Source: Desulfovibrio cuneatus DSM 11391
GTDB taxonomy: Bacteria; Desulfobacterota; Desulfovibrionia; Desulfovibrionales; Desulfovibrionaceae
Assembly: GCF_000430005.1 (NCBI RefSeq)
Contig: NZ_KE387019.1
Location: 1-53,562 of the forward strand
Direction: 5' to 3'
Length of the DNA stretch: 53,562 bases
Positions 1 to 53,562 of the stretch are shown here, in pieces; position 1 is the first letter of the stretch, and the number at the start of each line of letters is the position of its first letter. The translations under genes and the position numbers were made by a program. Under the pieces are notes generated by a model. It did not search any database and was not told the DNA's origin. It worked only from the letters and a program-made list of their open reading frames with translations.

Positions 1-2738
1 TATTATTGGCAACATCAAGGGCTATGCCGCTGCCAACAAGGGCAACACGGTGGTGGACCTGGGGGCCGGGGATGATGCATTGAACATCACCTCCAGTGGC
101 ACCACGGCTGCCGTGCAGTTTGCCACGGTGCTGGGCGGCGCGGGGAATGACAGCATGCGCATAACGTCTGGCGGGGCCATGACTGGCTCTGCCATTAGCG
201 GCGGGGACGGTAACGACACCATTGAATACACAGGCAGCCTTGCCGCAGCTTCCACCACTGCCAACACCATTACAGGCGATGCTGGGAACGACTCCATTCG
301 CATCAACACTGGTGTGGCCATGTCCTACACAGACATTGACGGTGGCACGGGCACCGACATTGTGCGCTTGGAAAGTTCTGTGCTGAAACTGACAGTCATG
401 AGCTCCCAAGCATTTCTGGAAGGAGGCACGGACGCCGCTGGCGACCTCATAGACCGCCCGGCAGGAGATGGCACCACCCACCAGATTGGCGACATGTTGA
501 GCCTGGACCGCAACCTTTCGGTAGATTCCAACGGTACGGCTACGGCTTCCAGCGGCACAGGCACCTTCGCCCTTGGGGGCATCACCACCACCAATACCAC
601 CGGGTTTGAAGCCCTGCACCTGGACTACACAGGCGGCACAGGCATGGACTTGATAGATATTGATAAAGTACTGGCTGGCTTTGATACCAAGAACTTTGAA
701 GGCGTTATGAAGTCGCTAGTGTTTACCGGGGATAGTAACGACAAGTTCGCCTTGCCCGCAGGTTTTACTAAGGTGAGTGAAAACATACAACTGAATGGCT
801 TTACTGAGCCGTTTGCCTGCTACAAAGGCATGGTGAATGGGCAGGAAACCTTTATTTACCTGGAAACTGGAGCCAATGCCCCAAGCATAGTGCAGGCTGA
901 CGACCGCTTTGTTATGTACACAGGCAGCACCGCCGCCAACATCAATGGCAAGGTCATTAAGGGGGATGTGAAGCATAACGATGCCGATTTTGCCAGAATG
1001 GTGAGCGCGGGCAGCGTGGCTACCCTGTACGGCACAGCCACCATTAATGCGGATGGCACCATTACCTATGTGCTGGCCGCCAACGCCGCCACCCTTATGG
1101 GCACAGGCACCACACGAGTATTGGATTACATTACGTATGAGTATGAAGACAGCCATGGTATAACCCACCAGAAAACCGTTGAAGTGGTTGTGGTGAGGGA
1201 TGCCGCAGGCAAGTGGACTTCCCCGGACGACATAGACGGCGAAACGCACCAAACGTATGTGGCGTTTACGGGCGCAGACCAAAGCGCTTCCAGCGACACA
1301 GACGGCGTTGGCCCCATAGCTGGTAACGACACCGTGCGCATAGATTACAACCTGACCAACAGCAGCGTGAACCTGAAGAGCGGTAATGATGACCTGACCT
1401 TGAAGGGCACGCTCACCTCCAGTGCTGCTGCCTCCATAAGTAAAATTGATGCTGGCGACGGCAACGACCTGCTCACTATTATTGGCAACATCAAGGGCTA
1501 TGCCGCTGCCAATAAAGCCAATACGGTGGTGGACCTGGGGGCGGGGGATGATGCATTGAACATCACCTCCAGTGGCACCACGGCTGCCGTGCAGTTTGCC
1601 ACGCTGCTGGGTGGCGCGGGGAATGACAGCATACGCATAACGTCTGCCGGGGCCATGACAGGCTCTACCATTAGCGGCGGGGCAGATAACGACACCATTG
1701 AATACACAGGCAGCCTTGCCGCAGCTTCCACCACCGTCAACAGTATTACAGGCGATGCCGGGAACGATTCCATCCGCATCAATACTGGCGTGGCCATGGC
1801 CTACACCAGTATAGACGGTGGCACGGGCACCGACATTGTGCGCCTGGAAAGTTCTGTGCTGAAACTGGCAGCAGTTGGTGCAGGCACTACCCTGAACGGC
1901 GGCACAGACGCCGCAGGCGACCTTATTGACCGCCCGGCAGGCGATGGCACCGCCCACCAGATTGGCGACATGCTGAGCCTGGACCGCAATCTTTCGGTAG
2001 ATTCCAACGGCACTGCCGCAATTTCAGGCGGCACAGGTACCTTCGCTTTTGGGGGTATAACCTCCACCAATACGACGCAGTTTGAAGCCCTGCACCTGGA
2101 CTACACAGGCGGCACGAGCATGGACCTGATAGACATTGCCAACGTGCTGCGGGACTTTGATACCAAGAACTTTGAAGGTGTTATGAAGTCGTTGGTGTTT
2201 ACAGGCGACAAAGCCGACATGTTTGCCTTGCCCGCAGGCTTTACTAAGGTGAGCGAAAACATACAACTGAATGGCTTTACTGAACCGTTTGCTTGCTACA
2301 AGGGCATGGTGAATGGGCAGGAAACCTTTATTTACCTGGAAACCGGGCCAAATGCCCCGGTTATAGTACAGGCTGACGACCGCTTTGTTATGTACACAGG
2401 CAGCACCGCCGCCAACATCAACAGCAAGGTCATCAAGGGCGATGTGAAGCACAACGATGCCGACTATGCCCGCATGGTGAGTACGGGTACGGTGAACACC
2501 CTATACGGCAAGGCAACGTTTAATGCAGATGGCACCATTACCTATGTGCTGGCAGCCAACGCCGCCACCCTTATGGGCACAGGCACTGCCCCGGTGAAGG
2601 ATTATATAACCTATGAATATGAAGACAGCCTTGGCATAACTCACCAGAAAACCGTGGAAGTTGTGGTGGTGCGCGACCCGCAAGGCAAGTGGATTTCCCC
2701 GGACAATGTGGATGGCGAAACGCACCAGACGTATGTGG
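1..2738 (+). repeat. Long in-frame tandem repeat inside the adhesin, period 1476 bp
   Basis: Landmarks recur at a constant offset of 1476 bases: the opening TATTATTGGC at 1 and 1477, ATACAACTGA at 785 and 2261, GAAGACAGCC at 1145 and 2621. The second copy spans 1263-2738 and a partial earlier copy spans 1-1262. No insertion or deletion was seen between them, and identity is high by eye (about one change in the 60 bases at 61-120). The period is 492 codons, so unit number can change without breaking the frame. More copies may lie upstream of the window. Confidence 0.9.
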
Positions 2739-3862
2739 ATATTGACTCTGGTGGTTCAAGTTTGGTGGCCCAGGAAGCAAGCAAGGGGAATGATATTTTT
2801 ACCAGCAACTCCACTTTGGCAAATGCCAAAGTGGCACTTGGCGAAGGTGATGATACTTTCAGTTCAACCGCACCATTGGCTGGGGTCGTTCTTGACATGG
2901 GGGATGGAGATAATTTGGTAACTATTAGGGGTACTACCCATGCTGAAGGTGTGGTAAAGAACGGCAATATACTTACCGGTAGCGGAGATGATGTTATAGA
3001 CCTTTCTGGATTTGGCGGCACTTACGGGAATGTTGCATTCAACGGAGGAAATATTTTTACAGGGGCTGGAAATGATAGTGTGGGGCTGCATGGGGAGGGA
3101 ATAAGGGCTTATACTCTTAGCTCATATAACGGTGATAGCTTGATTAATCTTGGCGACGGTGATGATACCCTTTCCATAACCAGTACATATCAGCCGTACA
3201 CTGCTAATGTTGCTTTGGGCGTTATGGCGGGCTATGGGAACGATGTCACGATACAAGGGGGAAGTGGAAATGACCTTATCCAAATTAGTTCGTCTAATAT
3301 CGCACTTACGGCATACTACATGGCTTTTGGGAAGATAGTCATTGATGGGGGAAGCGGGAATGATACGCTGGAGCTAACGGCAGGGACGGCATTTTCTGGA
3401 TCATGTGGTTCTTATGCTCAGCTTGGGAGTACGAACACCAAAAGTTATGTCTTCCTTGATGGTGGCACGGGTGAAGATCTGTTGCATTTACACTTGGATA
3501 AATTAGCTGCCGGAGAAATGGACTCCTTGGGGCGATTGTATACCAATGCCACTGTCACTAACTTCGAGAATATCCTCTTAGACATGGAAGGCAGTACCAA
3601 AAACTCTCTTACCCTTACCCAGGCTATGCTGGACAACCTTGCCAAGTCTTCCTGGGCAACGGCCAGTGCTTCCGGCGGGGCAAGTGACGCCAATTTGTAC
3701 GTACGTGGCGATTCCAACGATACCTTGAACCTGAAAGCTACAGGCGTTACCTGGAACCAAAGTGGCACGGTAACGGAAGATGGCAGAATATACGAACACT
3801 GGCAGGATAATAAAGGCCATGACCTGTTTGTTGAACAGCAAGTTATTCTGATTACTTCTTAA
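2..3862 (+). CDS. Giant RTX/cadherin-like secreted adhesin, 3' part only
   Basis: The frame is open from base 2, so the true start lies upstream; only the C-terminal ~1286 residues are visible. The protein is built of glycine-aspartate nonapeptide-like repeats (GAGDDALNI, GGAGNDSMRI, GDAGNDSIRI, GSGNDTLEL), the signature of RTX calcium-binding beta-rolls, alternating with a cadherin/Big-like domain (GDVKHNDAD, NADGTITYV, DYITYEYEDS). A 492-residue unit recurs with an exact 1476-nt period. The last ~375 residues diverge but keep RTX motifs. The end (LYVRGDSNDTLNLKATG, then FVEQQVILITS) resembles tails of type I-secreted adhesins. By family, such proteins are exported by an ABC/MFP/OMP secretion system and work in surface attachment or biofilm. 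No secretion genes lie in this window. The call is firm for architecture and inferred for function. Confidence 0.85.
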   Translation: MIGNIKGYAAANKGNTVVDLGAGDDALNITSSGTTAAVQFATVLGGAGNDSMRITSGGAMTGSAISGGDGNDTIEYTGSLAAASTTANTITGDAGNDSIRINTGVAMSYTDIDGGTGTDIVRLESSVLKLTVMSSQAFLEGGTDAAGDLIDRPAGDGTTHQIGDMLSLDRNLSVDSNGTATASSGTGTFALGGITTTNTTGFEALHLDYTGGTGMDLIDIDKVLAGFDTKNFEGVMKSLVFTGDSNDKFALPAGFTKVSENIQLNGFTEPFACYKGMVNGQETFIYLETGANAPSIVQADDRFVMYTGSTAANINGKVIKGDVKHNDADFARMVSAGSVATLYGTATINADGTITYVLAANAATLMGTGTTRVLDYITYEYEDSHGITHQKTVEVVVVRDAAGKWTSPDDIDGETHQTYVAFTGADQSASSDTDGVGPIAGNDTVRIDYNLTNSSVNLKSGNDDLTLKGTLTSSAAASISKIDAGDGNDLLTIIGNIKGYAAANKANTVVDLGAGDDALNITSSGTTAAVQFATLLGGAGNDSIRITSAGAMTGSTISGGADNDTIEYTGSLAAASTTVNSITGDAGNDSIRINTGVAMAYTSIDGGTGTDIVRLESSVLKLAAVGAGTTLNGGTDAAGDLIDRPAGDGTAHQIGDMLSLDRNLSVDSNGTAAISGGTGTFAFGGITSTNTTQFEALHLDYTGGTSMDLIDIANVLRDFDTKNFEGVMKSLVFTGDKADMFALPAGFTKVSENIQLNGFTEPFACYKGMVNGQETFIYLETGPNAPVIVQADDRFVMYTGSTAANINSKVIKGDVKHNDADYARMVSTGTVNTLYGKATFNADGTITYVLAANAATLMGTGTAPVKDYITYEYEDSLGITHQKTVEVVVVRDPQGKWISPDNVDGETHQTYVDIDSGGSSLVAQEASKGNDIFTSNSTLANAKVALGEGDDTFSSTAPLAGVVLDMGDGDNLVTIRGTTHAEGVVKNGNILTGSGDDVIDLSGFGGTYGNVAFNGGNIFTGAGNDSVGLHGEGIRAYTLSSYNGDSLINLGDGDDTLSITSTYQPYTANVALGVMAGYGNDVTIQGGSGNDLIQISSSNIALTAYYMAFGKIVIDGGSGNDTLELTAGTAFSGSCGSYAQLGSTNTKSYVFLDGGTGEDLLHLHLDKLAAGEMDSLGRLYTNATVTNFENILLDMEGSTKNSLTLTQAMLDNLAKSSWATASASGGASDANLYVRGDSNDTLNLKATGVTWNQSGTVTEDGRIYEHWQDNKGHDLFVEQQVILITS

Positions 3863-3873
3863 GGCGAAAAACA

Positions 3874-3920
3874 AGGCGGCACAGGGGAACGTATGCCTGT
3901 GCCGCTTGCCCTGCCTTTTT
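3874..3920 (+). terminator. Terminator after the adhesin gene
   Basis: A perfect 10-bp stem, GCGGCACAGG (3876-3885) with CCTGTGCCGC (3896-3905), begins 14 bases after the adhesin stop codon. A run of five T follows at 3916-3920. The spacing between stem and T-run is longer than ideal, so efficiency is uncertain. Confidence 0.6.
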
Positions 3921-4131
3921 AATTGCCGCCCCTGGTGCCAGCTGCCGGGGGCGGTTTTGTGTGTGTGGGGGAAGGGTGATGGCGTTGGAGAAAAGGCAAA
4001 AGGCATGAATACTGGTTCCCTGCCTACGCAGGGAAGACGGAGTGGGAGGCGCGTAGGGGAGTGGTGGTGGCGTAGGGGAGTGGGTGCGTGCGTGGGCGCG
4101 TAGGGGGAATGACGGCGTAGGGGAGTGGTAT

Positions 4132-4151
4132 GGGGAGGCCTGAGCCTCCCC
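4132..4151 (-). terminator. GC-rich hairpin after icd
   Basis: GGGGAGGC (4132-4139) pairs with GCCTCCCC (4144-4151) across a 4-base loop, 18 bases beyond the icd stop. There is no T-run on the minus strand, so it may be a REP-like hairpin or a weak terminator. The same stem recurs at 43179-43197. Confidence 0.45.
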
Positions 4152-4169
4152 AATTATGCGTTATTTCGC

Positions 4170-5324
4170 TTACAGGGCAGCAGTTACCAGCTCGCCGAAC
4201 TCTTTGCAGCCCACGGTTATTGCCCCGGCCATTTGGCGGGCCAGGTCTTGGGTGACAGTGCCTGCGGCAATGGCCCCTTCCACGGCGCGGGTAATGCGCG
4301 TGGCGGCCTCATTCCAGCCCAGGTGTTCCAGCAGCATGGCCCCGCACAAAATAAGGCTGCCGGGGTTTGCCATGTCTTTGCCGGCAATGGCCGGTGCCGT
4401 GCCGTGGGTGGCTTCGTAAAACGCCAGGGAGTCCGACATGTTCACGCCGGGGGCAAGGCCAAGGCCGCCCACCTGGGCAGCAATGGCGTCGGAAAGGTAG
4501 TCGCCATTCAGGTTAGGGGTGGCAAGCACGTGGTAGCGTTCCGGGTTCAGCAGGGCTTCCTGGAACATGGCATCGGCAATGCGGTCGTTTACCACAAGCT
4601 TGCCTGCCTGGGGGGCTTCTTCGGTGCAGGTGGTTTCGGCAAATTCTGCGGCAGCCAGTTCATAGCCCCAGCGGCGAAAGCCGCCTTCCGTAAACTTCAT
4701 GATGTTGCCTTTGTGCACCAGGGTAAGGCCGGGCAAGCCCTGGGCCAGGGCAAAGCGCAGGGCGCGGCGCACAAGGCGCTTGCTGCCAAACTCTGTCATG
4801 GGCTTCACGCCCACTGCGGCATCGTCGCTTATTTTAGCGCCAAATTCTTCACGCAGAAAGGCCACCAGCTTTTTGGCTTCCGGGGTTTTGGCGTCGTACT
4901 CAATGCCAGCATACACGTCTTCCGTATTTTCCCGGAAAATGGTCATGTTTACGCGCTCCGGGTGCTTTACCGGGCTGGGTACACCTGTGAAGTGGCGAAT
5001 GGGGCGAATGCAGGCATACAGGTCCAGGGTTTGGCGCAGGGCCACGTTGAGGCTGCGAATGCCGCCCCCCACCGGGGTGCCCAGCGGGCCTTTCATGGCC
5101 AGTTCAGCCCCTTGCAGGGTGCGCAGGGTGGCTTCTGGCAGGGGGGTGCCCTCGGCTTCATAGGCCTTGTTGCCAGCCAGGAGTTCCTGCCAAACCAAGC
5201 GGCGCTCCGTGCCATAGGTTTTGGCAATGGCGGTTTCAATTACCGGGCGGGCAGCCTGCCACACTTCAGGGCCAATGCCGTCGCCTTCAATCCAGTATAC
5301 GGTTTTTTCCATGGGGGTGGGCAT
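4170..5324 (-). CDS. icd: Isocitrate dehydrogenase, NADP-type
   Basis: Cytosolic enzyme converting isocitrate to 2-oxoglutarate and CO2. The 384-residue product has the family hallmarks: the N-terminal GDGIGPEV, a substrate loop GVPSPVKHPERVNM, RENTEDVYAGIEY, LNGDYLSD with following metal-binding aspartates, and the nucleotide site YEATHGTAPAIAGKD followed by NP. The start ATG lies 4 bases after the stop of the citrate-synthase gene, with GAGGAA just upstream; a second in-frame ATG four codons later is possible. Cotranscription with a (Re)-citrate synthase implies a short oxidative branch making 2-oxoglutarate for biosynthesis, as expected in an anaerobe with an incomplete citric acid cycle. 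NADP rather than NAD use is inferred from overall similarity, not from checked specificity residues. Confidence 0.95.
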   Translation of the reverse strand: MPTPMEKTVYWIEGDGIGPEVWQAARPVIETAIAKTYGTERRLVWQELLAGNKAYEAEGTPLPEATLRTLQGAELAMKGPLGTPVGGGIRSLNVALRQTLDLYACIRPIRHFTGVPSPVKHPERVNMTIFRENTEDVYAGIEYDAKTPEAKKLVAFLREEFGAKISDDAAVGVKPMTEFGSKRLVRRALRFALAQGLPGLTLVHKGNIMKFTEGGFRRWGYELAAAEFAETTCTEEAPQAGKLVVNDRIADAMFQEALLNPERYHVLATPNLNGDYLSDAIAAQVGGLGLAPGVNMSDSLAFYEATHGTAPAIAGKDMANPGSLILCGAMLLEHLGWNEAATRITRAVEGAIAAGTVTQDLARQMAGAITVGCKEFGELVTAAL

Positions 5325-5327
5325 GGG

Positions 5328-7154
5328 TTATTCCTCTTCTTCAATCTGGTTTTCGTATTGCAGGGCATCGGCACGGCGCAGCAGTTCCTGAAGTTGTATG
5401 TCTGCCCCTACAACCCCCACAATGGCGTCATTTTGGTCAGTAATGGCGCAGGAAACCGTAATAATAAGCTGCTTGGTATGGAACGATTGGTACACATCCA
5501 TAATGTGCAGGTCGCCAGTGCGCATGGGCACCTTGTACCATTCGCGGTCGGAGTAGTCGTGAGCGGGCTGAATGCCTGTGTAATGGGTGGCATAGGCCGG
5601 GTCTGCAAAGGAGAAGCACACCAGCTTGCCGCTAACATCCACCGCGTACAGGTACTGGATGAAGGGGTATTCGCCCACAAACTGATCCAGGCTGGTACAG
5701 TGCCCGTTTTTGGCCTGCATCAAGCCTGTGTCCTGGGCCAGACGGCGCAGCACGCTGGCGGAAAGCTGCCCGGCAAATGCCTTCATGCGTTCAAATTCGG
5801 TGGTGAACAGTTCGGGCATGGCGCGGCGCACAAGGGTTGTCATTTCCTTGTTGGAGAAAGACGTGTTGCGCCCCTTGGCGTAGGCTTCCATAATTTCGTC
5901 ATAAATTTTGCCCACAGCAGGGTGCTTTTTGGAAACAGCCTTGTCCCCTTCCAGGCGCAGGGTGTTGTTCACCCAGTAAGCAACGCCGGAACGGCCGGAT
6001 TTGTCTGTAATAATAATGGGCACAGGGCGGCCGAGCAAGGCGGTGGTGTCGAAAATGTTGTAGATTTCCTCGTTCTTGGAAAGGCCATCCACATGCACGC
6101 CAGCGCTGGTGGCGTTAAAGTCTTTGCCCACAAAGGGGTAGTTGTCGGGAATGCGGTAGTCCAGTTCGGTTTCAAAATATTCCCCGATCTGGTTGATAAC
6201 CGTGGTGTCTGCCGCGCTGTCGTCCCCGGTAAGGGAAATGTATTCCACCACAAGGGCTTCCAGGGGGGTGTTCCCCGTGCGTTCCCCAAAGCCAAGCAGG
6301 GTGCCGTTTACTGCGCCGCAGCCGGAAAGCCAGGCCGTGACCCCGTTTACCAGGGCTTTGTGGAAGTCGTTGTGCCCGTGCCATTCAAGCCATGCACCGG
6401 GTACACCTGCGTCGGCAGTGAAGGCATTAACAATGCGCTGCACCGAGCGTGGCAGCGCGGCACCAGGGTAGGGCATGCCGTAGCCCATGGTGTCGCACAG
6501 GCGAATTTTAACGGGCATGGCGCTTTGCTTGGCCAGTTCCATAAGGCGCTGGGCAAGGGGAATGCAAAAGCCGTAAATGTCGGCCCGTGTGATATCTTCA
6601 AAGTGGCAGCGCGGCACAATACCCCATTCCAGGGCTTGGGCGGCAAGGCGGAAATATTCATCCGCTGCCTGTTCGCGTGTTTTGCCCAGCTTCAGGAAGA
6701 TGTGGTAGTCGGAAACGCTGGTGAGCATGCCCACTTCATCAAATTCCATGGAACGGGCAAGTTGCAGGTCGTCTATGTGGGCCCGAATCCACCCGGTAAT
6801 GCGCGGGAAGCGGTACCCACGGGAGCGGCATACCTCAATGGCCTTGCGGTCTTTTTCCGAATACATGAAAAATTCCGTGGCATGAATCAGCCCGGTTTTG
6901 CCCCCAAGTTTGTGCATCAGGTCAAAAATTCTGGCAATTTGCTTTACTGAATAGGGGGGGCGGGCCTGTTGACCGTCACGGAAGGTGGTGTCGGTAATAT
7001 GAAGTTCTTCTGCCGGGCTTGGGGCCAGAATCACGTTGTCAAAGTTGCTTCGGCAAATGCTGGAGTAGGGGAACAGGTCGCGGTACAGTTCAGGCGTGTC
7101 CGGTGTTTCCAGCGAAAACTTTTTCAATGCTCTGGTATGAGGCAGAATGGGCAT
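5328..7154 (-). CDS. HMGL-family (Re)-citrate synthase-like enzyme fused to a Cache sensor domain
   Basis: A 608-residue protein in two parts. Residues ~45-440 are a DRE-TIM/HMGL-like barrel: the catalytic motif DTTFRDGQQ at ~55-63, CHFEDITRAD, and the metal-binding HGHND. This fold serves isopropylmalate, homocitrate and (Re)-citrate synthases, which condense an acyl-CoA with a 2-oxoacid. Position just ahead of icd argues for (Re)-citrate synthase (oxaloacetate plus acetyl-CoA), the type known in Clostridium kluyveri and proposed for Desulfovibrio. Residues ~488-600 look like a PDC/Cache ligand-binding domain (YSDREWYKVP, then DVYQSF, ITVSCAITD and GVVGADIQL). That domain normally senses small molecules outside the cell, but no membrane segment or signal peptide is visible here, so it is probably a cytosolic allosteric module. 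GGAG precedes the ATG by 6 bases. The exact substrate is inferred. Confidence 0.75.
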   Translation of the reverse strand: MPILPHTRALKKFSLETPDTPELYRDLFPYSSICRSNFDNVILAPSPAEELHITDTTFRDGQQARPPYSVKQIARIFDLMHKLGGKTGLIHATEFFMYSEKDRKAIEVCRSRGYRFPRITGWIRAHIDDLQLARSMEFDEVGMLTSVSDYHIFLKLGKTREQAADEYFRLAAQALEWGIVPRCHFEDITRADIYGFCIPLAQRLMELAKQSAMPVKIRLCDTMGYGMPYPGAALPRSVQRIVNAFTADAGVPGAWLEWHGHNDFHKALVNGVTAWLSGCGAVNGTLLGFGERTGNTPLEALVVEYISLTGDDSAADTTVINQIGEYFETELDYRIPDNYPFVGKDFNATSAGVHVDGLSKNEEIYNIFDTTALLGRPVPIIITDKSGRSGVAYWVNNTLRLEGDKAVSKKHPAVGKIYDEIMEAYAKGRNTSFSNKEMTTLVRRAMPELFTTEFERMKAFAGQLSASVLRRLAQDTGLMQAKNGHCTSLDQFVGEYPFIQYLYAVDVSGKLVCFSFADPAYATHYTGIQPAHDYSDREWYKVPMRTGDLHIMDVYQSFHTKQLIITVSCAITDQNDAIVGVVGADIQLQELLRRADALQYENQIEEEE

Positions 7155-7297
7155 GACGGCTCCAAAGCGGGGTGTTAAAGGGTTTCTGCGTTGCTGTGAA
7201 CAGGAAAGATGATAGAAGGCTCGGTGGTGAGTGTCAAGAAGTTAGGGCTTCTCTCCCCCTTTATTTCCCGGCAATATACGGCTATACTCTTCTTGTT

Positions 7298-8269
7298 ATG
7301 ATACGCGCCCGCCTTGCCCCAAGCCCCACCGGAAACCTGCACCTTGGCAACGCCTGGGCCTTTTTGCTGGCCTGGCTTTTTGCCCGGCAGGCAGGGGGCA
7401 CCCTTGTGTTGCGTATGGAAGATATTGACCCTGCACGGTCCCGCCCGGAATTTGTGCAAGGCATTTTGCACGACCTTGCCTGGCTTGGGCTGGACTGGGA
7501 TGAAGGCCCGGATAACGGTGGCCCCTATGCCCCCTACACGCAAAGCCAGCGCCTTGCCCGTTATGCGGCAGCCCTGGAAGCCTTGGCAGCCCAAGGGCAC
7601 ACCTACCCATGTTACTGCACGCGCAAAGAATTGCGCAGCCTTGCCGGGGCACCCCATGCCGGGGAACTGGGGCCGCCATACCCCGGGCTATGCCGGGGGC
7701 TTTCCCCGGCTGCGTGCCTTGCCCATGAAGCGGCAGGCAGGCGGGCTGCTGTGCGCGTTGCCATTCCCCCCCAGTATGCCACCATGGCGTTTGAAGACGG
7801 CATTCTTGGGCCGCAGGAGTTTTCCTTGCATGAAGAGGGAGGCGACTTCGCCGTGCGCCGTTCCGACGGGGTATATGCCTACCAGCTTGCGGTGGTGGTG
7901 GACGACCTTGCCATGAATATTACCCAGGTGGTGCGGGGCAGCGACCTGCTTTCCAGCACTCCCCGGCAGATGTTGCTGGCCCATTTATTGGGGGGGCACC
8001 CCCCGGCTTACTTGCATGTGCCCCTGTTGGTGAATGAGGCAGGAGAGCGCCTTGCTAAAAGGCATGATTCCCTTGCCCTGTGTGCCTTGCGGGAGGCCGG
8101 GGCTTGCCCCCGTGCTGTAGTGGGGTGGCTGGCTTTTTGGGGTGGACTGGTGGAGCGCCCAACCCCCATGGCACCGCAGGAACTGGTGGGCACGGCCCAC
8201 ATGGCGGCCTTGCAACGCCAAGTGGTGCGCCTGCCATATGATTGTGGCAGTTTACTTTCAGGAAAATAG
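7298..8269 (+). CDS. gluQ: Glutamyl-Q tRNA(Asp) synthetase
   Basis: A 323-residue relative of the GluRS catalytic core that lacks the anticodon-binding domain. By family it activates glutamate and attaches it to the queuosine base of tRNA-Asp. Visible motifs are PSPTGNLHLGN (HIGH-type) at the N-terminus, a zinc site CYC followed by YPGLC, the substrate region VYAYQLAVVVDD, and ERLAKRHDS as the KMSKS equivalent. The start at 7298 is set by the conserved MIRARLAPSPTG. It has no visible Shine-Dalgarno, and a TATACT box lies only about 10 bases upstream at 7283-7288, so the mRNA may be leaderless. The frame stays open further upstream, but that extension does not resemble the family. Divergent from the citrate-synthase gene. 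Confidence 0.9.
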   Translation: MIRARLAPSPTGNLHLGNAWAFLLAWLFARQAGGTLVLRMEDIDPARSRPEFVQGILHDLAWLGLDWDEGPDNGGPYAPYTQSQRLARYAAALEALAAQGHTYPCYCTRKELRSLAGAPHAGELGPPYPGLCRGLSPAACLAHEAAGRRAAVRVAIPPQYATMAFEDGILGPQEFSLHEEGGDFAVRRSDGVYAYQLAVVVDDLAMNITQVVRGSDLLSSTPRQMLLAHLLGGHPPAYLHVPLLVNEAGERLAKRHDSLALCALREAGACPRAVVGWLAFWGGLVERPTPMAPQELVGTAHMAALQRQVVRLPYDCGSLLSGK

Positions 8270-8376
8270 CCGCTGGTTTTTTCCTCGCCACGCCTTGCTT
8301 TTTTCTATGGGTTGTGTAGTGTAGAACCAGCAATTGGCAATAATTCACAATTCTATTATACCGAAAGGAGTTTCAT

Positions 8377-8949
8377 ATGAAGTCTTTGAAAGGTACCCAA
8401 ACCGAAAAAAATATCCTCACCGCTTTTGCCGGGGAATCTCAGGCTCGTAACCGCTACGACTTTTTTAGCAGTGCGGCCAAGAATGAAGGCTTTGTGAAAG
8501 CGGCTGAAATTTTTACCATTACCGCTGCTCAGGAAAAGGAACATGCCAAGCGCTTGTTCAAATTTTTGGAAGGGGGCGATGTTGAAATTGTAGCCGCCTA
8601 CCCAGCGGGTATTATTAGCTGCACAGAAAATAACCTTGTGGCTGCTGCCGCTGGTGAGAATCACGAACATACTGAAATGTACCCCTCTTTTGCCGCTGTG
8701 GCTGAAAAAGAAGGCTTTGGGGAAGTGGCTGCTACCATGCGTTCCATTGCTGTGGCAGAAGCCATGCATGAAAAGCGTTTTCTTGATTTTGCCAAGAACA
8801 TTAAAGAAGGCCGGGTATTTGTACGCGAAGCACCGGTTACATGGTACTGCATTAACTGCGGCTATGTGGTGGATGGCAAGAGCGCCCCGGAAAAGTGCCC
8901 TGCATGCGCCCATGCCAAAGCCTATTTCACTGTTACCTGCTCCAAGTAA
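8377..8949 (+). CDS. rbr: Rubrerythrin
   Basis: Non-heme diiron protein (190 residues) that reduces hydrogen peroxide in the cytoplasm of anaerobes. The N-terminal four-helix ferritin-like domain carries the glutamate ligands (FAGESQARNRY, QEKEHAK, then EAMHEKRF). A C-terminal rubredoxin-like domain has CINCG and CPAC, the four cysteines of an Fe(SCys)4 centre. Start: AAAGGAG lies 6 bases before the ATG. The 107-base upstream gap is AT-rich with a TATTAT box at 8354-8359 but no well-spaced -35. Followed by a strong stem-loop terminator, so probably monocistronic. Confidence 0.97.
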   Translation: MKSLKGTQTEKNILTAFAGESQARNRYDFFSSAAKNEGFVKAAEIFTITAAQEKEHAKRLFKFLEGGDVEIVAAYPAGIISCTENNLVAAAAGENHEHTEMYPSFAAVAEKEGFGEVAATMRSIAVAEAMHEKRFLDFAKNIKEGRVFVREAPVTWYCINCGYVVDGKSAPEKCPACAHAKAYFTVTCSK

Positions 8950-8970
8950 GCAAAGAGTAGCGGAACAGAT

Positions 8971-9015
8971 CTCAAAAAGAAGCAGGCGGGTTGCACCCGC
9001 CTGCTTCTTTTTGAG
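8971..9015. terminator. Bidirectional terminator, rbr / lipoprotein gene
   Basis: A perfect 20-bp stem (8971-8990 with 8996-9015) with a 5-base loop; A- and T-rich stretches at the stem base give a U-run in both directions. It lies between two converging genes. Confidence 0.92.
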
Positions 9016-9063
9016 GCCGTACTCTGTGTTGTACGGCAAAACAGTGTTGTCTCAATAGTCCCG

Positions 9064-9687
9064 CTATAGCTTTGCCCCGGAAAAGTCACAGTCTTCTGGC
9101 TTCTTTTTGGTGTGCTTGGCGTTAAACGTGTCTGTTACGTCAAACCAATATTCACGGTGCACCTGGCGGGAAATGGCGCGGGAAGCAGAGGTGGCTCTTT
9201 CGTGCAGGTTTTTCTTGGAAAGCTCTGCATATAGGGCCGGGGCGGTGCGTTCTGCAATAACGTGCATGTGCGCGCGCCATACAGCGTACATTTTCCCATT
9301 ACGGGTACACACCGTGCGGGCAACCCTGCCGTGGTCAACCACCAGCAGGCGTTCTCCTTTGGCCGGAGTTTGGGAAAACTCCACTTCATTGCGCAGGCGT
9401 ACCAGCTTGCTTTCAAGAGGAATAGTGTTGTGGTACTGCTGTTTTGGCTTCCCGCGGGGTACTGCAAGAACAATGGCAGTTGACTGCCCGTAGCCCCAGC
9501 CGCCAGCAATGGCATAGCCGGTGCCCCCTGGTACGGAAGAAGCTTGTGGGCCTTTGCTTTTTTGCATGGTGGCATGGGGCTTTTCAGGAAAGCTTGGCAC
9601 CACCGGGGTTGGCTTTTTCTTTTCGGCGCAGCCGCTGGCAATTGCCAGGCACAAGAGAAGGGTAAGCAGAATGGAGCGTTGTTTCAT
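9064..9687 (-). CDS. Predicted lipoprotein of unknown function
   Basis: A 207-residue protein with a lipoprotein signal: charged start MKQRS, a hydrophobic stretch, and the lipobox IASGC at ~17-21, so it is probably tethered to a membrane after lipidation. The next ~40 residues are a proline- and lysine-rich linker (KKKPTPVVPSFPEKP). The rest (VRLRNEVEFSQTPAKGERL, HVIAERTAPALYAEL, REYWFDVTDTFNA) matches no family I recognise. No good Shine-Dalgarno is seen before the ATG. It shares the bidirectional terminator with rbr and may be cotranscribed with the small gene at 9769-10146. Confidence 0.75.
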   Translation of the reverse strand: MKQRSILLTLLLCLAIASGCAEKKKPTPVVPSFPEKPHATMQKSKGPQASSVPGGTGYAIAGGWGYGQSTAIVLAVPRGKPKQQYHNTIPLESKLVRLRNEVEFSQTPAKGERLLVVDHGRVARTVCTRNGKMYAVWRAHMHVIAERTAPALYAELSKKNLHERATSASRAISRQVHREYWFDVTDTFNAKHTKKKPEDCDFSGAKL

Positions 9688-9768
9688 ATAAGATGGTGCA
9701 GGGTAAGCGGTTGCAAAAAATGATGTGGAAAATGCCAGCAGAAGAAAGCGGCACTCTGCCGTGCGTGG

Positions 9769-10146
9769 TTATTCCGACTGCAATGCACAGAGCCGTTCAA
9801 TGAGAAGGTCCAGGTTGTTGGGGGTGCCTTTAACGTGGGTGTCTGGGTAGAGCAGGGCAAACATATAAAAGTGTGAGCCAAGGCCCAGGGCTGCTTCTGC
9901 TGAAGTAGAAAACTGCTTGATGGCATTCATGGCAATAACCGATTCTTCCGGGGCAAGGGCCTGCCCAAGGGGGCAAGCGTTGTCTGCCAGTTCTGCCAGC
10001 ATTGTGGCTTTTTCTTCCATCAGGTCGCGGAAGGTGGTGCTGCTATGCGCCTGCAAGGCAACTTCTGCCTTTGCTTCAATGGAGCGTATGCTGGCGGCCG
10101 TGTTTCGCAGCAGTTGAATAAGCGCACTCAGGGCGGGGGTGGACAT
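9769..10146 (-). CDS. Conserved-looking small protein, unknown function
   Basis: A 125-residue mostly helical, acidic protein (LIQLLRNTAASIRSIEAK, LMEEKATMLAELAD) with no signal peptide or membrane segment; its first half may form a coiled coil. Start chosen at 10146 because GGAGG stands 4 bases before that ATG; the frame continues upstream without a better site. It lies downstream of rho on the same strand but beyond the rho terminator. I do not recognise a family. Confidence 0.7.
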   Translation of the reverse strand: MSTPALSALIQLLRNTAASIRSIEAKAEVALQAHSSTTFRDLMEEKATMLAELADNACPLGQALAPEESVIAMNAIKQFSTSAEAALGLGSHFYMFALLYPDTHVKGTPNNLDLLIERLCALQSE

Positions 10147-10287
10147 GGTTCCTCCAGACATAAACGGGTTGCACAGGCGTGTGGCATGTTGCCGCAGTAA
10201 ATGCCTACACAAGAGTGCAGTATACGCGGAAAATTACAATTCTCAACGAAAAGTTGCGGCTGCCGTGAATACTCCACACCAGTCCAC

Positions 10288-10331
10288 ACATAAAATAAAC
10301 CGGGGTACAAGGCGTTGCCCCGTACCCCGGT
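10288..10331 (-). terminator. Terminator after rho
   Basis: On the minus strand ACCGGGGTAC and GTACCCCGGT (10322-10331 and 10299-10308) form a 10-bp stem with a 13-base loop, followed by a T-rich stretch at 10298-10288. It begins about 9 bases past the rho stop codon. Confidence 0.8.
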
Positions 10332-10339
10332 ATTGTGGA

Positions 10340-11641
10340 CTATTTATTCATGGAGTTCAAGAAGTCGTTGTTGTTTTTTGTGGATTTCATTTTTTCCAGC
10401 AAAAACTCCATACTGTCTATGGGGTTCATGGGAGAAAGAATTTTACGTAAAATCCACACCCGTTTCAGAATATCTTCGGAAAGGAGTAACTCTTCTTTGC
10501 GTGTACCGCTCTTGTTAATGTCCATGGCAGGGAAGACACGTTTTTCGGAAAGGTGGCGGTCCAGGTAAATTTCCATGTTCCCGGTGCCCTTGAATTCTTC
10601 AAAAATCACTTCGTCCATGCGTGAACCTGTGTCAATAAGGGCTGTGGCAATAATGGTCAGGCTGCCACCTTCCTCAATATTTCTGGCGGCACCAAAAAAG
10701 CGCTTGGGGCGTTGCAGGGCGTTGGCGTCTAGGCCACCTGTAAGCACCCGGCCGGAAGAGGGCGTTACGGCGTTGTACGCACGACCAAGGCGGGTAATGG
10801 AGTCCAGCAGTATAACTACGTCGCGTTTGCGTTCCACCAGGCGTTTTGCTTTTTCCAGAACCATTTCACACACTTGTACGTGGCGCTGAGGTGGTTCGTC
10901 AAAGGTGGAAGAAATAACCTCGGCATTTTTTACGGTGCGTTCCATGTCGGTTACTTCTTCGGGGCGTTCGTCAATAAGCAGTACAATAAGGTAAATGTCT
11001 GGGCGGTTGGCATTAATGGCATTCGCCATGTTTTGCAGCAGAATGGTTTTGCCTGTGCGGGGGGGGGCAACAATAATACCGCGCTGCCCGCAGCCAATGG
11101 GGGCCATAAGGTCAATAACCCTGCCAGCATTGGAAGAATTGCCATTTTCAATGGGAATGCGACGCTCAGGGTAAATGGGCGTGAGGTTATCGAAAAGGAC
11201 AAGGTTTTTGGCGTTGGCAGGTGGTTCAAAGCTGATTTCGTTGACCTTGAGCAGGGCAAAGTAGCGTTCGCCTTCTTTGGGGGGGCGAATTTGTCCGGAA
11301 ACAATGTCGCCTTTGCGCAGGCTGAAACGCCGAATTTGGGAGGGGGAAACATAGATATCGTCAGGCCCAGGCATATAGCTGCACAAAGGGGAGCGCAAAA
11401 AGCCAAAACCGTCAGGTAAGATTTCCAACACGCCATCGCCAAAAATAGCCCCGTTTTGTGAGGCGCAATTTTGCAGCAGGGCAAAAATAAGCTCCTGCTT
11501 ACGCATGCTGCTGGCATTTTCTACATTATAGGCCTCGGCTAGGGCCATGAGGTCTATCATGCTCTTTGTTTTCAGTTCAGAAAGATTCATGCCTTGTTCA
11601 TCTGTTTCCATGGCGGGTGTGGCGCTTTTCTTTTTACGCAT
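10340..11641 (-). CDS. rho: Transcription termination factor Rho
   Basis: Hexameric RNA-dependent ATPase that ends transcription at unstructured C-rich RNA. Hallmarks: N-terminal Rho helix bundle ([15 protein letters not shown]), cold-shock RNA-binding domain ([27 protein letters not shown]), P-loop APPRTGKT, Walker [18 protein letters not shown]-loop/R-loop [14 protein letters not shown], and the C-terminal [11 protein letters not shown]. Length (433 residues) is close to the E. coli protein plus ~17 residues. The start is uncertain: ATG at 11641, 11611 or 11590. 11590 matches the E. coli start (MNL), while 11641 adds a lysine-rich lead. None has a strong ribosome binding site. Confidence 0.97.
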
Positions 11642-12047
11642 AATGGATATAAGGGTTAGTTTGTTCGGCGAAAGGAGAAGCCAGACGGGGCCGCATTCCA
11701 CAAATGGGGAAAACGGGTAAAGACACACATGATTGTTGCATAGTTATATAATAAGCATGGGCAAACATGCGTGAACTTGCAGTTGCTTTATCCGGAAAAG
11801 GGTTGTGTCATTAGGTAAGGCATACGGTTCAAAACAGTGTCAGAAGTGTGAATAGAATGGTCCTTTCCCCAAGGGGAAACTTATACCCATGGCAAAACGT
11901 AACACCAATGTGTTATGCCGAGCTGCACTATGGAGTAAAACAGACGAATTGAATAAGATGGATGCGTATACCTGCTATCATTGTGGCAGCAATAATGCAG
12001 AAACGATTTCTCGCTACCTAACGTAACTTCTTCCTGTTGGCAAGGAC
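11642..12047. other. rho upstream region
   Basis: About 400 bases between rho and carD. AT-rich near 11740-11760 (ATAGTTATATAATAAGC), where a rho promoter may lie, and a TTTCCCC/GGGGAAA dyad near 11873-11888. On the plus strand it holds the small candidate gene at 11889-12026. No terminator for carD was recognised. Confidence 0.4.
11889..12026 (+). CDS. Candidate small zinc-ribbon-like protein
   Basis: A 45-codon frame (ATG to TAA) encoding a basic protein with YTCYHCGSNN near its C-terminal half plus one upstream cysteine. The CxxC resembles half a zinc knuckle. AGGGG lies ~10 bases upstream, spaced a little far for a ribosome binding site. It is divergent to rho and convergent with carD. 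Size and isolation leave it unproven; the region could instead be rho leader or an sRNA. Confidence 0.3.
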   Translation: MAKRNTNVLCRAALWSKTDELNKMDAYTCYHCGSNNAETISRYLT

Positions 12048-12554
12048 TTATTCTTTTTTTTCCAGAATATCTGCAAAATACGCTTCGATATCGGCTTTTA
12101 TTGTCTCAACAGAGCGCTCAAGCACCATGCTGAGCTCTGAAACCACAAGCCCCATGGCTTGTTCCAGCAGGCGGCGTTCTCCGAAGGAAAGATCTTTTTC
12201 CCCACTAATGAGCAACAGGTCTTTAACTACATAGCATACATCCACCAGAGCAGCACTTTTCAGCCGTTCGGTATATTCACGGTAGCGGCGGTTCCAGTTT
12301 TGCCCGGTGTAGCCGGTGAAGCCGGTGCGGTTTTCAAATGAGGTCAACACGGCGGCTGCTTCAGTGGGAGAGCATAAAGTACGCAGGCCTACGGCAGTTG
12401 CATTAGCCACAGGCACCATGGCGGTTACGTTGTTAGTAATTATTTCAATAATGTAGAAGGCAACTTCTTGCCCGCCAACATTTTTGTGTTCAATTCGAAG
12501 CACTTTACCCACCCCTTGGGTTGGGTATACTATAAGCTGTTCAGGGGTAAACAC
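12048..12554 (-). CDS. carD: CarD-family transcriptional regulator
   Basis: A 168-residue protein with an N-terminal CarD/TRCF RNA-polymerase interaction domain (FTPEQLIVYPTQGVGKV, then GQEVAFYIIEI) and a helical C-terminal DNA-binding domain (NWNRRYREYTERLKS, RRLLEQAMGLVVSEL). In other bacteria CarD binds the RNAP beta subunit and stabilises open complexes, especially at rRNA promoters. Start: GTG at 12554, preceded by AGGAG with 6-base spacing, which gives the family-typical N-terminus; the frame stays open upstream to an ATG at 12623 but that extension is not family-like. Located between pth and rho. Confidence 0.93.
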   Translation of the reverse strand: MFTPEQLIVYPTQGVGKVLRIEHKNVGGQEVAFYIIEIITNNVTAMVPVANATAVGLRTLCSPTEAAAVLTSFENRTGFTGYTGQNWNRRYREYTERLKSAALVDVCYVVKDLLLISGEKDLSFGERRLLEQAMGLVVSELSMVLERSVETIKADIEAYFADILEKKE

Positions 12555-12744
12555 GAAAGGCTCCTGGTCATAAATCCCGTGCTTCACTGTGCGCGGGAAT
12601 GCCCGGTTTGGCAAAATGGCCAAAAAGAGAAGGAAGGGCGTTGGCTATACATGGGGGAGGGAAAAGATGAGTACGCTCTTTTTTAGAACATACGCTACGA
12701 ACCAGGTTTCGTCTAGGGGCAAGGGCGGGAATAAACATTTCCGT

Positions 12745-12773
12745 GGCAGGAGCCCGCAGGATTTGAACTTGCC
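12745..12773 (-). other. tRNA 3'-end-like fragment
   Basis: Read on the minus strand this stretch has a T-arm-like GCAAGTTCAAATCCTGC followed by GGGCTCC and GCCA. The T-stem has one mismatch and the CCA is one base out of register. No matching 5' acceptor strand, D-arm or anticodon arm was found in the expected 60 bases, so it is at best a remnant or a chance match. Confidence 0.3.
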
Positions 12774-12845
12774 AGCGCGAAACCCGGAAGCGGAGCGCCC
12801 ATGGCGAGAGCGATACTGAATGAAATGAGTTAAGTGTGCAATAGT

Positions 12846-13445
12846 CTATGGAGTCACAGCAGGCAGGGCAAAGGAATTACAGCGGGTTTGGGCTTCGCGT
12901 TCTTTCCCTTGCATGTGCAAATACAGCACATCACACGCCTCTGTCATAAGTGTGGGCAGGTGGGCACGTTCTTCTGCACTAAAGCGCCCCAGCACGTAGG
13001 AAGAGGTATCAAAGCCCAGCGGCTTGCCAACACCCAGGCGAATGCGGTGAAAGTTGGGGGTGCCCAGGTGCTGCTGGAGCGATTTGAGCCCGTTATGGCC
13101 TGCATTGCCGCCGCCGCATTTCATTTTCATGCGGCCAAAGGGAATGTCAACCTCGTCGTGAAGGGCCACAACGGTTTCGGGCTGCACTTTATAATAATGC
13201 AGTATGTGGGCAACGGCTTCACCACTTTTATTCATATAGGTTAGTGGCTTGGCAAAAAGCCATACACCGCTAGCCACTTTGGTTCGCCAGAGCTCATACG
13301 GGGCTTTTTTGGCAGCAATGGTGTCTGCGCTGTTGGCAAGACCTGCCAAAAAAGCATCCACAACCATAAAACCAAAGTTGTGGCGCGTTAGCTCGTATTC
13401 TTTGCCTGGGTTGCCAAGCCCAACGATGAGTCCGGAAATTTCCAT
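12846..13445 (-). CDS. pth: Peptidyl-tRNA hydrolase
   Basis: Cytosolic esterase (199 residues) that recycles peptidyl-tRNA dropped from ribosomes. Motifs: IVGLGNPGKEYELTRHNFGF with the catalytic histidine in TRHN, LTYMNKSGE, the conserved DEVDIPFG (catalytic Asp), and GGGNAGHNGLKS. Start chosen at 13445 because the family begins only a few residues before GLGNPG; the longer upstream frame is not conserved-looking. The ribosome binding site is weak. Lies just upstream of carD on the same strand. Confidence 0.96.
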   Translation of the reverse strand: MEISGLIVGLGNPGKEYELTRHNFGFMVVDAFLAGLANSADTIAAKKAPYELWRTKVASGVWLFAKPLTYMNKSGEAVAHILHYYKVQPETVVALHDEVDIPFGRMKMKCGGGNAGHNGLKSLQQHLGTPNFHRIRLGVGKPLGFDTSSYVLGRFSAEERAHLPTLMTEACDVLYLHMQGKEREAQTRCNSFALPAVTP

Positions 13446-13536
13446 ATAATTGTAGGGGTAAAGGTTTGCAGCAAGGCAGCAATATAGCGTATTAGCTGCA
13501 AGCGGTAAAGGCGGAAGTGAGTACGCGAAGGGAAAA

Positions 13537-13574
13537 AACAGTTGCCGCCACAGTGCAAAAGCGCTGTGGCGGCA
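13537..13574 (-). terminator. Terminator of the ATP synthase operon
   Basis: A 14-bp stem (13543-13556 with 13561-13574, one G-U pair) closed by an AAAA loop on the plus strand. On the minus strand it is followed by ACTGTTTTTTCCC. It begins about 38 bases after the atpC stop. Confidence 0.88.
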
Positions 13575-13612
13575 AAGTGCATACACCTGGAAGGTGCAGA
13601 CGTGGCTGCGCG

Positions 13613-14014
13613 TTACCCCCTGTTTGCCAGGTTCAACCGGGTAACTGCGCGGGTCAGGGCTGCTTCCGCACGCAGGTTGTTAGTGTTCTCGTTTTTTGCC
13701 GTAAGGCGTGCTTCCGCACGCTTTCTGGCTTCATCGGCGCGGGCGGTGTCAATGCATTCTGCTTCTTCTGCTGATTCTGCCAAGATGGTTACCTTGTTAT
13801 CGGAAACCTCGGCAAAGCCACCGGAAATGAAGACAAAACGGGTTTTGCCTTCAGCTTTGTAATGCAAACCGCCAATGGCCAGAGCGCTAAGGAAGGGAAT
13901 GTGACTGGCCATAATGCCAAATTCACCTTCCACGCCTGGCGCACCCACATAGTCCACTTCCTTGCTCAGCACAAGGTGGTCTGGGGTGACTATTTCAAGC
14001 TGGAGTGATGCCAT
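13613..14014 (-). CDS. atpC: ATP synthase epsilon subunit
   Basis: A 133-residue F1 central-stalk subunit. The N-terminal beta-sandwich ([36 protein letters not shown]) is typical and a C-terminal helical hairpin follows ([19 protein letters not shown]). By family it couples gamma rotation and can inhibit ATP hydrolysis. Last gene of the operon, 8 bases after atpD, and followed by a strong terminator. Confidence 0.96.
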
Positions 14015-14022
14015 GACCCCTC

Positions 14023-15456
<1,434 letters not shown>

Positions 15457-16332
15457 TTAGCCGTTGAGCGCCTCAGCGCCGCCCACGATATCCATAAGGT
15501 CTCTGGTAATGGCAGCCTGCCTTGTTTTGTTAAACAAAAGCGTGAGAGCAGCTGTCATGTCGTCACAACTACGTGTTGCATTATCCATGGCAGCCATTCT
15601 TGCGGCATGCTCGCTGGCAGAGGTGTCCAGTAGTCCCCTGTAAATCTGCACCTTAATAAAGCGGGGCAGAAGTTCCGCCAACAACCCGTTCACCTCGGGT
15701 TCGTAGATATACTCTTTGGTTACCCCGGTTTTTTCTTCAATGCTTTCTGCTGGGGCAATGGGCAACAGTTGCAACGTGGTGGGTGTTTGCCGGGCAAGGC
15801 TGACAAACTGGCCATAAATCAGGAATACTTCATCCAAATCCGCGGAAAGGAAATGGTCAATTACCTGTAGCCCCACCTTGTTAGCCAGGGTAAAGTCGAA
15901 CTGGTTCATTTGGCCTGTAAGCTGCATGGGTAGTTCGTACCCTGTTTTTGAAACGGCATCGCGGGCTTTTTTGCCCACACAGTAAAATGCCACTTGTTTG
16001 CCTTCTGCTTTTTTCGTGGCAGCAAGCTTGAGGGCCGCGTTGATGATGTTGACGTTAAAGCTACCACACAGGCCTCGGTCTGAGGTTGCAATGATAATTC
16101 CTGTCTTTTTCACGTCATCACGGGCCGCAAGCAGCGGGTGGGCTGTTTCGTCGGTTTTTCCGGCAAGGTCTGTGAGCATGCCGTAAAACTTTTCCGCGTA
16201 GGGACGAAACCGCTCAATTCGCGTTTGGGCTCCACGTAATTTAGCAGAGGCGACCATGTTCATGGCCTTGGTGATCTGCTTGGTTTTTTTAACCCCGCCG
16301 ATCTTACTTTTGACATCCTTTAGAGAAGCCAT
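15457..16332 (-). CDS. atpG: ATP synthase gamma subunit
   Basis: Rotor shaft of F1 (291 residues). N-terminal MASLKDVKSKIGGVKKTKQITKAM and C-terminal RMAAMDNATRSCDDM with LLFNKTRQAAITRDLMDIV are the conserved coiled-coil ends; SDRGLCGSFN is the central signature. Lies 13 bases after atpA. Confidence 0.98.
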   Translation of the reverse strand: MASLKDVKSKIGGVKKTKQITKAMNMVASAKLRGAQTRIERFRPYAEKFYGMLTDLAGKTDETAHPLLAARDDVKKTGIIIATSDRGLCGSFNVNIINAALKLAATKKAEGKQVAFYCVGKKARDAVSKTGYELPMQLTGQMNQFDFTLANKVGLQVIDHFLSADLDEVFLIYGQFVSLARQTPTTLQLLPIAPAESIEEKTGVTKEYIYEPEVNGLLAELLPRFIKVQIYRGLLDTSASEHAARMAAMDNATRSCDDMTAALTLLFNKTRQAAITRDLMDIVGGAEALNG

Positions 16333-16345
16333 TTATGCCTCCGAA

Positions 16346-17854
16346 TTATGCCTTGAAGCCCTTTTTGAATTCATCTATCGCTGCCCCGAGCTTTGCTTCA
16401 ATCTCTTTGTCCAGCGCTTGTTTTGTTTTGATCTCTTCAACAAGAGCAGCCTTGCTGCTACGCAGGTCATCAAGCAACCCTTTTTCAAAGGCTCTCACAT
16501 CACTCACAGGAATATCATCCATAAAGCCTTTGGTGGCTGCATAAATGGAAATAACCTGTTCGTGGGCTGGCATGGGTTCGTATTGTGGCTGCTTTAACAG
16601 TTCCACAAGGCGGGCACCACGGTTCAGCTTTTGCTGTGTGCCTTTGTCAAGGTCAGAACCGAACTGGGCAAATGCTGCCAGTTCACGGTACTGGGCAAGG
16701 TCAAGGCGCAGAGTGCCTGCCACTTGCTTCATAGCTTTAATTTGGGCTGCACCACCCACGCGGGAAACGGAAAGCCCCACGTTTACGGCAGGACGAATGC
16801 CCGAGTTAAAGAGGTTCGGCTCCAGGTACACCTGCCCATCGGTAATGGAAATTACGTTGGTGGGGATGTAAGCGGAAACGTCGCCAGCCTGTGTTTCAAT
16901 AATGGGCAGGGCTGTAAGGGAACCTGCACCCTGGGCGTCTGACATTTTGGCAGAACGCTCCAGAAGGCGTGAGTGCAAGTAGAAAACGTCGCCGGGGAAT
17001 GCTTCGCGGCCTGGGGGGCGGCGCAGCAACAGGGACATTTGCCGGTAGGCAACAGCCTGCTTGGAAAGGTCATCGTAAATGATAAGGGCGTGTTTGCCAT
17101 TATCCCGGTAAAACTCTGCCATAGCTGTGCCAGAGTAAGCGGAAATGAACTGCAATGGTGCGGGTTCAGAAGCGGTGGAGCAAATGATGGTGGTGTATTC
17201 CAAGGCGCCGTATTTGCGCAAGGTGTCTGCCACCAGGGCCACAGTGGACTTCTTTTGCCCAATGGCAACGTAGAAGCAGTGAATGCCGGTTTCTTTTTGT
17301 GCCAGAATGGCATCAATACAAACGGCAGTTTTTCCGGTTTGGCGGTCACCAATAATAAGTTCGCGCTGCCCACGACCAATGGGGGTCATGGCGTCGATGG
17401 CCTTAATACCGGTGGGCATGGGTTGATGCACTGATTTACGTGCAATAATACCAGGTGCTTTTAGTTCCACCGGGCGAAATTCTGTGGCAGCCACAGGTCC
17501 AAGCCCGTCAATAGGTTCCCCAAGCGGGTTGAGTACACGGCCCATAACGGCGTCGCCCACTGGCACGGAAAAGATTTTCCCCGTACGTTTGACGATGTCG
17601 CCTTCTTTAATGGAGGTGTCTTCACCCAGTAGCGCTACCCCTACGTTGTCTGCTTCGAGGTTTAGCACCATCCCCATGAGACCACCTGGGAACTCCAGCA
17701 GCTCCATGGCCATGGCGTTACTCACACCGTACACGCGGGCAATACCATCGCCCACAGACAATACGATGCCTGTTTCGCTCATTTCCACGCGCTGATCGAA
17801 GTTTTGGATTTGCCCTTCGATGATTTTACTGATTTCTTCCACTTTAATCTGCAT
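16346..17854 (-). CDS. atpA: ATP synthase alpha subunit
   Basis: Non-catalytic nucleotide-binding F1 subunit (502 residues). The N-terminal [16 protein letters not shown] sets the start at 17854. Walker [10 protein letters not shown], Walker [12 protein letters not shown] and the signature [17 protein letters not shown] are present. Four bases separate it from the atpH stop. Normal family length. Confidence 0.99.
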
Positions 17855-17858
17855 GGCC

Positions 17859-18410
17859 CTACTCACCCCTCTTGATGGTGTCTTTGAGGATGGAAAGTTG
17901 TGCACGCAGGCTTGCGTCCATAACTTGGTCGCCTACCTTAAGCACAACGCCCCCAAGAATTTCCGGGGAAACGCCGAAATTGAGAAGTAATGTCCGTTTT
18001 GCCTGTTTTTCCAGCTTTGCCACAAGAGCTTTCTTGTGTTCCTCATCAAGGGTTACTGCTGTAAGAAGCTGGCCACGCATAACGCCTTTTTCAGCGTCAA
18101 GCAGGCCATTGTATTCTTCTGCAATGCCTTCAATGCTGGAAAGTCGCTTTTTTTCTGCTAGCAGCAGGCAAAAGTTGAGAATGGTGCCCCCAAACTTGAG
18201 CTTTTTCGCAAGCGCTTTGATGATGGCGGTTTTATCCCCCACCGAAAAAATAGGGCTGCGAAATACCTGGGCAAGGTCAGGTGATGCGGCAACAGCAGTC
18301 CTGATGGACTCCAGCGCTGCGGCATTATTTTCAAGCTCTTGCAGGCTTGTTCTTTTGCCCAGTGTAAAAAGCGCTCTGGCGTACCTGCGCGCTACAATGT
18401 TGCTGGTCAA
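17859..18410 (-). CDS. atpH: ATP synthase delta subunit
   Basis: A 183-residue peripheral-stalk subunit that links F1 to the b subunits. Typical N-terminus ([14 protein letters not shown]) and C-terminal [19 protein letters not shown] with DASLRAQL are visible. Its start overlaps the atpF stop by 4 bases. Confidence 0.96.
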
Positions 18411-18970
18411 TTGAGCACCACCTTTGTTAGATATTTATCGATGAGCTTGCTATGCTCTTCTGCGGAAAGCTTCTCTTGCAGGAGCTTTTCCGTGGCCTCC
18501 ACAATTTTTTCTGCCATTTCAGCGCGCATGGCTGTAATAGCAGTATCAATTTCATAGTTGGCAGTTTTTTGGGCCTGTTCAGCCATTTGCCGGGCTGTTT
18601 TTTCAGCCTGGGCAACAATTTCTGCTTTAATGGCTTCGCCCTGTGCGCGGTAGTCGCGCAGAATGGTCTGGCGCTCAGCTTCAAGGTTGGCTATGCGCTT
18701 TTCCACATCAGCCAGGTTTTGCTGTGCTACAACCTTGCGGTTTTCAAGGGAGCTTATTTCAGCCGCAATGCTGTCTGTTCTGGCTTTGAAAAAGGCTTTG
18801 ATTTTGGCACCAAAAAAATAGGTAAGAATACCTACAAAACCAGCAGCGGTAATGATGCGGTAAAGGAAGTTGCCCCAGGGCAGGGCGTGCTGTTCAGCGG
18901 AAGCAAAAGCAACCTGGGTGGACATGAGCAGAATGGCGATGGAAAACAAGGTAAGTTTGAGCGAGCGCAC
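18407..18970 (-). CDS. atpF: ATP synthase b subunit with N-terminal signal-like segment
   Basis: A 187-residue stator subunit. An N-terminal hydrophobic segment (LKLTLFSIAILLMSTQVAFA) looks like a cleavable signal peptide or extra anchor. A membrane helix (LYRIITAAGFVGILTYFFG) and a long charged coiled coil follow. Start: GTG at 18970, because AGGAGG lies 6 bases upstream; the frame could run on to a TTG at 19021, which lacks a ribosome binding site. The atpF' stop lies 43 bases upstream of the chosen start. Pairs with AtpF' as a b/b' heterodimer, the arrangement known in Desulfovibrio. Confidence 0.92.
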   Translation of the reverse strand: MRSLKLTLFSIAILLMSTQVAFASAEQHALPWGNFLYRIITAAGFVGILTYFFGAKIKAFFKARTDSIAAEISSLENRKVVAQQNLADVEKRIANLEAERQTILRDYRAQGEAIKAEIVAQAEKTARQMAEQAQKTANYEIDTAITAMRAEMAEKIVEATEKLLQEKLSAEEHSKLIDKYLTKVVLN

Positions 18971-19013
18971 GCAAAACCTCCTCAACGCACTCACGGCGTA
19001 GCTTAAAAGACTG

Positions 19014-19439
19014 TTAGCCAAAAATTTTGTTCATTGCCTTGGCCGCAAAATCATCCACACGGGAAAGCAGAACCTGTGTTGCCTGCTGCGATTCTTTTGC
19101 AACACGCTGGCGCGATTGTGCAACAAAGGCCTGTGCTTCAGCCTGGGCTTGGGCAATAATTTTGTGTTCTTCGGTAATGGCTTCTGCCTTCACGGCTTCA
19201 CGGGCTTGAATAGCATTGCTGCGCGCTTGGGTAAGGGCAGCTTCATAGGAGGCAATTTTTTGGTTGGCACTTTCGGTGAAAGTAGCAATTTCGTTGGCGT
19301 AGCCTGTAATAAGTTTATTTCGAGTTCCAATTTGTTCACGCACCGGCTTAATAAGCAAGTAGTTAAGAAAGACAATGGTGACAACAAAGTTAATGAACTG
19401 AATAACTATTGTACTGTCGATCTTAATCATATCTTCCAT
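19014..19439 (-). CDS. atpF': ATP synthase b' subunit
   Basis: A 141-residue stator subunit with one N-terminal membrane helix (TIVIQFINFVVTIVFLNYLL) followed by an uninterrupted alanine/glutamine-rich coiled coil ending RVDDFAAKAMNKIFG. First gene of the operon. Two starts are possible: ATG at 19439 or ATG three codons later, the latter with GGAAG just upstream. atpB (a) and atpE (c) are absent from this operon and must lie elsewhere. Confidence 0.94.
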   Translation of the reverse strand: MEDMIKIDSTIVIQFINFVVTIVFLNYLLIKPVREQIGTRNKLITGYANEIATFTESANQKIASYEAALTQARSNAIQAREAVKAEAITEEHKIIAQAQAEAQAFVAQSRQRVAKESQQATQVLLSRVDDFAAKAMNKIFG

Positions 19440-19538
19440 TACAGAGTCTCGCTTGTCAGAAGGTTGTGAAAAAAAACGCGACTAAGAAAGGTTAACGGAT
19501 AAGAGGACTTATGTAAAGCGTTTTTTCTTCTCCGAGTA

Positions 19539-19943
19539 TTACTGCTCAATGCTTTTGGCGGTAAAGTCTTGTGATTCTTGCTCAAGAGGGAGCGTGGCAG
19601 TTACGCTGGTTGTACTGTCTTTGTGCATGTCCAGTGTGCCTTGCAAAATGGCACCTTCCTCCATTTCCAGGCGTGGTGTGGTAACCGAGCCAAATACCTC
19701 TGCTTCTTTATGCAGAATGATAATTTTTGTGGCGACAACCTGGGCATGTATGGAACCGTTCACCATGAGTTCCCCCACCTGTACTTTGCCATGAATGGTG
19801 GCTCCCTTGCCCACAATCAAGCGGCCTTCCGAGATAATTTCTCCTATAAACACGCCATCAATACGCACGGTGCCCATGAAGCTCAGCTTTCCGTTATATT
19901 CTGTGCCTGCGCCCAACAGGGCGGTAAATCCATCTTTTCCCAT
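19539..19943 (-). CDS. Bactofilin-family cytoskeletal protein
   Basis: A 134-residue protein with the bactofilin right-handed beta-helix built of short hydrophobic/glycine repeats (GTEYNGKLSFMGTVRIDG, GEIISEGRLIVGKGATIHG, GSIHAQVVATKIIILHKEAE, GSVTTPRLEMEEGAILQG). Bactofilins polymerise without nucleotide and help place cell-wall enzymes. Start ATG at 19943 is preceded by AAAGGA; the longer frame upstream lacks a site. It lies 95 bases downstream of rodA on the same strand, so it probably belongs to the rod-shape cluster. Confidence 0.88.
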   Translation of the reverse strand: MGKDGFTALLGAGTEYNGKLSFMGTVRIDGVFIGEIISEGRLIVGKGATIHGKVQVGELMVNGSIHAQVVATKIIILHKEAEVFGSVTTPRLEMEEGAILQGTLDMHKDSTTSVTATLPLEQESQDFTAKSIEQ

Positions 19944-20038
19944 ATGTGTATCCTTTGTTTCTTCGTTCACAGTAAAGCCCAAAATCATTCGGTGTGCAGA
20001 ATTCTGGTATGGCAAACAATAAAGGGCTGTGTATAACG

Positions 20039-21154
20039 TTATTGTGATTTAAACATGAAGCGGCGCATGGAAACATTGAGTACTAAGCCCAGCAAAATGC
20101 CGTTCACGATCATGGCTGTGCCGCCATAGCTGATAAAAGGCAGTGGAATGCCCACCACGGGCATAAGGCCCACAACCATGCCAATATTAATAAGAATTTG
20201 CCAGAAAAAGTAAAAGAAAACCCCTGCACATAAGGTGCTGCCAAGGCGGTCTTTGGCATCTCTTGTTGTTACTATAATGGAAAGCAGAAAAAGGCAAAAC
20301 AGGGTCATTAAGGTAATTGTGCCTACAAAGCCCCATTCTTCCCCAAACACGGCAATGGCAAAGTCTGTGTGTTTTTCCGGCAGAAAGCGCAGCTTGCTTT
20401 GGGTGCCTTCAAGGAAAGAGTTGCCCCACATGCGACCAGAGCCAATGGTGATTTTAGACTGGCTGATGTGGTAAATGGCCTTTGCCGAAGCTTTGGCCGG
20501 ATTAATGAAAGAATATACCCGTTCCTTCTGGTAGTCCAGCAGGGTAAACCACCCGATGTAAGCAAGAATTGGAAACCCTATGAGGCAGGGAATGAACACA
20601 GACATGCGGATGCCTGTAAACAAAATCATACCCCCCACCAGCAGGAGCAGGTTCAGCGTTGTGCCAAGGTCGGGCTGGCTAAGAATGAGCATGCAAGGAA
20701 CGCTGCAAATAAGTAAAATGCTAATAAAAGAGCCCCACCCCAGTGGTTTGGAATGCTTAGAAAGCATTACCGCAGCCATCAGCAAAACGCTGATTTTGGC
20801 AATTTCACTGGGTTGCAGGTTGAAAAAACCAAAGGAAAGCCAGCGCTTGGCATTGTTTACCACAACGCCAAACGGGGGAACCAGGGCAAGCAACACAACG
20901 GAAATAAGGAAAAAGGGCAAAGCAAGCGTTTTAATATGACGGTAGTCAAAACTCGCGCACACCAGCATGCAGGTAAGCCCGGCAAAAGCCCAAATAATCT
21001 GCTTTTCAAAAAAAGGAAGAATTTGGTAGCCGTCTTCGGTGCGCACGCTACTGGCGGAATAAAGGTTCACAATGCCCACGGTGAACAGCAATAGGGTACA
21101 CCCTACAAGCCCCCAGTTTGCATGGGCAATAAGGCGTCTGTCCATAGCGCTCAT
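20039..21154 (-). CDS. rodA: Rod-shape peptidoglycan polymerase RodA
   Basis: SEDS-family glycosyltransferase (371 residues, about ten membrane helices) that polymerises lipid II in the elongasome with PBP2. Family signatures: LPFFEKQIIWAFAGL, KRWLSFGFFNLQPSEIAKIS, FLPEKHTDFAIAVFGEEWGF and PFISYGGTAMIVNGILLG. The ATG overlaps the mrdA stop as ATGA, so translation is probably coupled with its partner transpeptidase. Confidence 0.97.
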   Translation of the reverse strand: MSAMDRRLIAHANWGLVGCTLLLFTVGIVNLYSASSVRTEDGYQILPFFEKQIIWAFAGLTCMLVCASFDYRHIKTLALPFFLISVVLLALVPPFGVVVNNAKRWLSFGFFNLQPSEIAKISVLLMAAVMLSKHSKPLGWGSFISILLICSVPCMLILSQPDLGTTLNLLLLVGGMILFTGIRMSVFIPCLIGFPILAYIGWFTLLDYQKERVYSFINPAKASAKAIYHISQSKITIGSGRMWGNSFLEGTQSKLRFLPEKHTDFAIAVFGEEWGFVGTITLMTLFCLFLLSIIVTTRDAKDRLGSTLCAGVFFYFFWQILINIGMVVGLMPVVGIPLPFISYGGTAMIVNGILLGLVLNVSMRRFMFKSQ

Positions 21155-23061
21155 AAGTGTTCACCTGCATCCTGGTTGCCAGGCAATGGCCTTTGTTTTT
21201 TCAGGCTGGCATCACGCTGGGCAGGTGGGGCAGGTTGTTGTGCCCCTTCGGGAGTCTCTTCTTTTTTGGATGGGGCCACGTAGCCTGGGGGCGGACCAAA
21301 CAAGGCACGGTACACTGTGGCAGCCACCGGGCCAGCCGTGGAGCTGCCCCCACCGCCGTGTTCCACCATGACCACCACCACATAGGTTTTTCCATCTTTC
21401 TTTCCGTAAGAAGCAAGCCAGGCATGGTCGCGGTGGTAGTAGGCCATCTCTTCTTTCTTCAGCCGCCGGTCGCCAATGCGCACAACCTGTGCGGTTCCTG
21501 TTTTGCCGCCCATTACAGCATCCGTACGCCGAATAACCCGTGCAGTGCCAGTTTCCGCCGTAATGCGCATGCCTTCCAAAATCAGGTCGCGGTGTGCCTG
21601 GGGAATGGGGATAACCCCGCGCACGTCCATTGCCTCATCTTCCAGCAGGCTGGGTTTGACCAGTTTTCCTTCATTGAGCAAAGCGCTCATGAAGGAAGCC
21701 ATTTGAATGGGAGTAACCAGGGTAAACCCCTGGCCAATGGAAACGTTGAGGGTTTCCCCGCGTTGCCAAGCTTCTTTCAGGCGGCTGGCCAGTTTCCAGG
21801 CTTTGCCGGGCACAAGGCCGGAGCGTTCATGGGGCAAATCAACCCCTGTGGGGCTGCCAAAGCCACAGGCCTTGGCAAAACGTTCAATATTATCAATGCC
21901 TATCTTCAGGCCCATTTCGTAATAATACACGTCGCACGATTCCACCAGGGAGCGCAGCATGTCCACCGTGCCGTGCCCCCCCTGCTTCCAGCAGCGGAAC
22001 ACGCGGTTGCCCAGGGAGACGCTGCCAGAGCAGAATACTGTGGTGCTGGGGTTGATTTTTTGCTCCAGAAAAAGGCCTGCCATCATGAGCTTCCATACAG
22101 AGCCGGGGGGGTAGACGCTTTGAATGGAGCGGTTCTGCATGGGGTGGCGGGGGTCTTCGCGCAGGGTTGCCCAGTCTTTGGCCGAAAGCTTGGCTGTAAA
22201 CAGGTTGTTGTCAAAGGCAGGCTGGCTTACCAGGGCACGAAGTTTGCCAGTTGCTGGCTCCATAATGATAACGGCTCCGGCTTCATTGCCCAGCGCTTCC
22301 GTGGCGGCTTTTTGCAGTTCCGCATCCAGGGAAAGGGTAATGTTTTCCCCCGCTATGGGAGGCTCTTCCTGGATTTTGCCAAGTTGCCTGCCCAGGGCGT
22401 CCACCTCGATGATATTTTTGCCTTTGGTGCCGCGCAGGCGGTCTTCCAGGGTCAGCTCCAGCCCCAGCTTGCCTATGCGGTCGCCCAGGGCAATGTGCTT
22501 GTCGGCGTTAATTTCCGAAGAGTTTGCCTCAGCCACATAGCCAAGAATGTGGGCAAACAGGGGACCGTCCGGGTAAAAGCGACGCTGGCGGGTAACAATG
22601 GAAAGCCCCGGCCAGTGGTACAGTTCCTTTTCAATGGCAATAACCTGCTCAAAGGGAATATCGGTGGTGAGCAGTTGCGGTTCAAAGGGCTGCACGTCTT
22701 TTTTATCTTGCTGGAACTTGGCCTGCAAGGCTTCCAGGGGAACGTTTGTCCATTGGCTTACCTGGGCCAGGGTGGCGGGAATGTCTGGGCAGTCTTCGCG
22801 CGTTATGGCAATGCAGTAGGCGGCGCGGTTTTCCGCCAGCAATTTGCCGTGCAAATCCAGAATGATACCTCTGGTGGCGTATATCTGCTGGGTGCGGGTA
22901 CGGTTGGCAAATGCCTGGCGGGAAAATTCTTCACCCTTGAGCAGTTGCAGGTACCAAAAACGCAGCACAAAAAGCAGGAACAGGAATACCACTAGCCCAT
23001 ACAGAATATACAGGCCGCTTCGCGGAGTGGGGGAAACTTCGGTTTTTACTTCAATTGACAT
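21151..23061 (-). CDS. mrdA: Penicillin-binding protein 2 (class B PBP)
   Basis: A 636-residue periplasmic transpeptidase anchored by one N-terminal helix (LYILYGLVVFLFLLFVLRFW). A pedestal domain follows (TRGIILDLHGKLLAENRAAY), then the catalytic domain: SxxK in YPPGSVWKLM at ~320, SxN-type ESCDVYY, and KTG in MGGKTGTAQV. The last ~40 residues are proline-rich and low in complexity (PPAQRDASLKKQRP). It crosslinks peptidoglycan during elongation. Starts inside the end of mreD (11-base overlap). Confidence 0.97.
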   Translation of the reverse strand: MSIEVKTEVSPTPRSGLYILYGLVVFLFLLFVLRFWYLQLLKGEEFSRQAFANRTRTQQIYATRGIILDLHGKLLAENRAAYCIAITREDCPDIPATLAQVSQWTNVPLEALQAKFQQDKKDVQPFEPQLLTTDIPFEQVIAIEKELYHWPGLSIVTRQRRFYPDGPLFAHILGYVAEANSSEINADKHIALGDRIGKLGLELTLEDRLRGTKGKNIIEVDALGRQLGKIQEEPPIAGENITLSLDAELQKAATEALGNEAGAVIIMEPATGKLRALVSQPAFDNNLFTAKLSAKDWATLREDPRHPMQNRSIQSVYPPGSVWKLMMAGLFLEQKINPSTTVFCSGSVSLGNRVFRCWKQGGHGTVDMLRSLVESCDVYYYEMGLKIGIDNIERFAKACGFGSPTGVDLPHERSGLVPGKAWKLASRLKEAWQRGETLNVSIGQGFTLVTPIQMASFMSALLNEGKLVKPSLLEDEAMDVRGVIPIPQAHRDLILEGMRITAETGTARVIRRTDAVMGGKTGTAQVVRIGDRRLKKEEMAYYHRDHAWLASYGKKDGKTYVVVVMVEHGGGGSSTAGPVAATVYRALFGPPPGYVAPSKKEETPEGAQQPAPPAQRDASLKKQRPLPGNQDAGEHL

Positions 23062-23515
23062 GGCGCATGGCGGCGGGGCGCAGCAGGTAGGCCAGGCCCC
23101 AGATGAGAGGGATAGTCACGGAATGTTGGATGCCTTGTTCGACAAGTTCCATGTAGCTTATGGCAATGTCTTGCACGCTACACATAAGCCAGGTGAGAAA
23201 AATATGGTACAGCCCCATGCTTGCGGAAAGCATCATAACAAACAGTAGGTTATCTGCTACGAACAGCTTGGCACTAAGGTGAAACAGCAATATGGTGCCG
23301 CCATACCACAGCATGGCAGTGCCAAACATAAGGCTTCCTGCCCCTTCCTGAATGATGCAAAACACAAGGAACAGCCAGGCCGTTTGCCACGGCTTGCCCT
23401 GCTGCAAGGCCAGTAAAAAGCCAGGCGCCAGAGCGTCCAGCCCAGGCACTTGTTGCTGTAACACCATGGCGCACAGCACATACAGGCACCACCAGATGAA
23501 AAGCCAAATATTCAT
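23051..23515 (-). CDS. mreD: Rod-shape protein MreD
   Basis: A 154-residue integral membrane protein with about five hydrophobic helices (MNIWLFIWWCLYVLCAMVL at the N-terminus). MreD sequences diverge widely; the call rests on length, topology and position between mreC and mrdA. A 282-base gap separates it from mreC, unusual in an otherwise compact operon; that gap holds a doubtful plus-strand frame at 23599-23808 that I do not call. Confidence 0.85.
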   Translation of the reverse strand: MNIWLFIWWCLYVLCAMVLQQQVPGLDALAPGFLLALQQGKPWQTAWLFLVFCIIQEGAGSLMFGTAMLWYGGTILLFHLSAKLFVADNLLFVMMLSASMGLYHIFLTWLMCSVQDIAISYMELVEQGIQHSVTIPLIWGLAYLLRPAAMRHVN

Positions 23516-23797
23516 GCCAGCCCTTTAATGACCATTGCAAAACTGCGCTTTGCGTGCTTTTTCCGTCATGTTCCCTCTCTCCCTGGGCAGTGGAGAACAT
23601 GGCTAAGTCACAAAAAACACTCATTGTACAGAAAAAATGGATTGTTCTTATTCGTGCCTTTGGGAGCGTCTTGCTTGTGGCAAGTCGCGTAACGACTATT
23701 TTGCAATGGTTTTTTTATGGAAAAACAATGCTTGTGGCCAGGAAGTCGCAGGGAAAAGTCCGGTTCAGGCTCTCGGGAAGGGTGTTGCCAGGGTGCC

Positions 23798-26303
<2,506 letters not shown>

Positions 26304-29300
26304 CTATGCCCTGCCACACACCTTGGCAAGGGCCTGGTCCAGGTCTGGGCCAGGGGTAACGGTGTAGCGCGGGGAAAGCTCCATCAGGCACCATGCTTGC
26401 GGCAGTTGCAGCATAAGCTGCACAGGCACGTTGCCCTTGAACTGTTGCAGCACTTCTTGTAGTTCAGCAATCTGCTCTTCCAGCTCTTCCGGGCTGGCTT
26501 CTTGTGCCGCAAGGGAAACACACAGGGGGGAAGCGTTGGCAGCGCAGGCTTCGCTCAGCGGTGTCAGCTTGTCGCACGTCAGCTTTATTTCCCTGGGCGG
26601 TGGGTCTTCTCCTTCCGGGGTGTCCATTTGCTCGTCTTCACGCGCCCGGCTGAGTTTTCCTTCAATATACAAGGGAAAGTCAGATTCAATGAGTTCAGCG
26701 TATTTTTCATAGGCGTCGCTAAAGCAGAACAGCGTGCCCGAGGCCGTGAGGTCTTCCACCTGCAACAGCGCCCACTTGCGGTTGCGTTTGTCCATAAAAT
26801 AGCGCTTTCCGGTAATGAGTATGGCGCTTTTGAATTCCTGCTCCGGGTTCATTTCCCGGCAGTCTTCCAGCGGGCTAAGGCCAATGCGGCGCATTTCCCG
26901 GCGGAAGGGCAGCAGGGGGTGGTTGCGGAAAAAGAATCCAAGGGCTTCTTTTTCAAACCGGGAAATAAGCTCGCTTCCCCATTCCGGCATGGTCTGCTCC
27001 GGGCAGTCAAACCCAATGCCGGGGTTGCAGGGCATTTCCTGTTCCGGCACCATGCTGAACAGGGAAATCTGGTTGGAGTCTTTGTCCTTGGCTTTTTTCT
27101 GCGCTTTTAAGACCACTGTTTCCAAGGCAGCTAACAGCCCTGCGCGGCTCACGCCAAAGCAGTCGCATGCCCCCGCCTTGATAAGGCTTTCCAGCACCCG
27201 CTTGGTCACCTTGCGCAGGTTCACCCGGCAGCACAAATCCAGCAGGGAAGTAAAGGGGCCCCCTTCTTCCACGGCGTTCATAATGTCGCGCACACCTTCA
27301 AATCCTACGTTTTTCACGCCGCCCAGGCCGTAAATAATGGCGCCATTCTGCACGGTGAACTTCCAGTGGCTTTTTTGCACCGTAGGAGCTTCTACAGGAA
27401 TGTCCATATCTTTGCAGGCAGCAATGTACTTCAGCAGCTTGTCGTGGTCGCCCATTTCAGAAGAAAGCAGGGCGGCCATGAATTCGGTTTTGAAGTGGGT
27501 TTTGAGAAAGGCCGTTTGGTAGGAAATAAGGGCATAGGCTGCGGAGTGGGATTTGTTGAACCCGTACTCCGCAAATTTTTCCATAAGGTCAAAAATTTCA
27601 TTGGCCTTATCCAGGTCTACGTTGCGCTCCACCGCGCCTTCTACAAACTTGGAACGCTCCTTGGCCATGGCTTCGGGGTCTTTTTTCCCCATGGCCCGGC
27701 GCAACAGGTCGGCCCCGCCCAGGGTATAGCCTGCTACAATCTGGGCAATTTGCATAACCTGTTCCTGGTACACAATAACGCCGTAGGTATCCTTCAGGCA
27801 GTTTTCCAGGCTGGGCAGGGGGTAGCTTACCTCAATTTGCCCGTGCTTGCGCTTGATGAATTCCAGCACCATGCCCGATTTCAGCGGCCCCGGGCGGTAC
27901 AGGGCCAGCATGGCGATGATGTCTTCAAACACGGTGGGGCGCAGCATGCGTAAATACTGGCGCATACCGGAACTTTCCACCTGGAAAATGCCGTCTGTTT
28001 CCCCGCTGGAGTACAGCTTGTAGGTGTCTACATCGTCCAGGGGCAGGCGGTCCAGGTCTGGCGGGGTTTTGCCTTGCAAGGCAATGTTGTTTAAGGCATC
28101 GCTAATAACTGTCATGTTACGCAGGCCCAAAAAGTCGAACTTTACCAGCCCGACCTTTTCCACCATTTTCATATCAAACTGGGTAACAATATCGTTTTCC
28201 CGTTTGCCCCGGTACAGCGGCAGGTACTCCATCATGGGCTTGTCGGAAATAACCAGCCCTGCGGCGTGAATGGAAGCGTGGCGTGAAAGCCCTTCCAGGC
28301 GCATGGACGTATCCAGCAGCTTGCGAATGAGGGGGTCGGCGGTATACAGGGCCATGAGGTCCGGTTCCATGTCCATGGCCTTGCGGATGGTCATTTTCAC
28401 GTCTGCCGGAATAAGCTTGGCAATGCGGTCTGTTTCCTGAAAACTCATGCCCAGGGTGCGGCCCACGTCACGCACCACGCCTTTGGCCATCATCTTACCA
28501 AAGGTGGTGATTTGGGCTACAGAATCGGCCCCGTATTTTTGCCCCACATATTCAATAACGCGCTGGCGGTTGTCTTCGCAAAAGTCCACGTCAATGTCGG
28601 GCATGCTGACGCGCTCATTGTTCAGGAAGCGTTCAAACAGCAGGTTGTAAGGAATGGGGTCGAGGTTGGTAATGCGTAAGGCGTAGGCCACAAGGGAACC
28701 CGCGGCAGAACCACGCCCCGGCCCCACAGGTACGCCGTTGTTCTTGGCCCAGTTGATGAAGTCCTGCACAATAAGGAAGTAGCCGGGGAACTGCATTTCG
28801 CAAATAACGTCCAGTTCATATTGCAACCGCTTGCGGTACAGTTCGCTGTCTACCTTGTAAGGCAACGTTTCCAGGCGGCGTTCCAGCCCTTTTTCGGCAA
28901 GGGAGCGGAACTCTGTTTCCAGGGTCATGCCTTCTGGCAGTTCATAAATAGGGAAGTGGTAGGTTTTAAAGTCGAAGTTGTAGTCTTCGCACATGTCTGC
29001 AATGCGCCCGGCATTTTCCAGGGCTTCCGGCACATGGGCAAAGTCTGCCTGCATTTCTTCCGGGCTTTTGTAGTACAGCTCTTTGGTTTCAAAGCGCATA
29101 CGCTTTTCGTCTGTTACTTTGGCCTGGGTTTGAATGCACAGCAGCACGTCGTGGGCTTCCACGTCGGTTTTGTTCAGGTAGTGGCAGTCGTTGGTGGCCA
29201 CCAGGGGCAGGTTTGCCTGCTTGGCAATTTCCAGCAGGTGCCCGTTGGCAAGGGTTTGTTCGTGCAGGCCGTTTTCCTGTATTTCCAGAAAAAAGCGGTC

Positions 29301-29801
29301 CGGGAAAATTTCAGCATATTCTTTGGCCACGGCCAGGCCAGCCTCAAACCCTTCACGCAGGGCTTTGCGGGGCACTTCCCCGGCAAGGCAGGCGGAAAGG
29401 GCAATAATCCCTTCGGAATGCTGGCGCAGCAGTTCTTTGTCTACCCGTGGGCGGGTGTAAAAACCGTGCAGCGCCCCGTGGGAAACAAGCTTGCACAGGT
29501 TGTGGTAGCCCGCAAGGTTTTGGGCCAGCAGCACAAGGTGGTAACGTTCCTTGCCCCGTTCCGCGGTTTTTTCCCTGTGGTCCGGGCACACGTACACTTC
29601 ACACCCAATAATGGGCTTAATGCCTACCTTTTTGGCGGCAAGATAAAAGGTAAGGGCACCGTAAAGGTTGCCGTGGTCGGTAATGGCAACGGCAGGCATA
29701 CCAAAATCTTTGGCTTTGGTGCACAAATCACTAATGCGGATGGCCCCGTCAAGCAGGCTGTATTCGGTATGACAATGGAGGTGAACAAAATCAGAGGCCA
29801 T
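26304..29801 (-). CDS. dnaE: DNA polymerase III alpha subunit
   Basis: Replicative polymerase catalytic subunit (1165 residues, normal length). N-terminal PHP domain (FVHLHCHTEYSLLDGA, AITDHGNLYG), then palm/fingers with the catalytic aspartates in PDIDVDFCEDNRQRVIEYV (~400), helix-hairpin-helix region (FNKSHSAAYALISYQTAFLK), and OB fold (FKSAILITGKRYFMDKRNR). Start chosen at 29801 since the family begins just before the PHP motif; the upstream 38-codon extension is not family-like. The Shine-Dalgarno is weak. Appears monocistronic. Confidence 0.98.
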   Translation of the reverse strand: MASDFVHLHCHTEYSLLDGAIRISDLCTKAKDFGMPAVAITDHGNLYGALTFYLAAKKVGIKPIIGCEVYVCPDHREKTAERGKERYHLVLLAQNLAGYHNLCKLVSHGALHGFYTRPRVDKELLRQHSEGIIALSACLAGEVPRKALREGFEAGLAVAKEYAEIFPDRFFLEIQENGLHEQTLANGHLLEIAKQANLPLVATNDCHYLNKTDVEAHDVLLCIQTQAKVTDEKRMRFETKELYYKSPEEMQADFAHVPEALENAGRIADMCEDYNFDFKTYHFPIYELPEGMTLETEFRSLAEKGLERRLETLPYKVDSELYRKRLQYELDVICEMQFPGYFLIVQDFINWAKNNGVPVGPGRGSAAGSLVAYALRITNLDPIPYNLLFERFLNNERVSMPDIDVDFCEDNRQRVIEYVGQKYGADSVAQITTFGKMMAKGVVRDVGRTLGMSFQETDRIAKLIPADVKMTIRKAMDMEPDLMALYTADPLIRKLLDTSMRLEGLSRHASIHAAGLVISDKPMMEYLPLYRGKRENDIVTQFDMKMVEKVGLVKFDFLGLRNMTVISDALNNIALQGKTPPDLDRLPLDDVDTYKLYSSGETDGIFQVESSGMRQYLRMLRPTVFEDIIAMLALYRPGPLKSGMVLEFIKRKHGQIEVSYPLPSLENCLKDTYGVIVYQEQVMQIAQIVAGYTLGGADLLRRAMGKKDPEAMAKERSKFVEGAVERNVDLDKANEIFDLMEKFAEYGFNKSHSAAYALISYQTAFLKTHFKTEFMAALLSSEMGDHDKLLKYIAACKDMDIPVEAPTVQKSHWKFTVQNGAIIYGLGGVKNVGFEGVRDIMNAVEEGGPFTSLLDLCCRVNLRKVTKRVLESLIKAGACDCFGVSRAGLLAALETVVLKAQKKAKDKDSNQISLFSMVPEQEMPCNPGIGFDCPEQTMPEWGSELISRFEKEALGFFFRNHPLLPFRREMRRIGLSPLEDCREMNPEQEFKSAILITGKRYFMDKRNRKWALLQVEDLTASGTLFCFSDAYEKYAELIESDFPLYIEGKLSRAREDEQMDTPEGEDPPPREIKLTCDKLTPLSEACAANASPLCVSLAAQEASPEELEEQIAELQEVLQQFKGNVPVQLMLQLPQAWCLMELSPRYTVTPGPDLDQALAKVCGRA

Positions 29802-29978
29802 GGGGATTCTTCTGGGGGGTAAGAGGTATGCAGGGAGAGCAACGGAACAGGCGGCAGGGTACGGTAAAAACGTGGAGCCAAAGCATAGCAGAAAGGGAAG
29901 CAGGGCACAACGCACAAGAGCACGGTAGCCGACGATTGTAGCCTACCCCCCTGAACTGATTTTATTTTTCTGCCGGGT

Positions 29979-30007
29979 TTGACCTTGGCTGGCCCCTGGA
30001 GTATGAT
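29979..30007 (+). promoter_or_regulatory. Sigma70-type promoter for the MATE gene
   Basis: TTGACC (29979-29984), a 17-base spacer, then TATGAT (30002-30007), about 80 bases before the predicted ATG. One of the best-matching promoters in the window. Confidence 0.65.
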
Positions 30008-30086
30008 GCAATATCATTTTCCTGCTTTGCCTGGTTCACCGCCTGGCTCACAGTCAGGTTCTGGAACCAATTACCAAGGTTTTTGT

Positions 30087-31484
30087 ATGTCTTTCCTTGC
30101 TTCATTCAAGAAACGGTACTACGGCCCACAGGGCTATGCCGAAATATTACGGGTAGGGTTGCCGCTGGTTGCCAGCATGGGTTCTTCCACCGTAATGCAA
30201 TTTACCGACAGGCTGTTCCTGGCCCATTACTCTGTTGATGCCATTGCCGCGGCCCTGCCTGCTGCCTTGGTATCCCTTACCCTTATGCTGTTCCTTATGG
30301 GCATTTGTGGCTATGCCACGGTGCTTATTGCCCAGTACGTGGGCTCTTCCGCCCCACACCGGGTAGGGTGTGCCTTATGGCAAGGCATTTGGAGCGCCGT
30401 TGCCGGGGCCCTTATTTCAGCGGCCATGTGGTGGGTGGCAGAACCCCTGTTTGCCCTTGGCGGGCACGACCCGGCCATTCAGGTCCTGGAAGTGGATTAT
30501 TTTCGCGTTCTCACAGTGGGTTCCGGGTTTGCCTTGCTGAATAGCGCCGTGGGGGCCTTTTTTTCCGGGCGCGGGCAAAACCGCATTGTGATGCTGGCCA
30601 ACGTGGTGGCTGCGGTGGTGAACGTGCCCCTGGACTACCTGCTTATTTTTGGCGGGCTTGGTTTGCCTGCCATGGGTGTGGTGGGGGCAGGGCTGGCCAC
30701 TTCCTTTGGCTGGTTTTTATGTACCGCCATTCTTGCGGTTTTTGTGTTTACCAAAGAGCATGAGCAGGAATACGCCGTGCTTTCTTCCTGGCGGCTGGAA
30801 TGGCCTATGTTCCGGCGGCTGCTCCGTTACGGCCTGCCCAGCGGGGTGAACCTGTTTATTGAGCTTATGGCTGTTACCTGGTTTGTGTTTGAAATTGGCA
30901 ACCTTGGGCGCACCCCCCTGGCCGCAAGTAATATTGCTTTTTCCATTAACAGCTTGGTGTTTACCCCCATGCTGGGGTTGAACATGGCTATTTCCGCCCT
31001 GGTGGGGCAAAGCATGGGAAGTGGCAAGCCGTTGCAGGCGGAACGCTATACCTACAACACCCTGCACCTTGGCTTTGCCTACATGATTCCCTGGTGTGTG
31101 CTGTTTGTACTGTTTCCCGGTTGGCTTATTGGCCTGTTCATTCCGGGGGATATGCAGCCGGAAGAAGTTGCTGCCCTCACTGATGTGGGCACGGTGCTGT
31201 TGTATTACATTGCCCTGTACAGCCTTGTGGATGCCAGCGGCATTATTTTTTCCGGGGCGCTGAAAGGCGCTGGCGACACCTTTGGCCTGATGATGCTGAT
31301 TATTGGAGGTATGGTGGGAGTTCTGCTGGTGCCCGTGTATACCATGAAATATTTTGAGGTGATAACCCTGCACGGCTATTGGGTGTGCTTTACTGCCTAC
31401 GTCATGTTCTTTTCAGGCGGGGCTTACCTGCGCTTTAAGCGGCGGGGCTGGCACAGCATAAAGGTTGTGGAAACAGTGGAGTAG
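30087..31484 (+). CDS. MATE-family efflux transporter
   Basis: A 465-residue inner-membrane protein with about twelve helices in two MATE halves (ILRVGLPLVASMGSSTVMQ, FTDRLFLAHYSVDAIAAALP; RLLRYGLPSGVNLFIELMA, ASNIAFSINSLVFTPMLGL). The family exports cationic drugs or metabolites in exchange for Na+ or H+. Start ATG at 30087 follows AAGG; an upstream ATG at 29979 overlaps the promoter and is unlikely. Substrate cannot be told from sequence. Confidence 0.93.
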   Translation: MSFLASFKKRYYGPQGYAEILRVGLPLVASMGSSTVMQFTDRLFLAHYSVDAIAAALPAALVSLTLMLFLMGICGYATVLIAQYVGSSAPHRVGCALWQGIWSAVAGALISAAMWWVAEPLFALGGHDPAIQVLEVDYFRVLTVGSGFALLNSAVGAFFSGRGQNRIVMLANVVAAVVNVPLDYLLIFGGLGLPAMGVVGAGLATSFGWFLCTAILAVFVFTKEHEQEYAVLSSWRLEWPMFRRLLRYGLPSGVNLFIELMAVTWFVFEIGNLGRTPLAASNIAFSINSLVFTPMLGLNMAISALVGQSMGSGKPLQAERYTYNTLHLGFAYMIPWCVLFVLFPGWLIGLFIPGDMQPEEVAALTDVGTVLLYYIALYSLVDASGIIFSGALKGAGDTFGLMMLIIGGMVGVLLVPVYTMKYFEVITLHGYWVCFTAYVMFFSGGAYLRFKRRGWHSIKVVETVE

Positions 31485-31667
31485 GGGGGGCTGAGTGTTG
31501 TGCAGATGATTGAGAAGAAGTAGGAACATTGCGGGTTTTGCGGCGTTCCGCCGCCTGAACTTGTGGTTTCTTGTTTTGTTTACCTCTCCGTTGGGGGCAG
31601 GCTGAGTCAAGGGCGTTTTGTGTGCGCTATTACTCATGCACTTGCCTCACTCAACGCATTTTTGCAC

Positions 31668-31696
31668 TTGCCAACTTTTGCAGATTCCAGTAAACG
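31668..31696 (+). promoter_or_regulatory. Possible tRNA-Thr promoter
   Basis: TTGCCA (31668-31673), 17 bases, then TAAACG (31691-31696), 25 bases upstream of the tRNA. A dyad ACACGTT/AACGTGT at 31703-31719 lies between them and the tRNA. The -10 match is poor. Confidence 0.3.
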
Positions 31697-31721
31697 CATG
31701 GAACACGTTGTAAACGTGTGG

Positions 31722-31797
<76 letters not shown>

Positions 31798-31808
31798 TGA
31801 AAATTTGA

Positions 31809-31846
31809 AGGCACTTACAGGAATAACCTGTAAGTGCCTATTTTTT
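31809..31846 (+). terminator. Terminator after tRNA-Thr
   Basis: A 13-bp perfect stem (31809-31821 with 31827-31839), a 5-base loop, then six T. It begins 12 bases after the tRNA. Confidence 0.92.
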
Positions 31847-31968
31847 GGGGTAACCTTCTGTGTAAGGCCTTATTTTTCGATTAACTTGAGACCATTGCAC
31901 AGTGTGGTTCTTGTAATAGAAACCTTCAAGGACAATCATTTTTTAATAAAGGAAACAACAGCGCTGCT

Positions 31969-32388
31969 ATGAAACAAATCGTGTCTGCTATTCTCTTCTG
32001 GTTGTCATTCATTCCCTTTGCCATTGGTAATGGTATGTTTCGGGAATTAGTTTTGTTGCCCCGCTTGGGCGTATATGCTTTGCCTGTAAGCGGGGTGTTT
32101 TTTATTGTGTATATTTTTGCCGTGACTTTCGTGTTCCTCCCCAGGCTTACTTTGCGCAGCAGGTGGCATGCCGTGGGAATAGGTTTGTTGTGGGTGGGGT
32201 TAACCATTACCTTTGAATGCGTGTTTGGCTGGTTTATGGGGCAAAGCATGCTGACGCTTTTGAAGCAATATGATATAACAACAGGCAATTTATGGGCATT
32301 CATCGTGCTGGCAATGGGGGTTGCCCCGTGGCTGGTGTGGGTATGTACAAGTCATGCGGCACCACCATGTGCTGGCTCAACGCATTAA
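31969..32388 (+). CDS. Small integral membrane protein, unknown function
   Basis: A 139-residue hydrophobic protein with four predicted helices (VSAILFWLSFIPFAIGNG, GVFFIVYIFAVTFVFLP, VGIGLLWVGLTITFECVFG, LWAFIVLAMGVAPWLVWV) and a positively charged loop RLTLRSRWH. No catalytic motif was recognised. AAAGGA lies ~17 bases before the ATG, too far for a good ribosome binding site. The gene stands alone between the tRNA terminator and the convergent LysE gene. Confidence 0.7.
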   Translation: MKQIVSAILFWLSFIPFAIGNGMFRELVLLPRLGVYALPVSGVFFIVYIFAVTFVFLPRLTLRSRWHAVGIGLLWVGLTITFECVFGWFMGQSMLTLLKQYDITTGNLWAFIVLAMGVAPWLVWVCTSHAAPPCAGSTH

Positions 32389-32446
32389 CATGCGAGTGAA
32401 TGAAGCGGGTTCCCGCTGCCAAACAACATTCCTCCGTACCCTTTCG

Positions 32447-33088
32447 CTACCCCACCCTGCGCCACAGCAGGGCCAAGGCAATGGCGAGCAGCATTAGGCC
32501 TGCCAGCCCTTCAATGGCGGGAATGAACCGGCACACAAGCCGTTGCACGCGGGGCAGGGCAATGCATGCGGCAACGCCTGCATCCCACACAAACACAACA
32601 GTTGCCATCCACACCCCGGCAAACACGTGTTGGGTAATGGTAGTTTCCGGGCCCATAATCACTGCCATGAGGCTGAGATAAAATACCGCATTTTTGGGGT
32701 TCAGTAAGGCAGAAGCCAGCCCAAGGCCCAGTTGGGGCAGGGGGGGCAACGCCCTGGCTGATTCTGTTTGCAAATTAAAAGGGGCTTTGGCCGCGCGTAA
32801 AAGCCGCCCCCCAACCCACAGCAGGTAAACAACGCCTGCCAGTTCAAAGCCCAGGTATATGGCTGGGTGTTCTTTTATGGCAGACCACCCAGCAATAGCC
32901 AGGACAATATAGAGGGCATTGCCAAGAGCTATGCCCAGGCAAATTAACAGGGCACCGGGCAAGCGGTTGCGCACTGCGTGCCCCACGATAAGGAAAAAGT
33001 CTGGCCCAGGGCTGAGAAGGGCCAAAAAATGAGCCAGGGCCAGGGCTGGAAAGGCCGGGGCCATGAACGTGTGCAACCATTGGGTCAT
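32447..33088 (-). CDS. LysE/RhtB-family amino-acid exporter
   Basis: A 213-residue inner-membrane protein with six helices and family motifs: ALLSPGPDFFLIVGHAVRNR near the N-terminus, LGIALGNALYIVLA, and LNPKNAVFYLSLM. LysE/RhtB proteins export basic or neutral amino acids. Start ATG at 33088 has AAGGTG 6 bases upstream. The bidirectional hairpin at 33197 isolates it from the hydrogenase operon. Substrate unknown. Confidence 0.92.
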   Translation of the reverse strand: MTQWLHTFMAPAFPALALAHFLALLSPGPDFFLIVGHAVRNRLPGALLICLGIALGNALYIVLAIAGWSAIKEHPAIYLGFELAGVVYLLWVGGRLLRAAKAPFNLQTESARALPPLPQLGLGLASALLNPKNAVFYLSLMAVIMGPETTITQHVFAGVWMATVVFVWDAGVAACIALPRVQRLVCRFIPAIEGLAGLMLLAIALALLWRRVG

Positions 33089-33196
33089 AACGGCACCTTG
33101 AGGGAGTGTTTGCAAAGAGCACAGGAGCAACCCTGCGTAATCCTCAAGGAGTATCCTGAAAAGCCAGGTGGTGTATTGAATGAATGTGACCGTATA

Positions 33197-33230
33197 CAAC
33201 AAAAGCCGCCCCATGGGGCGGCTTTTGTTG
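33197..33230 (-). terminator. Terminator after the hydrogenase operon
   Basis: A 16-bp perfect stem (33197-33212 with 33215-33230) around a 2-base centre, so the real loop is larger. T-rich at the 3' side on both strands, 25 bases after the hynA stop. Confidence 0.88.
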
Positions 33231-33254
33231 TTACATAAACAGAGAGAGTGCTTG

Positions 33255-34952
33255 CTACAGTACCTTGAACTCGCGGCGTTCGTTGGTTACCGGGTCGATA
33301 ACGTGAATGGCACAGGCAAGGCATGGGTCAAAGGAGTGTACTGTACGCAAGATTTCCACGGGGCGCTTGGGGTCGGCAACGGGTGTGCCAATAAGCGCTT
33401 CTTCCACTGGCCCAAGGTAGCCATTGGCACACCGGGGGGCAATGTTCCAGGTGGTGGGCACCACAAGCTGGAAGTTGGCAATCTTTTTGTTTTCAATACG
33501 AATCCAGTGGCTCAGCATACCACGGGGGGCATTCACGTAGCCAACGCCTTCAGCTTCATTGGGCATTTCCCAGGGTACGTTAATAACAGCCTTGCTGCCT
33601 TCTTTAGCAATGGCCCCTTTGTATTCATCAATCCAGCCAAGCAGCTGGTTGGCAATGGTCATGGTTTCAATACCGCGTGCTGCTGTGCGCCCAAGGGTAG
33701 AGAACAACGCCTCTGGCCCAACGCCCAGTGTTTTGAGTACGGCATTGACGTTGCTCACGATTTCCTTGTGCCCCTGTGCATAGTTTACCAGCACGGTGGC
33801 CAGGGGGCCTGTTTCCATGGAAAGGGTATCGTAGCGGGGGGCCTTGGACCAGGAGTAGCGGTCGTCGCCGTGCAGGTCGGTAAAGGCTGGGTCTGTAACA
33901 CCCACGGAGGGGTGCAATGCCTCTGCCCCTTTATACCAGCTATGGCGCACGTGTTCTGCCACTTTCTTCTGGTCGTAGGGTTCCACTTTTTTCAGGTCGC
34001 GGTTACGAATAACACCGGGCTTGTAAAAGCCTGTGGTCATGTCGTTGGGGTCTTTGCAGAATTCACCGGCGGCAAGAAAGTTAGTGGTGCCACCGTAGGT
34101 AGCTACATCTTTATATTCTCCTGCAAAGGTCAGCAGGTCGGGAATGTAGACGTTGTTAATAAACGCTATTGTTTCCGTTACCAGGTCGGTGAATTCCTTG
34201 ATACGAGCTGGGGTAAGGGATTCATAGCTGGTTACGCCCCCTACAATGGTGAATTGCGGGTGCGGGTGCTTGCCGCCAAAGGCTGCCACAGCGCGGGAAG
34301 CTTTTACCTGCATGTGCAGTGCGTCCAGGTAGTGGGCAGTACCAATAAGGTCAAGCTCTGGGGTGAGGCGGTAGGCAGGGTGCGGTTCGCCCAGGAACAT
34401 GGCGTTGGTGAAGGGGCCAATTTGCCCGCTTCCTATAAACTTTTTCAGGCGGGCCTGCACCGCTTCCATTTTTTTGGTAATTTCGGCTTCGGAAGTGGTG
34501 TTGTTGGGGCGCATGGCCAAAAGCTTGGCTGCCGCAGCAGGCTTGGCATTCAGGGCATTGGCCACGTTTACAAAATCAAGGGCGTGCAGGTGGTAAAAGT
34601 GCACCATGTGGTCGTGCATGAAGTGGGCGGCCAGCACCAGGTTGCGAATGCTCACAGCCAGGGGGGGCAGTTGCACTTTCACGGCATTATCTACTGCACG
34701 GGTCGAAGCCAGGGCGTGGGTGTAGGTACACACGCCGCAGGCACGCTGGGTAATGTGCTGGGCGTCGCGCGGGTCGCGGCCCACAAGAATATTTTCAAGA
34801 CCACGGAACAGGGTGCCGCAGCTATAGGCATTTTTTACCTTGCCGTTTTCCACCTCAACTTCAATGCGCAAGTGGCCTTCAAGCCGGGTGAGGGGATCTA
34901 TTACTATGGGGCCGGTGAAATTGCTCATCGCCGGCGTATTGGACGCTGCCAT
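33255..34952 (-). CDS. hynA: Periplasmic [NiFe] hydrogenase large subunit
   Basis: A 565-residue subunit that carries the Ni-Fe active site. The N-terminal ligand motif RACGVCTYTH and C-terminal DPCLACAIH supply the four cysteine ligands. Both C-terminal ligands are cysteine, not selenocysteine, so this is [NiFe] rather than [NiFeSe]. The last 15 residues after the histidine (VIDPVTNERREFKVL) are the typical peptide removed by a maturation protease, but no hynD-like gene is nearby. No signal peptide: it is exported with the TAT-tagged small subunit. AGGAGG stands 9 bases before the ATG at 34952. By family it oxidises H2 and passes electrons to c-type cytochromes. Confidence 0.97.
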   Translation of the reverse strand: MAASNTPAMSNFTGPIVIDPLTRLEGHLRIEVEVENGKVKNAYSCGTLFRGLENILVGRDPRDAQHITQRACGVCTYTHALASTRAVDNAVKVQLPPLAVSIRNLVLAAHFMHDHMVHFYHLHALDFVNVANALNAKPAAAAKLLAMRPNNTTSEAEITKKMEAVQARLKKFIGSGQIGPFTNAMFLGEPHPAYRLTPELDLIGTAHYLDALHMQVKASRAVAAFGGKHPHPQFTIVGGVTSYESLTPARIKEFTDLVTETIAFINNVYIPDLLTFAGEYKDVATYGGTTNFLAAGEFCKDPNDMTTGFYKPGVIRNRDLKKVEPYDQKKVAEHVRHSWYKGAEALHPSVGVTDPAFTDLHGDDRYSWSKAPRYDTLSMETGPLATVLVNYAQGHKEIVSNVNAVLKTLGVGPEALFSTLGRTAARGIETMTIANQLLGWIDEYKGAIAKEGSKAVINVPWEMPNEAEGVGYVNAPRGMLSHWIRIENKKIANFQLVVPTTWNIAPRCANGYLGPVEEALIGTPVADPKRPVEILRTVHSFDPCLACAIHVIDPVTNERREFKVL

Positions 34953-35007
34953 AGGGCTTTCCTCCTGGTAGTATAATGTGCAAACGGAACGTGGCACAGT
35001 GAACGCT

Positions 35008-35045
35008 TGAAGCAGGCGGCAGTAGTTACTGCTTGCCCTGCTTCA
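35008..35045 (-). promoter_or_regulatory. Long hairpin between hynB and hynA
   Basis: TGAAGCAGG (35008-35016) pairs with CCTGCTTCA (35037-35045), and inside it GCAGTA (35019-35024) pairs with TACTGC (35027-35032). The 144-base intercistronic space also has an ATGCTCT/AGAGCAT hairpin at 35062-35079. Likely role: mRNA stability or subunit ratio. Confidence 0.5.
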
Positions 35046-35096
35046 TGGCAGGGGTTGCTGCATGCTCTTTACAGAGCATTTCAGGGGTGCAACACC

Positions 35097-36056
35097 TTAG
35101 CCGTAGAACGGGGACATTTGGTCCCAGAAGTCGGGTTCACTGCAACCAATGCAGGGGTGCCCGGCAGCCACAGGCCAGCTTGTGCCGTTAAACTTCACTT
35201 TGGGGCAGTTGTTGTAGGTCATGGGGCCTTTGCAACCAAGGTTATACAGGCACCAGCCTTTGCGGGCTTCTTCGGAATTAAAGGATTCCGCGAATTCACC
35301 CGCCTCAAAGTGGGGCAACCGTTCGCACAGTTCATGTACCGATTGTCCATAAAACAGTTCTGGTCGGTTCTTGTCGTCCAGCTTGGGAATTGCGCCGTTG
35401 TTTTGCAGGTAGTAAACAATGGTGCCCACAAGGTTGATGGGGTTGGGGGGGCAGCCAGGAATGTTGATGGTTTTGGGGGCAAGCTTGGGGAATACCTGTA
35501 AAATGCCTTTCGCTTCCGTGGGGTTTGGCTTTGCAGCCTGCACGCCACCAAAAGCGGCGCATGTTCCGTAGGAAATAACAGCCTTACAGTTGGCGTGGTT
35601 CAGCACTTCGTTGTTAATTTCCAGCATGGTGCGGTTGCCCACTTTACCAAAAATGCCTTTTTGGGCGGTGGGAATGGCCCCTTCCACAATGCATACAAAC
35701 CCGTTGGGGTCTGCAATGGCCTTGTGCAGTACTTCTTCAGCGGCGTGGCCTGCGGCAGCCATGATGGTTTCCTGGTATTCCAGAGAAATGGCATCAAACA
35801 GAAGAACATCAAGGAACGGGTCGGAGGTACGCAGCAAAGCTTCCGTACAGCCAGTACATTCAGCATTATGCAAATACACAACAGTAGTGCGCCTGCCCGT
35901 TGTGAGGGCACGGGCGATTTCAGGGGCAAAGGAAGGGCCAAGCCCCATGGCTGCGGCAACCACACCGCAGTATTTCAGGAAGTCGCGGCGGCTTAACCCG
36001 TGCGCTTCCAGGCGTTCTTCCACATTGTCCTTTGCGAGACCTACGGCAAATCGCAT
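35097..36056 (-). CDS. hynB: Periplasmic [NiFe] hydrogenase small subunit, TAT-exported
   Basis: A 319-residue Fe-S electron-transfer subunit. The twin-arginine signal [10 protein letters not shown] at ~22-31 precedes a hydrophobic stretch; cleavage is probably near ARALTTG. Cluster ligands are visible: [19 protein letters not shown] and PGCPPNP for the proximal cluster, and C-terminal [14 protein letters not shown] and [12 protein letters not shown] for the medial and distal clusters. No C-terminal membrane anchor, so a soluble periplasmic enzyme. AAGGAGG lies before the ATG. First gene of the hynB-hynA operon. Confidence 0.97.
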
Positions 36057-36443
36057 CTTCTAGCCTCCTTGTCTCTGTGTGCGTAACGCGCGTGTTTGCG
36101 CCAGGCAGCCAGGAAATACCCCATGATATTTCCCGCAGTATTTCCTGAAGCGTGGCAGTACACGCCTTCAGGGCATAAGTGGCACAACCGCACAGGCAAC
36201 CATTTTGCTTGCACGTTGAAATATTGTGCATGAAATATAGCAAATCAAGCCACAAAAATATAGTAAATTTTCATGGTTGGTTAAAACAAATTTTCCCAAA
36301 AAGGGCTGGGCAAGTAAATTTATGCTCGTATGCAGATGAAATTCACACAGTTACTTTTTATATTATAATAAGGAGACTATTGCCTAATTCAAAATATCAA
36401 TACAAAAGGTGGGAAATTAGTGTGTTTATCTATGCAAAAAAGC
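36057..36443. other. hynB upstream region, no gene seen
   Basis: About 390 bases. Near hynB it holds several dyads: AGGAAATA (36111-36118) with TATTTCCT (36139-36146), and a TGAAG...CTTCA hairpin at about 36145-36169. Bases 36220-36420 are markedly AT-rich, unlike the surroundings, and probably carry the hydrogenase promoter. I looked for a sigma54-type -24/-12 site and did not find one. Confidence 0.4.
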
Positions 36444-36470
36444 AAAGGCCCTGCACGGGGCAGGGCCTTT
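36438..36470 (-). terminator. Terminator after clpB
   Basis: An 11-bp perfect stem AAAGGCCCTGC (36444-36454) with GCAGGGCCTTT (36460-36470). On the minus strand a T6 run follows. It begins 23 bases after the clpB stop. Confidence 0.9.
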
Positions 36471-36492
36471 GGTGTGTTAAGGGAACTTTACG

Positions 36493-39129
36493 TTATTCTG
36501 CTTCTTTTGCTTTGGGAATGCACTGCAAAACAAGCTTGCCTTCCTCTTCCTTCACCACAATGGTGGTGCCTTCCAGCACTTCGCCTGCAATAAGTTTGCG
36601 GGCCAGGGGTGTTTCCACATGCTGTTGCAAGTAGCGGCGCAGGGGGCGGGCACCATACACGGGGTCGTATGCGGCATTGGCAATAAAGGCCTTGCCGGAA
36701 TCTTCCAATTGCAGGGTAATGTTGCGTTCTGCCAGGCGCTTTTCCAGGCGCTGCATAAGCAGGGTTACAATGCCCTCAATCTGTTTTTGCATAAGCGGTT
36801 TAAACAGTACCGTTTCATCAACCCGGTTCAAAAATTCCGGGCGGAAATGGCGGCGCAGGTCGGCAAACACGGCTTCATGCACGCCTTCGCTGAATTCCCC
36901 TTCCGGGGTAATGCCTTCCAGCATGTGGGCCGAGCCAATGTTGGACGTCATAATGATGATGGTGTTACGAAAATCCACCGTGCGGCCCTGGTTGTCTGTC
37001 AGCCTGCCATCGTCCAGAATTTGCAGCAGGGTGTTGAACACATCCGGGTGGGCCTTTTCGATTTCATCAAACAGCACCACGCAATAGGGCTTGCGGCGCA
37101 CAGCTTCAGTCAGTTGCCCGCCTTCATCATAGCCCACATAGCCGGGAGGCGCCCCAATAAGGCGCGCCACCGCATGCTTTTCCATATACTCGCTCATGTC
37201 CAGGCGCACCATGTTGTCTTGCGAATCGAACAGGGCGGCGGCCAGCGTTTTGCACAACTCTGTTTTCCCTACGCCTGTGGGGCCCAGGAAAATGAAGGAG
37301 CCAATGGGCCTGCCTTCATCTGAAAGGCCAGCGCGGGAACGCAGCACCGCTTCGGCAACGGCTTCAACCGCTTCATCTTGCCCAATAACCCGGCGGTGTA
37401 ATTCTTCCGGCAGGCGGAGCAGTTTTTCCCGTTCCGATTCCAGCATGCGGGTGACAGGAATGCCTGTCCAGCGGGCCACAACTTCCGCCACGTCTTCCGG
37501 CTGTACTTCTTCTTTCAGCAAGCGGGCGCTCTCTGGCCCATCCTGGGCCTGTTGGGCCTGGGCTTCTGCTTCTGCCAGTTCTTTTTCCAGGCGTTGCAGG
37601 GTGCCATATTTCAGCTCTGCGGCCTTGTTCAGGTCGTAGGTGCGTTCCGCTTCTTCCATTTGCCGGTGCGTATTTTCAATTTCCTCTTTCAGGGTACGCA
37701 GGCGGTTAATGCCACCCTTTTCCCGCTGCCACTGGGCGCGCAGGGCATGTTCTTTTTCCTTGAGGTCTGCCAGTTCTTTTTCCAGGCGGGCCAGGCGCTC
37801 CTTGGATGCGGTATCGGTTTCACGGCGCAGGGCTTCCCGTTCAATTTCCAACTGCATGATTTTGCGGCTGGCTTCGTCCAGGTCGGCAGGCTGGGTGTCA
37901 ATTTCCGTACGAATCATGGCGGCAGCTTCGTCAATAAGGTCAATGGCCTTATCGGGCAGTTGCCTGTCGCTGATATACCGGGTGGAAAGTACTACGGCTT
38001 CCACAATGGCGGCATCGGCAATGCGCACGCCGTGGTGCACCTCGAACCGGGATTTTAAGCCGCGCAAAATGGAAATGGCATCTTCCTTGCTGGGTTCTTC
38101 CACCAGTAATGGCTGGAAGCGGCGCTCCAGGGCCGGGTCTTTTTCAATATACTTGCGGTATTCATCCAGGGTGGTGGCCCCAATGCAGTGCAGTTCACCC
38201 CTTGCCAGCATGGGTTTAAGCAGGTTGCCCGCGTCCATGGCCCCGTCTGTTTTGCCCGCCCCTACAATGGTGTGCAGTTCGTCAATAAACAGAATAATGC
38301 GCCCTTCGGAAGATTCAACTTCTTTGAGCACAGCCTTTAAGCGTTCCTCAAATTCCCCGCGGTATTTGGCCCCGGCAATAAGGGCGCCAAGGTCCAGGGA
38401 ATAGAGCATTTTGTCTTTTAACCCTTCAGGCACGTCACCTTTGAGAATGCGGTGGGCCAGCCCTTCCACAATGGCAGTTTTGCCAACGCCCGCTTCCCCA
38501 ATGAGCACGGGGTTGTTCTTGGTGCGGCGGGAAAGAATACGCACGGTGCGGCGAATTTCCGCATCGCGCCCAATAACGGGGTCCAGTTTGCCTTTGCGGG
38601 CTTCTTCCACCAAGTCGCGCCCAAATTTGGACAGGGCTTCATAGGTGTCTTCCGGGTTCTGGCTGGTAACGCGCTGGGAACCGCGCACTGCGTTCATGGC
38701 TTCCAGCATGCGGTTTTTGGTAATGTTCATGGCCTTGTTTACCCGGCCCACTTCGGTGCTGGCGGGTTCGTTTGCCACTTCACACAGAATATGCTCCACG
38801 CTCACATATTCGTCGCGCATGCGCACGGCGCTTTCATGGGCATTCATCAGCAAGCGGTTCAGGCGCTGGGTAATGCCCATTTGACTGGAATCTACCCCCG
38901 GCCCGCTTACGGAAGGGCGCTTTTTCAGTTCTGTGGTAATGGCTTCATCATATGCCTTGGGGGAGACCCCCATTTTTTCCAGCAGGCGCGGGGCAAGGCC
39001 CCCTTCCTGACGGAGCAGGGCCAGGGTCAGGTGTTCCACGTCAACACTTTGATGGCCCATATCAGCGGCAAGGCTTTGGGCGTCTACCACAGCCTGTTGT
39101 GATTTTTCTGTAAATTTACGCAAGTCCAT
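36493..39129 (-). CDS. clpB: Disaggregase ClpB
   Basis: Hexameric AAA+ chaperone (878 residues) that extracts proteins from aggregates with DnaK. Clp N-domain repeats ([20 protein letters not shown]), NBD1 with Walker A GEAGVGKT (~205) and Walker [15 protein letters not shown], a long middle coiled coil (~410-525; [16 protein letters not shown]-like), NBD2 with Walker A GPTGVGKT (~605) and [13 protein letters not shown]. The middle domain separates it from ClpA/ClpX. Ends in its own terminator. No clear heat-shock promoter or CIRCE element was found upstream. Confidence 0.96.
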
Positions 39130-39281
39130 AATGGTATTTCCCCTTCATATTTTTCTATGCCGCCTGGCTATTGGCATACGCCCATTGGTTAATGGGAAGT
39201 GCGTTTGCGCTGTGCAGGCGGTGCCGTTGCGCTCCGGTGGGTGGCAGGGGGGCGCATGGCAGTCATGTAACGTATTCACTA
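39130..39281. other. clpB upstream region
   Basis: Promoter space for clpB. Holds a perfect CCCATT/AATGGG dyad with a 4-base centre at 39181-39196, ~52 bases before the clpB start. No gene seen. Confidence 0.4.
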
Positions 39282-39407
39282 GGGAAACGCTGATTTATTC
39301 CGTCTGGCAGCGTTACTCGTTTTTTTTGAGGCGGGGCAGGACCGAAGAGTCCAGCGCCCGCCTCAAAAAAACTCGTGCCTTGCCAAACGAAAAACTGAGC
39401 GTTTCCC
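39282..39407. repeat. Inverted-repeat element, copy A
   Basis: A 126-bp element. Left end GGGAAACGCTGATTTATTCC; right end, read inward, GGGAAACGCTCAGTTTTTCG. Inside, a T8 run plus GAGGCGGG faces CCCGCCTC plus A7, so the RNA folds into one long hairpin and could terminate transcription in both directions. Related copies: 45633-45659, 48443-48735, 50467-50595 and 53410-53562. Confidence 0.8.
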
Positions 39408-39486
39408 AAAATGCCATTTATTCAGTGGTCATGAATAAAGGTAGGCATGTTTTTTATGCTTGCAAGGGGTGTTAGCTGTTTCTGTA

Positions 39487-39517
39487 TAAAAAAGGGCCAG
39501 GTGTTACCGCCTGGCCC
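39487..39517 (-). terminator. Terminator after the phosphoesterase gene
   Basis: GGGCCAGG (39494-39501) pairs with CCTGGCCC (39510-39517). On the minus strand a run of T follows at 39493-39487. Confidence 0.75.
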
Positions 39518-39570
39518 AGAAGGGACAATGCTTTCCCGTTGCAGCGGGGTATGCATTGTTGCTGTGCTAA

Positions 39571-39586
39571 GGAAACGCTGATTTAT
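39571..39586 (+). repeat. Solo fragment of the inverted-repeat element
   Basis: GGAAACGCTGATTTAT matches the left end of copy A and is followed by unrelated sequence, so only one arm is present. Confidence 0.5.
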
Positions 39587-39595
39587 GCTGTTCCC

Positions 39596-40303
39596 CTAGG
39601 AAAAACGGTGCAAACTGCCCTGGGGCAAGCCCGTGCTTGCATTCTGCTGTATCAGCACATAGCCTCCCCCGTCCAGGGGGCCAGGGTTCAGCACATGGGT
39701 GGTGCCCAGGTAGTCCTGCCCGCGTGCTTCATGAATATGCCCGCACAGGCACAGGGCCGGCTGGTGGCGTTCAATAAAAGCCCGCACCGCATGGCTGCCC
39801 ACAGGGGTGCCGTTGTTCAGCCTGTCGCACGCTGTTCCAAAAGGTGGCGCATGGGAAACAAGCACCAGATGCGGCCCCACAGGGCCAGTTGCGCCGCTTT
39901 GCTCCAGCAGGGTGCAGGCATGCTTCATGGCGCGTTCCAAAATGGTGGTCAGGGTGTCTTCCGGCAGTTCACCCGGTGTGGCAAAAGGCGTTGGCGGGGA
40001 ATACCCCAGCCCCAGGGCCACAACACCGGGGAACAGCTCGCGGGCGCAGCCATGCAGGCTCCAGCCTTTTTCTTCCAGCCATTGGCCCACCACTATTTTA
40101 TCCATGTTGCCCGGCAGGGCCGCAAGTTGCTTGCCCCCTGCCGTGAGTGGGGCAAGCACTTGTTCTGCCTGCATTTTGCCGCCCAACATGGTAATGTCGC
40201 CACTCACCAGTACGCCCGTTGCCCCCACCAGCGCAGGAAGCGAGAGGAAGGCACCCGGTTTGTCGTGAATATCGGTGACCCCAATCCAGTAAGGGGTAGT
40301 CAT
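39596..40303 (-). CDS. Metallophosphoesterase
   Basis: A 235-residue calcineurin-like phosphoesterase. Metal-site motifs: an N-terminal TDIHD (DxH), SGDITMLGG (GDxx), LPGNMD (GNxD), LVLVSHAPPFG and CGHIHEARG (GHxH). Such enzymes hydrolyse phosphomono- or diesters. Start ATG at 40303 overlaps the glycosyltransferase stop as ATGA; the frame runs on upstream inside that gene but is not family-like there. Substrate unknown. Confidence 0.88.
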   Translation of the reverse strand: MTTPYWIGVTDIHDKPGAFLSLPALVGATGVLVSGDITMLGGKMQAEQVLAPLTAGGKQLAALPGNMDKIVVGQWLEEKGWSLHGCARELFPGVVALGLGYSPPTPFATPGELPEDTLTTILERAMKHACTLLEQSGATGPVGPHLVLVSHAPPFGTACDRLNNGTPVGSHAVRAFIERHQPALCLCGHIHEARGQDYLGTTHVLNPGPLDGGGYVLIQQNASTGLPQGSLHRFS

Positions 40304-41337
40304 ATGGAAGTCTCCTTGAGCATGTCCCAAATGTGGGCAACCGTCTGCTTTTGTGTCTGTTCTGTGTAGCGCAACGCGGTGTGCTGCCCCGCCTGGGCAA
40401 GGGCCTGGTGGGCTGCGGGTTGGCGCATGGCAAGAAGTACCGCCGCCGCAAGGGCCATGCCCCCGGCAAGGGTGTCGCCATCTGCCGTAAAGAAGCCGTT
40501 GGCAGGTTCCAGGGGCAGGGGGTAGGGGGGCACCGCCGGGCACACGTCTTCCAAAAAGGGAACCGTGAAGGTGCCGGGCTGCACAGGCCGCATAAATTCC
40601 CAGCCGCCAAAGCCCGTGCAGCCTACAGGCACACAGCCACAGGCCATGGCTTCCGCCGGGGGCAGGCCAAACCCTTCGGGAAATCCTGTGGAAAGGTAGA
40701 TGTGGCAACTGGCAAGGGTGGTTGCTACGGCTTCTTGTGGCATGTTATGCAGGGTAACCCATTCCAGAGGAATGCGCCCATGCCGGGCAAGGCAGGCTTC
40801 TGCCACGTCGCGCATTTGGCGGGCCATGGCTGGGTTTTTGCGGGGCATGGTGGCTATGCGAATGTGCCCTGGCCGGGCCGCCGGGGCAGCAAAAAAGCAG
40901 GGGGCAATTACGGGGGGTAGTTCTGCAATGGGCCTAACGCCCAATGTTTTTTGCATAAACCAGCTTACCGGGCGGGAAACGGAAAGGAAGGAAACAGGCA
41001 GGTTGCCCCACTGTACTCCTTGGGGCAGACCTGTTAACATATAGTACCAGTTTTGCACGTACACCACAGTGCGTGCGCCCCCTTCCACGCCTTTGGCAAT
41101 GGCATTTGGGTGGCTTTCCGGCACAAGCCAAATATCGTTTGGGGAAAGCTGCAAGGAGGCAAAATCCATAAAGGGTATGCCTTGCGCTGTCAGTTCTTCC
41201 AGGCCGGGTATATTGGGCCGCATGGCGGTAGTGGCAACAGAGTGCCCCAACCCGGCAAGTGTGGCTGCCAGGCGATACAGGGTTGCCAGCCCGCCACTTA
41301 GCCATGTAAGAGAAGGAATAAAAAGAACGGTACGCAT
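40300..41337 (-). CDS. Glycosyltransferase, GT4-like
   Basis: A 345-residue GT-B fold enzyme. N-terminal FIPSLTWLSGGLATLYRLA (glycine loop) and C-terminal GFPEGFGLPPAEAMACGCVP, the E-x7-E donor-binding motif of family 4. No membrane segment. AAGGAGC precedes the ATG. Cotranscribed with the phosphoesterase; the acceptor (surface polysaccharide or small molecule) cannot be told from sequence. Confidence 0.85.
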   Translation of the reverse strand: MRTVLFIPSLTWLSGGLATLYRLAATLAGLGHSVATTAMRPNIPGLEELTAQGIPFMDFASLQLSPNDIWLVPESHPNAIAKGVEGGARTVVYVQNWYYMLTGLPQGVQWGNLPVSFLSVSRPVSWFMQKTLGVRPIAELPPVIAPCFFAAPAARPGHIRIATMPRKNPAMARQMRDVAEACLARHGRIPLEWVTLHNMPQEAVATTLASCHIYLSTGFPEGFGLPPAEAMACGCVPVGCTGFGGWEFMRPVQPGTFTVPFLEDVCPAVPPYPLPLEPANGFFTADGDTLAGGMALAAAVLLAMRQPAAHQALAQAGQHTALRYTEQTQKQTVAHIWDMLKETSI

Positions 41338-41414
41338 GCATGCTCCTTGAATAACATATCATAGCATAAATATGAGGAAATGCAATTGTTGCCTGGGGCG
41401 GCACACACAGGCTA

Positions 41415-41519
41415 TACAAAATTTCATCAATTGGTTTGTTCCATAATAACGACCTGTTGGCGAGAGCATCCTGAATTTTGTATTCGCCTATATATATTTG
41501 ATGACTATTCCAAAATAGT
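41415..41519 (+). other. Structured leader upstream of fau
   Basis: TACAAAATT (41415-41423) can pair with AATTTTGTA (41474-41482), and a second hairpin GACTATT/AATAGTC (41503-41520) is followed by TTTT. In gammaproteobacteria 6S RNA lies upstream of the fau homologue, but I could not match 6S structure here. Confidence 0.25.
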
Positions 41520-41558
41520 CTTTTGGCGTTTTTTTTAAGCATAAAGGCAGGAGAGTTT

Positions 41559-42221
41559 GTGCCTATGGCTTGGCAGAATAAAGAAGTATCAATAGCTGCG
41601 CCAGACGCAACCCGGCACGCTGCCCACAAGGCTGCCCTGCGCCAGGAAATGTTGCGCCGCCGCCGCATGTTGGCACCGGAACAATGCGCCGCGCTTTCCC
41701 TGCGGGCCGCTGGCCTGTTGCTGGAATCTGCCCTGTGGCGCAGGGCAGAGGTTGTGGGCGTGTACGTTGCTGTGCGCGGGGAAGCGGAAACAGTGGCCCT
41801 TTTGGAAGAAGCCTGGGGCGCAGGGCGCAAGGTGTTGTTGCCCCGCTGTGTGCCGCAAGAAGAAGGGCACATGGAGTTTGCCTTGTGTGCAGGCTGGGAA
41901 GACTTGCAACGCGGGGCTTTTGGTGTGCTGGAACCAAAGCCGGAGCATTGCCCTGCAATGTTTTCCCCGTATAGCAACACATGCCTGCTACGGCCCACAT
42001 GCCTTGTGGTACCTGGGGTGGCCTTTGACAGGCTTGGGGTACGCCTTGGTATGGGCGGCGGGTATTACGACAGGTTTTTGCCCTGGGCAGTGGGGCAGGG
42101 CGTGCAGTGCGTTGGTTTTGCCTTCCACCAGCAGCTTGTACCGCAGTTGCCCCATGACGCGTGGGATGTGCCCATGCATGCTGTATGCACTGAAGAGGAG
42201 CTTTTATGGATACCACAATAA
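41559..42221 (+). CDS. fau: 5-formyltetrahydrofolate cyclo-ligase
   Basis: A 220-residue cytosolic enzyme that converts 5-formyl-THF to 5,10-methenyl-THF using ATP. N-terminal basic helix (HKAALRQEMLRRRR), then VYVAVRGEAET, and the ATP/folate motif VPGVAFDRLGVRLGMGGGYY followed by DRFL. Start: GTG at 41559 fits AGGAG with a 5-base gap; ATG at 41565 is the alternative. Overlaps pgeF by 16 bases. Confidence 0.93.
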   Translation: MPMAWQNKEVSIAAPDATRHAAHKAALRQEMLRRRRMLAPEQCAALSLRAAGLLLESALWRRAEVVGVYVAVRGEAETVALLEEAWGAGRKVLLPRCVPQEEGHMEFALCAGWEDLQRGAFGVLEPKPEHCPAMFSPYSNTCLLRPTCLVVPGVAFDRLGVRLGMGGGYYDRFLPWAVGQGVQCVGFAFHQQLVPQLPHDAWDVPMHAVCTEEELLWIPQ

Positions 42222-43021
42222 TTTCCCCCCATACGCAAGCACAAATCCAGGCCTGTGGAACTTCCGAAAAAGCTCTTCCCACAGGGGTGTTGCCGTTTCG
42301 CTTCCCGCATGTTGGCGGGGTGCGCTGTTTGTTCACCGGAGCGGTGTTTGGCGACATGGTATTGCACAATGCGGCAGGCGCATTGCAGGAAGCGGCAGTG
42401 GCCCGGCGGCGTACTCTTATGGCCTGTGCCGGGGCAACACGCTGGGCAGAATTGTATCAGGTACATGGCACAGAGTTGTGCCTTCCTGCCCATAGCATGG
42501 ACCTAGCCCAGCACGGAATTTTTGCTGCCCCCCTGCCCAGGGCAGATGGCCACGCCACGGCAGAACGGGGGGTGGCCCTGTGTATAAAAACGGCAGACTG
42601 CCAGCCTGTGCTGCTGGCAGAGCGGCACGGGCGTTTTGTGGCTGCCCTGCATGTGGGGTGGCGGGGCAATGCGGCAGGGTTTATGGAAAGTGCTGTGGCC
42701 CGGTTATGCACTTGTTATGGCTGCCAGCCGCAAGACTTGCTGGCGGTGCGCGGGCCAAGCCTTGGGCCGGGGCATGCGGAGTTTGTTCATTTTGCCAAAG
42801 AATGGCCCCAAAGGTTTGCCCCCTGGTTTGCCAGTGACACCAAAACCATGAACTTGTGGGCGCTGAGCAAGGCACAACTGGTGCAGGCCGGGTTGCTGGA
42901 AGAGAATATTTACGCCCTGGATATGTGCACCTATGCCCTGCACCCCAGTTTCTATTCTCACCGCCGCGGCGATGCGGGCAGGCAGGTTGCACTTATATCT
43001 TTAGTAGAGACCATTGTATGA
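42206..43021 (+). CDS. pgeF: Peptidoglycan editing factor PgeF / laccase-domain protein
   Basis: A 271-residue YfiH/DUF152-type protein. Conserved metal and catalytic residues: YQVHGTE, CIKTADCQPVLL, HVGWRGNAAG and GPSLGPGHAEF. E. coli YfiH/PgeF edits mis-incorporated serine in muropeptides; older names are polyphenol oxidase or laccase-like. Starts inside the end of fau, so translationally coupled. Confidence 0.92.
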   Translation: MDTTIISPHTQAQIQACGTSEKALPTGVLPFRFPHVGGVRCLFTGAVFGDMVLHNAAGALQEAAVARRRTLMACAGATRWAELYQVHGTELCLPAHSMDLAQHGIFAAPLPRADGHATAERGVALCIKTADCQPVLLAERHGRFVAALHVGWRGNAAGFMESAVARLCTCYGCQPQDLLAVRGPSLGPGHAEFVHFAKEWPQRFAPWFASDTKTMNLWALSKAQLVQAGLLEENIYALDMCTYALHPSFYSHRRGDAGRQVALISLVETIV

Positions 43022-43041
43022 TTAATTTTATTGACTTTTAT

Positions 43042-43197
43042 TGGGGGACGCTGTCCCCCAACCCCCTGCAAGGGGAATGATTCCCCTTGACCCCCCATTT
43101 TCGTTCACGTTCCCGCAAAGCGGGAAAGTGAACGCTGATGCGGGTTCCAAGGGCATTATGCCCTTGGCGGAGGGGGATGGGGAGGCAGAGCCTCCCC
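43042..43197 (+). repeat. Array of five adjacent hairpins
   Basis: Five perfect or nearly perfect stem-loops in 156 bases: 43042-43060 (TGGGGGAC/GTCCCCCA), 43069-43089 (CAAGGGGAA/TTCCCCTTG), 43102-43134 (CGTTCAC plus TTCCCGC paired with partners), 43147-43167 (CCAAGGGCA/TGCCCTTGG) and 43179-43197 (GGGGAGGC/GCCTCCCC). Stem lengths are 8-14 bp and loops 3 bases. It looks like a REP/BIME-type cluster after pgeF; none has a long T-run. Confidence 0.8.
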
Positions 43198-43240
43198 AAG
43201 TAAAGTGCAATAATTTCTAGTAAGGAATTAAGGGGGGGGG

Positions 43241-44887
43241 ATGAATCAGGAAACAACATCCGGCATGGTGGTAACGCCGCACTGGCAGGCTTCGCAGGTG
43301 GGGCAGGCTGTGTTGCAGGAAGGCGGCAACGCGGTGGAAGCCACTGTGGCTGCCGCGGCTGCCCTGTGTGCTTTGTACCCCCATATGACTGGCCTTGGGG
43401 GCGACGGCTTTTGGCTTGTGCTGGAAGGCGGGGCAAGTGACCCGGTGTTTATTGATGCCTGCGGGCGTTCAGGCCATGCGGTGGAGGCAGATTATTGCGC
43501 ACGCAACGGCCTTGGTAGCCTGCCTATGCGTGGCCCGCACGCGGCCCTGACGGTGGCTGGGGCGGTTTCCGGCTGGGAAGCAGCCCTTGCTGTTGCCCAT
43601 AGCTGGCAGCACAAAGGCCATGCGGTGCAGCCCCTTGCCCGCTTGCTTGGCCCTGCGGCAGACTTTGCGGAGCAAGGCATAACCGTAACCGCATCCCAGG
43701 CTGCCATGACAGTGGCAAAGCAGGATCAGCTTTGCTTGCAGCCGGGCTTTGCCGAGGTGTTTTTGCCAGGGGGGCACCCCCCGGCCCCTGGGCAGCGCAT
43801 GCACTTGCCAGCCCTGGGCAACACCCTGCACCGCCTTGCCCTGGAAGGGCTTTCCAGCTTTTATACCGGAGCAGTGGCTGAAGACCTTGCCGCAGACCTT
43901 GGGGCAGCGGAAAATGCCCTGACCCTGCACGACCTGCAAAGCCACACCGCTACGGTGGGGGCTGCTGTGCGCATGAACCACCGGCTGGGCTCCTTTTTTA
44001 ACTGCCCGCCTCCTACCCAGGGGACGTCTTCCCTGCTCATTCTTGGGCAGGTGTTGTGGCTGCTGGACCATGCAGGGCTGGATGTGCAGGATGAAGCGGC
44101 CTTTGTGCATGCCATTGTGGAAAGCACCAAGACGGCGTTTATTCTGCGTAACCGGTGTGTGGGCGACCCAGCCTACATGGCGGAAAATGTACAGCACTGG
44201 GTGCAGCCAGAATTTATGGCAGGCCTTGCCAAAGGCATTTCCATGGCGCAGGCCGCGCCCTGGCCGTGCCAAAGCCCTGCCGGGGGCGACACGGTGTGGC
44301 TTGGGGCCATAGACCGCTGGGGCAACGCCGCCAGTTGCATTCAAAGTATTTACCATGAATTTGGTAGTGGTGTGGTGTTGCCACGCACCGGGGTAACCTG
44401 GCATAACCGGGCCTTGGGCTTTGGTTTGTACAGGGGACACCCCAATGCCCTTGGGCCGGGGAAAAAGCCCTTCCACACCCTGAACCCTGCCATGGCCCGG
44501 CTGGCAGATGGCAGGCTGGCGGTGTATGGCACCATGGGGGGGGAGGGGCAACCGCAAACTCAGGCCGCTGTGCTGTTACGCTGGCTGCTGGGGGGCTTGA
44601 ACCCGCAAACGGCTGTTTCCCGCCCGCGCTGGCTGCTGGGGCGTGCCTGGGGGGACGTGAGCGATTCTTTGAAGGTGGAGGCCGACTTTGCCCCGCAAGT
44701 GCTTGTGCGCCTGCGGGGAATGGGGCATGAGGTGGAACTGACCCCGGCCTGTAACCCCCTGATGGGGCATGCCGGGCTTATTGTACGTGAACCTGATGGC
44801 ACCTTGCAGGGCGGGGCAGACCCGCGGGGAGATGGGTGCGTGGCTGGTTGCACCCCTGTTCCCTTGCGCAAGAGGGGTGAAAAATAG
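43241..44887 (+). CDS. Gamma-glutamyltransferase-like hydrolase (Ntn family), no signal peptide
   Basis: A 548-residue GGT-family protein. The N-terminal half has GMVVTPHWQASQVGQAVLQ, GGNAVEATVAAAAAL and MTGLGGDGFWLV. Autoprocessing should occur at the threonine of GGDTVWLGAIDRWGNA (~residue 349), leaving Thr as the catalytic N-terminus of the small subunit. GSGVVLPRTGV and FHTLNPAMA are further family motifs. Unlike E. coli Ggt there is no signal peptide, so it is probably cytosolic, resembling the YwrD type. The start follows a GGGGGGGG run, with AAGGAATTAAGG upstream. Substrate is inferred. Confidence 0.88.
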   Translation: MNQETTSGMVVTPHWQASQVGQAVLQEGGNAVEATVAAAAALCALYPHMTGLGGDGFWLVLEGGASDPVFIDACGRSGHAVEADYCARNGLGSLPMRGPHAALTVAGAVSGWEAALAVAHSWQHKGHAVQPLARLLGPAADFAEQGITVTASQAAMTVAKQDQLCLQPGFAEVFLPGGHPPAPGQRMHLPALGNTLHRLALEGLSSFYTGAVAEDLAADLGAAENALTLHDLQSHTATVGAAVRMNHRLGSFFNCPPPTQGTSSLLILGQVLWLLDHAGLDVQDEAAFVHAIVESTKTAFILRNRCVGDPAYMAENVQHWVQPEFMAGLAKGISMAQAAPWPCQSPAGGDTVWLGAIDRWGNAASCIQSIYHEFGSGVVLPRTGVTWHNRALGFGLYRGHPNALGPGKKPFHTLNPAMARLADGRLAVYGTMGGEGQPQTQAAVLLRWLLGGLNPQTAVSRPRWLLGRAWGDVSDSLKVEADFAPQVLVRLRGMGHEVELTPACNPLMGHAGLIVREPDGTLQGGADPRGDGCVAGCTPVPLRKRGEK

Positions 44888-44954
44888 GCTTTCCTGCATG
44901 GAGGAAGCGGTGTACTGTTGGCTACCTATACGGTTTTACCATAAGGATGGTGCT

Positions 44955-45380
44955 ATGAAAAACATGATGCGAATTTTGCTGGGGACAACGCTGTGTATGC
45001 TGCTTGTATTCCCTGCGGTGTGTTTTGGGGCGGGTGCCCTGGCAAAGTTGCAAGGCCCCTGGGTGGTGGCTGTGGAAGAAACCATTCAGGCAAATCCTGA
45101 CATGGCAGAAGGGATTAAAGCCAACAATGGGGAAGAGTTCAAGGCCATGCTGGTGCAGGAACTTTCTGCCATCAAGTTCAGCTTTGATGTTGCTGCCAAA
45201 ACACTGGCAAGTGAAGGGTATAATGTGCCCCTTGCGGTGCAGCCTTTTGAAGCCTTAAATGAAACAGATACGACTGTGGATGTGGCCAGCGGCGGGGAAA
45301 GCCACCGCCTGACCCTGACCCCAACCGGTATGGACATGGCCCTGGAAAACAGTGGTATTATCAAGTTGAAGCGGCCATAA
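44955..45380 (+). CDS. Small exported protein, unknown function
   Basis: A 141-residue protein with a Sec signal peptide (MKNMMRILLGTTLCMLLVFP, cleavage probably near CFGA or GAGA). The mature ~115 residues are helix then beta-rich (ETIQANPDMAEGIKANNGEE, HRLTLTPTGMDMALEN). No family recognised; the cysteine near the cleavage site lacks a proper lipobox. AAGGA precedes the ATG. Own strong terminator, so probably cotranscribed with or independent of the GGT gene 67 bases upstream. Confidence 0.75.
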   Translation: MKNMMRILLGTTLCMLLVFPAVCFGAGALAKLQGPWVVAVEETIQANPDMAEGIKANNGEEFKAMLVQELSAIKFSFDVAAKTLASEGYNVPLAVQPFEALNETDTTVDVASGGESHRLTLTPTGMDMALENSGIIKLKRP

Positions 45381-45461
45381 TTTCACAAGCCTGTTGTTGA
45401 TGCGTATGTAGGTGTTGGTGCAGAGAATTCTGCATTCCTGCCAGTGATTGTTGTAGAAATA

Positions 45462-45516
45462 CAAAAGCGGATTTTCTTTGGGAGCATGCTCTTGCAAAGA
45501 AAGTCCGCTTTTGCGT
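45462..45516 (+). terminator. Terminator after the small exported protein
   Basis: CAAAAGCGGA (45462-45471) pairs with TCCGCTTTTG (45504-45513), continuing inward with TTTTCTTTG (45472-45480) and CAAAGAAAG (45495-45503), and a central GAGCATGCTC. A long bidirectional hairpin. Confidence 0.88.
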
Positions 45517-45632
45517 TGTCTCTGGTGCTGGGGAAGTGAGAGCAATGAGCGAATGAAATGGGACAATTGCTCTGTCAGTATTTATACAAAAAATTCTTGC
45601 CATGAAAGAGACGTAAGTAAGCTTTGCTCGCC

Positions 45633-45659
45633 GCCAAACGGAATAGAGCAGCGTTTCCC
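45633..45659 (-). repeat. Inverted-repeat element, single arm (copy B)
   Basis: Read on the minus strand it begins GGGAAACGCTGCTCTATTCC and continues into GTTTGGC, matching the left end of copies A and D. The opposite arm is missing. It lies just after the stop of the AI-2E-type gene. Confidence 0.65.
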
Positions 45660-45667
45660 TAGAGGCG

Positions 45668-46915
45668 TTATTTCACCGGGGGTGGGGCTTGCTGCTTTTT
45701 GCCCCTTGGTGTGTGTTCGCGTGTTTGCAGAATACTATGGTATTCTTCCCCATATATTTCCAGCATGGTGGCGGCAAGGCCAAGAATCATGGGGCCATAC
45801 AGCAGCCCCACAATGCCGAACACGTTGATGCCCCCAAGAATGGACAAAAAGGTAAACAGCAGGGGCACATTGGCCCCCCCCCGCATAAGCACGGGCCGCA
45901 GGAAGTTGTCTATGCTGCCAATAACAGCCACGCCCCACACCGTAATGAAAATGGCAGAGCCTGTTTGCCCGGTGGCATACAGGCCAATGGCTGCTGGAAT
46001 CCAGATAAGGCTTGTGCCAAACACGGGAATAAAAGCGGTAATGACCATGACAAAGCCCCAGAACATGGCGGGCAAGCCCACAATGGCAAAGGCAATGCCA
46101 CCCGCCAAACCTTGCAACACGGCAATGGCAAGGCCCCCGGCCAGCACAGCCTTTGCCATGCGGCGCATGCCGTCCATAATGCCTTCTGTTTGCTGGGGTT
46201 TGAGCGGGGCATAGTATTGCAGCTTGCTCAGCAGTCCGGCACCGTCCATGAGCAGGAAAAACATCATGAGCAGAATAAGTATAAAATGAATGAGAAAGCG
46301 GGCAATGTTGCTTAAAATGTACGTGCCTGCATTGAGCATGAATTGCCCGGTCTGGCGGGAAGCGCTCACCACACTGTCTTGAATATCCAGTGATTGCACG
46401 TCCAGTTCAGGGAACAGGTTATGCACCCACAGCAGCAATGGCTGCACATAAGCGTCCAACAAGGTTGCCAGGTGCTTGTCTGCCAACCAGTTGTTAATGG
46501 CGGAAAAGCTGGAAGCTGCCTGGGGGATAAGCCCAATAATCATGAGGGTTATGGGCAAAGCCACCAGAAAGGTAAGGCATAAGAGCACAATAAGGGAAGC
46601 CACCATGGGCTTTTTGGTGATATTAAGTAAGCGCAGGTACAGGGGGTAGGTGAGCCCGGTAAAGACGCAGGAAAGAATAATGCTGTGCAGGAACGGCTGA
46701 AAAATAGTGAACAGCAGGTAAAGGGAAAAAAGCAGCACAGCAAGAAAGAACCACAAAAATACAGCCTGGGGAGGTGCATGTTTAGGCAGGGGCGGGGTAT
46801 TTGCTGGTGCTCCACCTGCGGGGGCCAGGGGGGCCTGCTTTGGGGGCAGTGCTTCAAGCAGGGGGGCACCTTGTAAAGGCTGGGCTGGTGGGGGTTGTGG
46901 TGGGTTTTGGTTCAT
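45668..46915 (-). CDS. AI-2E/PerM-family permease
   Basis: A 415-residue inner-membrane protein of the AI-2 exporter-like (UPF0118) family: helices IFQPFLHSIILSCVFTGLTY, SLIVLLCLTFLVALPITLM, FLIHFILILLMMFFLLMDG, and conserved GLPAMFWGFVMVITAFIPVF with GSIDNFLRPVLM. Members include AI-2 transporter TqsA and Na+/H+ antiporter-like proteins, so the substrate is open. The first ~48 residues are a proline-rich cytosolic tail (PPPAQPLQGAPLLEALPPK). AAGGA precedes the ATG at 46915. Confidence 0.9.
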   Translation of the reverse strand: MNQNPPQPPPAQPLQGAPLLEALPPKQAPLAPAGGAPANTPPLPKHAPPQAVFLWFFLAVLLFSLYLLFTIFQPFLHSIILSCVFTGLTYPLYLRLLNITKKPMVASLIVLLCLTFLVALPITLMIIGLIPQAASSFSAINNWLADKHLATLLDAYVQPLLLWVHNLFPELDVQSLDIQDSVVSASRQTGQFMLNAGTYILSNIARFLIHFILILLMMFFLLMDGAGLLSKLQYYAPLKPQQTEGIMDGMRRMAKAVLAGGLAIAVLQGLAGGIAFAIVGLPAMFWGFVMVITAFIPVFGTSLIWIPAAIGLYATGQTGSAIFITVWGVAVIGSIDNFLRPVLMRGGANVPLLFTFLSILGGINVFGIVGLLYGPMILGLAATMLEIYGEEYHSILQTREHTPRGKKQQAPPPVK

Positions 46916-47038
46916 GCTGTGTTCCTTTTTTCCATGCCGCTTGCATATTGGAGTATGGGCCGCGCAAAAGTCACGGCCCATAGGGTTGCTATAAGCGTAT
47001 TTGGTGGTGCTGTTCTGTCGTTGCAGGCAGGAAATGGC

Positions 47039-47833
47039 TTATGATGCTTCTTCGGTTTTTATCTTGTCCCACAGGGCATTCTTTTCTTCCATGCTGAGGG
47101 CGGTAAATTCCTGGTTATTGGCCCCGGCCAGGGTTTCCATTTTCTGGAAGCGGGTTAAAAAGCGCTGGTTTGCTTTGTCCATGGCTTCTTCAGCCTTCAG
47201 GCCCTTGCGTCTGCCAAGTTCCACCAGGGTAAGCATAATGTCGCCAAGTTCATGTTCCTGGGCGTCTTTGTCGTCGCCCTGGAACGCTTCAATAAGCTCC
47301 AGCCATTCTGCTTCCACCTGCTGTTCCACGTCGGTATCGCTATCCCACGTAAAACCGGCCCGGGCTGCTTTGGAATGGATTCTGTACGCCTTGATAAGAC
47401 TGGGCAGTGTTTCGGGCAGGCTGGCAAAAATCCCTGTGGGGGTGCCGTCTTCAGTCTTTTTTTCAGCCCGCTTGATGGTTTCCCAGGCTTTGAGCTGTTC
47501 GTCGCGCGTGGCAAAGGTGGTGCCTTCAAACACATGGGGGTGGCGGCGTATCATTTTTGCCGCAGCCCCGCGAATGGCGTCATCCAGGGTAAATTCGTTC
47601 TTGGAAGAGCTCAGTTCTGCAATAAAAACAAGCAGGAACAGCACGTCGCCCAGTTCGTCGCACACGTCTGCCGGGCCACCATGGCGAATGGCTGCCACCA
47701 GTTCGTGGCTTTCTTCAATAAGATACTGGCACAGGGTGGCAGGGGTTTGTTCTTTATCCCACGGGCAGCCTTGCGGCCCAAGCAGGGTGCGAACAACTTC
47801 TTGAAAGGTAGCAAGAGCAGTTTCTTGGCTCAT
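47039..47833 (-). CDS. mazG: Nucleoside triphosphate pyrophosphohydrolase MazG
   Basis: A 264-residue house-cleaning enzyme that hydrolyses (d)NTPs to NMP and pyrophosphate. Two MazG domains: the first has GCPWDKEQTPATLCQYLIEE with EESHEL and DELGDVLF (metal-binding ExxE12-28ExxD), the second repeats it degenerately (EAEWLELIEAFQG, EHELGDIMLTLVELGR). Its ATG overlaps the cvpA stop as ATGA. Confidence 0.95.
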   Translation of the reverse strand: MSQETALATFQEVVRTLLGPQGCPWDKEQTPATLCQYLIEESHELVAAIRHGGPADVCDELGDVLFLLVFIAELSSSKNEFTLDDAIRGAAAKMIRRHPHVFEGTTFATRDEQLKAWETIKRAEKKTEDGTPTGIFASLPETLPSLIKAYRIHSKAARAGFTWDSDTDVEQQVEAEWLELIEAFQGDDKDAQEHELGDIMLTLVELGRRKGLKAEEAMDKANQRFLTRFQKMETLAGANNQEFTALSMEEKNALWDKIKTEEAS

Positions 47834-48336
47834 AACATTCCTTGCACGGAGGTGTTGAGGTATTTGGGAAGGAAGTTTTTGGCCAGCTTGATGATAGTTT
47901 CAAGGTGCACGGCAAAAAACGAATCAGTCAAAAACGGGGAGGTGGGCACAAGCCACAAGAGCAGGGCCAGGGCAAAGGAACACAGCAGTATTCCTTTTGC
48001 CGCGCCAATAACGCACCCCAGCAGGTGGTCTGCCCAGCCAATAAAGGTAATGCTCATGAACGTGCGCACAAGGCGGGCCATAATGGAAACCGCAAGCAGT
48101 ATCAGGGCAAACACAATGGCGTAGGATATGCTTTTTTGAGCAAGTTCAGAAACGGCAAGGGCTTTTTTCACATGAGGCAACACCACGGTGTAGTGGTCGC
48201 GGGCAGCCCAAAAACCAAGCAAAATGCCGATAAGCCCGGCAAGCTCGTTTACCATGCCGCGCAGCCCACCACGAAGAATGAACAGGGCAATGGCCGCGGC
48301 AAATCCAATATCAAGCAAGTTATACTGCGCAGGCAT
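47830..48336 (-). CDS. cvpA: CvpA-family membrane protein
   Basis: A 168-residue inner-membrane protein with four helices and the family pattern LDIGFAAAIALFILRGGLRG, ELAGLIGILLGFWAA and FIGWADHLLGCVIGAAKGIL. CvpA is linked to colicin V production and envelope maintenance. Start ATG at 48336 has GGAG 6 bases upstream; the open frame further upstream runs into repeat element C and is not genuine. First gene of cvpA-mazG. Confidence 0.92.
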   Translation of the reverse strand: MPAQYNLLDIGFAAAIALFILRGGLRGMVNELAGLIGILLGFWAARDHYTVVLPHVKKALAVSELAQKSISYAIVFALILLAVSIMARLVRTFMSITFIGWADHLLGCVIGAAKGILLCSFALALLLWLVPTSPFLTDSFFAVHLETIIKLAKNFLPKYLNTSVQGML

Positions 48337-48536
48337 GTAATGCTCCGTACCCACTGCACAGCCAATAGGCCGCGGCGCTTTTGGGGGGGAAGTGAAAGGG
48401 TTATACAACAAATGCCAAGGAAGCACTGGGTAATTGGTATTTGGGAAACGCTCAGTTATTTCGTTTGGCAAGGTTGGGGACACAGGCTCTGTGCGCAAGC
48501 TTTTTTTTGAAGCAGGAGTCAACTCTGCCGCGCGAG

Positions 48537-48590
48537 GCTGTTTCAAAATAGCCTATGCGCGTTGCTGTTTCAAAATAGCCTATGCGCGTT
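48537..48590 (+). repeat. Two tandem copies of a 27-bp unit
   Basis: GCTGTTTCAAAATAGCCTAT followed by GCGCGTT occurs twice without change at 48537-48563 and 48564-48590, inside element C. Each unit has an imperfect GGCTGTTTC/AAATAGCC dyad. Two copies with no spacer do not make a CRISPR. Confidence 0.85.
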
Positions 48591-48601
48591 GCGAGCATTC
48601 C

Positions 48602-48650
48602 CTAAAGCCGACGGCAGTCGCAAGCGTAGCGAGCCGTGGAGCGAGGGCTG
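48602..48650 (+). repeat. 49-bp module shared with 53503-53551
   Basis: Begins CTAAAGCCGACGGCAGTCGC and ends GGAGCGAGGGCTG. The copy at 53503-53551 differs at two positions. It contains short internal dyads such as GCCGACGGC. Confidence 0.85.
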
Positions 48651-48734
48651 CGGGCATGGGTAGCTTTGCTGCCCGTGCATCTCCACTAAGCCCGAGTGGA
48701 GAAAAGTCGCCAAACGGAATAAATCAGCATTTCC

Positions 48735-49475
48735 CTACAGAATTTGTTCCAAAAAGCGCTGCAAGCGAGGGTGTTCCGGGTTGTTGAAGAAGTGGCTGGG
48801 GGTGCCTTCTTCCAGCAGTTCCCCGTGGTCCATAAAGGCAATGCGGTCTGCCACTTCACGGGCAAAGCCCATTTCATGGGTTACCACCACCATGGTCATG
48901 CCTTCTTTGGCAAGGGTCACCATAACATCCAGCACTTCCCCGGTGGTTTCCGGGTCCAGGGCTGAAGTGGGTTCATCAAACAGCATTATTTTGGGGTTCA
49001 TGGCCAGGGCGCGGGCAATGGCCACACGCTGCTGCTGCCCCCCGGAAAGTTGTACCGGGTACACCATGGCCTTATCCGTAATGTCAACTTTGGCCAGCAG
49101 TTGCATGGCATGTTCCACAGCTTCGGCCTTGGGCACATTTTTCAGTTTTGTGGGGGCCAGAATAATGTTTTCCAGAACGGTCATGTGCGGGAACAGGTTG
49201 AAGCTTTGAAACACCATGCCTAGTTCCTGGCGGATGGCGTTAATGTTTGCCTTGGGGGCGAGCACGTCTTGCCCGTCTACAATAATGCTGCCAAGGTCAA
49301 CCTTTTCCAGGCGGTTAATGGAGCGCAGCAAGGTGCTTTTGCCAGAGCCGGAAGGCCCGATGATAACTACTTTTTCACCCTGGTTAATGTCCATGGAGAT
49401 ATTTTTCAGGGCAGGCACCTGCCCGTAGAATTTGTGGACATTGCGGATGCTGATGATGGGATTAGCGTTTGTCAT
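48735..49475 (-). CDS. glnQ: Polar amino-acid ABC transporter ATPase
   Basis: A 246-residue ATPase of the glutamine/polar amino-acid importer class. Walker [11 protein letters not shown]-loop [13 protein letters not shown], signature [15 protein letters not shown], Walker [14 protein letters not shown]-loop VVTHEMGFA. Start ATG at 49475 overlaps the permease end by 14 bases. Last gene of the transporter set; its stop abuts element C. Confidence 0.95.
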
Positions 49476-50253
49476 AGTGGGACAACCTTGCTTCCATGAC
49501 GCTGACGCACTTGGAAAGGATGAGAGTGATAATAAGATACACAAGGGCAATGACTGTGTACGTTTCAAAATATTGGTAGGATACGGAAGCGTATTCCCGG
49601 GCTATACGAAACACGTCTGTAATGGCCACAACGGAAAGCAGGGACGTGTCTTTGAGCATGGCAATGCATTCGTTACCAATGGGGGGCAAAATGGTACGCC
49701 AGGCCTGGGGCAGAATAATGTAGCGCATGGTTTGGAAGCGGGTAAACCCAAGGGAGCGGGCCGCTTCCGTTTGCCCTTTGTTAATGGCGTTAATGCCTGC
49801 CCGGAACACTTCACCCATGTAGGCACCGTAGCAAAAGCTTAAGGCAATAATGGCCGCCAGAAAGTCTGGAACGTGCAGCAGTTGGTTCAAGGAAAAGAAA
49901 ATGTAAAAAAGCTGCACCAGCAAAGGAATGCCGCGAATTGTTTCCACATAAGTGGAAGCAATAAGGTTAATAAACCTGTTGCGGGAAAGCCGCCCGATGC
50001 CCACAAGAACGCCAATGGGTACTGTGGCGGCAAAGGAGTAGATTGTTACCTTGAAAGTAACAATAATACCTTCCGGCAGCAGGGAAAGAATTTTGCCATA
50101 CACGTCCGGGTAGCGGACACACAGGTAGGTGAGCAAGGAAACGGCACCCACCAGGCTTATGGACCAGGCGTTGATAAGGCGCTTGTCCCATGGGTCGGGA
50201 ATGGACGCTCCGTCGGAAATTTCGATGCGCGGTGGGTGTTCTGGCTGCGACAT
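49462..50253 (-). CDS. glnP: Polar amino-acid ABC transporter permease
   Basis: A 263-residue inner-membrane permease (about six helices, HisM/GlnP type). The EAA loop is [20 protein letters not shown] followed by QAWR, and [20 protein letters not shown] is typical. A ~40-residue N-terminal cytosolic segment rich in Pro and Asp precedes the first helix. Couples GlnQ to the binding protein. A 400-base gap with repeats separates it from glnH. Confidence 0.94.
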
Positions 50254-50294
50254 GTAGTGGCTCTTGCGCTGCGTTAAAAGTTGGATTGCTGGTC

Positions 50295-50398
50295 TTTTTG
50301 CCTTCTGCCTGCGTTAGGCTCGCTCCGCGCGACGCTTATGTATGTCTATATACACTGCGCCCCGCCCGGAACTCGCCTGCCTTGGCAGAAGGCAAAAA
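50295..50398. repeat. 104-bp element with 15-bp perfect inverted ends
   Basis: TTTTTGCCTTCTGCC (50295-50309) is matched by GGCAGAAGGCAAAAA (50384-50398). The 74 bases between include a GCGCGACGC stretch and TATGTCTATATACAC. Lies between glnH and glnP, unrelated by sequence to elements A-E. Confidence 0.8.
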
Positions 50399-50466
50399 TC
50401 CTCAGCAACCGGGGTTGTGCTTTTTGGCAACTGTCTGCGTTAGAAAGCACTGATTAAATGGCATTT

Positions 50467-50595
50467 GGGAAACGCTCAGTTATTTCGTTTGGCAAGGCAC
50501 AAACTTTTTTTGAGGCGGGTGCTGGACTCTTTGGTCCTGCCCCGCTTCAAAAAAAGTGAAGTAACGCCGCCAAACGGAATAAATCAGCGTTTCCC
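50467..50595. repeat. Inverted-repeat element, copy E
   Basis: A 129-bp copy, opposite in orientation to copy A. Left end GGGAAACGCTCAGTTATTTC, right end read inward GGGAAACGCTGATTTATTCC. Inside, ACTTTTTTTGAGGCGGG faces CCCCGCTTCAAAAAAAGT, giving a long hairpin with T-runs on both strands. Preceded by TAAATGGCATTT, as are copies A and C in the same relative position. Confidence 0.85.
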
Positions 50596-50653
50596 CAAGG
50601 CTATAAACCTCAATTGGCCTATTGTAAACTGCACCGCCCGTGGTGGGGGCTGG

Positions 50654-51397
50654 CTATTTGCCAATCCACTTTTTACGCAGTTCAGCTTCAATGCCTTTTG
50701 CCTGCACAGCAGCAATGCCTTTGTTTAACAGTTCCACCAGTTGCTTGTTGCCTTTTTCCACAGCAAAGCCATAGTATTCAGGTTCTGCAGCGGGCAGAAT
50801 GGCAGCAAGCTTCATGCTTTTGGCATATTCGGGGTTGGCAAGAATAAAGTTTTTTGCGGTGGAATCGTCTGCCACAACGCCCTGAATGCGGCCTGCTGCC
50901 ATGGCAGCCATGGCCATGCCAATTTCATCGTAGCTTTTGGACTTCACACCAGGGGCTGCTTTTACAGCCATAAAGCCTGTGGTGCCAATTTGGGAACCCA
51001 CTTCCTTGCCTTTCATGTCTTCAAGGCCTTTGGCTTCAATCGTGTTGGGCACCACAAGAGCCTGGCGCACTTCATAGTACGGGTTGCTGAAGTCCAGAAT
51101 TTTCTTGCGTTCATCGGTAATGGTGACGGAAGAAGAGATAATGTCGTATTTTTTTGTGGCAAGGCCAGCAAAAATACCTTCCCAGGCAACGCTTTTATGT
51201 TCAACTTCAAAGCCGGCTTCTTTTGCTACGGCATCAATATAATCAACAGAATACCCCACAATTTTGCGATTTTCATCCATATACTCCATGGGGGGCCAGG
51301 TTGCGTCGTGGGCAACCACAAATTTTTGGGGTGCAGCCAGTGCGCTGGAAGTGAGTGCCATGAAAAGGGTAAGGCCGAGTAACAGTGTTCTGGTCAT
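50654..51397 (-). CDS. glnH: Periplasmic polar amino-acid binding protein
   Basis: A 247-residue SBP family 3 protein. Sec signal MTRTLLLGLTLFMALTSSAL with AxA-type site ALAA, then the ligand domain: FVVAHDATWPPMEYMDENRK, GYSVDYIDAVAKEAGFEVEH, SSSVTITDERKKILDFSNPY, GKEVGSQIGTTGFMAVKAA. Captures an amino acid (glutamine, histidine or similar) for GlnPQ. AAGGAG before the ATG at 51397. Specificity is not decidable by eye. Confidence 0.94.
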   Translation of the reverse strand: MTRTLLLGLTLFMALTSSALAAPQKFVVAHDATWPPMEYMDENRKIVGYSVDYIDAVAKEAGFEVEHKSVAWEGIFAGLATKKYDIISSSVTITDERKKILDFSNPYYEVRQALVVPNTIEAKGLEDMKGKEVGSQIGTTGFMAVKAAPGVKSKSYDEIGMAMAAMAAGRIQGVVADDSTAKNFILANPEYAKSMKLAAILPAAEPEYYGFAVEKGNKQLVELLNKGIAAVQAKGIEAELRKKWIGK

Positions 51398-51904
51398 GTA
51401 GTACTCCTTGGCTTGTTTACGCCGTGCCGGCGGGTACGTTATAGCGTTCGGCAGAGGTGTGAAAAAAACTATCTTCGCTATTGCCGCAGGCTTTGTCAAT
51501 GCAGCATATGGAGGAAAACTCTGTTGTACGGCTCATCAGCCGGGGGGCACCGGGGCTGTTTGGCTTGCAAAATAACGCTACAGAGCGTGTTGTTTGCCGG
51601 TAAAATTACCTCTATATGATGTTTCTTTTGATGAAAAATTTGTCAGGAATAAAGAGAGAGCCAGAAGGTGAGGGGGAAAAAGAGAAAGACGCCCTTCATG
51701 TATTGACAAACCCCCTTTGGGCGTTTACCCCTAAACCAGATTACCTTTGAGATATTACCTTCTCAAGGTTCAGGGTACGTTTGGTGGCGTGCTGTAAACG
51801 CATGCAACAACTGTATGCCCTGTGCTACGGGCGGGTGCTTTGGTACCCCCAGAGCAATTTCAACGTGAAGTTGCTTGAGCTGTTAACAACTTTGGAGGCT
51901 TTAC
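51398..51904. other. Divergent regulatory region, glnH / HesB-like gene
   Basis: About 500 bases with no gene seen. It carries the leftward glnH promoter (AT-rich near 51600-51650) and a long plus-strand leader with several hairpins, including ACCTTTGAG/CTCAAGGT at 51743-51767, before the HesB-like start. Confidence 0.45.
51703..51731 (+). promoter_or_regulatory. Possible promoter for the HesB-like gene
   Basis: A consensus TTGACA (51703-51708) followed after 17 bases by TACCCC, a poor -10. If used, it gives a leader of about 165 bases containing several hairpins. An ACGCCC/GGGCGT dyad spans it. Confidence 0.3.
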
Positions 51905-52234
51905 ATGATAACCTTGACTGAAAAGGCCCAGCAAGAGCTGGATGCCTACTTTGAAGGCAAAGAGGTAGGCGCCATTCGCGTGTATCTTTCTGCTGGTGGC
52001 TGAAGCGGCCCACGCCTGATGTTGGCTCTGGATGAGTCCAACGACGCTGATTCCGTGTTCACCCAAGGACCGTACAAGTTTTGCATTGAACAAGATCTGC
52101 TTGCAAAAGTGGAAGCTGTTACCATCGACTTTACCTACATGGGCTTTTCTGTTGAACCCCAAGTCGCCCTTGGCGGCGGCGGTAGCAGTTGCTCTGTTGG
52201 TGGCGGTGGGTGCAGCGGTTGCGGTTCCCATTAG
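51905..52234 (+). CDS. HesB/IscA-like selenoprotein (in-frame UGA read as selenocysteine)
   Basis: An A-type iron-sulfur carrier-like protein of 109 residues if the TGA at 52001-52003 is decoded as Sec33. Before it: ITLTEKAQQELDAYF and IRVYLSAGG. After it, without a break in frame: SGPRLMLALDESNDADSVF, VTIDFTYMGFSVEP, and a cysteine-rich glycine tail (GGGGSSCSVGGGGCSGCGSH). In IscA/HesB the residue after this GG is the first conserved cluster-ligand cysteine (GGCSG), so UGA sits exactly at a functional Cys position. A SECIS-like hairpin follows at 52021-52042. GGAGG stands 6 bases before the ATG. HesB-like selenoproteins are known in anaerobes. A plain stop would leave a 32-residue fragment without ligands. 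Confidence 0.88.
52021..52042 (+). promoter_or_regulatory. Bacterial SECIS-like element
   Basis: GTTGG plus CTC (52021-52028) pairs with GAG and CCAAC (52034-52036, 52038-52042), with one bulged T at 52037 and apical loop TGGAT (52029-52033). The loop starts 25 bases after the UGA and has G in its first positions, within the usual 16-37-base window for SelB recognition. In E. coli fdhF the bulged U is on the 5' side; here it is on the 3' side. Confidence 0.7.
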
Positions 52235-52253
52235 AGCTTTTTTACAAAAGCTC
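52234..52253 (+). terminator. Hairpin after the HesB-like gene
   Basis: GAGCTTTT pairs with AAAAGCTC around TTAC, starting on the last base of the stop codon. The T-run lies within the stem, so it is a possible weak terminator. Confidence 0.35.
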
Positions 52254-52378
52254 AGGCTGAGAATATCTGAAGAGGCACCCCGTGCCTTGTGGCGCAACAG
52301 CGTGTGTTCTGGCCAATATCCCATGGGGTAATGGCATGAAGGAAGAATAACGCTGGCGCACATGTTGCTGTTTATAGT

Positions 52379-52410
52379 GGTGCAGGTGTGCTTTTTGGCG
52401 TGCCTGCACC
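52379..52410 (+). terminator. Hairpin upstream of prmA
   Basis: GGTGCAGG (52379-52386) pairs with CCTGCACC (52403-52410) across a 16-base loop, followed by TGTTTTGC. Confidence 0.4.
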
Positions 52411-52463
52411 TGTTTTGCTCATTGTTGGTAACGGGTGTTGTTGTGCACCGTTTAAATGGAATA

Positions 52464-52485
52464 GTCCCTGCACGGGGCTTTTTTT
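52464..52485 (+). terminator. Terminator or attenuator just before prmA
   Basis: GTCCC (52464-52468) pairs with GGGGC (52474-52478), followed by seven T (52479-52485), only 25 bases before the prmA ATG. It may end hesB transcription or attenuate prmA. Confidence 0.6.
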
Positions 52486-52510
52486 ATATGACTTTCTGGG
52501 AGAAAGAGTG

Positions 52511-53410
52511 ATGGCAGAATTGGCACGGTTACGAATTGATGTGGCCCCGGAAGCGCTGGACGTGCTGGAAGGCATTCTTGCCATGTATGTGCCCTATGGC
52601 TGGGAAGAAGGCCAGGGGGAACAAGGCCGGGCCCGCTGCATTGTGCATTCAGGCCATCAGGGGTTTTGTGCGGAACTGGCAGAAACCGTGCGCCATCAAA
52701 TGCCAGATGCTTTCGTGCAGTTAGACACAGTGGAAGAACTGAACTGGGTGGAAGTATGGAAAGAATTTTTTACCCCGGTGCAGGGGGGAGAGCATTTTCT
52801 TGTTCTGGCCCCATGGATGGAAAAAGAACGGGCCGAAACAACCCGCATTCCCATTGTCATTGAGCCAAAAATGGCTTTTGGCACAGGCCACCACCCCACC
52901 ACAGCCCTGTGTTTGGACGCCATTTCCCTGCTGTTTGCCGAAGGGCACATTGCCCCAGGTATGAGCTTTTTTGACCTTGGCACTGGTTCTGGCATTCTGG
53001 GCCTTGGGGCTGCCAAGCTTGGCCTTGTGGGGGAAGGGGTAGACATTGACGGCCCTTCCATTATCAACGCCCTGGAAAACCGCGAAATTAACGGCCTGAC
53101 TGAGCAGCAGTTCCAACTGCGCCAGGGGGGTGTTGAACTGGCTTCCGGTGCATACCACCTGATAACGGCCAATATTCTTGCAGAACCCTTAAAGTTTATG
53201 GCACCCAATATTGTGAACCGCCTCGCCCGCCAGGAAACATTTGGCCTGCTTCCCCCGTTGCCCCATGAACGGCAGTTCGGCTGCCTTGTGCTTTCCGGCC
53301 TGCTGGTGACCCAGGCCGATGCTGTGGAAGCTGCTTATACCAGCCTTGGGCTACCCCCTGCGCGGCGTCTGGTTGGTGGGGAGTGGGCTGCCCTTATTTT
53401 CATGAGCTAG
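52511..53410 (+). CDS. prmA: Ribosomal protein L11 methyltransferase
   Basis: A 299-residue SAM-dependent methyltransferase that modifies lysines and the N-terminus of L11. N-terminal substrate domain (WVEVWKEFFTPVQGGEHF), then FGTGHHPTTALCLDAI, SAM motif I FFDLGTGSGILGLGAAKLG, motif II GVDIDGPSIINALEN, and ITANILAEPL. Start ATG at 52511 follows GGGAG; earlier codons in the frame lie within the terminator hairpin. Stop abuts element D. Confidence 0.94.
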   Translation: MAELARLRIDVAPEALDVLEGILAMYVPYGWEEGQGEQGRARCIVHSGHQGFCAELAETVRHQMPDAFVQLDTVEELNWVEVWKEFFTPVQGGEHFLVLAPWMEKERAETTRIPIVIEPKMAFGTGHHPTTALCLDAISLLFAEGHIAPGMSFFDLGTGSGILGLGAAKLGLVGEGVDIDGPSIINALENREINGLTEQQFQLRQGGVELASGAYHLITANILAEPLKFMAPNIVNRLARQETFGLLPPLPHERQFGCLVLSGLLVTQADAVEAAYTSLGLPPARRLVGGEWAALIFMS

Positions 53411-53562
53411 GGAAACGCTGATTTATTCCGCTTGGCGGTGTTGCTTGCTTTTTTTCAAGGGAGCTAACATTAAGGTTTACCGAGCTTTATGCAAGAGTCT
53501 TCACTAAAGCCGACGGCAGTCGCGAGCGTAGCGAGCCGTGGAGCGAGGGCGGAGGGTGCGGG
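53410..53562. repeat. Inverted-repeat element, copy D, cut by the window end
   Basis: Begins GGGAAACGCTGATTTATTCC on the last base of the prmA stop, then GCTTGGCGG and a T7 run, as in the family. It contains the 49-bp module at 53503-53551. The right arm lies beyond the window. Confidence 0.75.

Follow-up and report, generated by a model that had tools for sequence, protein, structure and literature searches.

A Probable Selenocysteine-Containing HesB-like Gene in Desulfovibrio cuneatus and Its Cysteine-Containing Relatives

The locus and its predicted product

The window, that is, the whole stretch of DNA analyzed here, comprises 53,562 nucleotides of Desulfovibrio cuneatus DSM 11391. Close to its 3' end is a reading frame (51905–52234) which terminates with a TAG stop and has just one TGA within it, at residue 33. 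As the initial annotation had described, translation showed that the frame is intact except for this codon. The features of the region are as follows (coordinates, strand, description, and basis).

51894–51898, plus strand: GGAGG, a Shine-Dalgarno-like sequence 6 bases 5' of the ATG at 51905 (sequence)
51905–52234, plus strand: putative gene of a HesB/IscA-like selenoprotein of 109 residues, with position 33 occupied by Sec (profile matches and alignment)
52001–52003, plus strand: in-frame TGA, assigned to Sec33 in the motif U-S-G-P (TGA in 44 and TGC/TGT in 44 of 88 sequences at this column)
52021–52042, plus strand: SECIS-type hairpin of 8 pairs with loop TGGAT (52029–52033) and a bulged T (52037)
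52172–52231, plus strand: tail rich in Gly and Ser that includes Cys 96, 103, and 106 (family alignment and AlphaFold model)
52379–52410, plus strand: terminator-like hairpin in the spacer that separates the gene from prmA (consensus match only; 5 such matches in the region versus 1.8 expected from shuffles)
52511–53410, plus strand: neighboring gene for a prmA-like ribosomal protein L11 methyltransferase (TIGR00406, 133.1 bits, under the cut-off of 183.15)

Under the standard code, the only product is an open reading frame of 71 amino acids (52019–52234). Such a shortened frame had been predicted, and we confirmed that ordinary gene calling would truncate the protein in this way. The readthrough product is MITLTEKAQQELDAYFEGKEVGAIRVYLSAGGUSGPRLMLALDE...GGGGSSCSVGGGGCSGCGSH.

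The readthrough protein matched the NCBI model NF038090 (IscA_HesB_Se) at 105.2 bits (cut-off 85, E-value = 1.8e-30). This single match joins residues 1–96 to positions 1–101 of the 101 in the profile and runs unbroken across the TGA. Sec- and Cys-containing forms exceed the cut-off alike (both copies of L039, L076, and L017). The Pfam domain Fe-S_biosyn (PF01521) was also detected (31.2 bits, cut-off 26.3); searched against the DNA of the genome, the same profile gave 24.9 bits for this gene, which is under the cut-off. The sequence U-S-G-P agrees with the U/CxGP motif, whose Pro is shared by 73 of the 88 aligned family sequences, and Arg25 and Asp49 are invariant in all 88. The window protein scored under the cut-offs of the selenoprotein model TIGR01911 (HesB_rel_seleno; 29 bits, cut-off 66.35), the general A-type model TIGR00049 (41.1 bits, cut-off 58.8), and the equivalog models of IscA, SufA, and ErpA (28.4, 19, and 21.4 bits; cut-offs 150.6, 136.2, and 117, respectively).

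A structural model was generated by AlphaFold2 from a 26-row family alignment. Its mean pLDDT was 83.9, and values below 50 were found in the tail, at residues 92–102 and 107–109. Using this model, Foldseek returned nine matches at E-value ≤0.001, which were chains of IscA, SufA, AQ_1857, and HI1723 together with one ODPA-YNER model entry; the top matches were IscA and SufA. A sequence-profile search of the PDB yielded five distinct sequences, namely IscA, yfhF (two), AQ_1857, and HI1723. The window protein is thus predicted to adopt the IscA/SufA fold, and the likeness to HesB/IscA noticed earlier is supported by both profile and fold. In two alignments, residue 33 corresponds to the cysteine of the GGCSG motif in the structures 1nwb and 2apn, which places the TGA at the first conserved Cys of A-type proteins, just as had been proposed. 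The Cys-rich tail is likewise a family feature, with Cys at positions 96, 103, and 106 in 85, 85, and 83 of the 88 sequences.

The TGA codon, its hairpin, and the Sec-decoding genes

The family was searched in 59 genomes (that of the window and 58 relatives) and was present in 55 of them. The fetched loci provided 92 distinct sequences, and 88 were aligned after four that were broken, masked, or misread had been left out. The column of residue 33 contains 44 U, 44 C, and no other residue. At the codon level, TGA occurs 44 times, TGC 36 times, and TGT 8 times, so that the Cys homologs have a Cys codon exactly where the others have TGA, a pattern which the initial annotation had suggested looking for.

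All four Sec-decoding genes whose presence it had made a test of the claim were found in the window's genome, which has a completeness rating of 96.29%: selA (contig C54, 571.6 bits), selB (C21, 310.4 bits, above the cut-off, with the C-terminal piece in the same frame), selC (tRNA-Sec, C6, 81.9 bits, anticodon tca), and selD (351 bits; L046, G000:C1:125612-126538). The selD gene itself has one in-frame TGA, implying that selenophosphate synthetase is probably a selenoprotein in this organism too.

According to the available text of PMC1088965, a bacterial SECIS element is a stem-loop that closely follows the UGA and whose small apical loop contains a G. In the window, the 8-bp stem, the TGGAT loop, and the bulged T are present as originally reported, and the loop, which lies 25 bases 3' of the TGA, agrees with that description. 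When the 50 bases from the TGA were folded alone, the z-score was −1.06 and 30 of 200 shuffled sequences folded as well. Mean folding energies were not different between TGA and Cys copies (P-value = 0.74); energies relative to synonymous shuffles were (P-value = 1.7e-4). At gathering scores, an Rfam scan of the window reported tRNA alone. Because the stability of the lone hairpin is weak and mean energies do not separate the two groups, we relied on the conservation of synonymous sites and on covariation.

Both were informative. Codons 41, 42, and 44 are GCT, CTG, and GAG in 42, 43, and 42 of the 44 TGA copies, and in 6, 25, and 12 of the 44 Cys copies, respectively. The motif GCTCTGGAYGAG(C/T) was found in 42/44 TGA copies versus 1/44 Cys copies (Fisher P-value = 3e-21, for sequences that are related and hence not independent). 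The two exceptions among TGA copies still form a stem: in L043 both sides of one pair are changed, and in L109 the register is shifted. An in-register stem of at least four pairs was present in all 43 TGA copies counted versus 2 of the 43 Cys copies counted. In an alignment of 43 TGA copies, 96.8% of the cells are paired, compared with 88.5% in shuffles, and the pair formed by columns 24 and 38 alternates among U-A, G-C, and C-G. The covariation score was 0.237 versus a shuffled mean of 0.104, a value not reached in any of 500 shuffles; the count of further pair types was not above shuffles (127 of 500 were as high). The hairpin claim draws its support from this tracking of the TGA copies; the window's fold taken by itself is weak.

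Most relatives have an unbulged stem, GGCTC/GAGCC or TGCTC/GAGCA, from which the window copy deviates in having either a bulge or a G-U pair. The bulged T is peculiar to the window, whose codon 45 is TCC (Ser) in place of the CCA or CCT (Pro) of many relatives. We considered T52037 as a functional SECIS bulge and rejected it, since pairing at this place is uninterrupted in most of the other TGA copies. Nor is it to be equated with the bulged U in the fdhF element of E. coli.

Two Cys copies, L026_823 and L059, were identified by their folds as retaining a six-pair in-register stem. Each is the sister, in the family tree, of a Sec copy from its own genome. Considering the stem and the Sec sister together, these stems look like remnants of a SECIS element after a Sec-to-Cys change. 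The family thus offers an unusually clean natural experiment, in which one gene occurs with either UGA or UGC/UGU and the recoding hairpin is retained almost exclusively in the copies that need it.

Distribution of Sec and Cys copies

Within the genus, selA was above the cut-off in 4 of 15 genomes (that of the window, G010, G011, and G014), and these are exactly the four genomes with TGA copies. Nine other genomes have Cys copies only, and G001 and G009 gave no family match. The relationship between the TGA form and selA was significant among the 13 genomes with a copy (Fisher P-value = 0.0014), several genus genomes being incomplete, so that single absences mean little. In G010, the frame of the TGA copy is broken upstream of the TGA, and the copy in G011 is partly masked.

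In G005, which shows the Cys form only, a partial selA match was observed (G005:C24:10721-11230, 213.4 bits, positions 17–184, under the cut-off). This may be a Sec trait in decay or the effect of a break in the contig.

In each of the 12 genus loci examined, including that of the window, a prmA homolog lies downstream in the same orientation, indicating that the Sec and Cys forms share one genomic place. Over all loci, this arrangement was found in 14 of 77. Analysis of the gene neighborhood in the 77 loci, generally some 1.5 kb to either side, revealed no informative partner, Fe-S client, or operon link.

A TGA copy is present in 44 genomes (42 from the main count, with G010 and G011 added), and 27 of these also carry a Cys copy. 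In ten genomes (G010, G014, G016, G018, G019, G023, G024, G026, G034, and G039), the two lie within approximately 1 kb on one strand; a divergent pair in G015, about 2 kb apart, was left out of this tandem count. Side-by-side Sec/Cys loci are L020, L022, L023, L026, L028, L030, L035, L039, L069, and L071. The passages available from the open-access literature that we searched make no mention of such Sec/Cys gene pairs.

Some genomes contain unusual copies. Eight family matches fall in G015, a genome of 2.5 Mb with a completeness rating of 100% (L061, L105, L106, L108, and L109 belong to it). At L109, two sequences were read without the Cys-rich tail, one of them with TGA in the motif CGURA. 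A second, diverged TGA copy in G026 (L107, G026:C31:4552-4797, minus strand) has the hairpin motif and hardly any tail.

A phylogenetic tree of 81 rows was built from 106 columns, which are few for so many rows, and its bootstrap values are not settled. At least 11 switches between U and C are required by the branches with good support, and six sister pairs, likewise well supported, consist of a U and a C sequence from one genome. The C branch is clearly longer in five of these pairs and nearly equal in the sixth (0.38 and 0.37). Repeated duplication with a Sec-to-Cys change would fit these pairs, and gene conversion between tandem copies could produce the same picture.

We also searched for other A-type carriers. 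Across the 59 genomes, PF01521 gave a match in nine, four of them above the cut-off. Eight of the 11 places listed belong to the HesB-like family, and the other three are in G003:C74, G006:C26, and G008:C74. No second A-type carrier was found with PF01521 in the window's genome; as this search misses most members of the family itself, its silence on other carriers is weak evidence. A tentative hypothesis, which we think somewhat less probable than its opposite, is that Desulfovibrionales rely mainly or exclusively on this gene for an A-type-carrier-like protein, and that it has been repeatedly duplicated into Sec and Cys partners retained together in a genome, frequently as tandem copies. The Cys protein might then serve as a selenium-independent understudy or pair with the Sec protein in a mixed dimer, and lineages without the Sec machinery, once lost, would be left with the Cys form only. 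If this is true, the species of the window, in which only a Sec copy was found, would need selenium for its A-type carrier. With both Sec and Cys copies per genome, this group also lends itself well to asking why an Fe-S-carrier-like protein should use selenium.

Interpretation and comparison with known systems

The column restricted to U and C, the hairpin linked to TGA, the sel genes, and the co-occurrence with selA together indicate a selenoprotein gene and not a pseudogene. Very probably, 51905–52234 encodes a Sec-containing member of the HesB-like family (NF038090), with Sec33 replacing the first conserved Cys of A-type carriers. That the UGA is decoded by SelB, tRNA-Sec, and the hairpin seems nearly certain from the sequence evidence. 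In the proposed mechanism, SelB and tRNA-Sec would act with the hairpin at 52021–52042 to insert Sec at the UGA (52001–52003), giving a product of 109 residues with a predicted IscA/SufA fold. The selenolate of Sec33, standing in for the first ligand Cys, and the thiolates of C96, C103, and C106, which would lie on a flexible Gly-rich tail, may hold an Fe-S cluster or iron. Given this explanation, a role as an Fe-S or iron carrier, suggested by the fold and the ligand positions, is in our estimate about evenly balanced. Weighing against it are the score under the TIGR00049 cut-off, the failure to find an Fe-S client or operon link in the neighborhood analysis, and the normal nitrogen fixation of a Methanococcus maripaludis disruption mutant (an unpublished observation cited in PMC11097638).

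The main rival to the carrier role accepts the same selenoprotein and assigns Sec33 a redox or metal-trapping function, such as a Se-S bond with a tail Cys or binding of soft metals, instead of Fe-S delivery. We regard this as a serious alternative, if a minority one. Both the UxGP motif and the Cys-rich tail are conserved in the family, and the low confidence of the tail in the model is compatible with a segment flexible enough to reach the Sec. In addition, the available text of a 2026 review (PMC13188914) considers most uncharacterized selenoproteins likely to be redox proteins. On the other hand, the best matches among solved structures, by both structure and sequence, are IscA, SufA, and their relatives, and the Sec is not part of a UxxC or CxxU pair.

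The TGA might also be a real stop, leaving a pseudogene or a 71-residue protein translated from 52019. The standard code does yield that frame only, and the broken TGA copy of G010 demonstrates that broken copies occur in the genus. This reading is nevertheless very improbable when the same codon is TGA in half of the aligned sequences and Cys in the other half, the synonymous sites of the hairpin are frozen in TGA copies, and the sel genes are present. A chance open frame, a pseudogene, or a frameshift was rejected on the U/C-only column and the frozen hairpin. Least probable of all is that a suppressor reads the TGA as another amino acid (e.g., Trp or Cys) without selenium, considering the Sec set with its tca-anticodon tRNA, the linked SECIS-type hairpin, and the confinement of the TGA form in the genus to genomes with selA above the cut-off.

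The preferred reading, a selenocysteine-containing HesB-like protein, describes a real gene of an already known family which is not new in kind. The initial annotation had overrated its novelty: HesB-like selenoproteins, including those of Desulfovibrio, have been in print since 2006–2007 (PMC1794560, PMC1914089, as far as their available text goes), and NCBI maintains a dedicated model, NF038090. In the accessible parts of PMC1794560, HesB-like is a bacterial selenoprotein family of 11 members with two Sec-to-Cys and no Cys-to-Sec conversions, and Table 3 places it in D. vulgaris and D. desulfuricans. The D. vulgaris protein is given as DVU_1382 in the portion of PMC1914089 that is available. 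The family is also listed in the available sections of PMC1088965 and PMC9312934, and the motif UxGP is assigned to HesB-like selenoproteins in those of PMC13188914. According to the accessible text of PMC11097638, the Sec of the Methanococcus maripaludis HesB-like protein was identified by mutagenesis and 75Se labeling, its function was called not clear, and a disruption mutant fixed nitrogen normally (cited there as an unpublished observation).

Compared with these systems, the window protein matches the whole NF038090 profile and differs from it in nothing of note except the small change in the hairpin. With DVU_1382 and its D. desulfuricans counterpart, likened here by published description only (PMC1794560, PMC1914089, in their available text), it shares the family name, the taxonomic neighborhood, and a TGA in the HesB gene. 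It also has the UxGP motif that PMC13188914 gives for HesB-like selenoproteins, the group to which the M. maripaludis protein belongs. It resembles IscA, SufA, and ErpA in its predicted fold, in its Pfam domain, and in the site at which these proteins have their first ligand Cys. However, it has Sec for that Cys, and it scores far under the cut-offs of these three proteins and under that of TIGR00049. Where IscA has CGCG, the window protein has a Gly/Ser-rich tail.
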